DNA of 64,000 bases from positions 124,001 to 188,000 of the forward strand of contig CALHGZ010000001.1 of assembly GCA_938031175.1 (NCBI GenBank), given 5' to 3'. The stretch is from Candidatus Kapaibacterium sp. GTDB taxonomy: Bacteria; Bacteroidota; Ignavibacteria; Kapaibacteriales; UBA2268. This document shows, in pieces, positions 1 through 64,000 of this stretch. Every line of letters begins with the position of its first letter. Positions within the stretch are counted from its first letter, which is position 1. The notes under the pieces were generated by a model. The model made no database searches. It was given only the letters and a program-made list of their open reading frames with translations, and was not told the origin of the DNA. The position numbers and the translations under genes were made by a program.

Positions 1-275
1 ATATTTTCAGGCGAATCTTCGGGATAATTTGTAATATCATTTGAATTGATGGCTACAAATGATATTCCCTTAGCTATATATTCTTTTGAAACATCGGTTA
101 GAACTTTATTTATGTGTTTCACGTATGGACAGTGATTGCAAATAAACATTATGACAGTTGCTATATCGGAAGCAATATCTTTAAGGCTTATTCTTTTACC
201 GGAAACAGTATCCGGAAGTGTAAATTCAGGTGCCTTAGTACCTAGCGATACCATTTTTGATGGAGTTTCTGCCAT
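1..275 (-). CDS. Thioredoxin-fold (AhpC/TSA-type redoxin) protein, N-terminal part only
   Basis: This gene runs off the left edge; about 91 N-terminal residues are visible. The start is the ATG at 275-273, preceded on the minus strand by an AAGGA Shine-Dalgarno (SD) sequence. The protein opens MAETPSKMVSLGTKAPEFTLPD, cut here as an example of the 'G-x-x-APxF-x-LPD' redoxin opening. A CNHCPYVKH motif follows at about residues 46-54, a CxxC-type site inside a predicted beta strand-helix turn. This pattern is typical of cytoplasmic thioredoxin-like proteins annotated as 'thioredoxin family protein' or redoxin. No signal peptide is visible. The substrate is unknown. It lies divergent from the metallophosphoesterase at 414. 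Confidence 0.8.
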   Translation of the reverse strand, partial: MAETPSKMVSLGTKAPEFTLPDTVSGKRISLKDIASDIATVIMFICNHCPYVKHINKVLTDVSKEYIAKGISFVAINSNDITNYPEDSPEN

Positions 276-413
276 TTTTCATCCTTAATTTGTTAATAAT
301 CAATTAAAAAATCTAAATTCCTGTATAATTGATAAATATTATATTTCAAACAAGAATATAATTTATAAGACGTCAAAATTATGGAAATTGTTTCAATTAT
401 TAGTTAACACTAA

Positions 414-1643
414 ATGACAACAACGAGCTTTGTTTACTTTTTTGCATCGATACTGACACTTTTACTTTTTATAGATGTATATTTTTTAATAAGCTGGCAA
501 AGATTTGCAAGATTAAGAAATTGGCACAGAGTGTCCTATCTTTTGCCTTGGTTTTTAGGAATAATATTTTTTATATTTTATGCTATAACTTTATATTTCC
601 GTTTGGAAAACAAAATTCCGAGTGATATTGAAAAAATTTTTTTAGCTGTGGCATCTATTTGGTATTTGCCGAAAATACTTATTGTACCTGTAATTTTAAT
701 CAAGGATTTAGTTTTTGGGTTAAAGAAATTCTTCAGCAAATTCTCAGGTCAAAAGAACACAAGGGAAGATAATATTACTTCAAATAAACGAAGAGAATTC
801 ATCAAAAGCACAGGATGGGTTCTTGCAGGGTTACCTTTTATTTTGGTAACTCGTGGAGTATTTCATACAACCTATGATTTCAGAATTCACAGAGTTAATT
901 TATTTCTTGACAAGCTTGGCGATGAATTCAATGGTTTCAAGATTATCCAGCTATCAGATATCCACGCCGGATCATTTATAAGCAATGAACCATTTGCAAA
1001 AGCTATAGAAATAATACAAAGTTTTAAGCCTGACATTATAGTTATTACGGGTGATTTTGTCAATTTCCATCCCCGTGAGTTGAAAATTATTTACTCTGAA
1101 TTATCTAAACTTCAAGCCAATCACGGAGTTTTTGGTTGTTTAGGCAATCATGATCATTATATGTCAGAGGATGAGCATAAAATTTTAATATCGTTGCTTC
1201 GTGAAAGTGGAATTAATTTATTAATAAATGAGAATTCTAAGATCAAAATTGGTAATTCCTATATTCAAATAATTGGAATTGACAATATCAATTTCCGAAC
1301 TCATTTTGGGGATTTTTCCAAAGCAATGATAGGGGTAGAAAAGGAATATCCAAGTATTTTGCTGTGTCATGATCCAACTAATTGGGATAGGTATGTTAGA
1401 AACAGGCTTGATGTTGATTTAATGCTTTCCGGTCATACTCACGGAGGTCAGGTAGGTATTGAATTATTCGGTCAATATCTCTCACCTGTCAGGATTGTAT
1501 ATAAACAATGGGCAGGATTATATAGGGATGGGAATCAATATTTATATGTAAATCGTGGATTAGGAGTGGTAGGACCTCCGGTTAGGGTTGATATGCCACC
1601 AGAAATTACTTTAATTGAACTTAACTCAAATAAAATAAGTTAA
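414..1643 (+). CDS. Membrane-anchored metallophosphoesterase (YkuE/YaeI-like)
   Basis: Calcineurin-type phosphoesterase of 409 residues. Three hydrophobic segments (about 5-27, 40-62, 75-100) and a twin-arginine-like segment KRREFIKSTGWVLAG (125-139, possibly a fourth membrane helix) precede the catalytic domain. Metal ligands are visible in the canonical blocks: D182/H184 (LSDIHAG), D214 (TGDFVN), GNHDH (244-248), and H341/H343 in SGHTHGGQ. Family members include YkuE and YaeI-type lipid-pyrophosphate hydrolases. An envelope phospholipid or lipid-A-precursor phosphoesterase role is possible but unproven. The stop codon overlaps the convergent amidohydrolase stop by four bases (TTAA at 1640-1643). 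No clear SD precedes the ATG. Confidence 0.88.
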   Translation: MTTTSFVYFFASILTLLLFIDVYFLISWQRFARLRNWHRVSYLLPWFLGIIFFIFYAITLYFRLENKIPSDIEKIFLAVASIWYLPKILIVPVILIKDLVFGLKKFFSKFSGQKNTREDNITSNKRREFIKSTGWVLAGLPFILVTRGVFHTTYDFRIHRVNLFLDKLGDEFNGFKIIQLSDIHAGSFISNEPFAKAIEIIQSFKPDIIVITGDFVNFHPRELKIIYSELSKLQANHGVFGCLGNHDHYMSEDEHKILISLLRESGINLLINENSKIKIGNSYIQIIGIDNINFRTHFGDFSKAMIGVEKEYPSILLCHDPTNWDRYVRNRLDVDLMLSGHTHGGQVGIELFGQYLSPVRIVYKQWAGLYRDGNQYLYVNRGLGVVGPPVRVDMPPEITLIELNSNKIS

Positions 1644-2827
1644 TCGTTTTTCAGAAGGGAATGAACAGCACTTAGAGCCAGTAGTTGAGTACCAAGCGAT
1701 AATGCATTTTCATCTGGTATAAGTTTTGGATTGTGTAATGGATATTCCTGTTGTTGATCGATATTTTTTACACCTAAAAACCAAAAACAAGCAGGAATTT
1801 GCTGTGAGTAGTATGCGAAATCTTCAGCCCACATTTTAGGTTCAAAATGTACAATACTGCCAGGGCATAAAACATAATTAGCTGATTGAACGAATATGTC
1901 AACAGCATTATCATTGTTAATGAGTGGTGGATATCCTTTAATTATGTCTAATTTGCAAATACAGTCGTATAACTGACAAATATTTTCTGATTTTTCAAAT
2001 ATGATACGATGGAATTCATTGCGAAATTTTTCATCGAAAGATCGTAAAGTACCCATAAGTTTGACTTCCTCCGGTATGACGTTAGTAGCATTGCCTCCAT
2101 TTACGGATGTTATTGAAATTAGGGCATTAGTTAAAGGATTTTTGTATTTACCAAGTAAATTCATCAAATTGATAATTAACTGGGCTTGAGCAAGTATTAC
2201 ATTTCCTCCAAGATGAGGTTGGGCCGCGTGAGTACCCTTACCTTTAATTCTCCAGTACAATTCATCAGCTGAACTAAGGATTGTTCCTTTTGCTATAGCC
2301 ACTTTACCGGTTTCCAATTCCGGGAAAATGTGTTGACCAAAAATTAATGAAGGTTTTGGGTCTTCAAGAACCCCGTTTTCAATAAGAATTTTAGCTCCTC
2401 CGGGTAATTTTTCTTCTGCTGGTTGGAATATCAATTTAATTGTACCATTAAGTTCATTTTCGATTGATTTAAGAATTATTGCAGCTCCCAAAAGCATACT
2501 GGTATGAAAATCATGTCCACAGGCATGCATGACACCTGCATTGACGGAAGAAAATTCTAATCTGGTTTCTTCTTGGATTGGAAGAGCATCAATGTCAGCA
2601 CGCAAGGCTATACAATTTTTTCCTTTTCCAATTGTAGCGATTGTGCCGGTTTCGGTTAATGAATAGTGTTCAATCTTGTTATCGCTTAATATTGATTTTA
2701 TAAATTCAGTGGTTTTAAATTCATTGAATGAAATTTCGGGATATTTGTGAATATGCCGTCGGAAGTAGATTATCTGATTCAGGATTTCGCTTGACTTGGA
2801 TTTGATATATTCAACAAATTTTTCCAT
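1640..2827 (-). CDS. M20D amidohydrolase, possibly N-acetyl-diaminopimelate deacetylase
   Basis: M20 family metallopeptidase/amidohydrolase of 395 residues, of the IAA-amino-acid/hippurate hydrolase and YkuR subgroup. Metal-site motifs are present: HACGHDFHTS (C103, H105), the PAEE pair (E138/E139), GQH (H166), and the C-terminal HNPKLIPDE block near residue 368. The dimerisation-domain motif HAAQPH is also visible. The gene starts 7 bases after the stop of dapF and lies in the suhB-dapF operon. That neighbourhood suggests removal of the N-acetyl group from acetyl-LL-diaminopimelate (YkuR/DapL role in the acetylase branch of the lysine/DAP pathway). The family is broad, so a general N-acyl amino-acid hydrolase remains possible. 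Confidence 0.85.
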   Translation of the reverse strand: MEKFVEYIKSKSSEILNQIIYFRRHIHKYPEISFNEFKTTEFIKSILSDNKIEHYSLTETGTIATIGKGKNCIALRADIDALPIQEETRLEFSSVNAGVMHACGHDFHTSMLLGAAIILKSIENELNGTIKLIFQPAEEKLPGGAKILIENGVLEDPKPSLIFGQHIFPELETGKVAIAKGTILSSADELYWRIKGKGTHAAQPHLGGNVILAQAQLIINLMNLLGKYKNPLTNALISITSVNGGNATNVIPEEVKLMGTLRSFDEKFRNEFHRIIFEKSENICQLYDCICKLDIIKGYPPLINNDNAVDIFVQSANYVLCPGSIVHFEPKMWAEDFAYYSQQIPACFWFLGVKNIDQQQEYPLHNPKLIPDENALSLGTQLLALSAVHSLLKND

Positions 2828-2834
2828 GTTTAAC

Positions 2835-3695
2835 TCAATAAATTTCTAATTCAATTTCTTTTTCTGCAATTATTTCAGCTGGACCAATTAGTTCGATCCC
2901 ATTAATATTGTCTGGTAAATTACCTTTAATTTCGACAAATAATGGAATTGAACTTGTTGGAATTATTTTTACAGGTAATACAATTTGGTGATTTATTAAA
3001 GCGGTAATTGCGGTAGCTAAAGCACCTGTGCCACAAGCACCTGTTTCAGCTTCTACTCCACGTTCATATGTTCTTAATTGAATTGTTGAATTATTGATAA
3101 TTTTATAAAAATCAGCGTTTGTTCCGTTAGGGAAGAGAGGATTGAATCTAATTTCTTTTCCAATGTAGTCCACAGGTAGATTTTCTATACTTAGATAGCC
3201 AAGAGGGATTAATTCATCGCAATTTATAACAAAATGGTCGGAATTTACATTTACATAGGTTCCTAAAATTTTCCCAATTTTAGTTTGGATATAAATATTA
3301 TTTTTTATTTCTCTCGGAGGCGGTAATTTGATTTTGATTAAGTTATTAACTATATCTGCATGATAGATTTCATCCTGCATTTTGAAATGAAGTGTATGAA
3401 TTTCATTTTTAATAATTTTTTTTGCTTGAGCGAATTTAATAGCGCATCTTGCACCGTTTCCGCACATCATTGAATGTGAACCGTCAGGATTGAAAAATAA
3501 TACATCAAAATCAAATTCTTTAAAGTTTTTATCAACTGCAATTAAACCTTCGGTGTTTCTGTATAGATTGTAATCTTTTTTGCAAAGATTAGGGGCAATT
3601 TTTGATAACATATCGATATCAAATTTATATTGACGATTATCTATCACAGTGAAAATATTTCCAGCACCAGACATAAATGTAATCAAAATTTGCAT
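2835..3695 (-). CDS. dapF: Diaminopimelate epimerase
   Basis: DapF interconverts LL- and meso-diaminopimelate, the last step before lysine decarboxylation and the source of meso-DAP for peptidoglycan. The two catalytic cysteines sit in classic contexts: MMCGNGARC (C78) and GACGTGA (C221), counted from the start chosen here. I use the ATG at 3695, giving 286 residues, because the family begins with a short strand leading to M-x-G-x-GN (here FMSGAGN). A start at 3722 would add nine residues and overlap suhB by 20 bases. Neither start has a good SD. It lies between suhB and the M20 amidohydrolase on the same strand, probably co-transcribed with both. Confidence 0.93.
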   Translation of the reverse strand: MQILITFMSGAGNIFTVIDNRQYKFDIDMLSKIAPNLCKKDYNLYRNTEGLIAVDKNFKEFDFDVLFFNPDGSHSMMCGNGARCAIKFAQAKKIIKNEIHTLHFKMQDEIYHADIVNNLIKIKLPPPREIKNNIYIQTKIGKILGTYVNVNSDHFVINCDELIPLGYLSIENLPVDYIGKEIRFNPLFPNGTNADFYKIINNSTIQLRTYERGVEAETGACGTGALATAITALINHQIVLPVKIIPTSSIPLFVEIKGNLPDNINGIELIGPAEIIAEKEIELEIY

Positions 3696-3702
3696 TAAAA
3701 GT

Positions 3703-4527
3703 CTATATTTTAAATTGAACATATTTCAATATGCTATTGCAATCGGATAATATTTTAGCGATATCATCATGGATTAGTCCGTTAGTAGCCAAAAGTGTAT
3801 TATCACCGAGCTTATATTCAGATTTGTCATATTTTGTAACCTTTCCTCCTGCCTCGTTGACGAGCAAAATTCCGGCAGCAACGTCCCAAGGGTGTAACTC
3901 GACTTCCCAGAAACCATCGAATCTGCCAGCTGCTACATAAGCTAAATCGAGCGCAGCTGAACCAAGTCTTCTTATTGGAATTCCGTTTTGTATTATTTTA
4001 ATAAAATGATCAATACAATTACAAGGATTATGGTCAACATTATATGGGAAGCCAGTTACCAAAATGGAGGTTTTAAAGTCATTAGTCTTTGAGACATATA
4101 TGCGTTGGTAATTGAGATAAGCACCTTTGTTCTTCTCAGCAATAAATAATTCATCGAGTAAGGGGTGATAAATTACCCCAGAGAGAATTTCTTTGTTGAT
4201 TTCAGCTGCGATTGAGACGCTAAAAATAGGAATTGAATGTGCAAAATTAACAGTGCCGTCGAGGGGGTCAATTATCCATATAATTGAATTCTTATCCGAA
4301 TTGCCTGTCAATCCACTTTCTTCAGCTAAAAATCTGTGTTCATACTCAGGGATTTCACTTTTTATTGTGTTTATTATCAATTCTTCAGAACGATTATCGT
4401 ATTCAGTTACTAAATTATTCCTACCTTCTTTGCTTGAGATTTTAAATGAAGTACCAAATCCTTCTCTGAGCATCTTACCTGCTTCCAAAGCACATTTAAC
4501 TGCTATTTCTGTTATTTTACTGAACAT
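3703..4527 (-). CDS. suhB: Inositol-monophosphatase family phosphatase
   Basis: A 274-residue member of the Mg2+-dependent, Li+-sensitive phosphatase superfamily. Metal-binding motifs are complete: FLAEESG (E69/E70), DPLDGTVNF (D87, D90) and WDVAAG (D215). Length and motif spacing match SuhB-type inositol-1-monophosphatases. In bacteria these act on inositol-1-phosphate and other sugar phosphates and can bind transcription complexes. The physiological substrate here cannot be told from sequence. It is the first gene of a minus-strand group with dapF and the M20 amidohydrolase; its upstream region is shared with the divergent polysaccharide export gene at 4666. Confidence 0.88.
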   Translation of the reverse strand: MFSKITEIAVKCALEAGKMLREGFGTSFKISSKEGRNNLVTEYDNRSEELIINTIKSEIPEYEHRFLAEESGLTGNSDKNSIIWIIDPLDGTVNFAHSIPIFSVSIAAEINKEILSGVIYHPLLDELFIAEKNKGAYLNYQRIYVSKTNDFKTSILVTGFPYNVDHNPCNCIDHFIKIIQNGIPIRRLGSAALDLAYVAAGRFDGFWEVELHPWDVAAGILLVNEAGGKVTKYDKSEYKLGDNTLLATNGLIHDDIAKILSDCNSILKYVQFKI

Positions 4528-4626
4528 TTTATCCTCGTTGATTTTAATTATTGCAAATTAATAAAATGATTTTTAAAAATCTTTAAAACAAAGCCATCCA
4601 AGAAGTATTATATAAACAAGTTTTAT

Positions 4627-4634
4627 TAAATTTG
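4627..4634 (+). promoter_or_regulatory. Candidate Bacteroidetes -7 box (TAAATTTG)
   Basis: TAAATTTG fits the TAnnTTTG consensus of the Bacteroidetes housekeeping sigma factor and lies 31 bases before the ATG of the export gene at 4666. No TTG is found at the expected 19-21 base spacing upstream, so this is only half a promoter. Confidence 0.4.
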
Positions 4635-4665
4635 TAGTAATTCAAGAACATAGAATACAATATAT

Positions 4666-6321
4666 ATGCTGAAATTAAAAGAATTTTATATTAGATTTTT
4701 GTTAATGTTAATGATTTTTGTTACTGGTATTAATATTTTAGAATCACAAATAAGGAATGAGATAATAACAGGAGCAATAAAAGGGGAACTGGATACATTA
4801 GCACTTGAGACAACCAAGAAGATTGTGAAAGAAGCCACCGGATTATTAGAAGAACCAATTGATCCCGATGTTTACATTCTTGGTCCTAATGATGAACTTT
4901 TTATAATAATTGTATCAGCTGAGCCAATGCAGTTCAAAGTCAAAATTTCTCCTGATGGTGTTTTAGCTATTCCAACAGTCGGAGCAGTTGATCTGAAAAA
5001 CAAAACTCTTTCAGAAGCAAGAAATTTGATTACTGAAAAAGTGAAGAAAATATATAAGACTAACGAAATTTCTGTTACAATAAATGAATTAAGGCAGTTT
5101 AAAGTTATTGTCTCAGGAAATGTCCACAAACCTAATTTAGTTCCTGCTACAGCAGTTGATCGCGTTTCTGAGGTAATTGAAAAAGCGGGCGGAATGAAAT
5201 ATAATGCTTCTGTACGTCACATAAAATTATTCAGGAAATTGACCAATGAATTTTTGAAAGTTGATATCTTGAAATTTTTAAGGGGATTAGATAAAGATGC
5301 AAATCCAAAAGTTTTGGATGGAGATATGATTATTGTGCCTGAGATAAATGAAAACAGTACAATTGGAATTTTTGGTGATGTACCATCATCAGGAGAATTT
5401 GAATTTGTTGAAGGTGATTCTCTCTCAACACTTTTCCGTTTTGCTCTTGGTTTTTTTGATTCAGCATTGCTCGATTCAGTTGAACTAATACGATATACCA
5501 CAAGTTATACTTCAGAAAGGATAGTACTTGATTTATCAGATTGGCGAGAAAAGTTTTATTTAAATCTTCCGCTAAGCAATGATATCCCATTAACTTCCGG
5601 CGACAGAGTTTTTGTTCCGAAAAAATCTGATTGGACAATGGCATCCAAGGTTGCTATTATGGGAGAAGTAAAGTATCCGGGTCATTATGCCATAACAAAA
5701 AATAAAGACCGTGTGAGCGATATTCTGAAAAGAGCTGGTGGATTTACCCAGGGTGCTTCTCTTGAAGCTGCAGAGTTAATTAGGCAAAAGGAGTTTAAAA
5801 CAAGGGATGAAGAAATGGAACGTTTATGGAGGACGCCACCGTCAGAAATGTCAGAAAATGAGCTACGTTACTTTCAAGCAAGAGTAAGAGAGAAAAAAGG
5901 ATACATGGCAATAAATTTCCGCAAAATATTAGAAGATCCAACAGTCAGTGATAATATTCTTCTTGAAGATGAAGATTCGATTTATGTACCAACAAAAAAA
6001 ATATTTGTTAATGTTCAGGGAAGGGTGAATAATCCCGGATTGGTATTATATAATCCAGATTATAATTATTTGGACTATATAATTGCTGCAGGTGGATTTG
6101 GGTTCCGTGCCGATGAAGATGAAACGCTTGTAGTAAAGTCTAAAGGAGAGCAGTTCTTAGCAAAAGATATGAATTATAAACTGGAACCAGGGGATAATAT
6201 ATTAGTACCACCGGAAAAAGAGGTTTCAATTTGGAAATTAGTTACAGAGGGATTGACTGTTGCGGTTCAACTGGCTTCAATTGTCGGTCTTGTTATTTCA
6301 CTTATGGCTTTATCAAAATAG
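4666..6321 (+). CDS. Polysaccharide export protein with multiple SLBB domains (Wza-like)
   Basis: A 551-residue outer-membrane polysaccharide exporter. An N-terminal hydrophobic signal segment (about 8-27) is followed by a Poly_export domain with the typical YILGPNDEL opening near residue 69. Repeated SLBB (soluble-ligand-binding beta-grasp) units then follow, visible as '...V.V.G.V..PG......' motifs near residues 155, 345 and 450. The C-terminus ends in a hydrophobic helix (about 525-548), so the protein could span or anchor in a membrane. It directly precedes a chain-length/Wzz-type protein (21-base gap), the usual pairing in capsule or exopolysaccharide export. No glycosyltransferase or tyrosine kinase is nearby, so the exported polymer is unknown. 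Confidence 0.88.
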   Translation: MLKLKEFYIRFLLMLMIFVTGINILESQIRNEIITGAIKGELDTLALETTKKIVKEATGLLEEPIDPDVYILGPNDELFIIIVSAEPMQFKVKISPDGVLAIPTVGAVDLKNKTLSEARNLITEKVKKIYKTNEISVTINELRQFKVIVSGNVHKPNLVPATAVDRVSEVIEKAGGMKYNASVRHIKLFRKLTNEFLKVDILKFLRGLDKDANPKVLDGDMIIVPEINENSTIGIFGDVPSSGEFEFVEGDSLSTLFRFALGFFDSALLDSVELIRYTTSYTSERIVLDLSDWREKFYLNLPLSNDIPLTSGDRVFVPKKSDWTMASKVAIMGEVKYPGHYAITKNKDRVSDILKRAGGFTQGASLEAAELIRQKEFKTRDEEMERLWRTPPSEMSENELRYFQARVREKKGYMAINFRKILEDPTVSDNILLEDEDSIYVPTKKIFVNVQGRVNNPGLVLYNPDYNYLDYIIAAGGFGFRADEDETLVVKSKGEQFLAKDMNYKLEPGDNILVPPEKEVSIWKLVTEGLTVAVQLASIVGLVISLMALSK

Positions 6322-6342
6322 TAGTTTTATTGAGAGGAAAAT

Positions 6343-7524
6343 TTGGAAATTAAAGATTTCAGCATTAGTTCAGTTTTTAAATTACTCAAATTGAGGAAAA
6401 AATTTATTCTGATATTTATGCTAGTTTTTACAAGCCTTGTTATGCTATACTCTTTTATAGCTCCTTATCAATACGAGGCAGAAACAAAACTAATGCCACC
6501 ATCACAATCCGAAGGAACTACAGGCTTAGGTAGTCTTCTACAAGGCTTTACAGGCTCAGAAATATTTATGGGAAATATTGGGCAAAATAATCAGCTGATG
6601 CTTTTTATGGGTATATTGAAAAGCAGGGCAGTTGCTAAATACATTTATGATAGCCTGGCTTTAAATAGACATGTTTTTTTTGAAAATTTACCTGAAGAGG
6701 ATGTGATAGATTATATTACACGGAATTTGACAGTTCAAATTGATAAGTCGGGGATTTTAAATGTTTATTTTTTATTGTCTTCACCGTGGTTTTCAAATTT
6801 AGAATATATCAATGAAACAGCCCGACTTTCTGCTGAAATTGCCAATACTTCTTTCAAAGCTTTAAACCATATAATAAGAACTAAAAATATATCCAAATCA
6901 AAGCAAATACGTCTACATATAGAAAAAATGCTTCAGGACTATAAAATTAGACTTGATTCAATCGAGTCAGAACTTGAAGCATTTAAAAGAAAACATAAAG
7001 TTATATCAATTGATGAACAAACTCAAGCAATATTAACTCAAGCCGTCTCAGTTGGTGTAGAATTAACTAAAGCAGAGATAGAGTACAATATTGCATCACA
7101 ACAATACAACACTAATTCACCCCAAATTAAGGCACTACAAGAGGCTATTCAAGCCTTACAAAGACAATATCAAAAGGTTCAACAGGGAGGACTAATACAA
7201 CAAGATGTTTTTTCTATTCCGTTGGAAAATATTCCAGCACTTGAAAGGGTCTATACTTCTCTTATCAGGGATCAGAAAATTTTGAATCAAGTGATATTAT
7301 ATTTAGAAACCCAACGCCATCAGGAAGCAATTCAGGAAGAGAAGGATGTACCTGTGGTAATACAATTGGATGAGGCTATTACTCCACATAAAAGAGTTGC
7401 ACCCAAGAGAATGTTAATGCTGATAATAAGTTTATTTTTGTCATTCTCTATTTCTACAGGTGTGGTAATAATAAGAGGAATAGCCTTAGGGAGAATTGAA
7501 TATAAAAAGCTGAGCGAATCTTAA
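6343..7524 (+). CDS. Wzz-type polysaccharide co-polymerase / chain-length determinant
   Basis: A 393-residue inner-membrane protein with two transmembrane helices (about 22-44 and 358-380) bracketing a periplasmic domain. The domain contains a long coiled-coil-like region (about 185-275, rich in Q, E and K). The proline-containing stretch before TM2 (AITPHKRVAPKR) is typical of Wzz/PCP proteins. It starts with TTG at 6343, supported by GAGAGGA at 6332-6338, since no in-frame ATG occurs nearby. No Walker motifs follow TM2, so it lacks the BY-kinase domain of some homologues. It probably works with the Wza-like exporter immediately upstream. The stop overlaps the convergent gene's stop by four bases (TTAA). 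Confidence 0.85.
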   Translation: MEIKDFSISSVFKLLKLRKKFILIFMLVFTSLVMLYSFIAPYQYEAETKLMPPSQSEGTTGLGSLLQGFTGSEIFMGNIGQNNQLMLFMGILKSRAVAKYIYDSLALNRHVFFENLPEEDVIDYITRNLTVQIDKSGILNVYFLLSSPWFSNLEYINETARLSAEIANTSFKALNHIIRTKNISKSKQIRLHIEKMLQDYKIRLDSIESELEAFKRKHKVISIDEQTQAILTQAVSVGVELTKAEIEYNIASQQYNTNSPQIKALQEAIQALQRQYQKVQQGGLIQQDVFSIPLENIPALERVYTSLIRDQKILNQVILYLETQRHQEAIQEEKDVPVVIQLDEAITPHKRVAPKRMLMLIISLFLSFSISTGVVIIRGIALGRIEYKKLSES

Positions 7525-8096
7525 GTGAAAAATTTATTGCTTTCAATATTTATTTTAGCAATTAATTCAGTGATAGTTGGGTTTTGATTTTTTTCGATTA
7601 CATCTGCAAATTTTTGCTTTATTTCTGATAATAAATTTATTAATTCATTTATTGGATTGAATTGCTGATTGCGTAGTTTATCGAGGTAATGAATTAGTCT
7701 GAGAATTATATAATCATCGTTATTATATAATAATTTTGAATCAGATTGATTACCATATGAATCCGTAACTGTATCTTCGATAAGAAAAGCAACGTAATCG
7801 CCAAAGTTGTAAGATATTATTTCATAAGTAATATTTTTATCGAAATTTCTGATGCCATAAAGCAGGCAAGAAATCATCATATCTGGTTCATAGATATGTA
7901 ATTCATCGATTAGAATCCAGAACATTCTCAAATTATGGTCAAAATCTTGGAATTGATAGGGAATGATCTGATTTGTATAGGCTGTTTCAGCCATATCAAA
8001 TGAACTAAGAATTCTGTTAAGGTCTTCTGGGTTTATCATGTTCTGCAGATGGTTGACTATTTTGCTTTTGAGGGGATTATCCATTTGGGGACTCAA
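7521..8096 (-). CDS. Degenerate RelA/SpoT-type HD-domain-like protein
   Basis: A 191-residue protein without a signal peptide. Residues about 30-125 follow the fold of the RelA/SpoT N-terminal HD hydrolase domain: an 'A..YA' helix, a middle helix ending in CLLYGI where hydrolases have LLHDVVEDT, then YNFGDYVAFLIEDTV matching the 'FG..VA.LVDGVT' block. The catalytic His-Asp pair is absent and no synthetase domain follows. It is therefore unlikely to hydrolyse (p)ppGpp; a binding or structural role is possible. The ATG overlaps the recN stop by four bases (ATGA-type), so it is translationally coupled to recN. Remote homology by eye only, so the family call is tentative. Confidence 0.55.
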   Translation of the reverse strand: MSPQMDNPLKSKIVNHLQNMINPEDLNRILSSFDMAETAYTNQIIPYQFQDFDHNLRMFWILIDELHIYEPDMMISCLLYGIRNFDKNITYEIISYNFGDYVAFLIEDTVTDSYGNQSDSKLLYNNDDYIILRLIHYLDKLRNQQFNPINELINLLSEIKQKFADVIEKNQNPTITELIAKINIESNKFFT

Positions 8097-9829
8097 TTAT
8101 TAACAATGTCGAAATTTTTGGCTTCTTCAAATAGTTGTTTAGCACCATATATAGCAGCTTCTGTGATTTGTTCACCACTAATTAATCTGGCAATTTCGTT
8201 TATTTTATCTTGATTTTCAAGTTTTTCTGCAGTTATAAAAGTTTTGCCATTAGATTCTGATTTAACAACACGGAAGTTCAAATCCCCAAATGCTGCAATT
8301 TGAGGTAAATGAGTGATGGCGATTATTTGTTTATATCGGGCAAGATTTTTCATCATCTGACCAACTTTTTGGGCAATTCTTCCACTAATACCAATATCAA
8401 TTTCATCAAAAATCATCAGCTTGATGTTGTCAGATTGAGCTATCACATTTTTTATGGCAAGCATAATTCTGGAAATTTCACCACCAGAAGCGATATTAAT
8501 GAGCGGTTTTGGTGATTCGCCTTTGTTTGTGGATATATAGAATTCAATTTTATCTATACCTTCAGGGAAAAATTTTATGTTTTGATTATTGATTTTAGTG
8601 GATAACTCGAATTCGTTACCAGGTGAATCGGACTCTACGAAGTAGGAATTAACCATAAAATTACCGTTTTCTATACCAAGAAGTTTTAAGTTAGAAATGA
8701 TTGATCCTGTGAAATAGACGGAGTGTAATTGTCGGGATTCTGTTAGTTTAATCGCAATTTCTGTTAATTGTTTCTTTAAATTTAAGAACTCATTTTTTTT
8801 CTTTTGAATAATTAAGCTAAGATTTTCGATTTTTTCTAACTCATCTCTAATTCTTTCTTTTTCATTGATGGCATTTTCTAATGAGCCATATTTTCTTATT
8901 AAAGCCCTTATATCCACAAGCCTTTGTCTTATATTTTCTAATTTGTGCTCATCGAATGTTATTTCAGCTAGGTAGGATTCAGCAAATCTGGTTATTTCGT
9001 TAATGCTTACGATTAGTGGTTCTATTTCTTCTAAAAATGGTCGGAATTTTGTATCTATTTGTGTTAAATCCTGCATAATTTTTTTAAATTTAACTAAACT
9101 TGGTATTAAAGCATTATTGTCATTCTCAGAAATCGAAATTAAAGATGTAAGAAGGTTATAAATAGTTTCAGAATTTTCAAGAATTTTAAGCTCATGGTTT
9201 AGTTCTTCATCTTCTTTAGGTTTTGGATTAATTTGGTCAATTTCATTATACTGCTTTAATAATTTTTCTGATATAAAATGTAATTCATTGTTTTTCTGTT
9301 CTAATTCTTGGATTTCAATAAGTAAGTTTTTAACGATTTGGTAAAGATTTTTGTAGTTGGATAGTAAATCTTTGTAATTACCTGTTGCGTCCAAAATAGT
9401 AAGATGATTGTCGATTTTTAGTAGTGATTGATGTTCATATTGTCCGTGGAAATCAACGAGTGATTCGCCAATCTCTTTAAGAATTGAAAGCGGTATTGGA
9501 GTATCGTTAATAAAGCTTCTTGATGAACCTTTCTTCAAAATTTCACGACGAATAATAATATCCTCGGTCAGATCGACATCTTGTTGTTCGAGAATTTCAA
9601 AAATAGGATGTGGTCGCCCAATGTTAAAAGAACCTTCTATTATGGCTTTATTGGAATTATCTCTGACAAGTTCACTTGAAGCTCTTTCTCCGAATAATAA
9701 CATTAATGCATCAACAATGATAGATTTACCAGCACCGGTTTCGCCTGTAAAAATATTCAGATTATTGCCAAATTCAATGGTTAGATTATCAATAAGAGCA
9801 TAATTAGTTATTTGGAGCAACTTCAACAT
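8093..9829 (-). CDS. recN: DNA repair ATPase RecN
   Basis: SMC-like ATPase for double-strand break repair, 578 residues, typical family length. Visible elements in order: N-terminal FGNNLNIFTGETGAGKS Walker A (29-36), a long coiled-coil arm (about 155-365), the ABC signature ASGGEISR (447-454), Walker B LMIFDEID (471-478), and the H-loop THLPQIAAF. It lies 102 bases downstream of ftsK on the same strand and overlaps the start of the HD-like gene by four bases. The upstream bases are a run of A/T without an SD. The gene should be functional; all ATPase motifs are intact. Confidence 0.95.
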   Translation of the reverse strand: MLKLLQITNYALIDNLTIEFGNNLNIFTGETGAGKSIIVDALMLLFGERASSELVRDNSNKAIIEGSFNIGRPHPIFEILEQQDVDLTEDIIIRREILKKGSSRSFINDTPIPLSILKEIGESLVDFHGQYEHQSLLKIDNHLTILDATGNYKDLLSNYKNLYQIVKNLLIEIQELEQKNNELHFISEKLLKQYNEIDQINPKPKEDEELNHELKILENSETIYNLLTSLISISENDNNALIPSLVKFKKIMQDLTQIDTKFRPFLEEIEPLIVSINEITRFAESYLAEITFDEHKLENIRQRLVDIRALIRKYGSLENAINEKERIRDELEKIENLSLIIQKKKNEFLNLKKQLTEIAIKLTESRQLHSVYFTGSIISNLKLLGIENGNFMVNSYFVESDSPGNEFELSTKINNQNIKFFPEGIDKIEFYISTNKGESPKPLINIASGGEISRIMLAIKNVIAQSDNIKLMIFDEIDIGISGRIAQKVGQMMKNLARYKQIIAITHLPQIAAFGDLNFRVVKSESNGKTFITAEKLENQDKINEIARLISGEQITEAAIYGAKQLFEEAKNFDIVNN

Positions 9830-9931
9830 ATAAAAAAAAATAATTAAAGTTTTGTTAGGTTAAATTTTATAATAATTCAAAATTATATGTTTGAGATTAA
9901 AAATAAAAGTTAAGTTGATATGTATGATGGA

Positions 9932-12820
9932 TCAAAGGATTGCATCTAGTTGTGCTTCAGTCTCAATGAGAACTTGTCTTGCTTTACTTCCTTCGTAAGG
10001 TCCGATTATACCTGCTGCCTCGAGTTCATCGATGATTCTACCAGCACGTGCGTATCCTACCTTGAGTCTTCGTTGAATTAGGGAGGCTGAGCCTTGTTGA
10101 TGTCTTACAACCAATCTGGCAGCTTCTTCGAATAGGGGATCTCTATCAAAGTTGCTTCCATTAATACTATTGGAACGTTTATCAATGAGTGACGGCAATA
10201 GATAAGGCGTTGTGTATCCTTTTTGACGAGCGATGAAATTACAAATTTCGTCAACTTCATCACTGCTGATGAATGAATTTTGTAATCTAATTGGCTTTGG
10301 TGAACCGCTTGGTAAAAACAACATATCGCCATTACCGAGGAGTTGTTCGGCACCCATTACATCAAGAATTGTTCTTGAATCAACCTTTTGAGCAACGAGA
10401 TAAGCGATTCTTGCAGGGAAATTTGCTTTGATGATACCTGTAATAACATCAACAGAGGGTCTTTGAGTAGCTACAACGAGATGAATACCAACGGCTCTTG
10501 CCATCTGTGCTAATCTAGTTATTGGTTCTTCAATTTCTTTAGCTGCTGTCATCATTAAATCTGCTAATTCATCAATAATGACTACGATATACGGCATTGG
10601 TTTTAGCTGTGATGCTTGGCTATGATTGATTTTCCCAGCAATTAATTTTTCATTGAAATCATTTATATTTCTCTGTCCTACCATGGCAAGCAAATCGTAT
10701 CTATTCTCCATTTCAGCAACAACGGAGTTTAGGACTAATACTGCATCTTTTGGATTAGTTATTATTACATCGTCAATATCAGGCGATTTTGCCAAAAAAT
10801 GATTTTCGAGTTTAGAATATTGATTTAGCTCTACTTTTTTGGGATCAATTATTACGAATTTTAATTCTCTCGGATGTATTTTATATATTAAAGATGCAAT
10901 AATTGTATTTATTCCAACACTTTTACCAGCACCTGTGGCACCAGCAATTAGTAAATGTGGCATTTTAGCTAAGTCGGTAATATAAACCTCACCAGAAATT
11001 GTTTTGCCCAATGCAAGGGGTAGTTTATAATTTGTTTCTCTAAATTTTTGTGAGCATACAATGCTTGAAAATCTGACTATTGTAGGTTTTTGATTTGGTA
11101 TTTCAATTCCAACGGTACCTTTTCCGGGAATCGGAGCAATTATTCTTATACCTCGGGCTTTAAGAGCCATTGCTAAATCATCAGCTAAGCTCTCAATTTT
11201 GCTTATTTTAATACCTGCTGCTGGTATAAATTCATATTGTGTTACAACTGGACCAGGAGTTACAGAGAGATTTTCTATATAAATTTTAAAAGTCTCTAAT
11301 TTTTCCTGAAGAATTGTAGCATTCCTTTGAAGCTCTTCTTCATCAATGTAATTTTCTTCATTTTTTTGAATTAATATTGTGGTTGGAGGCGGTGTATATT
11401 CAATTTCTTCGTTATAATGAGATTGGTTTATGAAAGTATTATCAACTGATGTACTGATCTTTTCACTCTTAATGGTATGTACCGTTAATGTTAAACTTTT
11501 TGAATCTTCAATATGATTTTCTTTTTCGAATGTAAAAGATGAATTTTTTTCTATATCATTTGTTTCATTCTCAATAGAAATATTATTTAAATTCTGTTGG
11601 TTATTTTCCACTAAATCTTGACTTTCATTTTGCAGAATGTTTTCTTTGCTTTCAAAGATATTTTTTGTAGGTAATGTATCAATTTTAGGACTAATATTTC
11701 TTGGATTATCAATTTTAGTGTTAAGTTTTAAATCATCATTTCCAGTTTGATTTAACTCTTTAATAGGATCTTTGTGAACGTATTTTTTTTTGTAATTAAT
11801 AATTGCAGATGTATTGTGATTTTTATTTTCAATAGTTTGAATACTGGATTGATCTGTATTTTCAGGACCAGGTTTTATATGTCTTATAATTATTTTATCA
11901 GTTTCGAATGAATTTGTGATGGCATTTGAGGAATCGTATTCAATTTTGTTAATAGATATGTTAAGGTTTCTTCTGATAACTTTTGCGGGTTCATCTTCTT
12001 CAAAAAATTCTGTTTTGTCAGGTGTAACCTCTTCGTTTATAGACTCTTTTGTAATTTCATTTTCTTCTTTTTGGATATTTGATTTCTTAAAAAGTTGAGG
12101 AATCTTTAAAGTGGTAATTATGAGAAATTCCGCAAAAACTTTTAGTATTATTTGAAACTTTTTTAGAATTTTATCAACATTTAAATTTGTTCCAATTATA
12201 ATAGTAATTGAAGATATTGCTATGAAGATAACAAATGTGCCGACAATACCGATGAATCTTACAAAAATACTTGCAATGAAATAGCCTGTAATTCCATACC
12301 ACTCATTTGGTAAATTCTGGATGATTCCTGAGATTGCGATTGTAGCCATAGTACCAGAGAAACAAAAGGCTAAGATTAGATAAACAGTAAATAGTCGGAG
12401 GAGACTATTTTTAAGCGAAAGCTGGAAAAACAGATTTTTAGCTGCTAAAATTAAAAATATTGGTAATAATAATGTTGAATATCCGATAGTTGAATTAATC
12501 AAGAAGTCAGATATGATAGCACCAATTATACCAAGCCAGTTACTAATTTCTGCATTCGATGATATGTTTTTGGGGTTTATAATATTTGAGAGAATTTCCT
12601 TTAGTGAAATATTTGTGAAAGTATTATCAGTGGAGGTATAAGAAATCAGTGAGAAAAAAATAAATAATGATATTGTAAAAACAATAATTGAAATTACTCT
12701 TAACTCACGAATTTTTGATAGATCATCTATTGTATTTTTATTGATTTTTTCTTTGGAATGAGTGCCGATCTTTTGCTTACCATCACTGTATCTGATGCTA
12801 ACATTATTTGGGTTTTGCAT
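9932..12820 (-). CDS. ftsK: DNA translocase FtsK/SpoIIIE
   Basis: Septum-located DNA motor that clears and aligns chromosomes at division, 962 residues. Four transmembrane helices lie in the first about 210 residues. A long polar linker rich in N, E, K and S follows (about 240-500). Next come the alpha/beta motor domains with Walker A GATGAGKS (near residue 627) and Walker B VVIIDELAD. The C-terminal gamma winged-helix is intact (RLVVRHQQGSAS...RRLKVGYARAGRI), which in relatives reads KOPS and activates XerCD. A G-run (GGGGGGAC) lies just before the ATG at 12820 and can act as SD. The linker is low-complexity and likely disordered. Confidence 0.95.
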   Translation of the reverse strand: MQNPNNVSIRYSDGKQKIGTHSKEKINKNTIDDLSKIRELRVISIIVFTISLFIFFSLISYTSTDNTFTNISLKEILSNIINPKNISSNAEISNWLGIIGAIISDFLINSTIGYSTLLLPIFLILAAKNLFFQLSLKNSLLRLFTVYLILAFCFSGTMATIAISGIIQNLPNEWYGITGYFIASIFVRFIGIVGTFVIFIAISSITIIIGTNLNVDKILKKFQIILKVFAEFLIITTLKIPQLFKKSNIQKEENEITKESINEEVTPDKTEFFEEDEPAKVIRRNLNISINKIEYDSSNAITNSFETDKIIIRHIKPGPENTDQSSIQTIENKNHNTSAIINYKKKYVHKDPIKELNQTGNDDLKLNTKIDNPRNISPKIDTLPTKNIFESKENILQNESQDLVENNQQNLNNISIENETNDIEKNSSFTFEKENHIEDSKSLTLTVHTIKSEKISTSVDNTFINQSHYNEEIEYTPPPTTILIQKNEENYIDEEELQRNATILQEKLETFKIYIENLSVTPGPVVTQYEFIPAAGIKISKIESLADDLAMALKARGIRIIAPIPGKGTVGIEIPNQKPTIVRFSSIVCSQKFRETNYKLPLALGKTISGEVYITDLAKMPHLLIAGATGAGKSVGINTIIASLIYKIHPRELKFVIIDPKKVELNQYSKLENHFLAKSPDIDDVIITNPKDAVLVLNSVVAEMENRYDLLAMVGQRNINDFNEKLIAGKINHSQASQLKPMPYIVVIIDELADLMMTAAKEIEEPITRLAQMARAVGIHLVVATQRPSVDVITGIIKANFPARIAYLVAQKVDSRTILDVMGAEQLLGNGDMLFLPSGSPKPIRLQNSFISSDEVDEICNFIARQKGYTTPYLLPSLIDKRSNSINGSNFDRDPLFEEAARLVVRHQQGSASLIQRRLKVGYARAGRIIDELEAAGIIGPYEGSKARQVLIETEAQLDAIL

Positions 12821-12877
12821 GCTTTGTCCCCCCTTTTTTGCTGCAAAACTAAAAGTGCAATATATTAAAAATTTTAA

Positions 12878-13615
12878 TTAAATGCTAATTTTCTTTATAC
12901 TATTTGATTCAAAAATCGGAATAATATTATAAGCATTGGTTTTTAAACATATTTCGATATCCGCTTGCAAACCCACTTCAATTAATTTTTTGGGATGTTC
13001 GCAATTTTTAATAAACTCATAAATGTTATTACTGTGCAATTCGAAGAGATTCATTGCCGCAAGTGATGAATCGGAAAGTTCGAAATCATTAACTTTATTA
13101 AGAAAATGTAGAAAAGCACCTGCACAGAGTACATCTTCGTAAGCCATTCTACTCTGATTTCCTGCACATAGGAAGTATATCATATTGATGCCGTTATTCA
13201 GGCAAGAATCAATATAATGTAAAATGGCAGATTGATTAACAAAGGCACCAATTAATTTTATTTTAGCTTGCTTTGCTTTTAAAAAGGCTTTTGTACCATT
13301 TGTAGTGGTCAAAATGATAGTTTTATTTTTAACTTTATCTTCTGTATAATCCAAAGGTGAATTTCCTAAGTCAAAGCCATCTGGCTTAATCATATTTCTT
13401 TCGCCGCCAAGTAAACGAATTTCCCTGCTTAGGTTGCTGTAAATTTGAGCAGCTTTATCAACTGAGTCCACAGGTATGATTTCTTTAGCTCCGTTGAAAA
13501 GTGCGGCGCAAATACTTGTGCTTGCTCTTAAAACGTCAATTGAGACTACCAATGAGTTTGCGAACATATTCTCGCTTTCGACAAAGTATGGGGTAAGCAA
13601 AGTTTCGATTTTCAT
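12878..13615 (-). CDS. comB: 2-phosphosulfolactate phosphatase family protein
   Basis: A 245-residue ComB-family protein. Diagnostic blocks are SIDVLRASTSICAAL (about 25-39), LLGGERN, DGFDLGNSP, TTTNGTKAF and CAGNQSRMAYEDVLCAG. In methanogens ComB dephosphorylates 2-phospho-3-sulfolactate on the way to coenzyme M. In bacteria the family is widespread and its substrate is often unknown. No other coenzyme M or sulfolactate gene is in the window. It is divergent from kdsA, with about 126 bases between the two starts. The call to the family is firm; the reaction in this organism is not. Confidence 0.85.
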   Translation of the reverse strand: MKIETLLTPYFVESENMFANSLVVSIDVLRASTSICAALFNGAKEIIPVDSVDKAAQIYSNLSREIRLLGGERNMIKPDGFDLGNSPLDYTEDKVKNKTIILTTTNGTKAFLKAKQAKIKLIGAFVNQSAILHYIDSCLNNGINMIYFLCAGNQSRMAYEDVLCAGAFLHFLNKVNDFELSDSSLAAMNLFELHSNNIYEFIKNCEHPKKLIEVGLQADIEICLKTNAYNIIPIFESNSIKKISI

Positions 13616-13741
13616 AGTTTAATTTCCAAATATAAAATTTGTGATATCTTGAAAATTATTATTTTCGTTTATGTTTCAGTTCTATTTACGACAAAAATAT
13701 TATAAATTCAAAACTAATTTAATCAAAATCAGCAAAAATCA

Positions 13742-14557
13742 ATGAATTCAGAAGGGAAAAATTTCACTATAATAGCGGGTCCTTGCGTAGTTGAATCGAA
13801 AGATTTATTATTTGAAACAGCTTTGAAATTATATGAAATTTGCAAAAAATATAATATTAATTTTATTTTTAAATCATCATATAAAAAAGCCAACAGAACA
13901 AGCAACAATTCATTTACTGGAATAGGAGACGAGCTTGCTCTTAATTATCTTTATGAAGTAAAAAGTGAGCTTTCTATTGCTGTTTTGACTGATGTACACT
14001 CTGTTGAAGAAGTCAAATTAGCTTCTAATTATGTAGATGTAATCCAAATACCTGCATTTTTATGCCGACAAACAGACTTACTTAAAGCAGCAGGAATGAG
14101 CGGTAAGATAGTAAACATTAAAAAGGGTCAATTTCTGGCTCCTGAAGATATGGACAAAGCAATCGGAAAAGTTGTGGCAACTGGTAATACTAAAATAATG
14201 ATTACTGAACGAGGGACAATGTTTGGATATCATAATTTAGTGGTAGATTATCGTTCATTTGTCATAATGCGGAAATTTGGTTATCCTGTAATTTTTGATG
14301 TTACGCATTCATTGCAAATGCCCTCATTAGGGGAAGTTTCCGGAGGAATGCCGGAATTTATTCCTTATTTAAGTAGAGCAGCTGTTGCTCTCGGCATTGA
14401 TGGTTTGTTTTTCGAAACACATCCCGAACCAAAAAACGCTAAAAGCGATTCAGCAACACAGCTACCTCTGAGATATGCTGAAAGATTAATTGAACAGGTT
14501 TATGAAATCAACGAATTTGTAAAGGCAAAAGGCTATTTTAGCAAATTCTGGGAGTAA
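13742..14557 (+). CDS. kdsA: 3-deoxy-8-phosphooctulonate synthase (KDO-8-P synthase)
   Basis: Condenses phosphoenolpyruvate with arabinose-5-phosphate to KDO-8-phosphate for LPS inner core. Its 271 residues match the family length. Motifs seen: IAGPCVVES at the N-terminus, FKSSYKKANRTS, IQIPAFLCRQTDLL, NIKKGQF, ITERGTMFGYHNLVVD, FDVTHS and FETHPEP. The Cys in IAGPCV is the position used as a metal ligand in metal-dependent KdsA forms. It is first in an operon with lptC, tpiA, pgsA and pgpA (3-base gap to lptC). Its presence shows the organism makes KDO-containing lipopolysaccharide. Confidence 0.95.
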   Translation: MNSEGKNFTIIAGPCVVESKDLLFETALKLYEICKKYNINFIFKSSYKKANRTSNNSFTGIGDELALNYLYEVKSELSIAVLTDVHSVEEVKLASNYVDVIQIPAFLCRQTDLLKAAGMSGKIVNIKKGQFLAPEDMDKAIGKVVATGNTKIMITERGTMFGYHNLVVDYRSFVIMRKFGYPVIFDVTHSLQMPSLGEVSGGMPEFIPYLSRAAVALGIDGLFFETHPEPKNAKSDSATQLPLRYAERLIEQVYEINEFVKAKGYFSKFWE

Positions 14558-14560
14558 GAA

Positions 14561-15106
14561 TTGCAAAAGTTAATTTTTCCATACATATTATTTTTGTTTT
14601 ATCTTAATTTACTTTCCTGCGAAGATGAACTTCCGAGGGCAACTGCTCCGAGGATGGATATATTAAGCGAGATACAACCAGACCAAATAAGCTGGAATAT
14701 TAAAGTGACTTTTGTTGATTCAAATTATGTCAAGGCAATATTATATGCGACAAGAGCAAGGGTTTTTCAGGAACGGATGGAGACATTAATTGACAGTGGT
14801 CTAAAGGTGGATTTTTTCTCGATGGATGAAAAACAACGTATTAGTTACTTAGTAGCCGAAAAAGCGAGAATTGATGACAGAACAAAAGATATGTTTGCCG
14901 AAGGCAATGTTGTTGTAATATCGGAAAAAACCGGTAGAAAACTAGAGACTCAGATACTTTCCTGGAACAACAGTACTCAAAGATTTTATTCAACAGAATT
15001 TGTCAAAATAACTACACCAGAAGAAATTATACAAGGTTACGGTTTCGAATCTGATGCAAATTTAAGTAATTACAATATTCACAAAGTAAGCGGAGTAAAG
15101 CAATGA
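14561..15106 (+). CDS. lptC: LPS export lipoprotein LptC
   Basis: A 181-residue envelope protein with a lipobox LLSC at 17-20 after a short hydrophobic signal, followed by an OstA/LptC-like beta domain (about 45-175). Repeated 'LYATRARVF', 'AEKARID', 'AEGNVVV' strands match the LptC/YrbK pattern of the LptB2FGC transporter. It starts at TTG (14561) with GAGTAAG upstream, three bases after the kdsA stop, and its last four bases overlap tpiA (ATGA). Being a lipoprotein rather than a membrane-anchored protein is common in Bacteroidota. Location beside kdsA supports the LPS role. Confidence 0.8.
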   Translation: MQKLIFPYILFLFYLNLLSCEDELPRATAPRMDILSEIQPDQISWNIKVTFVDSNYVKAILYATRARVFQERMETLIDSGLKVDFFSMDEKQRISYLVAEKARIDDRTKDMFAEGNVVVISEKTGRKLETQILSWNNSTQRFYSTEFVKITTPEEIIQGYGFESDANLSNYNIHKVSGVKQ

Positions 15107-15876
15107 AAAAAATGCTTATAGCGGGTAATTGGAAAATGAACACAACACCTAAGGAAGCAAAAGTGTTAGCTCAGAAGATTTTATACGGTCTTGAATCATT
15201 AGGGAAAACGCACTCAAAAGTGTTACTTTGTCCTCCATATACAAATTTATTCGCTGTAAAGGAAGTGATAAATAACTCTGAAATTGAATTAGGTGGACAA
15301 AATTGCTTTTACGAATTACAAGGAGCCTATACAGGGGAAATTTCTCCCTTGATGTTGTTGGAACTTGGCTGTAGTTACGTAATTATAGGACATTCCGAAA
15401 GAAGAACATATTTTGTTGAAACTGATGATGTTATAAATAAAAAAGTATCGTCAGCAGTTGTAGCGGGTTTGAAAGTTATATTGTGTATTGGAGAAACATT
15501 AGAGCAGAGAAAAAATAATGATACATTTGCTATTTTGGAATACCAATTAAATCAGGATTTGCATCTTCTTGAAATCAAAGATATAAAAAATGTAATTATA
15601 GCCTACGAACCTGTTTGGGCTATTGGTACAGGTATTTCAGCATCGGTTGAGCAAATAGCAGAGGCACACGATTGGATAAGGGAATTTTTTAGAAATAAAT
15701 ATGGCGAAATAGCTAATGAAATGATAATTCTTTACGGTGGAAGTCTAAGTGATAATAATTGCTTTGAGATTCTAAACATAAAAAATGTTAATGGAGGATT
15801 AATTGGTGGTGCATCTTTAGATCCTACTAAGTTTTTAAATATTATCAAAACAGCTGAGGACTTATTATCCCAATGA
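15103..15876 (+). CDS. tpiA: Triosephosphate isomerase
   Basis: Glycolytic enzyme interconverting dihydroxyacetone phosphate and glyceraldehyde-3-phosphate, 257 residues. Catalytic K11 (AGNWKMN), H97 (IGHSERR) and E169 (AYEPVWAIGTG) are all present, as is the phosphate-binding YGGS loop. The start overlaps the lptC stop, and the stop overlaps the pgsA start by four bases, so the genes are translationally coupled. Confidence 0.97.
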   Translation: MKKMLIAGNWKMNTTPKEAKVLAQKILYGLESLGKTHSKVLLCPPYTNLFAVKEVINNSEIELGGQNCFYELQGAYTGEISPLMLLELGCSYVIIGHSERRTYFVETDDVINKKVSSAVVAGLKVILCIGETLEQRKNNDTFAILEYQLNQDLHLLEIKDIKNVIIAYEPVWAIGTGISASVEQIAEAHDWIREFFRNKYGEIANEMIILYGGSLSDNNCFEILNIKNVNGGLIGGASLDPTKFLNIIKTAEDLLSQ

Positions 15877-16475
15877 AATGGAATGCACCAAATGTTATAA
15901 GTTTAACAAGAATTATTATTGCACCTATATTTTTTATCATGATAATAAATGAAGACCGTGCGATCGTTGCCTCAGCTTGTATATTGTTTCTATTGGGAGC
16001 ATTGACAGATTATTTTGATGGATTAATTGCCCGCAAATACCAGATTATAACATCAGAAGGAACCTTTTTTGACCCGCTTGCCGATAAAATGCTGACAAGT
16101 GCAGCTTTTTTAGCGTTTGTAAAATTAGATATTGTACCATTTTGGATGGTACTAATAATAATCATTCGCGATTTTGGAACAACTTTTATGAGATTATGGA
16201 CAAAAAAGAATAATTTAAAAATGACGACATCCTTATCTGCTAAATGGAAAACAACCTTGCAGATGTTTCTAATTGCTACAATTCTTGTATTTATATTTCT
16301 CAAAAACACAGGGTTAATTGATTATAAATTAGCTGATAAGGTTATATATTCTAACATAACTTTTATCTTAATGCTAATTTTAACACTATTCACTTTGTGG
16401 ACCGCGATTGATTATATAATTAGCATCAAAAAGGAAATACTTAATAAAAAAGTTTTGGATAAGAGTCGTGAATAA
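15873..16475 (+). CDS. pgsA: CDP-diacylglycerol--glycerol-3-phosphate 3-phosphatidyltransferase
   Basis: Integral membrane CDP-alcohol phosphotransferase of 200 residues, making phosphatidylglycerophosphate. The signature D-G-x2-A-R-x(n)-G-x3-D-x3-D is seen as DGLIARK followed by GTFFDPLADK (about 48-70). Multiple hydrophobic helices fit the six-helix family fold. The next gene, overlapping by eight bases, is pgpA, the phosphatase for its product; the pair together supports the PgsA call over other CDP-alcohol transferases. Confidence 0.92.
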   Translation: MKWNAPNVISLTRIIIAPIFFIMIINEDRAIVASACILFLLGALTDYFDGLIARKYQIITSEGTFFDPLADKMLTSAAFLAFVKLDIVPFWMVLIIIIRDFGTTFMRLWTKKNNLKMTTSLSAKWKTTLQMFLIATILVFIFLKNTGLIDYKLADKVIYSNITFILMLILTLFTLWTAIDYIISIKKEILNKKVLDKSRE

Positions 16476-16989
16476 TGAAAAGATTAGTAGTTCAGGAAAA
16501 AGAGTTAAGTTACTGAAATTCGTTGGCAGTTTTTTTGGAGTTGGCTTTATTCCAATTGCTCCTGGTACATTTGCGACAATTCTTGCTGTTTGTATCTATC
16601 TGCTATTTCCTGATATTTACAAAGCTCAAATAAGTTTGATATTAGTATTTTTATTTTTTTTTATTTCTATACCAATAATTAAAGAATTGGAAAAATATGA
16701 TAGAATAGATCCAGCTTACTTTGTACTAGATGAAATGATAGGAATCTGGTTTGTATTTACAAATCCATTTTTTCAACGTGAATTTCTTTGGATATTAATA
16801 GTTTTTTTATTATTCCGATTACTCGATATTTTTAAGCCATTTCCATTAAATTTGCTAAATTCGAAACGGGGAGCATTTTTTGTACTTTTCGATGATATTA
16901 TTGCTGGATTAATTGTATCAGTGATTTATCAAATTTTTTACATGATTTATAATTTTTCCGGATTATTGAATCTTTTGATTAAATCATAG
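16468..16989 (+). CDS. pgpA: Phosphatidylglycerophosphatase A
   Basis: Membrane phosphatase of 173 residues that removes the phosphate from phosphatidylglycerophosphate. Conserved blocks: IPIAPGTFATIL (about 28-39), DRIDPAYFVLDEMIG (acidic metal/catalytic site), RLLDIFKPFP and FFVLFDDIIAGL near the C-terminus. The ATG at 16468 lies inside the end of pgsA. It ends the kdsA-lptC-tpiA-pgsA-pgpA operon. No hairpin terminator is evident downstream. Confidence 0.9.
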   Translation: MNNEKISSSGKRVKLLKFVGSFFGVGFIPIAPGTFATILAVCIYLLFPDIYKAQISLILVFLFFFISIPIIKELEKYDRIDPAYFVLDEMIGIWFVFTNPFFQREFLWILIVFLLFRLLDIFKPFPLNLLNSKRGAFFVLFDDIIAGLIVSVIYQIFYMIYNFSGLLNLLIKS

Positions 16990-17312
16990 TTTTGAATTAA
17001 TATGTTCATAAGAATATGAATCGATGCAATAAATGGATATAACACGCAGCATTGAATATTTTCAATTGCGTTCAATTTTAATAGATTGAATGCTATTTTT
17101 ATAAAATCATATCTATGAAAAGCAGAATCTATGATATTTTTAAAAAATTTTTTTCCATAAAATTTAAGAAATTTGACAAAAATCAAAAAAAATGATGTAA
17201 ATCCCGATAAAATCTTTATAAGTTCAAAAAAAATACTTGCAAAGCTCGAAAAAATCATATAATTTGCGTTTGCAGTTTCATATCTTTTTACCAAAACATT
17301 TTAGGGGGATAT
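16990..17312. other. A+T-rich intergenic region before HU
   Basis: This 323-base spacer holds no convincing gene. Near its right end, TTG (17237-17239) and TATAATTTG (17258-17266) form a plausible but imperfect promoter for HU. A strong SD (AGGGGG) lies just before the HU ATG at 17313. A 115-codon minus-strand open frame crosses it but looks like low-complexity A+T sequence. Confidence 0.6.
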
Positions 17313-17615
17313 ATGGGATTAAACAAATCACAACTAATTGGAGCAATTGCAAGCAAAACCGGATTAACAAAAGTTCAGGCTTCCAAAGCTTTGAATGGAG
17401 TGGTTGACGCTATTACAAACGAACTTGCAAAAGGCGGTTCTGTCAGATTAATTGGTTTCGGAACATTCTCAGTTAGAGAGCGTTCAGCACGTAGTGGAAA
17501 AAATCCGCGCACTGGTTCAACAATTAAAATTCCTGCCAAGAAGGTCGCAAAATTTAAGCCCGGCAAACAATTATCAGAAATTGTTTCTGCGAAACAGAAA
17601 AAAGGCAAGAAATAA
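17313..17615 (+). CDS. hup: HU-family DNA-binding protein
   Basis: Small basic nucleoid protein of 100 residues. The two N-terminal helices (MGLNKSQLIGAIA...) and the family signature GFGTFSVRERSARSGKNPRTG (positions about 49-69) are complete, followed by the DNA-intercalating-arm region (IKIPAKKVAKFKPGK) and a lysine-rich tail. A strong AGGGGG SD and a dedicated terminator (17630-17662) suggest a highly expressed single-gene unit. IHF-type relatives share this fold; the sequence looks like HU. Confidence 0.95.
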   Translation: MGLNKSQLIGAIASKTGLTKVQASKALNGVVDAITNELAKGGSVRLIGFGTFSVRERSARSGKNPRTGSTIKIPAKKVAKFKPGKQLSEIVSAKQKKGKK

Positions 17616-17629
17616 TAAAGTACATTTTT

Positions 17630-17662
17630 AAAAAGCCGTTCGAATGAACGGCTTTTTTTTTT
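17630..17662 (+). terminator. Rho-independent terminator after HU
   Basis: The stem is AAAAAGCCGTTC (17630-17641) and GAACGGCTTTTT (17646-17657) with loop GAAT. A T-run extends to 17662. It lies 14 bases after the HU stop. Confidence 0.93.
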
Positions 17663-17695
17663 ATTTTTGAGTCAAAATAAAAACCATTAAAAACT

Positions 17696-18628
17696 ATGAT
17701 TACAGATAAAAAACTCACCAATCCTTTCCTATTACAGGCTGATGATTTATCCATTGAGGATATTTATTTGATATTCGAAGCGGCAGATTATTTTTTAGAT
17801 AATTATAAACCAGGTGTTAAATTCAATGATTTAAAAGGTGTCACGGTTGCACTTGCTTTTTTTGAAAATTCCACACGAACAAAATTATCTTTCGAATTAG
17901 CAGCGAAACGCTTGTCAGCGGATGTTTTCTCATTTCAATCCAAGACAAGTAGTTTAGCGAAAGGTGAATCACTGATTGATACTTTGCGAACGATTGAGGC
18001 TATGGGAGTTCAAATTTATGTTGTAAGGCATAGTTGCTCTGGAGTTCCCCACTTTTTACAAAGGAATTCATCTGGTATAGTTATCAATGCCGGTGATGGT
18101 AAGCACGAACATCCAACTCAAGCATTGCTTGATGCTTTTACATTGAGGCAACATTTTGGCTCATTAAAGTCGTTAAATGTTTGTATAATAGGTGATATAT
18201 TACATAGCAGGGTTGCGCGCTCAAACATAAAAATGTTAAGTACCCTCGGTGCAAATCTAGGTTTGTGTGCTCCCGGCACATTACTACCTAGAGATCTTGT
18301 TAAATGGAATTGCAAAATATTTGATGATATTCAACTTGCAATTGATTGGGCAAATGTACTACTTGTGCTTCGATTACAAAACGAACGAATGGAATCAGGA
18401 TTATTACCATCAATGAGTGAGTTTTCCAAGTATTTTGGAGTAAAATATCCCCATCTAACGTCCAAGCCAGAGCTTGTACTTTTACATCCAGGGCCAGTAA
18501 ACTATGGAATTGAGCTTGATTATCGCTTGAGTTCCTATCCAAATGTGTTAATACAAACACAGGTAACTTATGGAGTATTCATAAGAATGGCACTTCTATA
18601 TTTATTCAAACATAGCTTTCTCAACTAA
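17696..18628 (+). CDS. pyrB: Aspartate carbamoyltransferase catalytic subunit
   Basis: Second step of pyrimidine synthesis: carbamoyl phosphate plus aspartate to carbamoyl-aspartate; 310 residues. Carbamoyl-phosphate site S59-T60-R61-T62 (FENSTRTKLSFE) and the HPTQALLD block (139-146) are intact. The C-terminal LLHPGPVNYGIELD block carries the aspartate-side residues. No regulatory subunit pyrI is adjacent. A TATTTTTG (17662-17669) that fits the -7 consensus overlaps the end of the HU terminator, so pyrB may have its own promoter; this is weak. No SD is seen. Confidence 0.95.
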   Translation: MITDKKLTNPFLLQADDLSIEDIYLIFEAADYFLDNYKPGVKFNDLKGVTVALAFFENSTRTKLSFELAAKRLSADVFSFQSKTSSLAKGESLIDTLRTIEAMGVQIYVVRHSCSGVPHFLQRNSSGIVINAGDGKHEHPTQALLDAFTLRQHFGSLKSLNVCIIGDILHSRVARSNIKMLSTLGANLGLCAPGTLLPRDLVKWNCKIFDDIQLAIDWANVLLVLRLQNERMESGLLPSMSEFSKYFGVKYPHLTSKPELVLLHPGPVNYGIELDYRLSSYPNVLIQTQVTYGVFIRMALLYLFKHSFLN

Positions 18629-18674
18629 AATGTCTGAATTTTCTAATAGGTATTTTAAATAATTGAATTAAATT

Positions 18675-19556
18675 TTGATAAAAACTGAATATAAAAATAC
18701 AGATAGAATCTGGAAAATAATTGATATAATTAAATGGGGTGAGGAATATTTTGCTGACAAAGGTATCGAATCCCCACGTTTGAATATTGAAATCCTCTTA
18801 TCTGAGTTACTGAATTTAACTCGTTTGGATTTATATCTCCACTATGACACGCCCCTTTTGAAACCTGAACTAGATAAATTAAGAGAATTTATCAAACGTA
18901 GAATAAAATTCGAGCCAATTGAATATATAACTGGTTTTGCTTATTTCCGTGATTTAAAGTTGAAAGTAAACAATTCAACCTTAATTCCAAGACCAGAGAC
19001 GGAATTATTAGTAGATTATGCTGTTTCAATCCTAAAAGAATTAAAAGACACGCCAAGAATTCTCGATATTGGAACAGGTTCAGGTTGCATTGCAATTGCC
19101 TTAGCTCGAGAATTCCCAAAATATAAAATAACAGCGATTGATGATTCAAATGAAGCATTAGAAGTAGCTATTGAAAATGCAAATCTATATAAATGCCAAA
19201 ATATTTCATTTAACAGAATGAACATTTTAACTGAAGTTCCTGAAGGTAAATTCGACTTAATAGTTTCAAATCCTCCATATCTATCATTGGATGATTTTTT
19301 ACAATCACAGCCAGAAATAAGAAATTACGAGCGACGGGAGAGTTTAACTGATGGGAAAGATGGATTAACTTTTTATAGAAGATTTGCACAAATTTTCCCA
19401 TTAGTACTAAAAAAGAATGGTAGATTTTTATTCGAGATTGGTTATAATCAAAGTACTGCTGTAAAAGAGATCTTCAGCAATACTAAATTTGAAATTAATA
19501 TTTTTAGTGACTGTAATAATATCGAGCGGTTTGTATCTGGTTTAATAAAAAATTAA
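18675..19556 (+). CDS. prmC: Peptide chain release factor N5-glutamine methyltransferase
   Basis: PrmC/HemK methylates the GGQ glutamine of release factors. Its 293 residues have the N-terminal helical domain (about 1-85) and a Rossmann methyltransferase domain with SAM motif LDIGTGSGCIAIAL (near 126-139). Catalytic NPPY (VSNPPYLSL) lies near residue 197. The start is TTG (18675); no in-frame ATG lies close and no SD is visible, so the exact start is uncertain. In many genomes prmC neighbours prfA, but not here. Confidence 0.92.
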   Translation: MIKTEYKNTDRIWKIIDIIKWGEEYFADKGIESPRLNIEILLSELLNLTRLDLYLHYDTPLLKPELDKLREFIKRRIKFEPIEYITGFAYFRDLKLKVNNSTLIPRPETELLVDYAVSILKELKDTPRILDIGTGSGCIAIALAREFPKYKITAIDDSNEALEVAIENANLYKCQNISFNRMNILTEVPEGKFDLIVSNPPYLSLDDFLQSQPEIRNYERRESLTDGKDGLTFYRRFAQIFPLVLKKNGRFLFEIGYNQSTAVKEIFSNTKFEINIFSDCNNIERFVSGLIKN

Positions 19557-19737
19557 CACAAAATACATTTTGCTGTCAAATAAATTGATTTATTTTGCAA
19601 AACATTTTTGTTGAATAATTTAAAAAATTTTTTGAGAAATTATTTAGAATGTTTAATCTGCAAAAATTTATGAAATATGATTTTAGAAAATTTCTTAATT
19701 TTGAAATTTATTAATAATCAAATTTTCAGGAGTAAAA

Positions 19738-20085
19738 TTGATAACACAAATAAAAGTTGAGGAGCAAATAGGTGGAGTAATTCTCCATCTCCGCGGTCAA
19801 TTTATAGGTGGAGAAGAAACCGATGAATTACGTGATACTTTGAATAAACTTGCTGAAAATGAGAAAAATAAAGTAATAATAAACCTTGCTAATGTAACCT
19901 ATTTGAATTCAACAGCTTTAGGGATTTTAATATCAGCACACACTCATTTTGTTAAAAGAAATGGACAGGTAATTCTTTGTAACGTGAGCAAATCAATTGA
20001 GAATATATTTGTAATAACCAAATTAGCATTGGTTTTTCCAATGGCAGAATCAATAGAAGATGCAATTAAAAAATTAGAAACTTAA
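19738..20085 (+). CDS. STAS-domain protein (anti-sigma-factor antagonist type)
   Basis: A 115-residue STAS-domain protein in the SpoIIAA/RsbV family. The conserved loop reads YLNSTALGIL (about 55-64), where the Ser in NSTALG occupies the phosphorylation position of RsbV/SpoIIAA (usually DSSGLG). The start is TTG at 19738 with a good SD (CAGGAG). No anti-sigma kinase or PP2C phosphatase gene is in the window, so the partner is unknown. It sits 32 bases upstream of exbB on the same strand, so it may share transcription with the TonB system. Confidence 0.85.
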   Translation: MITQIKVEEQIGGVILHLRGQFIGGEETDELRDTLNKLAENEKNKVIINLANVTYLNSTALGILISAHTHFVKRNGQVILCNVSKSIENIFVITKLALVFPMAESIEDAIKKLET

Positions 20086-20117
20086 TTTTTATTAATATTT
20101 ATGGAGTAAAAATATCT

Positions 20118-20900
20118 ATGAAAGGCTTGTTCAATATAATTGTAATAGCTTTAGCACTAATTGTAGCTTATTCAATTTATTTCTTTATATTTGGAAATCC
20201 AGATAATTTTTTGGATCCAACAATTAAAGAACAACCCAAACCAGGGAACTTATTTGGAACAATTTATACAGGTGGTCCGCTTGTGGGCTTACTTATGGCT
20301 TTAATAATAATAGCAATAACATTTGTTTTTGAAAGACATTTTTCAATCAACAAGGCAAAAGGTAAGGGCAATCCAGAAGCATTTATCCGTAGAGTAATTG
20401 ATCTATTAACCCAAGGGGATTTAGATGCTGCATTAAAAGCCTGTGATGAACAGCGTGGAAGTGTTGCCAATGTACTTCGCTCTGCTATACAAAGGTTTAA
20501 AGATGTTGAAAATGATCCTGAATTTTCAGGCGAGAAAAAGATTGCTGAGGTACAAAGAGCAATTGATGAATCAATTAATCTTGAAACACCGCTTTTAGAA
20601 AAGAATTTGACTATTTTATCAACTATAGCTTCAATTGCTACGATGGTTGGATTGCTTGGAACTACAATAGGTATGATCAGAGCATTTCAGGCTTTAGCTA
20701 TAAGTGGAACTGTATCTGCAATTCAGTTGTCAATCGGTATTTCTGAAGCTCTTTATAATACAGCCGGTGGCTTAGCTGGTGCTATTATTGGAATCGTATC
20801 TTACAATTTCTTTACTACAAAAGTTGATACATTCGTCTATATGATTGATGAGGCAATATTAAGTGTTACACAAATATTTACTGTACGAATTAAAAAGTAA
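20118..20900 (+). CDS. exbB: ExbB/TolQ/MotA-type proton channel
   Basis: A 260-residue inner-membrane protein with an N-terminal helix (about 4-26), TM near residues 53-72, and a conserved C-terminal pair of helices (about 170-225). The C-terminal pair contains the ExbB core TMVGLLGTTIGMIRAFQ and ALYNTAGGLAGAIIG. It forms the proton channel with ExbD that drives TonB. The ATG has a GGAG SD at 20103-20106 with a rather long spacer. It is followed by two exbD genes and tonB, which fixes its role as ExbB rather than MotA or TolQ. Confidence 0.92.
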   Translation: MKGLFNIIVIALALIVAYSIYFFIFGNPDNFLDPTIKEQPKPGNLFGTIYTGGPLVGLLMALIIIAITFVFERHFSINKAKGKGNPEAFIRRVIDLLTQGDLDAALKACDEQRGSVANVLRSAIQRFKDVENDPEFSGEKKIAEVQRAIDESINLETPLLEKNLTILSTIASIATMVGLLGTTIGMIRAFQALAISGTVSAIQLSIGISEALYNTAGGLAGAIIGIVSYNFFTTKVDTFVYMIDEAILSVTQIFTVRIKK

Positions 20901-20918
20901 AACATAAAGGAGATATTT

Positions 20919-21428
20919 GTGCCAAAAGTAAAGAAAAAGAGGATTGGGTTTGTTATTGACATGACCCCCCTTGTTGACATTACCTTTTTGCTGTTGACAT
21001 TTTTTATGTTTACAGCAAAATTTAAAACTGAAGCTGAAAGCGAGCAAAAGTTTTTTATACAGCGACCACAAGCATCGGCAGATACCTCTAAATTGCCCGA
21101 TAGGGATTTAGCAATAATAAAAATTGCCATTGATACAGTTACATATGACACATCATATTATTATGAAATTGTCAACGAAGAGGACCGGCGAATGGTATGG
21201 GCAAATACACCCAACATTCCACCGGAGCAATTAACGAGAGCGCAATTACAGGTTGACCTTCCTTTATTGAGTCAACTAATTATAGAGACAAGAAAGGTAA
21301 ATTCTAAAACACGATTTGCCATAGATGCCGACCGGCGAATTCGATTTCAATGGGTTGATGAAGCCATGGAAGCACTTCGTAAAGGGCGAGCGACATTGTT
21401 CAATTACGTTACGGAAAAAAGACAATAA
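20919..21428 (+). CDS. exbD: ExbD-type biopolymer transport protein (first copy)
   Basis: A 169-residue protein with a short basic N-terminus, one TM helix (about 15-32) carrying the conserved Asp (DMTPLVDITFLLLTFFMF), and a periplasmic domain. The start is GTG (20919) with an AAAGGAG SD. The periplasmic domain includes a long segment before the conserved C-terminal 'VDEAMEALRKG' block. The second ExbD follows 66 bases later, an arrangement that suggests a heteromeric ExbD stator. Confidence 0.92.
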   Translation: MPKVKKKRIGFVIDMTPLVDITFLLLTFFMFTAKFKTEAESEQKFFIQRPQASADTSKLPDRDLAIIKIAIDTVTYDTSYYYEIVNEEDRRMVWANTPNIPPEQLTRAQLQVDLPLLSQLIIETRKVNSKTRFAIDADRRIRFQWVDEAMEALRKGRATLFNYVTEKRQ

Positions 21429-21494
21429 TTTTATTTGAAACTTTTTTTCGAATTAAAGTGTCTTAATAATAAAAGCAAATAAGGAGTAAAAAAA

Positions 21495-22061
21495 ATGGGC
21501 GGATTATCAAGCTCACTACAGGTTGAACGACAAAAAAGAGGTAAACATAGTAAGAGGAAAAAGAGAAAACGTATTGGTTTCCATCTTGATATGACCCCGC
21601 TTGTGGATATTACATTTTTGCTATTGACTTTCTTTATGTTTACAACTACAATGGCAACTCCACAAGTGATGGAGATGTCAATTCCTCCTGAGCAAGTAGA
21701 AATTGAAGTTATTGCGGAAGAATTACTAACAGTTATGCTAAGAGCCGATGGGGCAATATTTTGGCACATAGCTCAGGACGAACCAACAAAAGTAGAATTA
21801 AAAGATCTAAGAAGAGTATATGAACGTGAAAACTTACGGGAAAATGTCAGAAATAAATTGATAACTGTATTAAAAATTGATAAAGACGTTCCGTATGGTT
21901 ATGTAGTAAATATTCTGGATGAATTCAATTTAGCGGAATTATATATTACTCAGGAACTGGCAAAAATACCGGACGAAGAAGGAAATCCAACCGAACGTAA
22001 AAGAAGATTTACTATTGCAAAATTAAATGAAGAAGAATTAGAAAAAATAAAAGAGCTCTGA
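21495..22061 (+). CDS. exbD: ExbD-type biopolymer transport protein (second copy)
   Basis: A 188-residue paralogue of the preceding ExbD. A very basic N-terminal extension (RKKRKRIGFHLD) precedes the TM helix (about 36-54) with the same DMTPLVDITFLLLTFFMF core; the Asp is the proton-relay residue. An AAGGAG SD precedes the ATG. The periplasmic part diverges from the first copy, so the two are probably not redundant. Followed by tonB with a strong AAAGGAGG SD. Confidence 0.92.
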   Translation: MGGLSSSLQVERQKRGKHSKRKKRKRIGFHLDMTPLVDITFLLLTFFMFTTTMATPQVMEMSIPPEQVEIEVIAEELLTVMLRADGAIFWHIAQDEPTKVELKDLRRVYERENLRENVRNKLITVLKIDKDVPYGYVVNILDEFNLAELYITQELAKIPDEEGNPTERKRRFTIAKLNEEELEKIKEL

Positions 22062-22078
22062 AAGGAGGTAAAACTCAA

Positions 22079-22858
22079 ATGACATCATCAGTGAAAGCAG
22101 TAACAATGCCAAAACCTTCGGATTACGGAGCAGCTGAACTGAAGAAATTCATTAAAAAGTATACATTTAGGGGATTTTTAATTACAGTCGCTCTTGTTAT
22201 ATTATTCTTTTTGATATATTTTCTAACAGGAATGCTGAAAAGTCAATCCGTAGAGGCGGTAAAGTTAGCACCAATAGCCAAATTCAAGCTTGAAGAGTTA
22301 CCACCCCCGGAATCCGGTGCTGAGGATATTCCACCACCTCCACCTACACAGCAATTAATAAATACTGGACCAGCATCCAGAGCGGGTATTCCTATACCTG
22401 TTCCCGAAGCACTTATCAAAGAAGATTTGAAAGAATTTGCTACAACAAAAGAATTACATAGAGCCTCTGCTGAAGGTGGAAGTGGTATTGACATTGGAAC
22501 TTTTGCTTCTAATATAGACTGGGAAGGTACAAAAGTACAACATCGTGAAAAAGAACCTGAACCTGATGAATTCATACCTGTCGAGAAAGAGCCAAGCTTA
22601 GATTATGAAAAATTAAAAAGAAGTGTTGTTTATCCTGAAATAGCAAGAAGAGCAGGTATTGAGGGGAAAGTAATTGTCAGGGTTTTGGTTGGTTCAAATG
22701 GGGAAGTCAGACGAACAATTATAGAATATAGTGACTCGGAATTATTAAACGATGCAGCGGTACAAGCCATTAAAAAAGCAACTTTCACACCCGGAATTCA
22801 AAATGGTCAGCCAATTACTTGCTGGGTAAGTGTGCCAATTACTTTCCAACTGAGGTAA
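22079..22858 (+). CDS. tonB: TonB-family energy transducer
   Basis: A 259-residue protein: cytoplasmic N-terminus, one TM helix (about 32-57), a proline-rich periplasmic segment (LPPPESGAEDIPPPPPTQ, near 78-95), and a C-terminal TonB domain (about 178-259). The C-terminal domain shows YPEIARRAGIEGKVIVRV and AIKKATFTPG motifs. It couples the proton gradient to outer-membrane transporters. No TonB-dependent receptor is in the window. The AAAGGAGG SD is the strongest of the operon. Confidence 0.93.
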   Translation: MTSSVKAVTMPKPSDYGAAELKKFIKKYTFRGFLITVALVILFFLIYFLTGMLKSQSVEAVKLAPIAKFKLEELPPPESGAEDIPPPPPTQQLINTGPASRAGIPIPVPEALIKEDLKEFATTKELHRASAEGGSGIDIGTFASNIDWEGTKVQHREKEPEPDEFIPVEKEPSLDYEKLKRSVVYPEIARRAGIEGKVIVRVLVGSNGEVRRTIIEYSDSELLNDAAVQAIKKATFTPGIQNGQPITCWVSVPITFQLR

Positions 22859-22880
22859 TAATAATTATTATAATAAGAAT

Positions 22881-23093
22881 TTGTTTTTGTCCATTGTAAA
22901 TTATATCGTTCGTGGCTTCATAATTTTAGTTGGAATTGCCATAATTATAATAACATTTGTGCAGCCTGTTCCAAATGATTCATTCCTTAAATTATTAGGT
23001 GTTGTCTGTATATTATTTGGTACTTATCGTTTGTTGATGTACCACACGAAAATGAAGAATTATAATTTCGATAAAAATGATGAAACAAAGTGA
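22881..23093 (+). CDS. Small two-helix membrane protein
   Basis: A 70-residue protein of unknown function with two predicted membrane helices (about 5-27 and 35-52) and a charged C-terminal tail. It starts with TTG (22881) without a clear SD, so the start may be a nearby alternative. Its end overlaps the next gene by 17 bases. Placement between tonB and the PstS-like gene suggests co-expression. I recognise no family. Confidence 0.55.
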   Translation: MFLSIVNYIVRGFIILVGIAIIIITFVQPVPNDSFLKLLGVVCILFGTYRLLMYHTKMKNYNFDKNDETK

Positions 23094-24033
23094 ATATCAG
23101 AACGCCATTTTCAAATTTTTAATCAGCATTTTGTCAATTATTTTACTGCACTCTTGTAATTCAGATAAGCAAAAAGAAGAGCATAAGGTTGAAGATTATC
23201 CCGAAACCATGAATTCCGGTAATTTAACAGCATATTGTGACCTTTCTATTGCTTCACTACTAGACAGTGCATTTATAATGTACAAGGTGGATTACCCGAG
23301 GGTAAATTTAAATATCGAAACAGGAAATGCTCGTCAGGTTATGGCAAAATTACTTGCGGGTGAAGCAAGAGTTATTTTAATTGCTCGTGATTATCTAAGA
23401 GATGAAGACTCATTAATGAAAGTATATAATGTTGAGCCTCATCCAAGAATGGAAATGGCATATGATGCTCTTGTATTTTTCACAAACAAAGATTTTCCAC
23501 TCGATACACTTAATGCTGAACAAATTGCTGAATTTTTGCAATCAGATAAAGATGTCCTCAGAAAATACTATAAACAACTAAAAAGTGAACCAGAACTAGT
23601 TTGCCCCAATATAAATTCGTCTGAGTATGCAAATTTACACTCATTAGCAGCTAGAACCCAACCTATTTTGAGAAAAATTAAATTTGTTGAAAATTTTGAA
23701 GCGGTTAAGGAGTATATTGCTACAAACAATAATAGAATTGGAGTTTGTTTTTTATCACAAATTGTTACTGATACGTCTTTTAAATTGATAAGAATAGGTT
23801 TTGTCAATGATAAGGGACGTTCAATAAGACCAAGGCAAGTACATCAAGCTTTCATAGTACAGGATTTATATCCATATAAAATAACTTTGTGGGCTTATGT
23901 GCTTCAGGATGCTCGAAATTTGCCGTATTGGTTTGCGAAATATTTATCGGTTGAAGAAAAAGTACAAAGATATTTTTTAAACAGAGGAATTGTTCCTGCT
24001 TATGCTCGAATTAAATTAATTAAAGAGGATTAG
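23077..24033 (+). CDS. PstS-like substrate-binding lipoprotein
   Basis: A 318-residue lipoprotein (lipobox LHSC, Cys27) with a periplasmic-binding-protein type II fold resembling phosphate-binding PstS. It shows an N-terminal 'GNLTAYCDLSI' strand, 'LLAGEARVILIARDY', 'YDALVFFTNKDFP', and a C-terminal 'YPYKITLWAYVLQDA'. No pstCAB genes are nearby, and it sits in a TonB operon, so it may not serve an ABC transporter. The ligand is unknown. The gene ends six bases before the TPR gene. Confidence 0.75.
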   Translation: MMKQSEYQNAIFKFLISILSIILLHSCNSDKQKEEHKVEDYPETMNSGNLTAYCDLSIASLLDSAFIMYKVDYPRVNLNIETGNARQVMAKLLAGEARVILIARDYLRDEDSLMKVYNVEPHPRMEMAYDALVFFTNKDFPLDTLNAEQIAEFLQSDKDVLRKYYKQLKSEPELVCPNINSSEYANLHSLAARTQPILRKIKFVENFEAVKEYIATNNNRIGVCFLSQIVTDTSFKLIRIGFVNDKGRSIRPRQVHQAFIVQDLYPYKITLWAYVLQDARNLPYWFAKYLSVEEKVQRYFLNRGIVPAYARIKLIKED

Positions 24034-24038
24034 TAATT

Positions 24039-25772
24039 ATGAAAAAGGCAATTATATTTATCATATTTAGTTTCTTAACAGTTAGCATTGCTTGGTCGCA
24101 AAATAAAGCCGATCAGGTAAGGAAATTGCTCGAAGAAAACAAACTGGAAGAAGCCGCATTATTATTACCTGATGCTGCAAAAGAGAATTTCAAGGATGCT
24201 AAATTTTTAGCTTTATGTGGTGATATATATTTTGAATTAGAAAGATACAACGAAGCACTCGATATGTACAGACGTTCCGATGAGCGTGAAAGTGGCAACA
24301 GCGAAGTTATCAGAAAAATCGGTAGAAGTATGTCATATTTAGGAAGACATAATGAAGCCATACAATATTTAAGCCGAGCATTAAGACGTAATGATAAAGA
24401 TTACTATATGGTTCTTGAGCTTGCAAATGCCTATCTACGAGCTGATTCACTAAATCAAGCTGAATTACTTATCACCCGTGCAAGGGGAATGGACAAAACT
24501 AAACCCGATGCATACGTAGCTTTAGGTGATCTTTATTTTGCACAAAAAGTATATGAATTAGCTCGTCAAAATTACGAAGAAGCCTTAAGTTTAGATAATA
24601 AATTATTAGATGCAAGAACAAGACTTGCCATATCTTATTATTGGCTTGCCAACAAAGAACTTGATGATGATCTTGCAAATGAGTTATTTTCCCGCTCTTT
24701 ACGCGAATGGAACACAATTACACAACAAGATCCGAATAATGCTCGTGCTTGGTTCGAACAGGGAAAAATACTTTTTTTCTCAAATAGGCACGAACCTGCT
24801 GTGCAATCTTTCTATAAATACATAAGCCTACGACCATCAGGTTACTTAGCAAGATGGTATCTTAGCCAAAGTCTTTATATTCTGGGCTTATGCGATTCAG
24901 CAGCACCACAATTGGAAATAGTAGCTGAAAATATAGATTCAGTGCGTTCCAAAGCACGAGTTATGTTAGCTGAATGCTATTTTAGTAATAAAGATTATAA
25001 AAAAGCTATCGATTTATATTCCGAAATAAATACGAATGAACGATTAGATCCCATTAATATGAAAAGATTTGCAGTTGCTAAATTAAATATTGGTGATACC
25101 ACTGGATTTATAAAAACTTACATTGAAGGAATTGACTTGTATCCAGAGGAAAATTGTAAAGATATGGTATCATTGGGTAAAAATTTAGTAAAATTAATGG
25201 ATTATTCATCTGCAATATATGTATTCAAAAAGAAACTCGAAACAGAAGTTTGTCGGGATGAAACTGATTCAGAAGCCAAATATTGGCTGGGTGTATCTTA
25301 TTTTCTCAATGAAAAAGATACTATTGATAAGGTAAATAGATTACAGTTAGCAAAGCAATCATTAGAAAAAGCTTTAGTTGGCAATTCAAAGAATTATAAT
25401 GCTATGGTATATTTAGCCGATGTCAATGCAGCTTTGGGAGATTTAAGAACAGCCGAACAATTATTTTTGAAAGTTATAGAAGAAGCACGTCCTGATACGA
25501 GTATGCCCGAAGTCAAAACAGCTCTAAATCAGGCATTTGCAAAATATTGTGGATTAAAATTAGAAGCCCGCAAATTCCCCGACTTACTAAAAGTCGCTAC
25601 TGATTGGTCAAAAATTTTCCCCGATTCACCAATGCCATTTCTTTACATAGCAATCAGTTACCAAGGTCAAAATGATAAAGAAAACGCCTGTAGATATTAT
25701 AAAAGGGTGCTCCAGATAGACCCCAAGAACTCGACCGCTAAAAAATATCTTACTGATTTAGGTTGCTCGTAA
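24039..25772 (+). CDS. Secreted tetratricopeptide-repeat protein
   Basis: A 577-residue protein with a signal peptide (about 1-20, ending near SIAWSQN) and at least ten TPR-like helical repeats across its length (A-L-...-Y / A-...-L-...-A patterns). It is the last gene of the ExbB/ExbD/TonB-PstS-like run. TPR proteins form protein-binding solenoids; here it could bridge the TonB system to periplasmic partners. No catalytic domain is visible. Confidence 0.8.
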   Translation: MKKAIIFIIFSFLTVSIAWSQNKADQVRKLLEENKLEEAALLLPDAAKENFKDAKFLALCGDIYFELERYNEALDMYRRSDERESGNSEVIRKIGRSMSYLGRHNEAIQYLSRALRRNDKDYYMVLELANAYLRADSLNQAELLITRARGMDKTKPDAYVALGDLYFAQKVYELARQNYEEALSLDNKLLDARTRLAISYYWLANKELDDDLANELFSRSLREWNTITQQDPNNARAWFEQGKILFFSNRHEPAVQSFYKYISLRPSGYLARWYLSQSLYILGLCDSAAPQLEIVAENIDSVRSKARVMLAECYFSNKDYKKAIDLYSEINTNERLDPINMKRFAVAKLNIGDTTGFIKTYIEGIDLYPEENCKDMVSLGKNLVKLMDYSSAIYVFKKKLETEVCRDETDSEAKYWLGVSYFLNEKDTIDKVNRLQLAKQSLEKALVGNSKNYNAMVYLADVNAALGDLRTAEQLFLKVIEEARPDTSMPEVKTALNQAFAKYCGLKLEARKFPDLLKVATDWSKIFPDSPMPFLYIAISYQGQNDKENACRYYKRVLQIDPKNSTAKKYLTDLGCS

Positions 25773-25822
25773 CAATTTTTCTATTTTTATCTTTAAAATT
25801 ATTCAAATTTGTGAGTCAAATT

Positions 25823-25852
25823 TTGAATTAGTGTTAATATTATTTAAATTTG
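25823..25852 (+). promoter_or_regulatory. Bacteroidetes-type promoter of the yceD-rpmF-fab operon
   Basis: TTG (25823-25825), a 19-base spacer, then TAAATTTG (25845-25852) match the -33 and -7 elements of Bacteroidetes. The predicted start near 25858 leaves a leader of about 20 bases to the ATG at 25878. Confidence 0.65.
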
Positions 25853-25877
25853 CAAGATTTATTTTGACAAAATATAA

Positions 25878-26384
25878 ATGATACCAATATACATACAAGG
25901 TATTCGAGACGGTGAATATGATATTGATATATTAGTACCTGTCGAAGAAGTAGAAAATATGTTTCCCGAATTTTTTGGCGAAATTAAAATTAATGGTGTT
26001 TTGAGAAAGCTTGGCAATAGATATACCGTCAAGGTTAGAGCACAGTGTTATGCGAACTTAATTTGTGATAGAACATTAACAAATTATGTCGAATTAATAG
26101 AATCGGAATTTAACTGTTCATATCTTGCCAATACTGAGTTGTTTTGGCAACAAACTAAAATTGAACAAGATGATGACGAAAGACTAATACACGAAGATGC
26201 AAAATATATTGATATAGGTAATGATATAAGGGAGCAATTAGCAGTGAATTTGCCACTGAAAAAGATAGCTCCTGAATACAGAGATAAAAATCTTGAAGAT
26301 ATATATCCTCAATATGTAAAAAAAGAGGATATTGAGGAAACAGATTCAAGGTGGGAACCGTTAAAGAAATTAAAATTTAACTAA
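25878..26384 (+). CDS. yceD: YceD/DUF177 family protein
   Basis: A 168-residue protein of the DUF177 family (YceD in E. coli), implicated in 23S rRNA accumulation. A cysteine-containing central strand pair is visible (QCYANLICDRTL, then FNCSYL). Its position directly before rpmF (17-base gap) is the conserved arrangement of this family in bacteria. It is the first gene of the fatty-acid operon and follows a good Bacteroidetes promoter at 25823-25852. Confidence 0.85.
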   Translation: MIPIYIQGIRDGEYDIDILVPVEEVENMFPEFFGEIKINGVLRKLGNRYTVKVRAQCYANLICDRTLTNYVELIESEFNCSYLANTELFWQQTKIEQDDDERLIHEDAKYIDIGNDIREQLAVNLPLKKIAPEYRDKNLEDIYPQYVKKEDIEETDSRWEPLKKLKFN

Positions 26385-26401
26385 TAATAGAGAGTAAAAT
26401 T

Positions 26402-26578
26402 ATGCCAAATCCAAAACGAAGACATTCGAAAACACGAAGGGACAAAAGAAGAACCCATTACAAAGCAATTCCACCAACGACAACAATTTGTCCACAATGT
26501 GGTTCGCCAAAATTAAGCCATAGAGCTTGTCCAGTATGTGGATATTATAAAGGACGCAAAATTCTTGCAGTTACATAA
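26402..26578 (+). CDS. rpmF: Ribosomal protein bL32
   Basis: A 58-residue ribosomal protein, basic at its N-terminus (MPNPKRRHSKTRRDKRR). Two CxxC knuckles (CPQCG, CPVCG) form a zinc ribbon, so this is the Zn-binding (C+) form. It is one of the few short genes here. Position between yceD and plsX is the classical gene order. Confidence 0.96.
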   Translation: MPNPKRRHSKTRRDKRRTHYKAIPPTTTICPQCGSPKLSHRACPVCGYYKGRKILAVT

Positions 26579-26616
26579 AACATATAAGATATCAACATAA
26601 TTTATTTATAGCTTGC

Positions 26617-26647
26617 AAGGAGAATCGCAGTGTTCTCTATTACATAA
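26617..26647 (+). promoter_or_regulatory. Possible leader minigene before plsX
   Basis: A perfect SD (AAGGAG, 26617-26622) is followed 7 bases later by GTG (26630) opening a five-codon frame ending in TAA (26645-26647). It is not in the plsX frame. It might be a leader peptide or chance. Confidence 0.3.
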
Positions 26648-26675
26648 AACAATAATTCAAGAAAAAGAAAAGTTG

Positions 26676-27722
26676 ATGGAAATTAATAAAAACAGAATTT
26701 ATAGAATAGCAATAGATGCAATGGGTGGTGATTTAGCTCCTGATAATGAAATACAAGGTGCTATATTGGCCAGCAAAAATAAAAAGTTTGATATTGATTT
26801 TGAGATCATATTTATTGGAAATGAAACCCAAATTAGACAATCATTAACTCAATATGATACAAATGGATTGAGATATTCGATCGTTCACGCCGATGAAACA
26901 ATAACAATGGACGACGACCCAACTGAGATATTAAAGAAAAAACCAAATTCATCATTGCACAAAGGATTGCAATACCATGCTCAGGGATATGCAGATTCAT
27001 TCATCTCAATCGGTAATACCGGTGCAGTATTATCAGTTGCAACCGTAACACTTGGTAGAATTAACGGTGTCAGCAGACCTACAATTGGTGCTTTGTTTCC
27101 CACAATAGGTAAAAAGCCGACGTTAATCCTTGATGTTGGTGCAAATATCGAAGCAAAATCCAGATTTCTCTATGAATTTGCTGTAATGGGTAGTATTTAT
27201 GTTAATTTAACACAAGGTATTGAAAATCCAAGAATAGGTTTACTTAATATTGGAGAAGAATCATCTAAAGGAACTGAGGAAATAATCAAAACTTATGATT
27301 TATTAAAGAATAGTAATATGAATTTTATCGGTAATATTGAGGGTAGAGATATATTATTAGGTTCAGCTGATGTGGTTGTTTGCGATGGGTTTACTGGTAA
27401 CGTCATCCTCAAATTTGCAGAAAGTATAACAGGTTTACTAAAGACAAAAATTAAAAATTATTCCAAAAGCTCAATATTTAAAAAACTTTTAACATTGACA
27501 GCATTGCCCGTGTTGAAAAATATATTTAGGGATTTTGATTATCAGGAATATGGTGGTGTTCCATTACTGGGAGTAAACGGTATTGTCCTAATTGGACATG
27601 GGAAATCATCACCAAAAGCAATTAGTAATATAATATTCCGCGCAATTGAATTAATACGACAGGAAATTAATCCTAAGATAGAAAATTCATTATCACCCAA
27701 AGTAATGTCAAACAATGGATAA
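26676..27722 (+). CDS. plsX: Phosphate acyltransferase PlsX
   Basis: Makes acyl-phosphate from acyl-ACP for phospholipid synthesis; 348 residues with the start used here. The N-terminal IAIDAMGGDLAPDNEI matches the PlsX signature. I use ATG 26676, 21 codons into a longer open frame that begins at TTG 26613. The extension (rich in Q, H, K) is not seen in the family and the SD at 26617 does not serve an in-frame start. VDETI-like and GNTGAVLS blocks, and DGFTGNVILKF near the C-terminal half, are family typical. Next gene is fabH (6-base gap). Confidence 0.93.
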   Translation: MEINKNRIYRIAIDAMGGDLAPDNEIQGAILASKNKKFDIDFEIIFIGNETQIRQSLTQYDTNGLRYSIVHADETITMDDDPTEILKKKPNSSLHKGLQYHAQGYADSFISIGNTGAVLSVATVTLGRINGVSRPTIGALFPTIGKKPTLILDVGANIEAKSRFLYEFAVMGSIYVNLTQGIENPRIGLLNIGEESSKGTEEIIKTYDLLKNSNMNFIGNIEGRDILLGSADVVVCDGFTGNVILKFAESITGLLKTKIKNYSKSSIFKKLLTLTALPVLKNIFRDFDYQEYGGVPLLGVNGIVLIGHGKSSPKAISNIIFRAIELIRQEINPKIENSLSPKVMSNNG

Positions 27723-27728
27723 TATCTA

Positions 27729-28718
27729 ATGCCTGCAACTATAACCTCAGTCGCCCATTATGTACCTCCGGATATTTATGATAATGCCTTTTTTGAAAGC
27801 TATTTAGATACTTCCAATGAATGGATTGTAACTAGAACCGGGATTTCAGAAAGAAGAATATTAAAACAAGGGGCAACCTCTGATTTAATTATACCTGCAG
27901 CTAAAGAATGCATAGAAAAAAGAGGAATTGAACCTGATGAAATAGATACAATAATTGTTGCAACAGTTACACCGGATTATCTATTCCCAAATACAGCTTC
28001 AATTGTCCAGCACAAATTGGGTATAAAAAATGTCTGGGGATTTGATTTATCAGCTGCCTGCTCAGGATTCATATTTGCACTTGTAACAGCCGCAGGATTA
28101 GTCGAAAGCGGGATTTCAAAAAAATTATTGCTTTGCGGTGCAGACAAAATGAGTGCAATCACTGATTACAGCGACCGAACCCAGGCGATTTTGTTTGGTG
28201 ATGCTGGTGGTTGTGTCTTAATAGAAAAATCTAAGGACCCAAATCTTGGTATATTAGATCATATCTTACAAGTAGATGGAGTTGGACTTCCTTATTTACA
28301 TATGCTTGGAGGTGGTAGTGCAAATCCAGCGAATCATGAAACAGTCGAAAAAAAGTATCATTATTTATATCAGGATGGTCAAACCGTATTCAAAGCAGCT
28401 GTTGTAGGTATGGCTGATTTTTCCCTTGAAATCATGAGAAGGAACAATTTAAAATCGGAAGATGTTGACTGGTTAGTTCCACATCAAGCAAATTTAAGAA
28501 TTATATCAGCTACTGGCAATAGAATGGGACTTCCACCCGAGAAAGTGATGGTAAATATAGATAAGTATGGGAATACAACCGCCGCTACTATCCCTATGTG
28601 TTTATCGGAATGGCATCAAGCTGGTAAATTAAAAAAGGGACATAATCTAATTCTTGCTAGTTTTGGTGCTGGCTATACTGTTGGTGCTGTTTATATGAAA
28701 TGGTATATGAATGACTAA
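27729..28718 (+). CDS. fabH: Beta-ketoacyl-ACP synthase III
   Basis: Initiates fatty-acid synthesis by condensing acetyl-CoA with malonyl-ACP; 329 residues. The catalytic triad is intact: C111 (SAACSGF), H252 (VPHQANLR), N282 (YGNTTAATIP). Length and GGGSANPA loop are typical. It sits between plsX and fabD, the conserved order. Confidence 0.96.
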   Translation: MPATITSVAHYVPPDIYDNAFFESYLDTSNEWIVTRTGISERRILKQGATSDLIIPAAKECIEKRGIEPDEIDTIIVATVTPDYLFPNTASIVQHKLGIKNVWGFDLSAACSGFIFALVTAAGLVESGISKKLLLCGADKMSAITDYSDRTQAILFGDAGGCVLIEKSKDPNLGILDHILQVDGVGLPYLHMLGGGSANPANHETVEKKYHYLYQDGQTVFKAAVVGMADFSLEIMRRNNLKSEDVDWLVPHQANLRIISATGNRMGLPPEKVMVNIDKYGNTTAATIPMCLSEWHQAGKLKKGHNLILASFGAGYTVGAVYMKWYMND

Positions 28719-28733
28719 TAAAAGACTGTGGAT

Positions 28734-29663
28734 ATGAGTAAAGCATTATTATTTTCTGGTCAGGGGTCGCAATATGTAGGAATGGCAAGTGATTTATACG
28801 ATTCTTACGAAACTGCCAAGAAAATCATAGATACTGCGGATAAGCTTTTAAACTTTAAAATAAGTCAAATTATGTTCAATGGACCCCTGGAAGTTTTAAA
28901 GGAAACAAGATACACGCAAGCAGCATTATTTTTGCATTCCGCTGTAATATTTGAACTTGTTGGAAACAAGATTGACTTTAGTTGTGTAGCTGGTCATTCA
29001 GTTGGAGAATATGCAGCACTTTACTCAGCAGGGGTTCTTTCCTTCGAAGATGCTCTTGAATTGGTTGCACTCCGTGGGGAATTAATGTTCAAAGCTGGTG
29101 AAAAAATGCCAGGAACAATGTTTGCTATAATAGGTTTGGATGATGAAAAGGTAGAAGAACTTTGCAAAGAATTAAATAAACCAACAGAATCAAAAATTAT
29201 TGTAGCAGCTAATTACAATTCTCCTGGTCAGATTGTAATTTCAGGCTCTGCAGATTATCTAAGAGAGAAAGCCCAAGTTTTCAAAGATAATGGTGCTAAG
29301 CTGGTGACAGAGCTTGTAGTAAGTGGAGCTTTTCATTCTCCCCTTATGGAACCAGCAAGAAAAGAATTAGAAAAAAAGATAAATCAACTAAAATTTAATG
29401 ACGCAAAAGTGCCGGTTTATACGAATGTCGATGCAAAACCGGAGAAAAATGGGCAGAAGTTAAAAGAAGCTCTTATCAAACAACTAACAATGCCGGTTAA
29501 ATGGACAGATATTTTGAAAAGAATGTATGCTGATGGAATTAAGACTTATATTGAAGTTGGTGCAGGTAAAGTCTTACAAGGATTAGTAAAAAGAACTCTA
29601 AGCGGAGTAAATATCGAAGGTATTGATAAAGCTGAAGATATTAAGAAATATTTAGAAACATAA
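28734..29663 (+). CDS. fabD: Malonyl-CoA:ACP transacylase
   Basis: Transfers malonyl from CoA to ACP; 309 residues from ATG 28734. An in-frame GTG two codons upstream (28728) is possible, but ATG gives the usual SKALLFSGQGSQ opening. Active-site Ser lies in GHSVGEYAAL (Ser89 from this start) and the catalytic His in SGAFHSPLM. Ten and more bases separate it from fabH. Motifs are complete. Confidence 0.95.
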   Translation: MSKALLFSGQGSQYVGMASDLYDSYETAKKIIDTADKLLNFKISQIMFNGPLEVLKETRYTQAALFLHSAVIFELVGNKIDFSCVAGHSVGEYAALYSAGVLSFEDALELVALRGELMFKAGEKMPGTMFAIIGLDDEKVEELCKELNKPTESKIIVAANYNSPGQIVISGSADYLREKAQVFKDNGAKLVTELVVSGAFHSPLMEPARKELEKKINQLKFNDAKVPVYTNVDAKPEKNGQKLKEALIKQLTMPVKWTDILKRMYADGIKTYIEVGAGKVLQGLVKRTLSGVNIEGIDKAEDIKKYLET

Positions 29664-29707
29664 AAATTATTATATTGCATTTATTTTTTTATCAATTTCT
29701 GGTTAAT

Positions 29708-30448
29708 ATGAGATTTCAAGATAAAGTAATAGTTGTTACAGGTGGTTGCAGAGGTATAGGTAAAGCCATAGTCGAAAAATTTGCAAGTGAAGGAGCAATT
29801 GTTTACGCTCTTGATTATGTTATACCATCAGAAAGTGAATTCGATTTTGAAAATAAAGAATTAAAAAATAGAATAAAAACTATTCAAACCGATGTAACAT
29901 CTGAAGAGTCAGTAAGATTAACATTCGAAACAATCATCGGAGAGCAAAGCAGGATTGATGTTTTAGTCAATAATGCTGGTATTACACGAGATAATTTGTT
30001 GATGAGAATGACAAGCGACCAATGGGATGCGGTAATAAACACCAATCTCAAAGGAGTCTTTCTTTGCTCAAAATATGTTTTAAAAGCAATGATGCCCCAA
30101 CGTAGTGGCACAATAATTAATATAGGTTCAATAGTTGGCAGCATAGGCAATGCTGGGCAATCAAATTACTCAGCTTCAAAAGCAGGTGTAATAGGATTTA
30201 CAAAATCATTAGCTAAAGAAGTTGGCTCAAGAGGAATACGTGTTAATTGTATTGCCCCCGGTTTTGTAATAACAGCAATGACAGAGCAATTGACAGAAGA
30301 ACAGAAATCAGATTTTTTAAAAAATATACCACTTAAACGAGCAGCAACACCTGAAACTATTGCAAACGTAGTAGCTTTTTTCGCTTCCGACGATGCTGAT
30401 TATATAACAGGACAAGTACTGCACGTTGACGGTGGATTAGCAATGTAA
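29708..30448 (+). CDS. fabG: 3-oxoacyl-ACP reductase
   Basis: NADPH-dependent short-chain reductase of 246 residues. The start is ATG 29708 (RFQDKVIVVTGG) because a longer frame from TTG 29675 adds eleven hydrophobic residues not found in the family. Cofactor motif TGGCRGIGKA, NNAG, catalytic Ser (GSIVGSIGN), and YSASKAG with Tyr and Lys are all visible. The C-terminal GQVLHVDGGLAM tail is the FabG signature. Confidence 0.95.
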   Translation: MRFQDKVIVVTGGCRGIGKAIVEKFASEGAIVYALDYVIPSESEFDFENKELKNRIKTIQTDVTSEESVRLTFETIIGEQSRIDVLVNNAGITRDNLLMRMTSDQWDAVINTNLKGVFLCSKYVLKAMMPQRSGTIINIGSIVGSIGNAGQSNYSASKAGVIGFTKSLAKEVGSRGIRVNCIAPGFVITAMTEQLTEEQKSDFLKNIPLKRAATPETIANVVAFFASDDADYITGQVLHVDGGLAM

Positions 30449-30493
30449 ATCATTTAATTCAATTTATATGTTAATTAATCTTTGAGGTTAAAT

Positions 30494-30736
30494 ATGGATA
30501 ATTTGAAGCAAAAAGTAACTGAGATCATTGTAAAAAAGCTCGGTGTTGAAGAGACCCAGGTAACAGATGAAGCATCATTTACCAAAGATTTGGGAGCTGA
30601 TTCGCTTGATACTGTTGAATTAATTATGGAATTCGAAAAAGAATTCGATATACAAATTGAAGATTCCGATGCAGAGAAAATTCAAACAGTTGGAAATGTT
30701 ATTTCCTATTTACAAGAAAAATTAGCTAATAAATAA
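30494..30736 (+). CDS. acpP: Acyl carrier protein
   Basis: Small acidic carrier of 80 residues with the phosphopantetheine-attachment motif [10 protein letters not shown] (Ser in DSL). The start is ATG 30494, supported by TTTGAGG at 30482-30488. A TTG four codons earlier is in frame but less likely. Between fabG and fabF as in most bacteria. Confidence 0.97.
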
Positions 30737-30762
30737 TTTTATAAACAAACAAGTAAGTTATT

Positions 30763-32022
30763 ATGCCCAGATACAATTTCCCAAGAGTAGTTGTAACAGG
30801 GATTGGTGCAGTTACACCTATAGGTAATAATGTTGAGGAATTTTGGAATTCAATGCTTGAAGGTAAAAGTGGAACAGACTATATAACCAAATTCGATGCA
30901 TCACAATTTGCAACACGTATTGCCAATGAAGTCAAAAATTATGACCCACTTTTACATATGAACCGCAAAGAAGTTCAAAGGATGGATTTATTTACCCAAT
31001 ATGCAATGTCTTCGACAGTAATGGCAATTGAAGATGCGCAAATAGATTTTGAGAAAACAGATAAAAATCGAGTTGGTGTGATCATTGGTTCCGGCATAGG
31101 CGGAATGTGGACATATCATTATCAGCAAGAGGAATTATATAAGCGAGGTGGTAATCCTGACAGAATTTCTCCATTCTTCATCCCAATGCTAATAGCAGAC
31201 ATAGCAGCAGGATATGTTGCAATCCGTTGGGGTCTTAAAGGACCTAATTATGCAACAACATCAGCTTGCGCAACTTCTTCACATGCAATAGCAGATGCTT
31301 TCATGCTAATCCAACGTGGTGATGCCGATGTAATGGTTGTTGGCGGTAGCGAAGCTGTAATCTGCCCAATGGGTGTTGGTGGCTTCAATGCGATGAAGGC
31401 TCTATCAACAAGAAATGATGATCCGAAAACAGCAAGTCGCCCATTCGATAGAGATAGAGACGGTTTTGTAATGGGTGAAGGCGGTGGTATTTTAATATTA
31501 GAAACGCTTGAACATGCATTGAATAGAGGTGCCAAAATTTATGCAGAAATCTCAGGAATCGGTTTGACCGACGATGGATTTCATATAACACAACCAGCTC
31601 CTGGCGGAGAAGGTGCAGTACGTTCGATGAAATTATGTATCGAGGATGCAGGACTGACGATTAATGACATAGATTATATAAATGCACACGGTACCTCAAC
31701 ACAGTATAATGATAAAAACGAAACTGAAGCCATTAAAACGCTTTTTGGAGAAAGGGCATATAAAATATCAATAAGTTCAATAAAATCAATGGTAGGGCAT
31801 TTGTTGGGGGCTGCTGGCGCTGTTGAAGCTATTGCAACAGTACTTGCAATTAAAAATGGGATTGTACCACCAACGATAAATTATTTTACACCTGACCCGG
31901 ATTGCGACCTTGATTATACACCGAATAAACCAAAAAGTAAAGAAATCAGAGCCGCAATAAGTAATACATTTGGTTTTGGCGGACATAATGCCTCGATTTG
32001 TTTCAAAGCATATGAAGAATAA
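30763..32022 (+). CDS. fabF: Beta-ketoacyl-ACP synthase II
   Basis: Elongating condensing enzyme of 419 residues. Catalytic C169 (TTSACATSSHA), H309 (NAHGTSTQYND) and H346 (MVGHLLGAAGA) are present, with the TFGFGGHNAS C-terminal loop. The order acpP-fabF-rnc is a conserved bacterial block. No SD of note. Confidence 0.97.
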   Translation: MPRYNFPRVVVTGIGAVTPIGNNVEEFWNSMLEGKSGTDYITKFDASQFATRIANEVKNYDPLLHMNRKEVQRMDLFTQYAMSSTVMAIEDAQIDFEKTDKNRVGVIIGSGIGGMWTYHYQQEELYKRGGNPDRISPFFIPMLIADIAAGYVAIRWGLKGPNYATTSACATSSHAIADAFMLIQRGDADVMVVGGSEAVICPMGVGGFNAMKALSTRNDDPKTASRPFDRDRDGFVMGEGGGILILETLEHALNRGAKIYAEISGIGLTDDGFHITQPAPGGEGAVRSMKLCIEDAGLTINDIDYINAHGTSTQYNDKNETEAIKTLFGERAYKISISSIKSMVGHLLGAAGAVEAIATVLAIKNGIVPPTINYFTPDPDCDLDYTPNKPKSKEIRAAISNTFGFGGHNASICFKAYEE

Positions 32023-32047
32023 ATAACTTGATGAATTTAATTCAGAA

Positions 32048-32875
32048 GTGAAGAGTTTAATTAAACAAGTTTACGGTGGTTGGTCTAAATTATTCACCTC
32101 AAAAGGTGGTCAGTTAGAGGAAATAAAACCAAATACAGATATTACTGAAATTGGTTTGTTTTCTGAAGATGAAAAATTAAGATTAAAAAATGCACTTGGA
32201 ATCGAGATAAAAAACTTTGGACTATTTGAAGAAGCCTTAATACATCGTTCTTACATTCAAGTAATAGCTGAAGCTAAGTCTCATTCAAATGAAAGGTTAG
32301 AGTTCCTAGGGGATTCAGTACTCGGAATGATAATATCTGAATATTTATTTTTAAAAAATCCAAATCTTGAAGAAGGAGAATTAACAAAGATGCGCTCTTG
32401 GCTTGTCAATAAAAAGACACTCGCCATTTGCGCACAAAAATTGCAACTCGATAAATTTATTAAATTAAGTTATAGTGCTGAGAAATCTTTAAAAAGTGGT
32501 AGTGATTCTATACTTGCTGATTGTTTGGAGGCAATTGTAGCTGCAATTTTTCTCGACAACGGTTTCCAGATCACCAAAAATTTCGTCATTAACGTTTTGG
32601 TACCTGTAATGACAAGCAAAAATATAATGGTAGATACCAATTATAAGAGTATATTACTTGAAGCAGTACAAGCACTTGGCTTACCCGCTCCCGTTTATCA
32701 CGTAATAAGCGAAAAAGGTCCAGACCATGACAAAGAATTTACAGTTGGGGTCTATATTAATGAGCAATTAGAAGGTACGGGAACAGGTAAAAGCAAAAAG
32801 AAAGCAGAACAAGCTGCTGCTCAAATGGCATTTGAAACAAAATTTTTTAATATCGAAACTAAAAATACTGAATGA
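32048..32875 (+). CDS. rnc: Ribonuclease III
   Basis: Double-strand-specific RNase of 275 residues. The RNase III signature [13 protein letters not shown] is intact with its acidic pair (E, D), and [12 protein letters not shown] carries the second metal site. A C-terminal dsRNA-binding domain (about 200-270) ends in [14 protein letters not shown]. The start is GTG 32048 without a strong SD, so an internal start is possible; the N-terminal about 45 residues are longer than the E. coli enzyme. Confidence 0.95.
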
Positions 32876-32882
32876 GGATAAT

Positions 32883-34334
32883 ATGGAAAAATTAATATTT
32901 GAAAAAAGTGTAAGCGGGCGAAAAGGATATACATTACCAAGATTAGATGTGGAAAAAAAAGAATTAAGTGAACTTATTCCAGAGAATTTTTTGAGAAAAA
33001 CATCCCTTGATTTGCCTGAAGTTAGTGAAATTGATGTAGCAAGACATTTTTTAAAACTATCACATTTGAATTATAATATCGAAATAGGCCTTTATCCCTT
33101 AGGTTCCTGTACAATGAAATACAATCCTAAAATCAATGAAAAAACAGCTTTTCTGCCAGGATTTACTGAATTGCATCCTTGCTCAGACGAAAATTTTGCT
33201 CAGGGTGCATTAGCATTGATATATGAAATTGAAGAATATTTGAAGGAGATAACTGGTTTCCAAGGGGTTACTCTTCAGCCCGCAGCCGGTTCCCAGGGAG
33301 AATTAACTGGTATAATGCTTTTTAAAGCATATCACAAAGACAAAGGGGATACGAAAAGAAAAGTCATCTTAATACCTGATTCAGCTCATGGAACTAATCC
33401 AGCTTCAGCGTCAATAGCTGGATATCAGGTTGTAAGCATTAAATCAAACACTAGGGGACGTATTGATTTAGATGATTTAGCTCAAAAAGCAGATGAAACA
33501 GTTGCGGGATTAATGCTTACAAATCCAAACACTCTTGGACTATTTGAATCTGATATTATTAAAATTTCTGAAATTATACATAATTGCGGTGGATTAATGT
33601 ATATGGATGGGGCTAATTTGAATGCATTGCTTGGAATAGCCCGTCCGTCGGATATGAATTTCGATTGTGTACACATTAATTTGCATAAAACTTTTTCAAC
33701 GCCCCACGGTGGTGGAGGACCTGGAGCAGGACCTATTTGTGTCAATGAGAAATTGATACCATATTTGCCTGTACCAATTGTTGTTAAAGATGGTGATAAG
33801 TACCGTATAGTTATGGATACGCCTAAAACAATAGGTAAAGTACATTCATTTTTCGGTAATTTTGGTGTATTTATTCGCGCATTGACTTATATGAAAATGC
33901 TTGGTCCGGATGGTATGCGTGAGGTAGCAGAAAATGCAATTATCAATGCAAATTACTTATTTAGTAGACTAAAAAGTAAATACTACGCACCTTATGACGA
34001 GTACTGTATGCACGAATTTATAATAAGTGGTGATAATCAGAAAAAATTAGGAGTTACAACTAAAGACATTGCCAAACGTTTGCTCGATTATGGTTTTCAT
34101 GCACCAACCATATATTTCCCACTTATTGTTCATGAAGCCATGCTTGTTGAGCCGACGGAAACTGAGTCTCTTGAAAATTTAGATGCATTTGCTGATGCGA
34201 TGCTTGCTATTGCTGCGGAAGTTGAAAACAATCCTGAAATTGTGCTTTCAGCTCCGCATAATACACCGGTTAAAAGAGTTGATGATGCATTAGCAGTCAG
34301 AAAACTGAATGTTTCCTGGTTTCAAAAATTTTAA
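32883..34334 (+). CDS. gcvPB: Glycine dehydrogenase (decarboxylating) subunit 2
   Basis: C-terminal-half P-protein of the glycine cleavage system, 483 residues. The PLP lysine lies in [16 protein letters not shown] (near residue 275). I chose ATG 32883 with a GAGGA SD over an ATG 51 bases upstream that would lie inside rnc. In the split-type system it pairs with GcvPA, which is not in the window, nor are gcvH and gcvT. It ends at a strong terminator. Confidence 0.94.
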
Positions 34335-34355
34335 GATACAATAAAAATTAACAAT

Positions 34356-34382
34356 GGGGGTGCATTAGCACCCTTTTTTTTT
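34356..34382 (+). terminator. Rho-independent terminator after gcvPB
   Basis: Stem GGGTGC (34358-34363), loop ATTA, GCACCC (34368-34373), then nine T (34374-34382). It closes the fatty-acid/rnc/gcvPB transcription unit. Confidence 0.93.
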
Positions 34383-34487
34383 GAAACAATCTATGAAAAG
34401 CAGTGTTTATTGTATTAAATTGATTTATAAAAATCATTGTCAAATAATTACGTCTCAAATTATTATGAATAATATAATGCAGGATCA

Positions 34488-37400
34488 ATGATGCTTAAAC
34501 GTATATCATTTTTGATAAATTTAATATTGATTTGCTTTTTACTTTCGAATAATCTTTATTCACAGTTTGGTAAAAATAAAGTTCAGTATGAAGATTTCGA
34601 TTGGAAATATATAGAAACCAAGCATTTTGAGGTATTTTACAATAAAGGTTCCAAATATCTTGCAAGTTTCGTTGCAATAGAGGCTGAAAATGCACTCCGT
34701 TCTATTCAATATACACTCAATTTTACGATAAACAACAAAATAATCATAATTGTATATGATACACATAATGAATTCCAGCAAACCAATGTAATTGGACAAT
34801 TTATGCCAGAAGGCATAGGTGGGGTAACCGAGCTTTTTAAAAATAGAGTAGTTATTCCATTTCAGGGTAGTTATAGTCAATTGCGTCACGTTGTTCATCA
34901 CGAATTAGTGCACGCGGTGATAAATGATATGCTATATGGTGGAACTTTTCAATCAGCTCTAACCACATCAAGTGGAATACAATTTCCCTTATGGATGCAT
35001 GAAGGGTTGTGCGAATGGGAGAGTATTGGCGGGATGGATACAGATACGGATATGTTTATGCGTGATTTGACTATTAGTGAATATTTACCACCACTTGAGA
35101 GATTAAATGGATATTTGGCTTACCGTGGTGGTCAAACATTCTATTGGTATGTTGCAGAAAATTACGGTGAACAACGAGTTGGTGAGTTGATTAATAAATT
35201 AAAAGTCAGTTATACATTAGATGCAGCTTTTAAAAGCACTTTCAATATGTCATTAGAAGAATTCTCCGAAAAGTGGCAAAAAGATTTGAAAAAGTATTAT
35301 TGGACGGATTTGGACATTTTCCAAGATGTAACTGATTTTGCAACAGCAATCACAGACAGAAAAAAAAGAGGTAATTTTTACAATTCTTCTCCGGCAATTT
35401 CACCTGACGGAGATAAAGTGGCTTATATTTCTGATAAAAAAGGTATTTTTAGTGTTTTTATACAAAATATTGATGATAAAACTTCCGCTCGTGAACTTGT
35501 GAGTAGCTTCAGGCGTCAAGATTTTGAGGATTTAAATATACTAACTCCGGGTATCTCGTGGAGTCCAGATGGCAAAAGATTAGCAATTTCTGCTAAAGCA
35601 GGAGGAGAAGATGCTGTGTTTTTAGTCGATGTTGCCACCGGTAGATATCAAAGGTTACTCTTTGGTTTACGCTCGATTACATCAGTTGATTGGTCTCCAG
35701 ATGGAGATAAACTTGCATTTATCGGTATAAAAGATAATAAAAGCGACATATATGTTTATAAATTCTCAACTGATTACTTGTACAATTTAACCGATGATAT
35801 TTTTAGTGATGCAAACCCTGTTTGGGGTCCCGATTCTGAAACAATATATTTTATTTCCGATAGAGGGGATTTCACTGAAACAGGAATAAATCACACGTTT
35901 AGAATCTGGAATCACTATTATGAAAATTCTGATATTTATTCAATTAATCTGATTACTAAGAAAATAAAAAGATTGACTTTTGATGGTGATTATAAGAAGA
36001 CATCAATTGCAATTTCGAAAGATAATAACAAACTAATTTTTACATCTGATAAGAACGGAATTAGTAACATTTATATTTTGCAATTAAGTACAGGCGAAAT
36101 TAAACCACTAACGAATTCGATTCACGGAATAACCCAATTATCATTATCTCGGGATGAAAGCAAACTTATATTTACTGGTCAAGTAAAAGCCGGATACGAT
36201 TTATATTTAATTCGATATCCATTCAATAGAGAATTAAAAGTTGACTCACTTCCTTTGACTAAATTCCGTCGTAGTTGGTTAGAAAAAAGAGGTTTAATAG
36301 CTATTAAGCAAGAGCAACCTGAAATTATTTCTGAAGCTGAAGAAATCGAATCTCACTATGGCAAATTTCAAGTATCTTTCGATAATCAACAGGTTATACA
36401 ACCAAACCCAGATGTAGTTCAGAGAACAGATTTTTATCGACAGTTTGCAACAAAGGGCGAAAATTATAGCGATACTGATTTTGTTGAGCGTGATTACAAA
36501 ATCAGATTTACTCCGGACTTAATATTGGGTAATCCTGGATATAGCACTTACTGGGGCTTTCAAGGTATTACCCAAATGCTTTTTAGCGACGTTTTAGGCG
36601 ACCATCAGATTTATATACTAGGTAATCTTTTGCTGGATTTAAGAAATAGTTCCTTTTTTGTTTCGTATTTGTACTTACCAGAAGTAATAGACTATCAGTT
36701 TAGTATTTTCCATAGTGCAGGATTTGTTTATAGATGGTATAGAAGTTCAATTTCTGAGCGTCCTGAGAATGTGCTTTTTAGATTTAGAAATTGGGGTGCT
36801 TCGATTCAAGCAGCATATCCTTTTGATTTGTTTACTCGGGTTGAATGGGGTTTGAGTTGGCTTAATTTATCTAAAGAAAATATAGACAATCCGCTTTCTA
36901 ATCTCAATGTAAGCAGAATGCTATTTGTACCTGAAGGAAGATATGTATATGATGATGTATTGTATGGAATGTTTGCACCTGTGCTTGGATCAAGATTTTA
37001 TATAGGTTTTAAGGGTACACCGAAATTATCTGCTGATGGGATAGGATTTATGTCTTTGACTGGTGATTTTAGACATTACATACCATTATGGGATTATTTG
37101 AATTTAGCCATACGAGGAACTCTCGGAGCAAGTTTTGGTCCTAATCCGCAGCGTTTTTTCCTTGGTGGCACTGAGAATTGGATAAATGCAACTTTCCGTG
37201 ATAATTTGTTACCATTCGATCAACCTGAAGATTTTGCTTTTATGGAATTTGTAATGCCTCTACGTGGTGTTAGTGTAAATGAATTAAATGGCTCAAAATT
37301 TTTCCTTACAAATATAGAATTTAGATTCCCATTGTTTAGGGCTTTATTAGCTGGACCAATTCCAATACTTTTCCAAAGTGTTATGGGGGCTATCTTTTTA

Positions 37401-37610
37401 GATGTCGGTGGTGCTTGGGACAAAGATTTTTATGCAACGAGGAAAAATCAATTCAATGAAACAGTACCTAACCATTTGCTTATGAGTACAGGAATAGGGG
37501 TAAGAGCATACCTTTTAGGCTTGCCATTGAAACTCGATGTTGCTTGGCAAAATCTGTATCATAATTGGACACCGCCAAAATATCTTATATCGCTTGGTTT
37601 AGATTTTTAA
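34488..37610 (+). CDS. Outer-membrane protein: MA-type peptidase, TolB-like propeller, Omp85-like barrel
   Basis: A 1040-residue protein with a signal peptide (about 1-26). A metallopeptidase-MA-like domain follows: HELVH at 138-142 and HEGLCEWES at 171-179 (E172 or E176 as third ligand). Next come PD40/WD40-like propeller repeats (about 295-610) with 'SPDGDKVAYISD', 'SPDGKRLAIS' and 'SPDGDKLAFIG' turns. The C-terminal half (about 670-1040) is rich in alternating beta strands and ends in a barrel-like '...LDF' terminus, with FFLGGTENW typical of surface-antigen/BamA-type barrels. It may be an outer-membrane barrel with a periplasmic protease-propeller head. Substrate unknown. An SD (GCAGGA) precedes the start. 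Confidence 0.8.
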   Translation: MMLKRISFLINLILICFLLSNNLYSQFGKNKVQYEDFDWKYIETKHFEVFYNKGSKYLASFVAIEAENALRSIQYTLNFTINNKIIIIVYDTHNEFQQTNVIGQFMPEGIGGVTELFKNRVVIPFQGSYSQLRHVVHHELVHAVINDMLYGGTFQSALTTSSGIQFPLWMHEGLCEWESIGGMDTDTDMFMRDLTISEYLPPLERLNGYLAYRGGQTFYWYVAENYGEQRVGELINKLKVSYTLDAAFKSTFNMSLEEFSEKWQKDLKKYYWTDLDIFQDVTDFATAITDRKKRGNFYNSSPAISPDGDKVAYISDKKGIFSVFIQNIDDKTSARELVSSFRRQDFEDLNILTPGISWSPDGKRLAISAKAGGEDAVFLVDVATGRYQRLLFGLRSITSVDWSPDGDKLAFIGIKDNKSDIYVYKFSTDYLYNLTDDIFSDANPVWGPDSETIYFISDRGDFTETGINHTFRIWNHYYENSDIYSINLITKKIKRLTFDGDYKKTSIAISKDNNKLIFTSDKNGISNIYILQLSTGEIKPLTNSIHGITQLSLSRDESKLIFTGQVKAGYDLYLIRYPFNRELKVDSLPLTKFRRSWLEKRGLIAIKQEQPEIISEAEEIESHYGKFQVSFDNQQVIQPNPDVVQRTDFYRQFATKGENYSDTDFVERDYKIRFTPDLILGNPGYSTYWGFQGITQMLFSDVLGDHQIYILGNLLLDLRNSSFFVSYLYLPEVIDYQFSIFHSAGFVYRWYRSSISERPENVLFRFRNWGASIQAAYPFDLFTRVEWGLSWLNLSKENIDNPLSNLNVSRMLFVPEGRYVYDDVLYGMFAPVLGSRFYIGFKGTPKLSADGIGFMSLTGDFRHYIPLWDYLNLAIRGTLGASFGPNPQRFFLGGTENWINATFRDNLLPFDQPEDFAFMEFVMPLRGVSVNELNGSKFFLTNIEFRFPLFRALLAGPIPILFQSVMGAIFLDVGGAWDKDFYATRKNQFNETVPNHLLMSTGIGVRAYLLGLPLKLDVAWQNLYHNWTPPKYLISLGLDF

Positions 37611-37617
37611 ATTATTT

Positions 37618-38058
37618 ATGCAGTTAAACGAGAATATAAAAGTTTGTTCTGCTTGTGGTGGTATTTGCTGTAAATCCAGTGGGGGATTAGTTTTCCCTGA
37701 AGATTTTGGGGAGATTAATCTGAATACATTAATCCAAGTGTTTAAATCAGGTTTGTATGCAGTTGATTATCTTGATAGCAGAACTAATGAAATGAGTTCG
37801 GATTATTATATACGAACTCGCCTAATTAATGCAAAAAAAGTTTTTGATCCTAAAGGTAATGGTCAATGTGTAATACTTACGGAAAATGGATGTAAATTAA
37901 GTTTTCATCTTCGTCCTAAAGGATGCAGAGAATTAGTTCCTAATCCTCCTAATTGTTATTTCCCCAATAATAGTATAAATTTAAAAACTTGTGTGGAAGC
38001 TTGGAAACCATACGAACACTTAATTGAAGAGGCGTTCAGAAGCATAGATGAATACTAA
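37618..38058 (+). CDS. YkgJ-like cysteine-cluster protein
   Basis: A 146-residue protein with a cysteine-rich N-terminus CSACGGICC (10-18) and further Cys at about 82, 90, 102, 112 and 122. This matches the CxxCxxxCC pattern of YkgJ-type putative zinc/iron-binding proteins. Nothing nearby suggests its role. Its stop overlaps the convergent VWA-OmpA gene's stop by four bases. It lies seven bases after the stop of the barrel protein, so probably shares its transcript. Confidence 0.72.
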   Translation: MQLNENIKVCSACGGICCKSSGGLVFPEDFGEINLNTLIQVFKSGLYAVDYLDSRTNEMSSDYYIRTRLINAKKVFDPKGNGQCVILTENGCKLSFHLRPKGCRELVPNPPNCYFPNNSINLKTCVEAWKPYEHLIEEAFRSIDEY

Positions 38059-39548
38059 TTTTCTATGATAATGAATTCTGTTCTACGGTTTATTTTCCGA
38101 TTTTCTTCAGAATCATTTGGAACGAGGGGTTTTGTTTTTCCGTATCCTTCGGTTTTTAATCTGTCTGGATTTATTCCATTTTTAACCAAATAATCATAAA
38201 CGGCTTTGGCTCTTTGTTTCGACAATTTTAAATTGTATTCGTCAGAACCTATGTTATCAGTGTGTCCGCAAATTAAAATTTTCATTTTTGGGTATCTATT
38301 CAATGCATCAATCACTTGATTTAGCAAAGGTATTGATTGTGGGAGAATTTCAGCTTTATCATATTCGAATTCAATGTTCAGGAAAGCAGTTGTCCCAATT
38401 GGATCATATTGTGAAAGTATTGATTTATCATATGTTCCTTCGCAATAACTTACTGCATCAGCGATTTTAATATTAAGACCGACAGTATGCACAGAAGGGC
38501 AAACGGGTGGTTTGTATTTAATTTTATAATAATTTTTGAGTTTGAAAAAAATATCGGCAAAAACATAGAGGAATTCTTTGCTTGAAAAAATTTGATAGAA
38601 ACGACCCTCAGTATAATTAGCAATTTTTTTCATTATATTAGTTTCTGCAAAGCCAAATGCAATTGTATAAACTGTAATATTATTCGATTTAAGTAATTTG
38701 AGAACAGAATCAACATTTATTTTAGAGGTATTGTCCATACCATCAGTAAATAAAATAATGATTTTTTGATAATCTTTAGGGCTATTTTCAAATTCTTTTA
38801 TTGAACTATGTAATGCATCGTAAATCGAGGTTCCAGAACCATATCTTCCTGCTAATCCATCGGTTATAATTTTTGCTCTTGTTGAATCGATATTAGGACT
38901 AAGTTTTAATTCGTGGTGAATTTTTTGTGTAAATTTGATAAGCGATATGAGATTGTTGCTGTCCAAAACTTCAGTAACTTTTTTTACAACTTGCTGTAGG
39001 AGTTTTGCTTTCTCATGTCCCATAGAAGGTGAATGGTCAAGCAAAAACACAATTGAGTGTTTATCAGCTGTTACTTCTCTGATTTCAGTAACGCTGAAAT
39101 CTTCGATATTAGCTTTTTCATTATTACAGGAATCAGTCAAAATATTCCAAATAGATTTGTAATTTTCAGTTCCGGTGTAATAGGGAGGAGCTAAACCAAT
39201 TATATATCTATTCTCATTGTCAAAAACTTGAACGTTTATAATGATTTCATCAGGATAATTTGTACTTTTAATAGCAATAATTTCGGATTGAATTGTAAAA
39301 ATCTTTGAACTATCAATGTCTTGATTTTTATTGCTGTATGATAAATTAAATTTGCTGAAGTCAAGGTAGTTGCCAAAAGTTGTTTTATAAGTTGGTTTGT
39401 AGTTGCCTTTTTGAAATAAGCTATCTGGGAATGCATCGTCAAGTTGTTTTACAATTTTATGAGGGCAACCGCTAAAGAGAAAAAGAAAAGGGAGGATAAG
39501 AATAATTACAACATTAAATTTAAATATGACTATTTTAAATTTTTTCAT
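38055..39548 (-). CDS. Lipoprotein with VWA and OmpA-like domains
   Basis: A 497-residue lipoprotein (lipobox SGC, Cys28). A von Willebrand A domain (about 165-345) has a MIDAS motif DHSPSMG (D-x-S-x-S form) and FTDGMDN. A C-terminal OmpA/Pal peptidoglycan-binding domain (about 385-497) shows FEYDKAEI, GHTDNIGSDEYN, LSKQRAKAV and NRRTEF. It probably sits in the outer membrane with the OmpA domain bound to peptidoglycan and the VWA domain as a protein-binding module. Its start overlaps the TPR gene's end by 14 bases, so both are one unit. Confidence 0.88.
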   Translation of the reverse strand: MKKFKIVIFKFNVVIILILPFLFLFSGCPHKIVKQLDDAFPDSLFQKGNYKPTYKTTFGNYLDFSKFNLSYSNKNQDIDSSKIFTIQSEIIAIKSTNYPDEIIINVQVFDNENRYIIGLAPPYYTGTENYKSIWNILTDSCNNEKANIEDFSVTEIREVTADKHSIVFLLDHSPSMGHEKAKLLQQVVKKVTEVLDSNNLISLIKFTQKIHHELKLSPNIDSTRAKIITDGLAGRYGSGTSIYDALHSSIKEFENSPKDYQKIIILFTDGMDNTSKINVDSVLKLLKSNNITVYTIAFGFAETNIMKKIANYTEGRFYQIFSSKEFLYVFADIFFKLKNYYKIKYKPPVCPSVHTVGLNIKIADAVSYCEGTYDKSILSQYDPIGTTAFLNIEFEYDKAEILPQSIPLLNQVIDALNRYPKMKILICGHTDNIGSDEYNLKLSKQRAKAVYDYLVKNGINPDRLKTEGYGKTKPLVPNDSEENRKINRRTEFIIIEN

Positions 39549-41343
39549 CTCTGAGTTTTCTAATTTTATCCCTCACTTCTTGCAGATAAATTGATCTTGG
39601 GTATTTGCTCAAAATTGTTGTAAAAGTTTGAATAGCGGATTCTTTTAAGCCTTCTTCCATATAAGAATTACCGAGATGTAATAAGGCTAAATCGCCATAA
39701 ATAGATTCGGGATAGATTTCAATGAATTGAGTAAGTAACTGTCTTGCATTAGGGAAATCTTTATTTTTAATTAAGATTTTACCTGCTCTTAAAAAGCTTA
39801 ATTCAGATAGATCCTCTCCTTTGTATTCAATTGCTAATTGTTTGTAAAGATCTATGGCTTCTTTGGTATTTGTTTGAAGTTCTTTCAATTCTGCCAAAGC
39901 AAAAGTCTTTAAAGCAGCTGTAAGATGCTTATTTTTTTCGATTATTACAATTTTTTCAATAGCATCGTTTGAAACGTCAGAACCCGTGTTCAAAGCAATC
40001 TTCTTAAATAAGGTCAAAGCTGAGTCAAGTTCCCCTTGGTAATAGATAATTTCAGCAGTTTTATACTCTGCGTATTCAAGTTGTGAGGTCGGTGAAGTTT
40101 TGGGATGAGATGAAACTACCTTTTGATATGAATTAATAGCTTCTTCAAGTTTATTAAGATACAAGTAAATGTCACCCATCAAATTCATTGCAGCAAAGGT
40201 AACATTGTTGTTTCTGTATGTATTGATAAGTTCATTAAGTACAGTAATTGCTTTTTCAGATTCATTCAAATAATTATGATATAAGAAAGCAATTTGATAT
40301 AGACTATTTGAGGCTTCGGGCAGATTCTTGAAATCACGTGCGATTGTTGAATATCTGTCAATAATACTAAGAACTATTTCAGGCGTGATTTTAGTTTCAG
40401 TTATAATTTTTCTTTCTAATGTTTTTGCATAACCATATAAAGCAGCAGTGAAATATCTATTGTTTCTACCTTGGTCAATAATTTTTGAGTATGCTTCAAG
40501 TGCAATTGAAAGCTGGTCGTCTTGCCTTGAACGGTCAGCAAAATACAAAATTTCACGACCTTCAGCTCGCTTTAAATTATCAATTTTTATGATGATGTTT
40601 AAAGATTCATTTAAATCACCAATAGCACGAAGGTAATAGGCATAAAGTTCTTGAGTAAAAACGTCATTTGATTTGTTAGTTGCTTCACGCTTTAAACGAT
40701 TTTTTATGTATTCAACAGCTTTAGGGTTGTTCATAAATGCAAATAATCTACCTTGAGCAAATGAGATATGTTTATGTTCGTTAAAGAAATTAAGTATTTC
40801 TTCAGTTCCATCTTGATAATTACCAGTTGCTATGTACAGTTGGCTTAATTCATTTGAAAAAACTGTTGGATTGTTTAATGCTTTTCTTCCAGTTAATAGG
40901 GTTTGTATTGCTTTATCAATAAGCCGCAATTTACTCTGAGATTGAAATACTGCGATATATAAATCAAATGATGGTGGAAATTTTTTAAGAGTTTCGGACC
41001 AAATACGATTGGCTTCTTGATGATTACCTGTCTGCCATAGTACTTCACCATAGAGTGCATTTGTGGTAAAATCAGAAATTACGGTTAATCTTTTCTCAAT
41101 AATATCTTTTAATTCTGAAAATCTATTTAAACTTTGGTAAGTTCTGATAACTGATTGGAAGATTTCGTCATTTTTAGGGTTTACATCTAATAATTCTTTG
41201 TATAATCTTGCTGCATTTGTAAAATCACCGCTTTTTTCATAAGATTCAGCTAATTTAATTTTTTCTCTTATATTTGACTGAGCGTTTAATATGATGGGAA
41301 TGAATAGAAAGAACAAAATTAGGAATAATATATTTATTCTCAT
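39535..41343 (-). CDS. Secreted tetratricopeptide-repeat protein
   Basis: A 602-residue protein with a signal peptide (about 1-22) and TPR repeats across nearly its full length, clear at 25-120 and 380-600, where A-...-Y-...-L/I-P-P patterns recur. A YbgF/BamD-like tail (YPESIYGDLALLHLGNSYMEEG) near the C-terminus resembles CpoB/BamD-type TPRs. It is the first gene of a minus-strand pair with the VWA-OmpA lipoprotein and may act with it in envelope organisation. Confidence 0.75.
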   Translation of the reverse strand: MRINILFLILFFLFIPIILNAQSNIREKIKLAESYEKSGDFTNAARLYKELLDVNPKNDEIFQSVIRTYQSLNRFSELKDIIEKRLTVISDFTTNALYGEVLWQTGNHQEANRIWSETLKKFPPSFDLYIAVFQSQSKLRLIDKAIQTLLTGRKALNNPTVFSNELSQLYIATGNYQDGTEEILNFFNEHKHISFAQGRLFAFMNNPKAVEYIKNRLKREATNKSNDVFTQELYAYYLRAIGDLNESLNIIIKIDNLKRAEGREILYFADRSRQDDQLSIALEAYSKIIDQGRNNRYFTAALYGYAKTLERKIITETKITPEIVLSIIDRYSTIARDFKNLPEASNSLYQIAFLYHNYLNESEKAITVLNELINTYRNNNVTFAAMNLMGDIYLYLNKLEEAINSYQKVVSSHPKTSPTSQLEYAEYKTAEIIYYQGELDSALTLFKKIALNTGSDVSNDAIEKIVIIEKNKHLTAALKTFALAELKELQTNTKEAIDLYKQLAIEYKGEDLSELSFLRAGKILIKNKDFPNARQLLTQFIEIYPESIYGDLALLHLGNSYMEEGLKESAIQTFTTILSKYPRSIYLQEVRDKIRKLRDEKI

Positions 41344-41453
41344 TTAAGGGATAATGGTTTTTTGTACACAATAATTTAATTGACGAATTCTATTTTAATC
41401 TGTTGTTTTTTTATCATCTTGAGAATTATTGTTAAAATCTTTGGAGGTGATTT

Positions 41454-41987
41454 ATGCCTGAAATTTTTATACAAATAGGAGATATAACTAAACTTGAAGT
41501 AGATGCTATAGTGAACGCAGCAAATTCGTATTTACGGCCGGGAGGAGGAGTTGATGGAGCTATCCGTGTTGCGGCAGGTGATAGTTTGAATAAAGAGTGT
41601 GAGGAAATTATTAGTAGAATTGGCTTTCTTGAACCGGGTAAGGCAGTTTATACCTTGGCTGGGAAATTGAAAGCAAAATATGTTATCCATACTGTTGGAC
41701 CTATTTGGCAGGGTGGTAATAGTAAAGAGGCAGAAATATTAAAGTCGTGTTATACTAATTGCTTAGATTTAGCGAGCAAATTAAAGATTAGTTCAATTGC
41801 ATTTCCATCGATAAGTACCGGGGTTTACGGATATCCGAAATTTGAAGCAACGAGTATTGCTTTTGATGCTATCAATACTTATGATTTTAGTAATAGCTCA
41901 GTTGGAAAGATTATATTAGTATGTTTTGATGATGAAATGTATAGTATTTATAAAGATTTTTATGATAGATATTCACAAAAATTATAA
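41454..41987 (+). CDS. Macro-domain protein (O-acetyl-ADP-ribose deacetylase-like)
   Basis: A 177-residue single macro domain of the YmdB/MacroD type. Key blocks: GDITKLEVDAIVNAANSYLRPGGG (positions 8-31), GKAVYTLAG, YVIHTVGPIW, and FPSISTGVYGYP. These bind ADP-ribose; relatives hydrolyse O-acetyl-ADP-ribose or mono-ADP-ribose. The GGAGGTGA SD is strong. It is a stand-alone gene ending at a bidirectional terminator. No ADP-ribosyltransferase is seen nearby. Confidence 0.92.
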   Translation: MPEIFIQIGDITKLEVDAIVNAANSYLRPGGGVDGAIRVAAGDSLNKECEEIISRIGFLEPGKAVYTLAGKLKAKYVIHTVGPIWQGGNSKEAEILKSCYTNCLDLASKLKISSIAFPSISTGVYGYPKFEATSIAFDAINTYDFSNSSVGKIILVCFDDEMYSIYKDFYDRYSQKL

Positions 41988-42012
41988 ACAGAAGTTATTA
42001 AATGTTAATAAA

Positions 42013-42038
42013 AAAACCCCGCTATTTAGCGGGGTTTT
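42013..42038. terminator. Bidirectional rho-independent terminator
   Basis: AAAACCCCGC (42013-42022), loop TATTTA, GCGGGGTTTT (42029-42038). A-run on the left and T-run on the right allow use by both the macro-domain gene (+) and the giant T9SS gene (-). Confidence 0.93.
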
Positions 42039-42056
42039 GATTAATCTGATGATTAA

Positions 42057-45000
42057 TTATTTTATAATCACCATTTGCCTTGTTTCAGTAAACGGACCTG
42101 ATTCAAGCTTATAGTAATAAGTGCCGGAAGGTAAATTATCAACGTTAATATCTATTTGATATTTACCTGGAGATTGGTTTTGGTTAATTAGCTCAGCCAC
42201 TTTGTTACCATAGCTGTCGAATAATGTTAATTTTACATTAGCTTCGAGGCCTATGGAGTATTCAATGGTTGAATTTCTTTCAACTGGGTTTGGCATAGGT
42301 ACAGATAAGCTGTATTCGACACCTGATACTTTGACTAATCTTAATGTATTGACACATACAGGTTGGATTTTTACTAAGCCAGGTATTTCTGTTACGAATA
42401 CATAGGGTTTGCCAACTGGATCGAAATCAACTGGTAAGGGAACTTGTTCAATATCGCTGAGATATACTCTCAATGGGAATTTAAATAATGTTCCTGTACC
42501 TTTCAATGGTTCATTGCTTTCCATGTGCACATATAGATATCTTTCGTCAACAACTTCAGCAGTGATAATCTGCCAACCATCAGTCATAGTTCCATTGGTT
42601 ATAATATCATTTTTGTTGATAACTGAAGGAAATACATCAAAGGTGTTCGTGTTTCTTCCCTCTATTCTGAAGTATATCATAGCTTTAAATTCTTTAATAT
42701 CGGCAAGTTCAAGAGCTTTTTGCTCTTCTTCGTGTTTTGGCAGATTTACATCAATAATTATTTCTTCACCGGGTCTTCCAATATATTTATCTGGGATTTG
42801 GGCTTTGACTTTGTGAATCATACCTTCTCCCCATAAGTTGGAAACGGCATTACCGGCCGAAGAGTTATAAAGTATTTGAGCGTGATATTTACGAACTTCA
42901 AATGGTGTGAAAACAACGTCTAAGGCTAAGGATTCGCCTTCATTGACTGTGATTGGTGGTTGTGGATTAACTGTTCCATTTGAATGTCTAACTCTTATTA
43001 ATTGGAAGAAGTTTTGGTCATCGCCAGTTATTGATAGTGGGTGATCTATAACAGCTGGCTTTGTTCCTAAATTGGTGAAATAAACAGTTGCTTCGGGTGA
43101 TTTAGTTGTTATGTAACGAATTGGGAATGTATGATCAGTTGCTGATACGCCTTCTGTGATTGCTCTTCCGATTAATTCGCCGCGTGGATCTTCTGGTGCA
43201 TCATGGTCGGCAACTAAATAAGCTGTATGAATACCTGGATGTTTAGCAGTGAATTTAATTGGGACTGGCAGCTGATCGCCAGGTTGAATTACCAAAGTGG
43301 GTACTGGATTTTGCACAAAGAAATCAGGATCAATTTCGAATGCATCGGCATCGGGTCCAATGATTTTAAGATCGAATATTGATAATGGCATTTTTGTTAA
43401 TTCGCTGGCGCCAAAGCTGTATAGTGTACCATGACCTTCAACGGAGGTACCAACTAATACTGGTGCTCCGTAATCATGTCCTTCGATATTTATATGAGGT
43501 TGCATTTCAATGCCGCGCAATTCAGCTGAGGCTGTTTTTCGTTCTTTGTTAAATTCGGCTATAAATGTGATGGTTGATACATATTCTTCAACATCGTCTT
43601 TATCGGAAGTCTTTGGTGCAAAGAATACTGGGACTTTAATTGGATTATTTGCTTTTAGCTGTAATGGAATCTTGGATTTATCAATTCTGAATACGCCATT
43701 GAAATCATTTTCGATAACAATATCTATGAAATCGAGTAGGGTACCAGATTCACTATAGTTATCAATTTCGATTTCTGCAGGATATTCTGTGATTCCTAAT
43801 TTGTTGACAGAATAATCATCAATGACACGTCGTTTGTACCAATCATAACCAGTTATATAAGGACCGGCTTCAATACCATTTCCAATCCAAACTGAGTATA
43901 ATTTGCGTTTTTCTGCATTTGATGTAAACCAGGCAGTATCAATATCTGTAGCTCCGGCTTTATCGGGTTTGTACCATACTGTAAATCGGTGTTCTCCGTA
44001 TGGTTGTAATACTATCGGGAATTTGAGGTCAGTACGGGTGAAATGTAATTTATCATTCCATTTGATGGTGTATAATTCAACGGGTAAGTTACTTTCATTG
44101 ATTATTCTTACAGTTTGAGGTTTCTCGTTATTGACCGGAATGTCTTTCCAGGTAGCATCACCAATCCAGACAACAGGTTCGCCTGTTCTAAGCTCGACTT
44201 TTGCGATTGGAAGTTCGTAGCAGGTTAATTCCACATAAATTGAATCTTCTACTGGTTCAGGACTTAATTGAAGTGCAGTACCGCAAACTTCGAATGTTTT
44301 TTTCTCACCTGGTTGTAGAGTATAAGGTAGTCCCTTGACTTTGAGTTCAAATTCAGGTTTTTGGAATTTTAATTTAATTTCTTTGACAGTAACTGGAATA
44401 GGAAATCTCCCGGGATTGCGTAGGGTGATCTCCTGACATTTTGTTTCATTTAAAGCTAAAAGTCCGAAATTGATATAGTCCGGTATTGCTTCGATTTGCT
44501 CTGGGAAATATTCATAGGTTCTCGAAGCTATATTACCTGAACGAGATTGTGCATAAACAGTAGCTTTGGCAGGTTTAGATTTATCTTTAACTGTGAGATA
44601 ATAATTTGCAACTTTAGCTTTTTTGGGGTCAAACTTTTCGACTTCGAAATTGTAATTTTCTTCATCGCTAATCCAGACATTATAAATTATTGCACAAGAT
44701 GAATCAGGTGGAACAACATAAACAGTACCAGTTGCATCACCACAGTCTATTTGGTCAATGATATAGATGGAATCAACACAAGGCGTAGAGTAATTTATAC
44801 CAATTGGATAGCCGTAAGCAAATCCGTCTTTGGAATAGTCCCAGTTGCCATAGGCATAACCAGCGAATTTCGCACCATTTCTACCTTCGACAAAGTGGTC
44901 ACCTTGTCCAATAACTTCAGTTACATAGCTGTAAGGTGTTCCACTAATTTCTTTCATAACATTTCCGAAAACAGCTGGGAAGCTCTTACCATCAATGTAT

Positions 45001-46322
45001 AAATTTTCGAAATGTTCTGTTTTAAATGTAAAGTAAACAAAGTTATCCATACCAAATGGCACTCTGAATACGGAATAATTTGTCCATTGTTCTATTGGAG
45101 TAAGCGCAAACATCATACCTTGTCCATTTCGGGGTGGATTTTGGATTGCATCAGAGGGATCATCCTTTTTATCTGTTCCAACTGTGCTTGACCACCAAGC
45201 TTTTCCATATTGACCAACTAATACAGGATGATTGGCGCGATAGTAAGCAGCTAATTCCTGATTTGTAATGTCATACCATTGACCAGCTTTCATAGTGGGG
45301 GATATCTGGTAAAATCCACTGCCATCTTGACGCATTTGGTAAATTATTGTATTGTCAACAGTAGCAACAAATCGGATGATGTCACCCTTTAAGTCTTCTA
45401 CCATATTTTGTGCGTTGTAATAGCGGTTCAAATATTTGATCGGAGCGGAAATGTATTCTCTACCAAGTAATTCTACGGGCCACATTGCGTCAACCATCAT
45501 ATTTCGCATAAAGTCAGATTTCAAGCTACCAAGAAATACCTCTCTAAATCTTGGGAATGCACCTTTGGTATGACCTGAAATTACTGCAATTGGTTTGTTT
45601 GCTTCGATATATGTCCCTGATAAATCAGTAGCCCAGTCGTGGTTTAGGTTAGGATAAACTTTTGCTAAAATCAGGAAAGTTTCGCCTTTGTTCATTTTTA
45701 CTGTTTTTGTTTCGCCTTTTTTAACACCGCCTTCCGTATCAGCAGTTGGTCTATATTTGACTACTGTATTGTCCTCAGTAGCGACAATGACTATTTGAGC
45801 GGGGTGATATTCGGTACTTCCGGAAGCCATTTTTACACGGTCTTGATACATATTAAGTGTATAGTATTTTGTACCGAGCCATTCTACAGGAGTACAACGA
45901 TAAGCTTCACCAGTCCATTTGTAAGCGTAGAAAACGGAGACGTTAATGGGATCTTTTCCAATTATGTGGACACCTTTAGGTTGAACAACTTCACTTTCTT
46001 TCATTTCGAGAAAATCCGGTACGTAGATAACTCGAACGCGATTAGCTTGTATTGGAAGTGTTTGGGATAGTGTGCCATCAGCTGAGGTCATTGTTATCAT
46101 TGTATTAACTTTGGATGAGACCCACAACTCTATTGGATATATTCCCCATCGGACATTTTCAGTAGATGATCGATTACACTTTGTAAATCCAATCCAATAT
46201 TCACGGCCGTCGTGAATTTGTTCCTGTTCGGGAACATCTTTGTTTGCTTTTAAAGTATTATTAGGAAATGCAAAAAATGCCATCATAGCCATAATGGCAA
46301 TAATGTAAACTGTTTTTTTCAT
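42057..46322 (-). CDS. Giant secreted T9SS protein, IgGFc-binding-like and ASH-type domains (copy A)
   Basis: A 1421-residue secreted protein. A signal peptide (about 1-26) is followed by an IgGFc-binding-protein-like domain (about 38-520) with GREYWIGF and VEWLGTKYY blocks. Several choice-of-anchor-D/ASH-like beta domains follow (PDYINFGLLALNET opens the first near residue 615), then a cohesin-like segment (GRPGEEIIIDVNLP near 1180). A T9SS type A sorting domain ends it (about 1335-1421: PNPVERNSTIEYS... ending MVIIK). Full-length paralogue of the next gene. An AGGAGG-type SD precedes the ATG. Surface or secreted adhesin-like role inferred. Confidence 0.85.
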   Translation of the reverse strand: MKKTVYIIAIMAMMAFFAFPNNTLKANKDVPEQEQIHDGREYWIGFTKCNRSSTENVRWGIYPIELWVSSKVNTMITMTSADGTLSQTLPIQANRVRVIYVPDFLEMKESEVVQPKGVHIIGKDPINVSVFYAYKWTGEAYRCTPVEWLGTKYYTLNMYQDRVKMASGSTEYHPAQIVIVATEDNTVVKYRPTADTEGGVKKGETKTVKMNKGETFLILAKVYPNLNHDWATDLSGTYIEANKPIAVISGHTKGAFPRFREVFLGSLKSDFMRNMMVDAMWPVELLGREYISAPIKYLNRYYNAQNMVEDLKGDIIRFVATVDNTIIYQMRQDGSGFYQISPTMKAGQWYDITNQELAAYYRANHPVLVGQYGKAWWSSTVGTDKKDDPSDAIQNPPRNGQGMMFALTPIEQWTNYSVFRVPFGMDNFVYFTFKTEHFENLYIDGKSFPAVFGNVMKEISGTPYSYVTEVIGQGDHFVEGRNGAKFAGYAYGNWDYSKDGFAYGYPIGINYSTPCVDSIYIIDQIDCGDATGTVYVVPPDSSCAIIYNVWISDEENYNFEVEKFDPKKAKVANYYLTVKDKSKPAKATVYAQSRSGNIASRTYEYFPEQIEAIPDYINFGLLALNETKCQEITLRNPGRFPIPVTVKEIKLKFQKPEFELKVKGLPYTLQPGEKKTFEVCGTALQLSPEPVEDSIYVELTCYELPIAKVELRTGEPVVWIGDATWKDIPVNNEKPQTVRIINESNLPVELYTIKWNDKLHFTRTDLKFPIVLQPYGEHRFTVWYKPDKAGATDIDTAWFTSNAEKRKLYSVWIGNGIEAGPYITGYDWYKRRVIDDYSVNKLGITEYPAEIEIDNYSESGTLLDFIDIVIENDFNGVFRIDKSKIPLQLKANNPIKVPVFFAPKTSDKDDVEEYVSTITFIAEFNKERKTASAELRGIEMQPHINIEGHDYGAPVLVGTSVEGHGTLYSFGASELTKMPLSIFDLKIIGPDADAFEIDPDFFVQNPVPTLVIQPGDQLPVPIKFTAKHPGIHTAYLVADHDAPEDPRGELIGRAITEGVSATDHTFPIRYITTKSPEATVYFTNLGTKPAVIDHPLSITGDDQNFFQLIRVRHSNGTVNPQPPITVNEGESLALDVVFTPFEVRKYHAQILYNSSAGNAVSNLWGEGMIHKVKAQIPDKYIGRPGEEIIIDVNLPKHEEEQKALELADIKEFKAMIYFRIEGRNTNTFDVFPSVINKNDIITNGTMTDGWQIITAEVVDERYLYVHMESNEPLKGTGTLFKFPLRVYLSDIEQVPLPVDFDPVGKPYVFVTEIPGLVKIQPVCVNTLRLVKVSGVEYSLSVPMPNPVERNSTIEYSIGLEANVKLTLFDSYGNKVAELINQNQSPGKYQIDINVDNLPSGTYYYKLESGPFTETRQMVIIK

Positions 46323-46484
46323 AAAACTCCTCCGAAATATATAATTTGAATTAATTATTTTCGCTTCCTTATTATTTTGATGTGACTAATATAGTTAATT
46401 TTTATTTAAGAACAAAATATAATAATTCTAATTAATCACTAATGATATAACAAATTAAAACGAAATTTGTTTCATTTTGAAACC

Positions 46485-46520
46485 AGAAAAATGTAAAGGG
46501 TTGTAAAAAATTTACAACCC
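46485..46520 (-). terminator. Probable terminator between the two giant genes
   Basis: On the minus strand, GGGTTGTAAA (46520-46511) pairs with TTTACAACCC (46507-46498) around a TTT loop and is followed by TTTACATTTTTC. This is 34 bases past the copy B stop. Confidence 0.75.
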
Positions 46521-46554
46521 ATTGAAAATTCCAATAAAAATTTTGGAAATCTGA

Positions 46555-49500
46555 TTACTTTACAATAGCAAATTTTCTTATATCTTTGTATGGACCTGAT
46601 TCAAATTTTATGATGTAAGTTCCAGAAGATAAGCCAAGTTTATTAGTATCAAATTTAAGTTCGTACTGACCAGGATCTAGTTCCTCGTTGACTAAATCAT
46701 AAAGTTTTTTACCATTATTGTCATAAAGTGAAATTTTTGTCATTGCCTTTATTGCTATAGTATACTCTATCACAGCAAATCCTTCGGTTGGATTTGGAGA
46801 TATATTGGATAAGCCGTATTGCATGCCTGATATTTTGATTAATCTCAATGTATTTACGCAAACTGGGTCAATTAGTATTTCACCAGGTTCATTTTCTACT
46901 ATGACATAAGGCTTGTTGATTGGTTCAAAGGATAAAGGCAGAGAGACTTTATTTATGTCTGTTAGAAAAGTCAATAGTGGGAATTTGAACAATACCCCCG
47001 AGCCGCTGAGGGATTTATTAGCTGAGAAACTTACTTTTAGATATTTTCCTTGCAAAATATCTGCAGAATTTACTTTCCATCCTTGGGTTATTGTGTTTTC
47101 AGTTATTATATCTTCCGGACTGCTGACATTTGGGAATATATCTTCTATTTCTTTTGGGCGACCATCTTCTTTGAATTGAATAACTACATCGAATTCTCTA
47201 ATGTTAGTAGTTTCTAATGCCTTTGACTCATCCGGATGCCTTTCAAGAATTACTTCAATAATAGTGAGCTGACCAGGGTATGAACGGTAATATTTTGGTA
47301 TTTTAGCTATGGTTTTAAATATCATACCTTGACCGGTTAATATTGATACTGCATCTCCTATATCTGTTTTGTAATTGATTTGTGCATTATATTGCCTAAC
47401 TTCACGTGGAGTGAATTTGAGATAAACAATAAGTTTGTCATTTGGTTTGAGTTTGAATGGAGGTATTGGGTTATGTTCATTTGTGGATTCAATTATCCAT
47501 CTTTGAATTGAGAATTCATTTATATCATTACCAGAAACAACAATTGGTGCATTAATTGTAATTTCATCGCTTCCGGTGTTTTCAAGGTATACATATTCTT
47601 CTTGTGATGGTAAAGTAATAAAATGAGTGCCAAAATCCCTATCTATGGCATACAATCCTTGGGATTTTCCCCAACCGATTAATATACCATTCGGATCTTC
47701 AGGTGCATTATGTTCAGCTTTTAAAATGGCAGTATGCCTTCCTGTATGTGTTGCAGTAAATCTAATTGGTATTTTGACCTCTTCGGATGGTTTAATTGTG
47801 AGTGGTAAAGTGTTTTCTAAGAAATTCTGGTCAATTTTAAAGCTGTTTTGCTCTGGTCCTTCAATCCATATATTTGTTACTGTCAAATCCATTTTTGAGT
47901 TGTTATTTTTTATTAAGCTTAAAACTTTACCAAATCCATCTAGTGATTCATTTACAAGTACTGGTGGTGTAAACTCGTAGCCTTCTATACCAATGTGAGG
48001 TTGGAGTTCGCCACCACGGACAAAATCTTCAGCTTCTAATGTTTGATTGGCATCGGCAAATTTGGTTATAAATTTGACTTTAGTTGAGTAATCAGTTATA
48101 TCATCAATCTCATCGGGTTTAGGTCGGAAATAAACCTTAAAACTAAGTGTATCTTCAGGACGTATAATAGTTGGAAATCCCGATTTGTCGAGTTCAAAAA
48201 CACCACCAAAAGAGTCTTCAAGGAATAAATCTACACATTGCAATTCCGTATTGCCAGTGGACCCAATTTTAATAGTTCCTTCATATTGTGTAATGCCAAG
48301 TTTATTAACTGAATAATCATCAATTACTCTTTTCCTTAAGAAATCGAAACCCTCAACCCAAGGACCTGCCTGTATTCCATTTCCAGTCCAATCGGAGTAG
48401 AGTTTAATTATATCAGTTGATGCTTTGAACTCTGCTCTTGTTTTATGTAACACGCCTGGTTCATCAGGAACATAAAATGCAGTGAAGAAGTAAGACTGAT
48501 TGGGGTCAAGTCTTAGAGGTAAAGGTAAATTTTCGACTTTTGGGAAATGTAGTTTATCGGGCCAACTAATTGAATATATAGTAGCTGGGAGTGAACCTTC
48601 ATTACGAATTTCAACCTGTTTTGCTCGCATCATGCCGACAGGTACATTTGTCCAAGTAGCATCGTCTATCCAGATCATTTCTTCTCCAGTTGTCATTTCC
48701 AATCGCACAAGAGTTTCAGTATAGCATTTTAATTCTACAAGTAATGAATCAAATACAAGTTTTGGAGTTTCAGGTAGGGCAGTTGCACATATTGTTATAT
48801 TTATTGACTCGCCGGGTTTTAATGTTTTCGGGAGTGGATAGTTCTCAAATGTGAATTCAGCTTTGTTGAATTTCTTTTTTAAACTCTTAAACTCAAGAAG
48901 AATGTTACCTTTGCTTATATTAGTGAACTTTACTTCTTTGCATACTTTTTCACCAACTTTTAATCTTCCAAAATTAACAAGTTCGGGTTCAACCTTAATT
49001 TCTTCGGGGAAATATTCATAAGTTCTGGTAACAGATTTACCAGAACGTGTCATACTGGTAATAACAGCTTTTGCATATTTTTTAGGATCTATGACTTTTA
49101 ACCAATAGTTGCCTAATTTTGCTTTTTCTCTATCAAAGTTTTCGACAGTAAAATCGTAATTTTCTAATTGGCTTGAACTACTTGTGATAGAAAATAATAA
49201 AGCACAGGCTGAATCGGTTGGTACTACATAGGCAGTGCCATTGACGTCCCCACAAAATTCTTTGTCAAGTACGTAAATTGAATCATCGCATATTGATGCA
49301 TAGTTTATTCCGACAGGATAGCCATAAGCGAAACCATCTTTTGTATAATCCCAGTTTCCATAAGCATAAGCTGCAAATTTATGCCCGCTATCGGCTTCAA
49401 TCCAGTGATCACCAGCGGGTACAGTTTCAGTTACATAAACGTACTTTGTACCAGCTATCGGTGAGATTGAATTACCAAATCTAGCTGTAAGGGGTTGACC

Positions 49501-50805
49501 ATCAAATCTGATGTGATTTAAGGAATTTTCTTCAAAAGTGATATAGACAAAGTTGTCCATTCCACTGGGTGAGCGAAATTGAGCATATCCACACCAGTGA
49601 TCGATGGGTGCTAATATTAAAAGCATGCCCTGACCATTTCTATGCGGGTTTTGTATCTCGTCAGTTTTTGATATAGTTTTTTCATCTGCTCCGGCTGGTA
49701 CAGGTTCGTTCATCCAGGATTTCCCGTATTGAGCAGCGAGAACAGGCTTTGTTGAGCGATAGTAACCTGGATATTCTTGATTGGTTATATTATACCATTC
49801 GCCAGCTTTTAAAGTTGGACTAATTTTTTTGAAGCCTGAGCCATCGTTCCTCATTTGATAAATATCAGTGTTATCTTCAGTTGCTACAAATCTTATTAAG
49901 TCACCATAATCATCAACCGCATAAGAACGTCCTCTTGGTCTGTCAAAATATTTAATAGGAGCTGAAATATACTCTTTACCTAAAAGTTCTATAGGCCATA
50001 GCATTTCGATCAACATATTTCTCATAAAATTAGCCCATCTTTCAACGTAATTAGCTGGCATACCACGTTGATAACGTGGGAAGGCACCCTTGGTATGACC
50101 CGAGAGTACAGCAATTGGTTTTGATGCACTGATGAAAGTTCCGGTTAAGTCAGTTACCCATTCACGTTTGAGATTTTGATAAGATTCGATATCACCTTCG
50201 ATAAGCATTGCGTCGCCTCTATGCATTGTAACTGTACGAACCTGTCCTTTTTTAGCTTTGACTGTGTTAGCAGCGGGTCTGTATGATACAGTTGTATTAT
50301 TTTCAGTTGCTACGATTACTATTTGAGGTGGTTTGAAATCGTTTGTCTGATCAAGATACAGATTTGTTGTAATATATTTTTTCCCAAGCCATTCAACAGG
50401 GATGCAGCGATAAGCTTCGCCAGACCATTTATATGCCATAAAAACAGCGACTGTTATTGGATCAGCTGATTCAACGTGAACGCCATAGGGAGTAATTACT
50501 TCGGATTCTTTAAGCATTAATATATCGTGCATTTCAACAATTGTAGTTTTGTTAGCTTTAATTTCAACAACTTTTACGAAATCAATCGCTGAAGCTGTAA
50601 TTTTTGCTGTTGTATTGACTTTTGAAGATAACCAAAGCATAATCGGGTATTCGCCCCATCTAATTGGTTCATTTGGTGCTAAACGACAATGTGGAATGGC
50701 AAGCCAATATTCTCTCCCTTCAGTGATTTCCTGCTCTTTGGCTAGTAGGTTAATCAATGGAATAATGATTAGGAGTAAAATCGGGAAAAAGTATAAACGT
50801 TTCAT
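46555..50805 (-). CDS. Giant secreted T9SS protein, IgGFc-binding-like and ASH-type domains (copy B)
   Basis: A 1416-residue paralogue of copy A with the same domain order: signal peptide, IgGFc-binding-like N-terminal region (GREYWLAIP...VEWLGKKY), ASH/choice-of-anchor-D domains (PELVNFGRLKVGEK), an 'EGYEFTPPVLVNESLDGFG' block shared with copy A, a cohesin-like part, and a T9SS C-terminal domain (SNISPNPTEGF... ending FAIVK). An AGGAG SD at 50817-50813 on the minus strand precedes it. It has its own terminator, so the two are separate units. Long beta-rich, non-catalytic architecture suggests adhesion or matrix function. Confidence 0.85.
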   Translation of the reverse strand: MKRLYFFPILLLIIIPLINLLAKEQEITEGREYWLAIPHCRLAPNEPIRWGEYPIMLWLSSKVNTTAKITASAIDFVKVVEIKANKTTIVEMHDILMLKESEVITPYGVHVESADPITVAVFMAYKWSGEAYRCIPVEWLGKKYITTNLYLDQTNDFKPPQIVIVATENNTTVSYRPAANTVKAKKGQVRTVTMHRGDAMLIEGDIESYQNLKREWVTDLTGTFISASKPIAVLSGHTKGAFPRYQRGMPANYVERWANFMRNMLIEMLWPIELLGKEYISAPIKYFDRPRGRSYAVDDYGDLIRFVATEDNTDIYQMRNDGSGFKKISPTLKAGEWYNITNQEYPGYYRSTKPVLAAQYGKSWMNEPVPAGADEKTISKTDEIQNPHRNGQGMLLILAPIDHWCGYAQFRSPSGMDNFVYITFEENSLNHIRFDGQPLTARFGNSISPIAGTKYVYVTETVPAGDHWIEADSGHKFAAYAYGNWDYTKDGFAYGYPVGINYASICDDSIYVLDKEFCGDVNGTAYVVPTDSACALLFSITSSSSQLENYDFTVENFDREKAKLGNYWLKVIDPKKYAKAVITSMTRSGKSVTRTYEYFPEEIKVEPELVNFGRLKVGEKVCKEVKFTNISKGNILLEFKSLKKKFNKAEFTFENYPLPKTLKPGESINITICATALPETPKLVFDSLLVELKCYTETLVRLEMTTGEEMIWIDDATWTNVPVGMMRAKQVEIRNEGSLPATIYSISWPDKLHFPKVENLPLPLRLDPNQSYFFTAFYVPDEPGVLHKTRAEFKASTDIIKLYSDWTGNGIQAGPWVEGFDFLRKRVIDDYSVNKLGITQYEGTIKIGSTGNTELQCVDLFLEDSFGGVFELDKSGFPTIIRPEDTLSFKVYFRPKPDEIDDITDYSTKVKFITKFADANQTLEAEDFVRGGELQPHIGIEGYEFTPPVLVNESLDGFGKVLSLIKNNNSKMDLTVTNIWIEGPEQNSFKIDQNFLENTLPLTIKPSEEVKIPIRFTATHTGRHTAILKAEHNAPEDPNGILIGWGKSQGLYAIDRDFGTHFITLPSQEEYVYLENTGSDEITINAPIVVSGNDINEFSIQRWIIESTNEHNPIPPFKLKPNDKLIVYLKFTPREVRQYNAQINYKTDIGDAVSILTGQGMIFKTIAKIPKYYRSYPGQLTIIEVILERHPDESKALETTNIREFDVVIQFKEDGRPKEIEDIFPNVSSPEDIITENTITQGWKVNSADILQGKYLKVSFSANKSLSGSGVLFKFPLLTFLTDINKVSLPLSFEPINKPYVIVENEPGEILIDPVCVNTLRLIKISGMQYGLSNISPNPTEGFAVIEYTIAIKAMTKISLYDNNGKKLYDLVNEELDPGQYELKFDTNKLGLSSGTYIIKFESGPYKDIRKFAIVK

Positions 50806-51037
50806 AGGCTAAACTCCTGTAGAGTTGATAATAGTTTATTTAAGTCATATTGCTGGCTTGGTGGATGAAATTGGGGATTATTGCCTTTTGATTTCATTTT
50901 ATGGCTCTAATAATTAGCCTTATTCTAATTTAAATAGAATGAAAATCAAATTCAAGTGAAAATTTCAAAATAATTTGTTCTAAATTTTGTTTTATTATTA
51001 GCTTTAACAAATTATTTTCAAAAAGATTTCGGTTATT

Positions 51038-53398
51038 ATGATAAAAATTTTTGGATACTTTTCTTTATTTCTTTTTATAATTTACACATCTTATACAGAA
51101 TCTGTTAGCTTTCAATTCAAATTAGTAAGAGTAAGTATGAGTTATAAAAATAATATATCTAACATTATCGATAAAGATGATATTGTTGGATACTCAACAG
51201 ATTCAATTAGTATCATAGTTGGTAAATATGAATTAGATTACCTTGATAGAAATACAATTCCTTATAGAATATTAATGGATGATGCTGAAAGATATTATTC
51301 GGAACAGATCAAATTAAATTCTTCAGACTTTACACAATCAACTGAGAATTTTAATTTTGGTTCAATGGGTTACTTTTATAAATTAAACGAAATTTATTCT
51401 GAGTTTGAAAAAATGATAGGTAATTTTAAAGAATACTTTGTTAGTTATGAAATAATCGGCAGAACTTATGAAGATAGAGACATTATTTGTTATACTTTTG
51501 GCGCACCACTAGAACAAAACAAACCACAAATTTTATTAACCGCTTTGCATCATGCCAGAGAACCTGCTAGTGTTGTAGCAATTATTTATTTTCTGCAAAA
51601 ATTATTCGAAAATGCTAATAGAGGTGATAAAAATGCTAAATATTTGTTAAAAGAGAGAACGATATTTGTTATTCCTGTCGTCAATCCTGACGGATATTAT
51701 TTTAACGAAAAAAATTATCCCAATGGTGGTGGTCTGTGGCGGAAAAATCGTCGAAAAATTAATGATTCAACATTCGGTGTGGATCTTAATCGTAATTATG
51801 GTCCATATGAATTTTGGAATTCGAGTAACGGGGGATCTTTATCAGCACCAAACTCTAATTTATATCGTGGTAGTGAGCCATTTTCTGAATTAGAAACAAG
51901 AGCTGTTCGGGATTTCTGCAATTCTAAAAATATACGTCTGGCATTTAATTATCATACATTTGGAGATGTTTTTATAGTACCATATTCTTCATTGAGTAAT
52001 GAGACGCGGGATTCAATTTTTTATAGGTATTTATCAGTAGAATTAACTAAATTTAATAAATATGCATTTGGTCTTGATTACAAAACAATTGGTTATCCAG
52101 CCTGTGGGACGGCTGATGATTGGATGCATTTTGATACTAACACTAAAAATTCGATTATTGCTTTAACCCCTGAAGTAGGTAATATAATTGATAATTTCTG
52201 GTTAATGAATTATGATAGTACAAGAAAAAAAAATAGAATTATTGAACTTGCAAAAGAAAATTATTATTCAAATCTGATGTTGCTATGGTCAGCTGGTACT
52301 AATATCATACCATTTGATTTAAAATTTGATGCTGAAAATATGGTTCTATCATTGAACTTGAGGAATATTGGTCTGGAGGATTTAAATAGTCAGTGCAAAG
52401 TATCTATAAGTTCCAATTCTTCAGCTGTGGAATTTTATAATAGCTCTATTACAATTGATTATTTGAAAAGCAATGCTCAGGTATCGACAGAATTTTTAAT
52501 AAATCCTAAAAACAATTTGAGAAATGGAACAAAAATAGACTTTTATATTACATTACAATACGAAGGTTTTCAAAGGATTGATACATTTGGCATAAAACTT
52601 TTTAAACCTGAAATTATTACATTATATAAATCGGGTGATAATTTAGAATTATGGGAAACTGAATATTGGGGGACAGAGTTCTATGCTCAGGATGGTATCT
52701 ATGTATTGTCTGATAGTCCCGGTACAAAATACAGAGACTCATTGCAAAATTACATAACGTTAAAAAAACCGATAAGTCTGCAAAATATCAATGCAGCCGA
52801 TATCGAATTTTCACTTAAATGGGAAATAGATTACAATTATGATATAGCTACGGTTGAGATATCAACTAATAATGGTCTTAGTTGGAATTATATTGAAACA
52901 TCGCGTATGAAAAAGGGACTAAATTTGAAGGAGAGTATGCATAAATCCGATATTCCAGCTTTTACTGGTCATTTTCCACTTTGGATCAGACAATTTGCGA
53001 GCTTAGATCAATTTATCGGGAATGATATTTTAATTCGTTTTGGTTTATTATCGGGTCCTTCGATTCGTTTCGATGGTATTTTCATCGAGTATATTCAACT
53101 TTTGCTGTATCCTGAACTTATGAGTGTATCAAATAGGAAAAATACAATATCAAATATTTTAATCTATCCTAATCCTGCTAATATCGGTGACATTATCTAT
53201 TTCGAGGTTTATCAAAATAAAAAAACATTGACTAGAGTCTCAATATTTAATTATTTAGGTCAACTTGTATTTAATTCTGATTTTATTGATGGTGGTCGAT
53301 TTTTTCTTGATACTCAACAATTGAAAGCAGGTTTATATCTTTTTTTAATTAATGATGATACTAATCATTATACAGCTAAATTTTTGATAACTGAATGA
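51038..53398 (+). CDS. M14-family zinc carboxypeptidase with T9SS sorting domain
   Basis: A 786-residue secreted peptidase. Zinc ligands are H172 and E175 (HHARE) and H306 (NYHTFGD); catalytic E379 is in TPEVG; the substrate-binding GVDLNRNYG (247-255) is also present. All key M14 residues are intact. A signal peptide (about 1-21) precedes an N-terminal region. After the catalytic domain (about 110-420) come beta-rich domains (about 430-690), and a T9SS type A domain (IYPNPANIGDII... to 786) ends the protein. The stop overlaps the YigZ-like start by four bases (ATGA). Confidence 0.9.
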   Translation: MIKIFGYFSLFLFIIYTSYTESVSFQFKLVRVSMSYKNNISNIIDKDDIVGYSTDSISIIVGKYELDYLDRNTIPYRILMDDAERYYSEQIKLNSSDFTQSTENFNFGSMGYFYKLNEIYSEFEKMIGNFKEYFVSYEIIGRTYEDRDIICYTFGAPLEQNKPQILLTALHHAREPASVVAIIYFLQKLFENANRGDKNAKYLLKERTIFVIPVVNPDGYYFNEKNYPNGGGLWRKNRRKINDSTFGVDLNRNYGPYEFWNSSNGGSLSAPNSNLYRGSEPFSELETRAVRDFCNSKNIRLAFNYHTFGDVFIVPYSSLSNETRDSIFYRYLSVELTKFNKYAFGLDYKTIGYPACGTADDWMHFDTNTKNSIIALTPEVGNIIDNFWLMNYDSTRKKNRIIELAKENYYSNLMLLWSAGTNIIPFDLKFDAENMVLSLNLRNIGLEDLNSQCKVSISSNSSAVEFYNSSITIDYLKSNAQVSTEFLINPKNNLRNGTKIDFYITLQYEGFQRIDTFGIKLFKPEIITLYKSGDNLELWETEYWGTEFYAQDGIYVLSDSPGTKYRDSLQNYITLKKPISLQNINAADIEFSLKWEIDYNYDIATVEISTNNGLSWNYIETSRMKKGLNLKESMHKSDIPAFTGHFPLWIRQFASLDQFIGNDILIRFGLLSGPSIRFDGIFIEYIQLLLYPELMSVSNRKNTISNILIYPNPANIGDIIYFEVYQNKKTLTRVSIFNYLGQLVFNSDFIDGGRFFLDTQQLKAGLYLFLINDDTNHYTAKFLITE

Positions 53399-54027
53399 TG
53401 GAGAATTCAAGAAATACTGGTTTGGATAGTGATATTTACTATACGATAGCAAATACTCCAACATTTGAATTGAAGATTAGAGGCTCGATATTTATTGGCA
53501 ATGCGAAAAGCATTACAAATAAAGAGGAAGCAATGGAATTTTTGGAACATATCCGTTCTAAATATTATGATGCAACTCATAATTGTTATGCTTATCGGAT
53601 TGGTAGCAAAGGTATGATATACCGTAGTGGGGATGATGGAGAACCATCTGGTAGCGCAGGTAAACCAATTCTTTTTGCTATTCAAAAATTTGGGTTTAGC
53701 GATATTATTGTCACAATAACAAGATATTTTGGTGGGATAAAACTTGGAATAAGTGGGCTTGCCCGTGCTTATTCTCAAACTGCAAATGAATTACTCACAT
53801 TAGCAATTCGTAAAGAAGTTTATAGGACTCAACCAGTCAAAGTCTATTGTACTTATGAGGATTTTCATATTGTGAAAAAGATATTGGAGGATTTATCTGT
53901 TAATTATTCAGTAAATTATTCCGATGCGATCGAAATTAAAGCAGAAGTTTTTATATCTAAAATCGATATTTTTAAGGATTTGGTAACATCCTTAACAAAT
54001 GGACGTGCTGGAACAATTGTAATCTGA
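53395..54027 (+). CDS. YigZ/IMPACT (UPF0029) family protein
   Basis: A 210-residue cytoplasmic protein. The IMPACT N-terminal motif YDATHNCYAYRIG and SGDDGEPSGSAGKPI (about 57-93), then ITRYFGGIKLGISGLARAYS (about 102-121), are diagnostic. A C-terminal DUF1949-type segment follows. Function in bacteria is unclear; eukaryotic IMPACT regulates GCN2. It is translationally coupled to the M14 peptidase by ATGA overlap, although that protein is exported and this one is not. Confidence 0.9.
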   Translation: MMENSRNTGLDSDIYYTIANTPTFELKIRGSIFIGNAKSITNKEEAMEFLEHIRSKYYDATHNCYAYRIGSKGMIYRSGDDGEPSGSAGKPILFAIQKFGFSDIIVTITRYFGGIKLGISGLARAYSQTANELLTLAIRKEVYRTQPVKVYCTYEDFHIVKKILEDLSVNYSVNYSDAIEIKAEVFISKIDIFKDLVTSLTNGRAGTIVI

Positions 54028-54034
54028 TATAGAT

Positions 54035-55474
54035 TTAACCTTTGATTACGGCTAAAGGCTTTAATTGAGCAATTTTTTCTGCAATACCTGCATTATGGAC
54101 AATATCAACTACTGAATTAATACTTTTGTAAGCTTCAGGGGCTTCTTCGCTAAGCCCTTTAAGTGAGCCGGTAATAATATCTATTCCTCGGTTTTTTAAT
54201 TCTTTAATTAATTTATGTGGGTCGAGAGATTTGCGGGCTTTTGTTCTGGAAAGCATTCTTCCAGCACCATGACATGTTGAACCGAATGATTCAATCAAAG
54301 CTTTATCGGAGCCGACTAAAATGTAAGAAGAAGTTCCCATACTTCCTGGAATAAGTACAGGTTGTCCAACATCACGGTACTTGAGCGGTATTTCAGGATG
54401 ATGAGCGGGAAAAGCTCTTGTAGCACCTTTGCGATGCACAATAAGTTTTTTCTTGAAATTATTAATTGTATGCTCTTCAATTTTAGCTATATTATGTGCC
54501 ACATCGTATAATACTTCAATTTTACTATTATTTTTCCCGAAGACATTTTTCCATGCTTCACGTATTTGCCAGGTTATGAGTTGGCGGTTTGCCCAAGCAA
54601 AATTAGCGGATGCACTCATAGCAGCAAAGTAATTTTTACCAACATCGGAATGAATAGGGGCATAAGATAATTCTCTGTCTGGCAGAGTTAATTTGTTTTG
54701 AGCGGCATATTGAAGCATTAGCTTTATATAATCGGTTGCAACTTGATGACCTAGACCCCTTGAGCCAGTGTGAATTTGAATAACTATTTGACCTTCGAAT
54801 ATTCCGAAGACTTCGGCTACTTTTTTGTTAAATATCTTTTCGACTTTGTCAATTTCAACAAAATGGTTACCAGCCCCCATTGTTCCCAATTGGTCAAATC
54901 CTCTCTCTTTTGCTTGTTTTGATACTTTGTCGGCATCAGCTGATTTTAGACTACCAGATGATTCAATGAACTCAGAATCTGATTTGTCAGCGAATCCTTC
55001 TTTTACAGCCCATTCAACACCAGTATTGAGGACAGCATCGAGTTCTTTTTGATTCAGTTTAATTTTTCCACTTTTACCAACACCGGAAGGAATCATGTTA
55101 TATAACTCTTTCCCGATTTTTTCTATATGTTTTATAATATGATTATTGTGAAAGTTTGTTTTTAGTAGTCTAACTCCACAATTAATGTCATATCCGATTC
55201 CACCGGGAGAGATAATCCCCAATTCGTAATCAATTGCTGCGACGGCACCGATAGGAAATCCATAGCCTTCGTGAACATCCGGCATAACAACAGCTGAGTG
55301 CACTATACCAGGTAAAGAAGCAACATTTATCAATTGTTGCAGAGATTTATCAGATTTTATATGGCTTAACATATCGATACTTGCAAATATTCTTGCGGGA
55401 ACCAGCATATCTTTGCGGGTTGTTTTGGGTATTTCCCACAAATATTCGCTTATTTGAACGAGTTCTATGTTCAT
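54035..55474 (-). CDS. rtcB: RNA ligase RtcB (long, archaeal-type)
   Basis: tRNA-splicing-type RNA ligase joining 2',3'-cyclic phosphate or 3'-phosphate to 5'-OH with GTP. At 479 residues it matches the archaeal length, longer than the roughly 408-residue E. coli enzyme. Motifs: MPDVHEGYGFPIG, GGIGYDINCGVR (metal Cys), GAGNHFVE, HTGSRGLGHQ, HRKGATRAFP, PGSMGTSSY, and HGAGR whose His is guanylylated. The sequence resembles what I recall of Pyrococcus RtcB. It lies 126 bases downstream of gatD. No archease or RtcA is visible. Confidence 0.95.
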   Translation of the reverse strand: MNIELVQISEYLWEIPKTTRKDMLVPARIFASIDMLSHIKSDKSLQQLINVASLPGIVHSAVVMPDVHEGYGFPIGAVAAIDYELGIISPGGIGYDINCGVRLLKTNFHNNHIIKHIEKIGKELYNMIPSGVGKSGKIKLNQKELDAVLNTGVEWAVKEGFADKSDSEFIESSGSLKSADADKVSKQAKERGFDQLGTMGAGNHFVEIDKVEKIFNKKVAEVFGIFEGQIVIQIHTGSRGLGHQVATDYIKLMLQYAAQNKLTLPDRELSYAPIHSDVGKNYFAAMSASANFAWANRQLITWQIREAWKNVFGKNNSKIEVLYDVAHNIAKIEEHTINNFKKKLIVHRKGATRAFPAHHPEIPLKYRDVGQPVLIPGSMGTSSYILVGSDKALIESFGSTCHGAGRMLSRTKARKSLDPHKLIKELKNRGIDIITGSLKGLSEEAPEAYKSINSVVDIVHNAGIAEKIAQLKPLAVIKG

Positions 55475-55599
55475 AATTTTCTTTGATGATAGAAGAAATA
55501 ATTGTTAATAATAATTACTTGACGTTTGATTATATGAGAAAATTTTGTTATTTCATGTATTAGTTAAGATAAGCGATTAATTAATGAATTATTGATGCA

Positions 55600-56985
55600 T
55601 TATTTTTTATACTTTGAGATAAATTCTTCTACTTCGGGAATGCCACCCTGATAAATTAAGTAACCGTTGCTTGGTTCCCGTTCAGTAATTTCACCAGCAA
55701 TTGGTGTTAGCATGATTTTTTTGACTTCCTCTAAGTCATTTGTTTGACCTAAAGCCCAACCTAATTTAACATAGGCAACTTCAGGAAGCATGTTTGCAGC
55801 AGGAACGACACCAAGTTCCATCATATCTCGGCCAGTGTCATAAACATACATCTGTACATAGCCCCAAAGTGTTTGTACTGTCATATAGACGGCAATATTG
55901 TTTTCCTGGCATTTTTTTAGTGCTGGATAAAGTGGTTTATTCACATGTCCAAGTCCAGTGCCGGCAATAACAATTCCTTTGTATCCATTATCAATCATTG
56001 AATATATTATATCGGGGTGCATATTGGGGTAATAATAAACAATTCCGACCCTTTCTTCAAAGAAAGGTTTTAGAATGACTTTTTTATCTGATCGTCGCTT
56101 TTTGTAATCATTACGCAAAGGGGTTATCTTTTCTCTGTCAACCATAGCTATTGGTATGTCACCGATTGTTCTGAATGTAGAACGATAGCTTGAGTGCATT
56201 TTTCTGACCCTAGTGCCTCTATGTAGTAAACCATAAACGTCGGAAGTAGGACCGAACATACATACCATAATTTCAGCAATATCGCTCTCGGCGGCAGTTT
56301 TGACGCTATGAATTAGGTTTAGTGCAGCATCGCTAGATGGACGATCGCTGGAACGTTGAGAACCTACCATAACTATTGGAACGGGAGATTCTTGAATCAT
56401 AAAAGATAAAATTGCTGCTGTATGATGCATTGTATCAGTTCCATGGCCAATTACTATACCCTGGACACCTTTTTCAATTTCTTCAGCAACTTTTTTAGCC
56501 GTGCCAATCCATTGTTCCGGTCCCATGTTTTCGCTGAAAACTCCATATAGTTTTTCTGTTTCAAGGTTGCATATATCTGCCAATTCTGGTACTGAACCGT
56601 ATAATTCACCGGGGGAAAAGGCTGGTATAACAGCACCTGTGCGGTAATCTAATCGGCTTGCTATCGTACCTCCTGTACCAAAAAGCTTGACGCGTGGTTT
56701 TTTGGGGTCATAAGGAAATTCTTTTTCAGGGATTTTGTAGTGTGCTTCTTTACGCCCGTTTATTTTGATGTCTTTGATTTTACTTGCAGCTATACCTATG
56801 TTATAGCCCGTGGGTAATTTTAGCACAATATGAAATTCATCAGCTGTTTCAGAACGTGGTAATATTATTCCAGTGAATACTGTTTCTTTGGTTTCTATTT
56901 CCACATCGCTCCATATTTTTGCATCGAATTTTTTTAAAGTCTCAAGTGCAATCCCTTTGTAACCTTTAAATGATTCGTTATTCAT
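55600..56985 (-). CDS. gatD: Glutamyl-tRNA(Gln) amidotransferase subunit D
   Basis: Glutaminase subunit of the GatDE complex that converts Glu-tRNA(Gln) to Gln-tRNA(Gln). Its 461 residues comprise an N-terminal Tudor/Sm-like GatD domain (about 20-80, WSDVEIETKETVFTGII) and an asparaginase-like domain. Catalytic Thr are T104 and T107 (GTGGTIAS), followed by GHGTDTMHHT (Thr-Asp) and a lysine after the RGTRVRK motif. GSQRSSDRPSSDAA is family typical. The N-terminal domain distinguishes it from plain asparaginase. It starts two bases after the gatE stop, so the two are coupled. Normally an archaeal gene. Confidence 0.92.
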   Translation of the reverse strand: MNNESFKGYKGIALETLKKFDAKIWSDVEIETKETVFTGIILPRSETADEFHIVLKLPTGYNIGIAASKIKDIKINGRKEAHYKIPEKEFPYDPKKPRVKLFGTGGTIASRLDYRTGAVIPAFSPGELYGSVPELADICNLETEKLYGVFSENMGPEQWIGTAKKVAEEIEKGVQGIVIGHGTDTMHHTAAILSFMIQESPVPIVMVGSQRSSDRPSSDAALNLIHSVKTAAESDIAEIMVCMFGPTSDVYGLLHRGTRVRKMHSSYRSTFRTIGDIPIAMVDREKITPLRNDYKKRRSDKKVILKPFFEERVGIVYYYPNMHPDIIYSMIDNGYKGIVIAGTGLGHVNKPLYPALKKCQENNIAVYMTVQTLWGYVQMYVYDTGRDMMELGVVPAANMLPEVAYVKLGWALGQTNDLEEVKKIMLTPIAGEITEREPSNGYLIYQGGIPEVEEFISKYKK

Positions 56986-56986
56986 C

Positions 56987-58915
56987 TCAATCTCCGTTGA
57001 AAATCATTGTCAATAAAGTTTTAACTTGTTGGCCTTCAACAGTCCCACGTAATTGATTCATTATTATTCCGGTATAAATATCTATTTTTTTCTCCGGCTT
57101 ATTTATTTTTAAGTCATTGTAGTTTTTTAGGATATTGTCTACTTTTTTACCAAGTTCGAAACGAGTCAATGGCTTGGGTAAATTTTGCTTTGAAAAATGC
57201 CCAATTTTTATAATATTTTCCATAATTGGTAAGAAAGCATCTTTTACGAATTGACCTTCGCTGTGGGCTGTTAATAATTCAAGCATAATTTCAGGTGTTA
57301 ACTTTGCAATATCAAGTTTCTTTTTTTTCAGCTTTTTGGGATATTCAATTAATACAACAGCGGTTAATTTTGGATTGACTTTGAGTTGAGTAACAGCTTT
57401 TTCGAAAACTTTTGTATATTTTGAACAAGCAAGTTCTTGAATTAAGTTTTCTGGTAATTGTAATTGTTTAAACCATTTTTCATAATTCCAAAATTGAACG
57501 GGTAGTTTTTCTCTAATAATTTGAATCCTTTCCTGGGAAATTTTTTTTGGTGGTAAATCAGTATCTGGATACATTCTCTGTGGACCGGGTAGAATTCTTT
57601 CGAAACCAGTTGTACCATCTCGCAATGCTTGTCTTGTTTCAGATGGAATGCCAATTGTTGCCTCTTTTGCACGGATTATAATTTCTTTGGCACCAGTTTC
57701 AGCATCTTCCTTATTTCCCCAAACTAAAACAATGCTGTCATCTTCAGTAGCACCGACAAATTTTTTAATATGTTGCCATTCTGAGGAAAGTAGAGATTCA
57801 CTTGGGCTATCAGAGTGAATAATATTTGGTAATGACGTCAAGCAGGCAATTACTCTTACTCTGTCGGAGAGTTCTTTCGAAAAGTATGTACCAGTCTGAG
57901 TTTCCCAACGTAGTAAGTTTTTGAAGTTACGTAGTGTAACGCAATTAACAATTTCACCGGATTTGATAGCATTATAAATGGGCTGGTAACTTGTATTACG
58001 CAAAAGTTTTGTAACTTCTGTATAATAGGCTGAAAAAGTGTTTTCTGTTATACCTCTTCTATTCAATTCATCTCTCAGTTGTAAAAGTCTCCATTGCCTT
58101 CTGGCTTCGTTATAGGTCAAAAGTGGTATTCTTACGATTCTATGAACTCCCTTAATTTCAATTCTCGTGCCACCGATAACACTGACGTTGACGTCTTCTC
58201 TTGCAGCTCCAATTCCTGTTCTTACTTTGTGAGTAGTTCTAACAAGTTTTCTGAGTATGTTGTTTACATCAGCAACTTCAAATGGAGTAAGCATTTCTGG
58301 TGCTGTAACAGTTTCGATAAGAGGCATACCAAGACGATCAGTAAGATACACCCTTTGATGACCGACATCACTAAATTCACGGCAGGAATCTTCTTCAATT
58401 GACATTTGTATTATGTTTATCTTCCTATCTTTGAATGGAATCCAACCACCTACACTAACTATAGCAGTTCTTTGAAAACCAGTAGGTATGCTCCCATCTA
58501 AATATTGCTTCCTTGAAATATGAATTTCGTCAACTATGTTCGCATTTAATAGCATTGCTATTTCAATGGCAATATCGAGAGCCTGCTCGTTCATTTCAAA
58601 AGGTGGAGTATCGTCCATTTCATAGGTGCAAACTGTGTCATAATTTATCCGATAAATGATTTCTTTTTTTGTTTTGAATTCCATTAAAGCTGTTCCGTCA
58701 TATTCGCCAAGTTCGGAGAGGGTAGGGCGCATATGACGTAAGATTTCGGCATTATAATAATCAGAATATCTACCGGCTGGGCATCGGCAAAATAGTTTTT
58801 TTTCTGTCATTAATTGTTGATGTACCTCTAGCCCGGATTTAAAACCTATAAAGTGATAGTCATCTTCAGTCATTGCTTGGAAAGGTTTAAAATTGAATTG
58901 GTCATATATTGACAT
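56987..58915 (-). CDS. gatE: Glutamyl-tRNA(Gln) amidotransferase subunit E
   Basis: Kinase/transamidase subunit of GatDE, 642 residues, within the archaeal size range. Motifs: GLEVHQQLMTEKKLFCRCP (positions about 29-47), LRPTLSELGEYDG, GFQRTAIV, EEDSCRE, and EIKGVHRI. A bacterial-AspRS/GAD-like insert and a C-terminal helical tail resembling the YqeY/GatB tail domain follow. It resembles GatE rather than GatB: it has the insert, and pairs with gatD rather than gatA/gatC. First gene of gatE-gatD, with rtcB downstream. Confidence 0.92.
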   Translation of the reverse strand: MSIYDQFNFKPFQAMTEDDYHFIGFKSGLEVHQQLMTEKKLFCRCPAGRYSDYYNAEILRHMRPTLSELGEYDGTALMEFKTKKEIIYRINYDTVCTYEMDDTPPFEMNEQALDIAIEIAMLLNANIVDEIHISRKQYLDGSIPTGFQRTAIVSVGGWIPFKDRKINIIQMSIEEDSCREFSDVGHQRVYLTDRLGMPLIETVTAPEMLTPFEVADVNNILRKLVRTTHKVRTGIGAAREDVNVSVIGGTRIEIKGVHRIVRIPLLTYNEARRQWRLLQLRDELNRRGITENTFSAYYTEVTKLLRNTSYQPIYNAIKSGEIVNCVTLRNFKNLLRWETQTGTYFSKELSDRVRVIACLTSLPNIIHSDSPSESLLSSEWQHIKKFVGATEDDSIVLVWGNKEDAETGAKEIIIRAKEATIGIPSETRQALRDGTTGFERILPGPQRMYPDTDLPPKKISQERIQIIREKLPVQFWNYEKWFKQLQLPENLIQELACSKYTKVFEKAVTQLKVNPKLTAVVLIEYPKKLKKKKLDIAKLTPEIMLELLTAHSEGQFVKDAFLPIMENIIKIGHFSKQNLPKPLTRFELGKKVDNILKNYNDLKINKPEKKIDIYTGIIMNQLRGTVEGQQVKTLLTMIFNGD

Positions 58916-59032
58916 AAGTCTAACCCTTAATTAACATTTTGAAAAATGTGAAAATTTAAAAAAGTAAAATTAAGAAATTGAAAGTAAAATGGGGTATTTT
59001 AATTTGGATGTGTTAAAGAAGTGTTTTTATTT

Positions 59033-59707
59033 CTAACTGATTGGGGAGTAAAAATTTTGTTGTGCCGAGTTACATAGTCCCAACTCTTGAGCTTTCTTTA
59101 TCATGCTGGCAGTGTTTTTGACATCGAGTTTAGAGAAAATATTTTTTCTATGGGTTTCAACTGTACGAATACTTATGCAGAGTTTTTCAGCTATTTCACG
59201 AGAGGTTTTCCCTTCACATATAAATCTAATGATCTCTAATTCACGTGTTGTCAATTTATTATACAAACTGTCATCTAATTCTTTTAATTTGTCAATAATT
59301 CCTGATTGAATAAGATCGGTGCTAAAATATTTTTTCCCTTTATTGACTTCTTTGACGGCTTTTACTATTTCATTACTAAGACAATATTTTGTAAGATATC
59401 CTAATGCACCATTATCAAATGTTCTTTTAATATATTCTGGCTGTATATGGTTGGAAAGCATGATTATTTTGGGGCATTTTTTTACTTTTTTTATTTCCTT
59501 TAATGTTGTAATTCCGTCTTTTTCAGGCATATCAATATCTAATAAAATGACATCTACTTCATTATTTTCAATAAAATTTTTGACCTGCGAGCCATCGTAT
59601 AATATACCTACAACTTCGATTTCATCAAATGATTTGAAATGACTTTCAAGTAATTTAGAGAATAAATTGTGATCATCAACTAATAATACTTTTATCATTG
59701 ATTGCAT
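59033..59707 (-). CDS. NarL/FixJ-type response regulator
   Basis: A 224-residue two-component regulator: receiver domain with D57 (LLDIDMP) and an acidic pair (DD, 11-12), then a LuxR-type HTH (about 148-212) with LTTRELEIIRFICEGKTSREIA. The start is ATG 59707, preceded by AGAGGA. A Bacteroidetes promoter (59763-59733) is visible upstream. It is divergent from the receiver-only gene at 59951. Target genes are unknown. Confidence 0.93.
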   Translation of the reverse strand: MQSMIKVLLVDDHNLFSKLLESHFKSFDEIEVVGILYDGSQVKNFIENNEVDVILLDIDMPEKDGITTLKEIKKVKKCPKIIMLSNHIQPEYIKRTFDNGALGYLTKYCLSNEIVKAVKEVNKGKKYFSTDLIQSGIIDKLKELDDSLYNKLTTRELEIIRFICEGKTSREIAEKLCISIRTVETHRKNIFSKLDVKNTASMIKKAQELGLCNSAQQNFYSPIS

Positions 59708-59732
59708 TTGTTCCTCTGGAATGAAATATAAT

Positions 59733-59763
59733 CAAATTTAAGTAAAAATTTTTTTATGAACAA
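59733..59763 (-). promoter_or_regulatory. Bacteroidetes-type promoter of the NarL regulator
   Basis: On the minus strand, TTG (59763-59761), a 20-base spacer and TAAATTTG (59740-59733). The expected start is near 59727, about 20 bases before the ATG at 59707. Confidence 0.6.
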
Positions 59764-59901
59764 ATTATAGTTTAAACGTAAAATTATTTCATAAAATTTT
59801 GGTTAGTGTTAAGGAATTATTTTTTTTGATCTTTGTTATAGGTTGTATATTATAATTTAAAATACGTGTTTTATGGTATTTATTTTTTATTTGAAATTGA
59901 A

Positions 59902-59909
59902 TAAATTTG
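59902..59909 (+). promoter_or_regulatory. Candidate -7 box (TAAATTTG) for the receiver protein
   Basis: TAAATTTG lies 41 bases before the ATG at 59951. No TTG lies at the usual spacing, so only the -7 element is supported. Confidence 0.35.
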
Positions 59910-59950
59910 TGAAGATTTTAAAATTTTGAATACTATACTGTTCATAGTTA

Positions 59951-60391
59951 ATGAACTCAATTAACATACTTATTGCCGAAGACCATCCCATAACTGCAAA
60001 GTTGCTTGCAAAAATGCTTTCAAAAAATGATAAAATAAATATCGTTGGTATAGTTTCAAACGGAATGGGTGTTATTAAAATGGTGGCAGAAAAAGATGTT
60101 GATATAGTATTACTTGATATTGAGATGCCATATCTTGATGGTTTACAGACAATGGATTTGCTATTTAAAAATTATCCAAATATAAAAGTCTTAGTACTTT
60201 CTGGTCACACAGAGAGCTGGATTATTGAAAAATCACTCAAATTAGGAGCTGCTGGATACATTACAAAAAAAGTTGATACAAATGAAGTAATTGAAGCATT
60301 GTTCGCTGTTTATAAAGGTGATAATTATTTAGACGAGACAAGTTTACATTCGATAATTAATAATAAAAATGATAATAAGGAAATTAATTAA
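59951..60391 (+). CDS. Stand-alone receiver-domain response regulator
   Basis: A 146-residue protein consisting of one receiver domain with acidic pair (ED, 10-11), phosphoacceptor D56 (LLDIEMP), Thr/Ser in VLSGHT and Lys in ITKK. It resembles NarL-type receivers but the LuxR HTH is absent; the frame simply ends about 20 residues after the domain. It may be a phosphotransfer intermediate or titrate a kinase. It is divergent from the NarL gene and its stop overlaps the kinase gene's stop by four bases. Confidence 0.88.
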   Translation: MNSINILIAEDHPITAKLLAKMLSKNDKINIVGIVSNGMGVIKMVAEKDVDIVLLDIEMPYLDGLQTMDLLFKNYPNIKVLVLSGHTESWIIEKSLKLGAAGYITKKVDTNEVIEALFAVYKGDNYLDETSLHSIINNKNDNKEIN

Positions 60392-61563
60392 TCTCTATCT
60401 TTTGTATTAGAAATTTTTTGTGGAATCTCGAAGATGAAAGTTGCACCATTGCCATAGTTACTTTCGCACCAAATTTTGCCACCCATTAGCTCCAGAAATT
60501 TTTTTACAATTGATAAACCAAGACGTGTAGAATTTTCATTATTTGTTGGTCTGTTTTTTAGTTTTGCGAATTTAATAAATAGCTTATCCATATCTTCAGG
60601 AGCAATTCCGGGTCCTTCATCTTTTATTTCGAATCTTAAAATATTGGTATCTTCATTTCTTTCAATAATACGAGTTTTTATATAGATATTCTTATCAAAA
60701 GGTGAAAATTTTATTGCATTAGAGATAAGATTGTCGATAACTTGCATAACTCTGGTAGGATCGGCTTGAATGTGTATTTGTTTGTTTTTATGTTCGAAAT
60801 GGATTTTTATATTTTTTTCTTTGCAGGCAACAGAATATTTATCGATTATTCCACTTATTAACTCGTTGAGTTCGAATAATACTATGTTAAATTCAATTTG
60901 ATTTTCTTCAGCTGAGTTTAGATCAAGAAGGTCAGTGATAATTCTATACATTCCTTCACCAGAGATTCGTATGTAATGGGCTATTTCAGCTATCTCATTA
61001 TCAGGAAGCAAATTAGTTCTATCTTCTAATATTTTTGCAAAACCAATAATTACCTGAAGTGGGTTTTTTAGGTCGTGAGCTGCTATTGCCATTAATTCAT
61101 TCTTTTCTTTTATTAGTTCTTTAAGAGATTCATTTTGTTTAGCAACTATATCTTTTTGTATTTTTAATTCTATATGAGTTTTTACTCTTGAGAGAAGTTC
61201 ACTAGTTTTGAAAGGTTTTGTTATATAATCTACACCACCTGCTTCAAATCCAGCGACTATATCCTCTTCTTGAGTTTTAGCAGTGAGAAAGATGATTGGA
61301 ATATCGCTTGTTTTAGGGTTCTCTTTTAATTTTTTACAAACTTGTAAACCATCTAATTCTGGCATCATTATGTCTAATAAAATTAAATCCGGCTTTATTT
61401 TTTGAGCTATTTCGAGTGCCTCGAAACCATTTGTTGCAATTGCTTTTTTTAAATTGTAAACTTTAAGTATGTTACCTATAATTTGTAAATTTTCAACTTG
61501 ATCATCGACGATTAGAACTATTCTGTCGGTATTTTGCTGACTATCAATTTTCATTTTCTTCAC
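60388..61563 (-). CDS. Receiver-histidine kinase hybrid
   Basis: A 391-residue cytoplasmic protein: N-terminal receiver (about 14-130) with D64 (LLDIMMPE), a short coiled coil, then HisKA with H163 (AAHDLKNPL) and an HATPase domain. The HATPase N-box is DNLISNAIKFSP, and the G1 motif DEGPGIAPEDM is intact. Being receiver-first, it is likely driven by another kinase. It overlaps by 20 bases with the large sensor kinase upstream, so both should be co-translated. Confidence 0.92.
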   Translation of the reverse strand: MKKMKIDSQQNTDRIVLIVDDQVENLQIIGNILKVYNLKKAIATNGFEALEIAQKIKPDLILLDIMMPELDGLQVCKKLKENPKTSDIPIIFLTAKTQEEDIVAGFEAGGVDYITKPFKTSELLSRVKTHIELKIQKDIVAKQNESLKELIKEKNELMAIAAHDLKNPLQVIIGFAKILEDRTNLLPDNEIAEIAHYIRISGEGMYRIITDLLDLNSAEENQIEFNIVLFELNELISGIIDKYSVACKEKNIKIHFEHKNKQIHIQADPTRVMQVIDNLISNAIKFSPFDKNIYIKTRIIERNEDTNILRFEIKDEGPGIAPEDMDKLFIKFAKLKNRPTNNENSTRLGLSIVKKFLELMGGKIWCESNYGNGATFIFEIPQKISNTKDRD

Positions 61564-64000
61564 TCATCGAAAAATTTATTATTAGGTCAAATATATTAAT
61601 AATTTGCTTTAGTTGTTTTTTTATTTTTAATACATTATATGATTCGGCATTCTCAGCTAATTCTATAGAAATTTGATTTAAAAAGCTAATTCTGTATTTG
61701 GAAGATAATTCTTTTAATTCATTAGCAATGTAATAGACATCATCAATAATCAATGTTGAATTAAGTAGTTTAATATGCGGTAATATAAAATTCTCAAATT
61801 TGTTTATGAACTGCTTGAGGCTTCTTTTGTCCAATTCTTTTAACTCATTTAAATAAATCTGATTTTGAATTTTGGAAAGTTCAACTTGATCAAGCTTTAA
61901 GATTTTATTTATTTCAAAAATTGTTTGATCAATATTTTTAGTTTTTTGAATAAATGTAACATTTTCATAGTTTAATTTATTTATTTTACTTTTGCTATTT
62001 TCATTCTCAGAGGAGATCAATATTAGCAATTTATGTTTTTGCGATTTCATTAGGAATCTGTTTATAGCAGTGGATTCATTGTGAGACAAGTTTTCAAAAT
62101 CTATAACGACAAATTTAGGAGAAATTTTATTAATAGTTTCAAACGTGTTATCAGTAAGTGAATATTCAAGCGTAATTATTTCATATTCATTAAATAATTC
62201 CTTAATGATTTTATCAATAGAGCCTATAAAAATTACTTTTCCAGTTAAAATATCATAATCAATTCTTTTGTAGCTTCGCAGTTCAGTAAGTTTAATTTTA
62301 TCAATAAACTCAATTTTTCTGAAAATAATGTCAAATCTTGTACCGGATATGCCATCACTTTGTACTTGAATAGTACCATTCATTTTTTCGACTAATTTTT
62401 TTGTGATTGCTAAGCCAAGTCCAGAACCTGAGATACTTTGTCTGCCAGAAGAGTATTTTTTATTAAAAGCTTCGAATATATTCTGTTGTAAAGAAGCAGG
62501 TATACCAATCCCCGTGTCTTGAACACTTAGCATGAAATCAATAGTTGAATTATTGGTAGAAATTGGTTCAACGATTATTTTTATTAAACCATGATCAGTG
62601 AATTTTACGGAATTGCCAACTAAGTTAAATAATATTTGCCTTAGTCTGATTTCATCGAGACGTATTTTTTCTGGGAATTCATCGCTAATATCAATAATAA
62701 AGACTAAATTTTTTTCATAAATCTGCTGTGAAAAAATTTGTTCGATTTCAAGTATAAGTTTTTTAAGATTGAAAGGTTTGTAAATAAATTCAATTTTGTC
62801 GGCTTCAATTTTAGATAAATCAAGAATATCATTAAATAATGCCAGAAGATGGTTACTACTTTTTAAAATTGAATTCAAATATTTCGTATGATGAGGGTTA
62901 TCTGATTTGCTTAATAATAATTCTGCAAATCCAATGATAGCTGTCATTGGTGTTCTTATTTCATGGGAAATGTTTGCGAGAAACAAACTTTTTGCTTTGT
63001 TTGCAGCCTCGGCTTTTTCAATAGCTTCATTTAATGTTTCATATAAAATCATTTGCTCGATTGTTGATATCAAACTAGAATTATAAGTTATAAGAAGTGA
63101 TTTTTGTTGCTCTAAAATCTGCTCATCAATTACTATGGATATATATTCTGTGAAACCCCAGAGTTTTTCTTGTATCAGGATAGGAGAATAGAATAACAAG
63201 GCTTCTGATCCAATATTGTGAAATATTGAATCTTTTGAATTCAATAATATTATTTGCCCATTTTTTAAATCATTAATCAAATTTTCATTTGATATTACTT
63301 CAAAGTAAAGTTTTTCTAGATCATTTGGACATTTTAAACGATCATTTTCCCATTTTATAAATTCCACTAAATCATGTTGCTCATTGTGATTTATGATTTT
63401 AAAAATTCTAATTTTGCAAGCACCAATTGTTTTCGAAAAAATATCCATTGATTCAATAATTGCTTTTTTATGTTCGTCAATTGTAATTAATTTATTAGCT
63501 GCCAACGCAATTGATTCAAAAAGTAATTTTTGTTTAAAGAGTAATTCAATTGTTTGATATTTTTCAGTAACATCGGTTAACATAGATAAATAGCCGATAA
63601 AATTTCCTTTTATGTCGAAAAGTGGTGAAGATGAATCTAAAACCCATAACTCTGAGCCATCAGATTTGATAAACTTAAAATCCGAACGGCTAGTTTGATT
63701 CTGTTTAAGTATAGCAATTTTTTCATTATGCCTGTAGTACCAAGTACTGTCAATAAAATCTTTGATATCATTATTAATTAGTGAATTAGCACCAGGAAAA
63801 CCTAGCATATTTGCAAAACTTTTGTTAGCTAAAATAATTTTATTGTTTGCATCAATTATGCATATACCTTCGCTTGCAGTTTCGAATATATTTCTGAATC
63901 TTTCTTCGCTTTCTTTCAATGCTTCATTGGCTATTTTCTGGGTAGTTATGTCCTCAATTAAACATAGTAATCCATTTATTTCCTTGTTTTCGTTTATTAT
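61544..64000 (-). CDS. Large PAS/GAF-like sensor histidine kinase, N-terminus beyond window
   Basis: This gene runs off the right edge; its frame stays open to base 64000, where the residues form the end of a PAS domain (IEDITTQKIANEAL). A TTG at 63919 should not be taken as the start. Visible domains in order: end of a first PAS, a second PAS (EERFRNIFETASEGI...), a GAF-like sensor region, HisKA with ISHEIRTPM, and HATPase (NSVKFTDHG, DTGIGIP, GSGLGLAI). A receiver-like region follows that lacks the acidic pair, then a C-terminal helical region resembling an HPt domain without its histidine. At least 818 residues. Confidence 0.88.
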   Translation of the reverse strand: MINENKEINGLLCLIEDITTQKIANEALKESEERFRNIFETASEGICIIDANNKIILANKSFANMLGFPGANSLINNDIKDFIDSTWYYRHNEKIAILKQNQTSRSDFKFIKSDGSELWVLDSSSPLFDIKGNFIGYLSMLTDVTEKYQTIELLFKQKLLFESIALAANKLITIDEHKKAIIESMDIFSKTIGACKIRIFKIINHNEQHDLVEFIKWENDRLKCPNDLEKLYFEVISNENLINDLKNGQIILLNSKDSIFHNIGSEALLFYSPILIQEKLWGFTEYISIVIDEQILEQQKSLLITYNSSLISTIEQMILYETLNEAIEKAEAANKAKSLFLANISHEIRTPMTAIIGFAELLLSKSDNPHHTKYLNSILKSSNHLLALFNDILDLSKIEADKIEFIYKPFNLKKLILEIEQIFSQQIYEKNLVFIIDISDEFPEKIRLDEIRLRQILFNLVGNSVKFTDHGLIKIIVEPISTNNSTIDFMLSVQDTGIGIPASLQQNIFEAFNKKYSSGRQSISGSGLGLAITKKLVEKMNGTIQVQSDGISGTRFDIIFRKIEFIDKIKLTELRSYKRIDYDILTGKVIFIGSIDKIIKELFNEYEIITLEYSLTDNTFETINKISPKFVVIDFENLSHNESTAINRFLMKSQKHKLLILISSENENSKSKINKLNYENVTFIQKTKNIDQTIFEINKILKLDQVELSKIQNQIYLNELKELDKRSLKQFINKFENFILPHIKLLNSTLIIDDVYYIANELKELSSKYRISFLNQISIELAENAESYNVLKIKKQLKQIINIFDLIINFSMSEENEN

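Follow-up and report, generated by a model that had tools for sequence, protein, structure and literature searches.

The window (the whole 64,000-nucleotide stretch of Candidatus Kapaibacterium DNA analysed in this work) holds an open reading frame without internal stops whose product joins in one chain a signal peptide, a zinc peptidase, a TolB-like propeller and an Omp85 barrel (Table 1). This three-part make-up behind the signal peptide had been proposed in the initial annotation, and Pfam, the AlphaFold2 model and structural matches all bear it out. The protein was submitted to Pfam in three pieces and also whole. Its full-length model, built on an alignment of 68 sequences, has a mean pLDDT of 87.5 and a pTM of 0.85, is confident apart from residues 17-27 and 613-656, and includes a helix at residues 2-19 of the signal peptide. 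In the same alignment the start of the mature chain is strongly conserved, with G28 invariant and Q26, F27, N30, K31, Q33, Y34 and W39 each kept in at least 90% of the sequences.

Table 1. Features of the gene and its product, with positions in the window
Feature	Positions	Strand	Basis and remarks
Terminator-like hairpin between gcvPB and the gene	34356..34375	+	1 site observed against 1.7 expected by shuffling
Whole gene	34488..37610	+	1040 aa plus stop
Signal peptide, residues 1-25	34488..34562	+	Sec type, without lipobox Cys, from sequence; putative cleavage point
Conserved mature-chain start QFGKNKVQYEDFDW, residues 26-39	34563..34604	+	68-sequence alignment
Gluzincin-type peptidase domain (predicted), residues 28-286	34569..35345	+	PF13485, model, fold matches
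HELVH zinc-binding motif, residues 138-142	34899..34913	+	Conservation; within helix 129-150 of the model
E172, leading candidate as third zinc ligand	35001..35003	+	Conservation; within helix 168-180 of the model
E176, near-invariant second glutamate	35013..35015	+	107/110
TolB-like beta-propeller, residues ~298-583	35379..36236	+	PD40 stretches; TolB structural match
Predicted disordered linker, residues 613-656	36324..36455	+	pLDDT <50
Omp85-type 16-strand barrel (predicted), residues 675-1040	36510..37607	+	PF01103; DSSP strands; BamA match
R926-G927, L6 loop	37263..37268	+	Presumably the RG of the Omp85 VRGF/Y motif

The N-terminal domain, noticed at first for its HELVH motif and its resemblance to the metallopeptidase MA group, is recognised by Peptidase_MA_2 (PF13485) over residues 77-267 with 43.4 bits against a cut-off of 32.4 (query in pieces), and it carries both the HExxH and the downstream Glu of this family. 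H138, E139, H142 and E172 are present in all 110 rows of the alignment of the window's subfamily (some of them near copies, e.g., L036 and L071) and in all 29 paralogous sequences, whilst E176 is Glu in 107 of the 110. Both glutamates had been put forward as the third zinc ligand, for which E172 is the better candidate, and in the model its helix (168-180) faces the HExxH helix (129-150). The same residues, HExxH and E172, recur in 79/79 of the open reading frames that reach the motif, out of 82 in the 80 named loci (the other three are two C-terminal halves and one piece at a contig end). Judged from these residues, the peptidase active site of the window protein is intact, and the invariance of the zinc site in a gene that is near-universal among relatives (see below) argues for catalysis being under selection in the window's subfamily. 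Folded alone (46 sequences; pLDDT 85.2), the domain resembles the peptidase domains of M9 collagenases (Z 17.3 and rmsd 4.0 over 228 aligned residues, at 11% identity), lugdulysin of the M30 family (Z 15.8) and M1 aminopeptidases (Z up to ~13.7). Identity to the M9 and M30 matches is 11-19% and the domain's profile has no match in PDB up to E 1, so the kinship to M9, M30 and M1 is one of fold alone. The domain is gluzincin-like by fold, a likeness which is in itself no proof of activity, and the collagenases and lugdulysin that share this fold differ from it in being secreted and in having neither propeller nor barrel.

The middle of the chain gives five PD40 stretches (PF07676, 93.2 bits, query in pieces), and residues 281-582 of the model superimpose on TolB with Z 27.7 and an rmsd of 2.4 A over 247 aligned residues (Foldseek, VIA-align). 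Even so, of the two parts that make up TolB, namely TolB_N and the propeller, only the propeller is present: TolB_N (PF04052) is missing from the whole-protein Pfam matches up to E 0.1, and the TolB equivalog model scores 139.6, below its cut-off of 343.15. An N-terminal WD40-like propeller followed by an Omp85 barrel, on the other hand, is what defines the WD40-Omp85 proteins, and the window protein has both.

The C-terminal part had been read as a barrel of the BamA/surface-antigen kind, a reading borne out by profile and model. PF01103 matches the piece 601-1040 with 44.0 bits against a cut-off of 24 (E 2.7e-11), the scan of the whole genome returned 44.5 bits over the same stretch, and the match is missing up to E 0.1 when the protein is queried whole. 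The model resembles BamA of D. radiodurans (8xnb; Z 25.3 and rmsd 3.9 A over 316 aligned residues; Foldseek, VIA-align) and of F. johnsoniae (Z 24.8), and its barrel has 16 strands by DSSP, a count that omits five loop strands of 3 residues and takes 706-715 and 717-729 as two. Strands 11 and 12 are connected by the long L6 loop (884-936). This contains R926-G927, a pair that is invariant in two alignments (47/47 and 68/68) and that we take to be the RG of the VRGF/Y motif. The barrel profile and the 16 strands with an RG in L6 both place the protein in the Omp85 superfamily.

L6 is extracellular in Omp85 proteins, and since eleven strands precede it here, strand 1 should begin in the periplasm and the domains ahead of it should by default be periplasmic as well. 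Peptidase and propeller thus probably face the periplasm, although the linker at 613-656 is long and predicted to be disordered, so that a topology threaded through the barrel could be conceived. The BamA-like POTRA region that was looked for was not found: PF07244 has no match in the window protein, queried whole up to E 0.1 or in pieces up to E 1, whilst the same library detects POTRA in the genome's own BamA. The latter is encoded elsewhere, with 4 POTRA stretches, in a genome with two further Omp85 proteins besides, one of them POTRA-bearing and the other a patatin-Omp85 of 891 aa. The window protein, without the POTRA array typical of BamA, is therefore not the BamA of this genome. Neither does it give a Pfam match up to E 0.1 to the patatin and POTRA of type Vd (PlpD-like) proteins, and it is without the at least one POTRA that enters some definitions of Omp85 (not that of Heinz and Lithgow 2014, PMC4104836).

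The gene is present in 59 of 60 related genomes, its own included (match at E 1e-20), mostly as a single copy, and in 53/53 of those with completeness of at least 90% and contamination of at most 5%, a near-universality that makes it look more like a housekeeping gene than one for niche secretion. In a phylum-wide sample its profile matches 192 of 296 genomes at E 1e-40; 104 are without a match, and the 20 listed among these all lie outside the window's class. At least 249 relatives were confirmed in genome_contigs. The best 80 of these, which were kept, come under the titles Ignavibacteria, Kapaibacteria, Kryptonia, Chloroherpetonaceae, Calditrichota, Neomarinimicrobiota, KSB1, Cloacimonadota, Zixiibacteriota, Balneolaceae and Roseithermus, and the gene thus occurs in several phyla of the FCB group. 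The titles Puniceispirillum and Caldisericaceae also appear and could be binning errors.

Fifty loci were examined from 57 further genomes, 30 chosen for the weakest best matches and 27 for having more than one match. Besides the window's type, they include two types of paralogue that bear HExxH (10 and 19 sequences), the barrels of both aligning only partly to the profile, and a clade of 18 full-length relatives in which HExxH is absent whilst peptidase fold, propeller and barrel are kept. This clade belongs to genomes labelled as of the same phylum, outside the window's class. Position 172 is Glu in 2/18 of its members, E139 and H138 are each found in 1/18 and H142 in 0/18, whereas the RG motif is kept and G28, N100, G127, P167, W169, G173 and G215 are present in 18/18. 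All 18 match a peptidase-only profile with E between 6.6e-57 and 1.5e-41, against 2 of 21 shuffled controls under E 1 (0.21 and 0.53), which rules out chance as the source of the domain matches. A profile-profile comparison aligns 252 columns at probability 100. A second clade without HExxH, consisting of L040, L041 and L043 from one family of the window's order, lies inside the window's own subfamily, and in its members R138 is present and H142 missing, whilst E139, E172 and E176 are retained. Alignment error was considered as the cause of the missing motif and rejected for both clades, as their proteins hold no HE..H anywhere.

A quick tree was built from 128 of the 163 rows without the columns of the active site (LG+G4, SH-aLRT only, unrooted; L195 and L196, both long, pair with one another, and the composition of 30 rows is unusual). 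It requires HExxH to change state twice, and its well-supported branches force two changes. Gain and loss look alike on the tree by itself. In the clade of three, however, the sequences point clearly to a loss because the clade is nested in the window's subfamily at full support, and in the clade of 18 a loss is the probable course since the gluzincin-type fold is shared. No window-type copy was seen in the genomes that hold the 18 sequences, which is partly an effect of selection, as genomes were picked for weak best matches. Mean identity within the 18-sequence clade is 0.373 for the peptidase, 0.315 for the propeller and 0.388 for the barrel, compared to 0.511, 0.422 and 0.405 in the HExxH-bearing subfamily. 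The lead in conservation of the peptidase over the barrel is thus absent from this clade. The peptidase is not clearly less conserved than the propeller there, which gives no clear sign of relaxed constraint on it.

The repeated loss of the zinc site from a chain that is otherwise retained suggests that the rest of the chain has a job of its own, and hints at a second role besides cutting. The initial annotation had considered an assembly factor whose peptidase domain is inactive. It had also named a loss of HExxH from all homologues as contradicting its reading, and no such general loss is seen. The inactive peptidase does not suit the window protein, with a zinc site kept in 110/110 rows of its subfamily and in the paralogues too, but it does suit the HExxH-less clades of 18 and 3 sequences. 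These clades are natural controls, as their comparison with the HExxH-bearing members separates a catalytic from a structural role. In addition, the family links proteins barely visible to Pfam, such as L156 (no Pfam family up to E 0.01), to a recognisable ancestor.

A propeller joined to an Omp85 barrel is already known (PMC4104836, PMC12204202). In the WD40-Omp85 proteins of Heinz and Lithgow (2014, PMC4104836) a TolB-like propeller replaces POTRA ahead of the barrel, just as here, but the main text of that paper covers the propeller only, with 0 occurrences of 'peptidase', whereas the window protein adds a complete zincin in front. The OMP-TolB-like proteins (Mol Biol Evol 2025, PMC12204202) likewise combine an outer-membrane barrel, a periplasmic TolB-like propeller and a wide spread, yet the main text describes an adjacent Rossmann-fold where the window protein has its zincin, and both 'metalloprot' and 'Omp85' occur in it 0 times. 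What appears new with respect to these two main texts is the peptidase domain and its repeated decay, and no earlier description of a peptidase-propeller-Omp85 chain appears among the literature matches listed, which cover main texts and few subscription papers. Passages of PMC11116518 describe Omp85 subfamilies with N-termini other than POTRA as uncharacterised. The present one is near-universal in the window's relatives, with a peptidase apparently intact. The same passages offer PlpD, whose enzyme domain is joined to an Omp85 barrel and was located in the periplasm, and which differs from the present case in having a patatin lipase and one POTRA instead of zincin and propeller. BepA, an M48 peptidase, is akin in another way, being according to parts of PMC8423444 a periplasmic HExxH peptidase with a glutamate as third ligand that serves outer-membrane protein assembly; it differs in being soluble, in having a TPR domain and in acting in trans.

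A peptidase in the periplasm, linked to a propeller and an Omp85 barrel, points to assembly or quality control of the envelope, and our best explanation, held tentatively and somewhat short of probable, is a quality-control peptidase tethered to the outer membrane on its periplasmic side, with an added non-catalytic role. In place of POTRA, the Omp85 barrel would carry a TolB-like propeller in the periplasm together with a zinc peptidase that is intact; the propeller would hold clients or partners in the manner of BamB or TolB, the peptidase would cleave misassembled outer-membrane or envelope proteins, and the barrel, or a complex around it, would aid assembly. In this way a single chain might join roles that in E. 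coli are divided between BepA and the BAM complex, and the HExxH-less members might be left with just a role in binding, as a chaperone or as a scaffold. The quality-control or assembly step would rest on analogy with BepA, which both degrades and promotes LptD and whose protease-dead form E137Q keeps a weakened activity (parts of PMC8423444). Against this, Omp85 barrels can be reused for work other than assembly, and PlpD is given in passages of PMC11116518 as not being an assembly factor. A bolder version, which we regard as possible and rather doubtful, would make the chain a one-piece machine of the FCB group for both assembly and quality control. It would unite a zincin for degradation, a propeller that holds clients and an insertase-type barrel, and its blade would have been lost at least 2 times whilst the machine was kept.

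The resemblance of the propeller to TolB, its closest match, invites a different role, that of an envelope tether of the Tol-Pal kind, where the propeller would bind a peptidoglycan-binding partner of OmpA/Pal type and stabilise the outer membrane, and the peptidase would trim partners. The TolA box of TolB sits at the start of the mature chain, which is where the window protein is so well conserved, and its genome has no TolB_N match (control positive in 3/14). Parts of PMC12204202 moreover place the OMP-TolB-like proteins next to TolB and describe Bacteroidetes as having no identifiable tol-pal loci. We consider this role unlikely all the same, as the window protein itself has no TolB_N domain, the invariant zinc site would be left unexplained, and a Pal gene is not conserved in the neighbourhood: the OmpA-VWA gene adjacent to the window gene is found near it in 4/127 loci, its own included.

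An enzyme at the N-terminus, a barrel at the C-terminus, a collagenase-like peptidase fold and a disordered linker long enough to thread the barrel would all suit a protease that is displayed at the surface or released, the barrel exporting its own N-terminal domains for the digestion of extracellular protein, as was once proposed for PlpD (type Vd). Display on the protein's own barrel had been one of the two options in the initial annotation. Surface display is however improbable and not favoured here, for in a barrel of 16 strands whose L6 follows strand 11 the N-terminal side comes to lie in the periplasm, PlpD itself has its enzyme domain there (passages of PMC11116518), the gene is near-universal in relatives and mostly in one copy, and the chain is retained without HExxH in two clades. 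Very unlikely, finally, is a TamA-like outer-membrane partner of a TamB-like protein, for lipid or protein transport between the membranes: TamB does have an Omp85 partner in E. coli, and a TamB/AsmA gene followed by RNase R lies upstream in 15/80 named loci, 14 of them on the same strand, but this neighbourhood is confined to part of the sample (in some loci the upstream stretch is not long enough to judge), the genome's own TamB homologue is on another contig, adjoining a TonB-dependent receptor, and the window protein is without POTRA, unlike TamA, which has it. An AsmA-like gene also lies at L121.

The hairpin upstream of the gene weakly suggests that the gene forms a separate transcription unit. 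No conserved operon partner was found and no Bam or Lpt gene was recognised among the neighbours, which vary by clade. In phmmer searches the downstream gene (37618, CxxCxxCC) is beside the gene in 1/127 loci, its own, although 115/127 extend at least 700 bases downstream, and fabF and rnc are upstream in 15/127 each, a count that includes some loci fetched twice. gcvPB is upstream in 4/127, its own included. None of these points to a function, and neither does the TamB-RNase R pair, which is confined to part of the sample. The Neomarinimicrobiota loci have other neighbour genes.

In the genome that carries the barrel gene (34488-37610, +), the best other match to its product is the propeller of a tricorn-protease-like S41 protein, and Omp85 sequences are also found in a patatin-Omp85 protein and in two short frames at a contig start, which look like the remains of one broken barrel gene (see table). 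In Heinz and Lithgow (2014; PMC4104836), the Omp85 class named 'metalloprotease' rests on PF00149 as its defining family; since Pfam's own name for PF00149 is calcineurin-like phosphoesterase, that label seems mistaken.

Genes in the window and Omp85 or propeller proteins elsewhere in the same genome (L, locus)
Feature	Position	Strand	Size	Basis or note
VWA-OmpA protein and TPR protein	38055-41343	-		gene ends overlap
Choice-of-anchor D/ASH-like domains, type IX secretion sorting tail	42057-46322	-	~1,420 aa	domain-profile scan
Choice-of-anchor D/ASH-like domains, type IX secretion sorting tail	46555-50805	-	~1,420 aa	NCBIfam scan only
Patatin-Omp85 protein	L147:3313-5985		891 aa	
Two short Omp85 frames	L148:1-1654		136 and 114 aa	open frames; start of contig C9
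Tricorn-protease-like S41 protein	L051:4032-7361		1,110 aa	

Among the relatives, two genomes (G046 and G043) hold second, long-branched copies of the barrel protein (L042 and L044), which retain the HExxH motif and occur alongside a normal copy. One HExxH-less relative, L156, is full-length (1,106 aa), and a Pfam scan of this protein matched no family up to E 0.01. The barrel gene is also present in records titled Caldisericaceae and Puniceispirillum (L118, L122), which are probably misbinned contigs.

Around the barrel gene itself, the VWA-OmpA/TPR pair lies on the opposite strand, and the OmpA-VWA gene was found close to the barrel gene in 4 of the 127 loci, this one included. The two large choice-of-anchor D genes adjoin each other, and the domain-profile scan also found an IgGFc-binding domain in the one at 42057-46322.

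What the first reader, a model, noticed from the sequence alone, without database searches (positions are those of the whole stretch)
55600..58915. Archaeal-type gatE-gatD pair in a bacterial genome
GatDE is generally regarded as the archaeal Glu-tRNA(Gln) amidotransferase; bacteria use GatCAB. Here both subunits are complete, in tight order (one base between stop and start), with the diagnostic GatD N-terminal domain and catalytic residues, and GatE motifs such as LEVHQQL and EEDSCRE. All other genes in the window are bacterial. It implies transfer from archaea, or an old bacterial GatDE lineage, and raises the question of whether the organism has GatCAB too.
Basis: partly seen in the sequence, partly recalled or inferred. 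Interest (0 to 1): 0.82.

Follow-up and report, generated by a model that had tools for sequence, protein, structure and literature searches.

The report
Bacterial GatDE beside glutaminyl-tRNA synthetase
This uncultured bacterium carries an intact enzyme pair for putting glutamine on its tRNA that reviews describe as found only in archaea, and it keeps the pair although it also has the direct enzyme for the same job; the same combination turns up in many other uncultured bacterial phyla.

Summary
Window 55600-58915 (- strand) encodes complete, tightly coupled gatE and gatD, far above the curated GatE/GatD cut-offs, full-length alignable to the archaeal crystal structures, with every catalytic residue checked. 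It is not a chimera or a one-off: most genomes of the host's GTDB family carry it, and GatE relatives occur in uncultured bacteria of more than ten phyla, mostly as a gatE-gatD pair. Trees place the window inside an Ignavibacteria/Kapaibacteria clade, apart from the few archaeal sequences available. So it is an established bacterial lineage, not a recent gift from archaea.

The surprise is the context. The host has a complete GlnRS and AsnRS and no detectable GatA or GatB, so GatDE is not its only route to Gln-tRNA(Gln). In the family, GlnRS and GatCAB exclude each other (19 genomes), while GatDE accompanies either. About 42 of 50 GatDE bacteria sampled carry GlnRS. Both host tRNA(Gln) are bacterial type (U1-A72, G73), not the A1-U72 that archaeal GatDE reads. 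GatE and GatD are under strong purifying selection (dN/dS about 0.05-0.09 and 0.02-0.03) even beside GlnRS.

Most likely role: a Glu-tRNA(Gln) amidotransferase kept as a second or repair route. The substrate is inferred, not shown.

The parts
56987..58915 (-). gatE: Glu-tRNA(Gln) amidotransferase subunit E, 642 aa
   Evidence: E30, H32, E174, E175, E201 (M. thermautotrophicus E13, H15, E157, E158, E184) invariant in 112/112 sequences
57524..58837 (-). GatE catalytic (GatB_N) domain, aa 27-464, interrupted by the GAD insertion
   Evidence: Pfam PF02934, 8e-48
57698..57976 (-). GatE GAD (AspRS-like insertion) domain, aa 314-406
   Evidence: Pfam PF02938; such an insertion is characteristic of GatE (own knowledge)
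57008..57409 (-). GatE YqeY-like tail, aa 503-636
   Evidence: Pfam PF02637; aa 461-642 is the least conserved part, 29-39% within the Ignavibacteria clade against 76-84% for the cradle
55600..56985 (-). gatD: Glu-tRNA(Gln) amidotransferase subunit D, 461 aa
   Evidence: T107, T183, D184, K262 (M. thermautotrophicus T101, T177, D178, K254) invariant in 88/88
56764..56913 (-). GatD N-terminal domain, aa 25-74, which separates GatD from plain asparaginases
   Evidence: Pfam PF18195, 8e-15
55711..56694 (-). GatD asparaginase-like amidohydrolase domains (N-terminal aa 98-289, C-terminal aa 312-425)
   Evidence: Pfam PF00710 and PF17763
56986..56986 (-). single-base gap between gatE stop and gatD start; the gatD Shine-Dalgarno-like GGAG lies inside gatE
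   Evidence: sequence; gatE and gatD are neighbours in nearly all bacterial loci long enough to show both (99 of 114)

Best explanation
The pair is a functional bacterial GatDE, a Glu-tRNA(Gln) amidotransferase. GatD would release ammonia from glutamine, and GatE would activate the glutamyl group on Glu-tRNA(Gln) and amidate it to Gln-tRNA(Gln). In this host GlnRS makes most Gln-tRNA(Gln) directly; GatDE is kept as a second route that also converts any Glu-tRNA(Gln) made by a GluRS descended from a non-discriminating enzyme (or by GlnRS error) before it reaches the ribosome. Shown: gene identity, catalytic residues, purifying selection in relatives, presence of GlnRS and AsnRS, absence of GatA/GatB hits, bacterial-type tRNA(Gln). 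Inferred: substrate, recognition of U1-A72 tRNA(Gln), and the backup or repair role.
For: Equivalog-level identity of both subunits. All catalytic residues checked are invariant in 112 GatE and 88 GatD sequences. The gatE-gatD pair holds together while its neighbours change. In close pairs dN/dS is about 0.05-0.09 for GatE and 0.02-0.03 for GatD; many of these genomes also have GlnRS. GatE end branches in the family are similar with GlnRS (0.23-0.35, G007 excepted) and without it (0.23-0.34), as expected if GlnRS does not replace it. In the family GlnRS replaces GatCAB without overlap while GatDE stays with either. The GluRS belongs to the same lineage as that of GlnRS-less sisters (59-64% identical to those in the family), which need Glu-tRNA(Gln). 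One Neomarinimicrobiota MAG (G382) has GatDE, two GluRS, bacterial-type tRNA(Gln), and no GlnRS, GatA or GatB hit, which would fit GatDE as sole amidotransferase.
Against: GluRS of GlnRS-bearing genomes has lost residues fixed in GlnRS-less relatives: Val at T. thermophilus position 443, 17/18 against 1/11; Phe at 368, 18/18 against 2/11. This suggests that GluRS there charges tRNA(Gln) less or not at all, leaving GatDE little substrate. Only two supported independent pairs back the trend. No well-complete genome relying on GatDE alone was found; G382's completeness is unknown. Archaeal GatDE reads A1-U72 (PMC9499178), which the host's tRNA(Gln) lack.
Confidence: 0.6

Rival explanations
1. GatDE in GlnRS-bearing bacteria has a different amidation substrate (another Glu-tRNA, or Gln-tRNA made for something other than translation) and is no longer needed for Gln-tRNA(Gln).
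For: Strong purifying selection beside GlnRS; GluRS drift at positions conserved in GlnRS-less relatives; bacterial-type tRNA(Gln) without the archaeal determinant; fast-evolving tail.
Against: No conserved neighbour hints at another pathway. GatDE also occurs with GatCAB and without GlnRS (G010, G012, G013, G016, G306), where its ordinary substrate exists. Catalytic residues are unchanged.
Confidence: 0.2
2. GatDE is the main Gln-tRNA(Gln) route and GlnRS is weak, isoacceptor-restricted or non-functional, as PMC3927822 suggested for the GlnRS of Ignavibacterium album.
For: Two tRNA(Gln) isoacceptors, UUG and CUG, with different acceptor stems. GatDE conserved beside GlnRS across phyla.
Against: Host GlnRS is complete with HIGH and VMSKR motifs and 819 bits. 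GatCAB is lost exactly where GlnRS is present in the family, so GlnRS works there or GatDE alone suffices. The CUG tRNA also occurs in the GatCAB-only relative G002.
Confidence: 0.12
3. Relic: an acquired archaeal-type pair now redundant and drifting, kept only because loss is recent.
For: The G007 copy evolves fast (GatE 42% to the window against 62% for G004). GatDE is patchy across genomes.
Against: dN/dS about 0.05-0.09 in GatE, invariant catalytic residues even in G007, intact frames almost throughout.
Confidence: 0.06
4. Recent transfer of gatED from archaea into this genome, or assembly contamination.
For: GatDE is described as archaea-only in a 2022 review (PMC9499178).
Against: In 15 of 19 family genomes and across the class; base composition not foreign (gatE 35%, gatD 39%, window 33% GC); 61-66% identity to most class relatives against 33-35% to archaea; tree position inside an Ignavibacteria/Kapaibacteria clade.
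Confidence: 0.02

Closest known systems
Archaeal GatDE (M. thermautotrophicus 2d6f, P. abyssi 1zq1)
   Same: Both subunits full length, same domains, same catalytic residues
   Different: 33-35% (GatE) identity; gatE-gatD coupled with a one-base gap; found with GlnRS, which archaea lack; host tRNA(Gln) U1-A72/G73 instead of A1-U72/A73 (PMC9499178); fast-evolving tail
Bacterial GatCAB
   Same: GatE and GatB share the catalytic cradle and the YqeY tail; same reaction on Glu-tRNA(Gln)
   Different: Asparaginase-like GatD instead of the amidase GatA; GAD insertion in GatE; no GatA or GatB hit in the host; GatC was not searched
GlnRS plus GatCAB bacteria (Deinococcus, Thermus, Bdellovibrio; PMC4206432)
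   Same: A direct synthetase and a tRNA-dependent amidotransferase in one cell
   Different: There GatCAB can make Asn-tRNA(Asn); here the amidotransferase is GatDE, which in archaea serves only Gln, and AsnRS is present
Type I asparaginases
   Same: GatD's amidohydrolase core
   Different: GatD has the extra N-terminal domain and an adjacent gatE

Membership tests
GatDE, Glu-tRNA(Gln) amidotransferase | Both subunits above the curated GatE and GatD equivalog cut-offs | tested here: met
GatDE, Glu-tRNA(Gln) amidotransferase | GatD N-terminal domain plus asparaginase core with Thr-Thr-Asp-Lys | tested here: met
GatDE, Glu-tRNA(Gln) amidotransferase | GatE cradle with the active-site Glu and His residues, GAD insertion, YqeY-like tail | tested here: met
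GatDE, Glu-tRNA(Gln) amidotransferase | GatE groups with archaeal GatE, not with GatB | tested here: met
   all GatE rows against GatB, support 100
GatDE, Glu-tRNA(Gln) amidotransferase | Substrate tRNA(Gln) with A1-U72 | tested here: not met
   Both host tRNA(Gln) are U1-A72, G73. This describes archaeal substrates, it does not define the protein family; it lowers confidence in the substrate, not in family membership
GatDE, Glu-tRNA(Gln) amidotransferase | Amidates Glu-tRNA(Gln) in vitro or in vivo | not testable with these tools
   needs biochemistry
GatDE, Glu-tRNA(Gln) amidotransferase | Works without GlnRS in the cell, as in archaea (context, not a defining feature of the proteins) | tested here: not met
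   Host has complete GlnRS; about 42 of 50 GatDE bacteria have GlnRS hits
GatCAB | gatA and gatB present | tested here: not met
   No GatA or GatB match in G000 while relatives ring

The most novel reading that the evidence does not exclude
A widespread bacterial branch of GatDE that has adapted to U1-A72 bacterial tRNA(Gln) and serves, beside GlnRS, as a dedicated Glu-tRNA(Gln) editing-by-conversion enzyme (or amidates a new substrate), with GatDE acting as the bridge that let lineages swap GatCAB for GlnRS.
Probability: 0.35. Interest if true: 0.8.

Novelty: new variant of a known kind. Interest (0 to 1): 0.62.

Why it matters
A review states that GatDE is found only in archaea and that archaea never have GlnRS (PMC9499178), and uses this to argue about LUCA and about why GlnRS never moved into archaea. 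A bacterial GatDE lineage over many phyla, mostly beside GlnRS and with bacterial tRNA(Gln), contradicts the first statement and makes the incompatibility argument testable. It also bears on how cells survive the switch from the indirect to the direct route of Gln-tRNA formation, where misacylated Glu-tRNA(Gln) is the danger. The genes are probably already named GatD/GatE by automatic annotation; six literature searches here turned up no paper that discusses them in bacteria.

Tried and rejected
(1) RtcB downstream (54035-55474) as part of the operon: not conserved; gatED neighbours change between loci apart from each other. (2) A special third tRNA(Gln) or archaeal-type tRNA as the substrate: own-genome pattern and covariance-model searches gave only UUG and CUG tRNA(Gln), both U1-A72; the CUG gene also occurs in a GatCAB-only relative. 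(3) T. thermophilus GluRS Arg358 as a marker of discrimination: Arg in all in-family and in-order GluRS aligned, with or without GlnRS, so uninformative. (4) GlnRS frames over 800 aa as fusions: mostly upstream open frame in GC-rich DNA; only G398 (Gemmatimonadetes) has a C-terminal YqeY-like tail by eye. (5) More archaeal sequences for the tree: the 80 best genome-contig loci are all bacterial, and archaeal genomes could not be reached by handle; only two PDB rows and one divergent Natrinema plasmid copy were available, so the direction of the ancient transfer stays open. (7) No structure was predicted: full-length matches to two GatDE crystal structures made it unnecessary.

Full report
Observation. 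Both pass the curated equivalog cut-offs for GatE and GatD by a wide margin, while GatB models and the type II asparaginase model do not reach theirs. All diagnostic domains are present. They align end to end with the GatDE crystal structures of Pyrococcus abyssi and Methanothermobacter thermautotrophicus. Catalytic residues known from the archaeal enzymes (residue numbers recalled from the literature, positions checked on alignments) are all there: GatD T107, T183, D184, K262; GatE E30, H32, E174, E175, E201.

Not an artefact and not a single transfer. The window lies at 124001-188000 of a 296.7-kb contig of a 2.69-Mb, 97% complete genome. GatDE is in 15 of 19 genomes of its GTDB family. In a draw of 345 genomes from the phylum, GatE over the cut-off occurs in 25, all in the host's class. 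A scan of one genome per species for 84,980 species found at least 553 relatives; the best 80 are all bacterial: Ignavibacteria, Kapaibacterium, Aminicenantes, Phycisphaerae and other Planctomycetota, Neomarinimicrobiota, Cloacimonadota, Krumholzibacteriota, Fermentibacterota, Myxococcota, Gemmatimonadota, Zixibacteria, Electryoneota, WOR-3, Caldisericota, Acidobacteriota and Bacteroidales (names as in the records). Nearly all of these are metagenome-assembled. Relatives branching with the window on the GluRS and GatE trees include Ignavibacteria RIFOXYC2_FULL_35_21 and a Kapaibacterium, so the host is probably a Kapaibacteria-like member of Bacteroidota (inference).

Phylogeny. With GatB as outgroup, all GatE form one group (100). 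The three archaeal rows lie on one side and 69 bacterial rows on the other, with only moderate support for the bacterial side (SH-aLRT 82; 76 in a second, smaller tree). The window sits in a fully supported Ignavibacteria/Kapaibacteria clade of 33 rows and with its own family. GatD gives the same picture with the same odd placements (Aminicenantes L094/L100 inside the Ignavibacteria clade; G180 with Bacteroidales), so the two genes travel together. Few archaeal sequences were available, so which domain had GatDE first is not resolved.

Context in the host. It has a complete GlnRS (577-codon open frame, 819 bits, HIGH and VMSKR motifs), a complete AsnRS, one GluRS, and no match to GatA or GatB although both searches ring in relatives. 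GatC was not searched. Thus the genome lacks GatCAB in practice, does not need it for Asn, and has GlnRS for Gln. Across the family, GlnRS (11) and GatCAB (8) exclude each other without exception over 19 genomes (G009 keeps GatA alone), while GatDE occurs with GlnRS (10) or with GatCAB (5). Outside the host's order but in the class, GatDE, GlnRS and GatCAB often occur together. Among 50 GatDE bacteria from many phyla about 42 have GlnRS hits (40 over the cut-off, the others partial) and 16 have GatA over the cut-off. In a second lineage around a Neomarinimicrobiota MAG, five of seven GatE-bearing genomes without GatB carry GlnRS (one partial); G432 is too incomplete to judge; G382 has neither GlnRS, GatA nor GatB but has two GluRS. 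The base rate of GlnRS in these phyla was not controlled for, so co-occurrence is described, not claimed as an association.

tRNA. The host has two tRNA(Gln) genes, UUG and CUG, both U1-A72 and G73. tRNA(Gln) of other GatDE bacteria, incl. G382, G379, G388 and G403, are also U1-A72. The exceptions among those read are the UUG tRNA of G008 (GlnRS + GatDE) and of G024 (GlnRS only), which are A1-U72. Archaeal GatDE is reported to read A1-U72 and the D-loop (PMC9499178), whereas U1-A72 is the bacterial determinant for GatCAB and GlnRS (PMC9976931). Bacterial GatDE must therefore recognise tRNA differently or act on something else. Within GatE, the cradle is 76-84% identical in the class but the C-terminal third (aa 461-642) only 29-39% (G180, a copy of the Bacteroidales type, left aside).

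Selection and GluRS. In close pairs of Ignavibacteria with both genes, dN/dS is about 0.05-0.09 for GatE and 0.02-0.03 for GatD; many of these genomes also have GlnRS and GatCAB. No pair close enough was at hand for the window itself. GatE end branches in the family are of similar length with and without GlnRS, except G007, whose GatE and GatD evolve fast but keep the catalytic residues. Function is thus retained beside GlnRS. GluRS tells a more nuanced story: in the host's order, position 443 (T. thermophilus numbering; next to anticodon-contacting residues by my recollection of that complex) is Val in 17 of 18 GlnRS-less genomes and in 1 of 11 GlnRS-bearing ones (G009, which keeps GatA, was left out of that count and has Val); Phe368 is 18/18 against 2/11. 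Recent acquirers seem to keep one or both ancestral residues (G001 both, G009 Val, G007 Phe). The tree gives only two supported independent contrasts, both in the same direction. This fits GluRS relaxing or becoming discriminating once GlnRS arrives, as reported for clades of bacterial GluRS (PMC3927822).

Mechanism. The most economical reading: ancestors used non-discriminating GluRS plus GatCAB; gatED entered and provided a second Glu-tRNA(Gln) amidotransferase; GlnRS then arrived repeatedly and GatCAB was lost (AsnRS covers Asn); GatDE was kept to convert Glu-tRNA(Gln), as backup and as repair. The identity, integrity, selection and gene context are shown; the substrate and the role are inferred. 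The main rival is a changed substrate. G382 is the best available hint that bacterial GatDE can carry Gln-tRNA formation alone, but its completeness is unknown.

Novelty. The protein family is known; bacterial members are probably already auto-named by NCBIfam, but I found no paper describing them, and a 2022 review states GatDE is archaea-only (PMC9499178). The bacterial branch, its company with GlnRS and its bacterial tRNA(Gln) make it a new variant of a known kind.

Noticed in passing
GluRS loci L162-L240, T. thermophilus positions 443 and 368: Two GluRS positions fixed in GlnRS-less genomes of the order vary in GlnRS-bearing ones: possible markers of loss of tRNA(Gln) charging.
   Followed up: partly
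L012 (G007): gatE and gatD of this genome evolve several times faster than in its family while all catalytic residues are kept.
   Followed up: partly
G382 (L112, L233, L234): Neomarinimicrobiota MAG with GatDE, two GluRS, and no GlnRS, GatA or GatB hit: candidate for GatDE as the only amidotransferase.
   Followed up: partly
L189 (G008) and L190 (G024): UUG tRNA(Gln) has A1-U72 instead of U1-A72 in two GlnRS-bearing genomes without GatCAB: perhaps release from the GatCAB determinant.
   Followed up: no
L192 with G403:C7:152409-154146; G363, G365, G366, G367, G368: tRNA(Gln)-CUG next to glnS in a Bacteroidales MAG; gltX and glnS close neighbours in several Ignavibacteria.
   Followed up: no
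L074 and G043:C45:508058-512924: glnS lies immediately downstream of and convergent with gatED in one genome of the class.
   Followed up: no
window 54035-55474 (-): RtcB-like RNA ligase directly downstream of gatD on the same strand; not conserved elsewhere.
   Followed up: yes
window 42057-46322 and 46555-50805 (-): Two adjacent, similar secreted proteins of about 1420 aa with a C-terminal sorting-type domain, apparently a tandem duplication.
   Followed up: no
L274 (G398, Gemmatimonadetes): GlnRS with a C-terminal YqeY-like tail as in Deinococcus, in a GatDE-bearing genome (by eye).
   Followed up: no
L161 3001-4487: Unannotated, divergent gatE-like frame on a Natrinema megaplasmid without a detected gatD beside it.
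   Followed up: no
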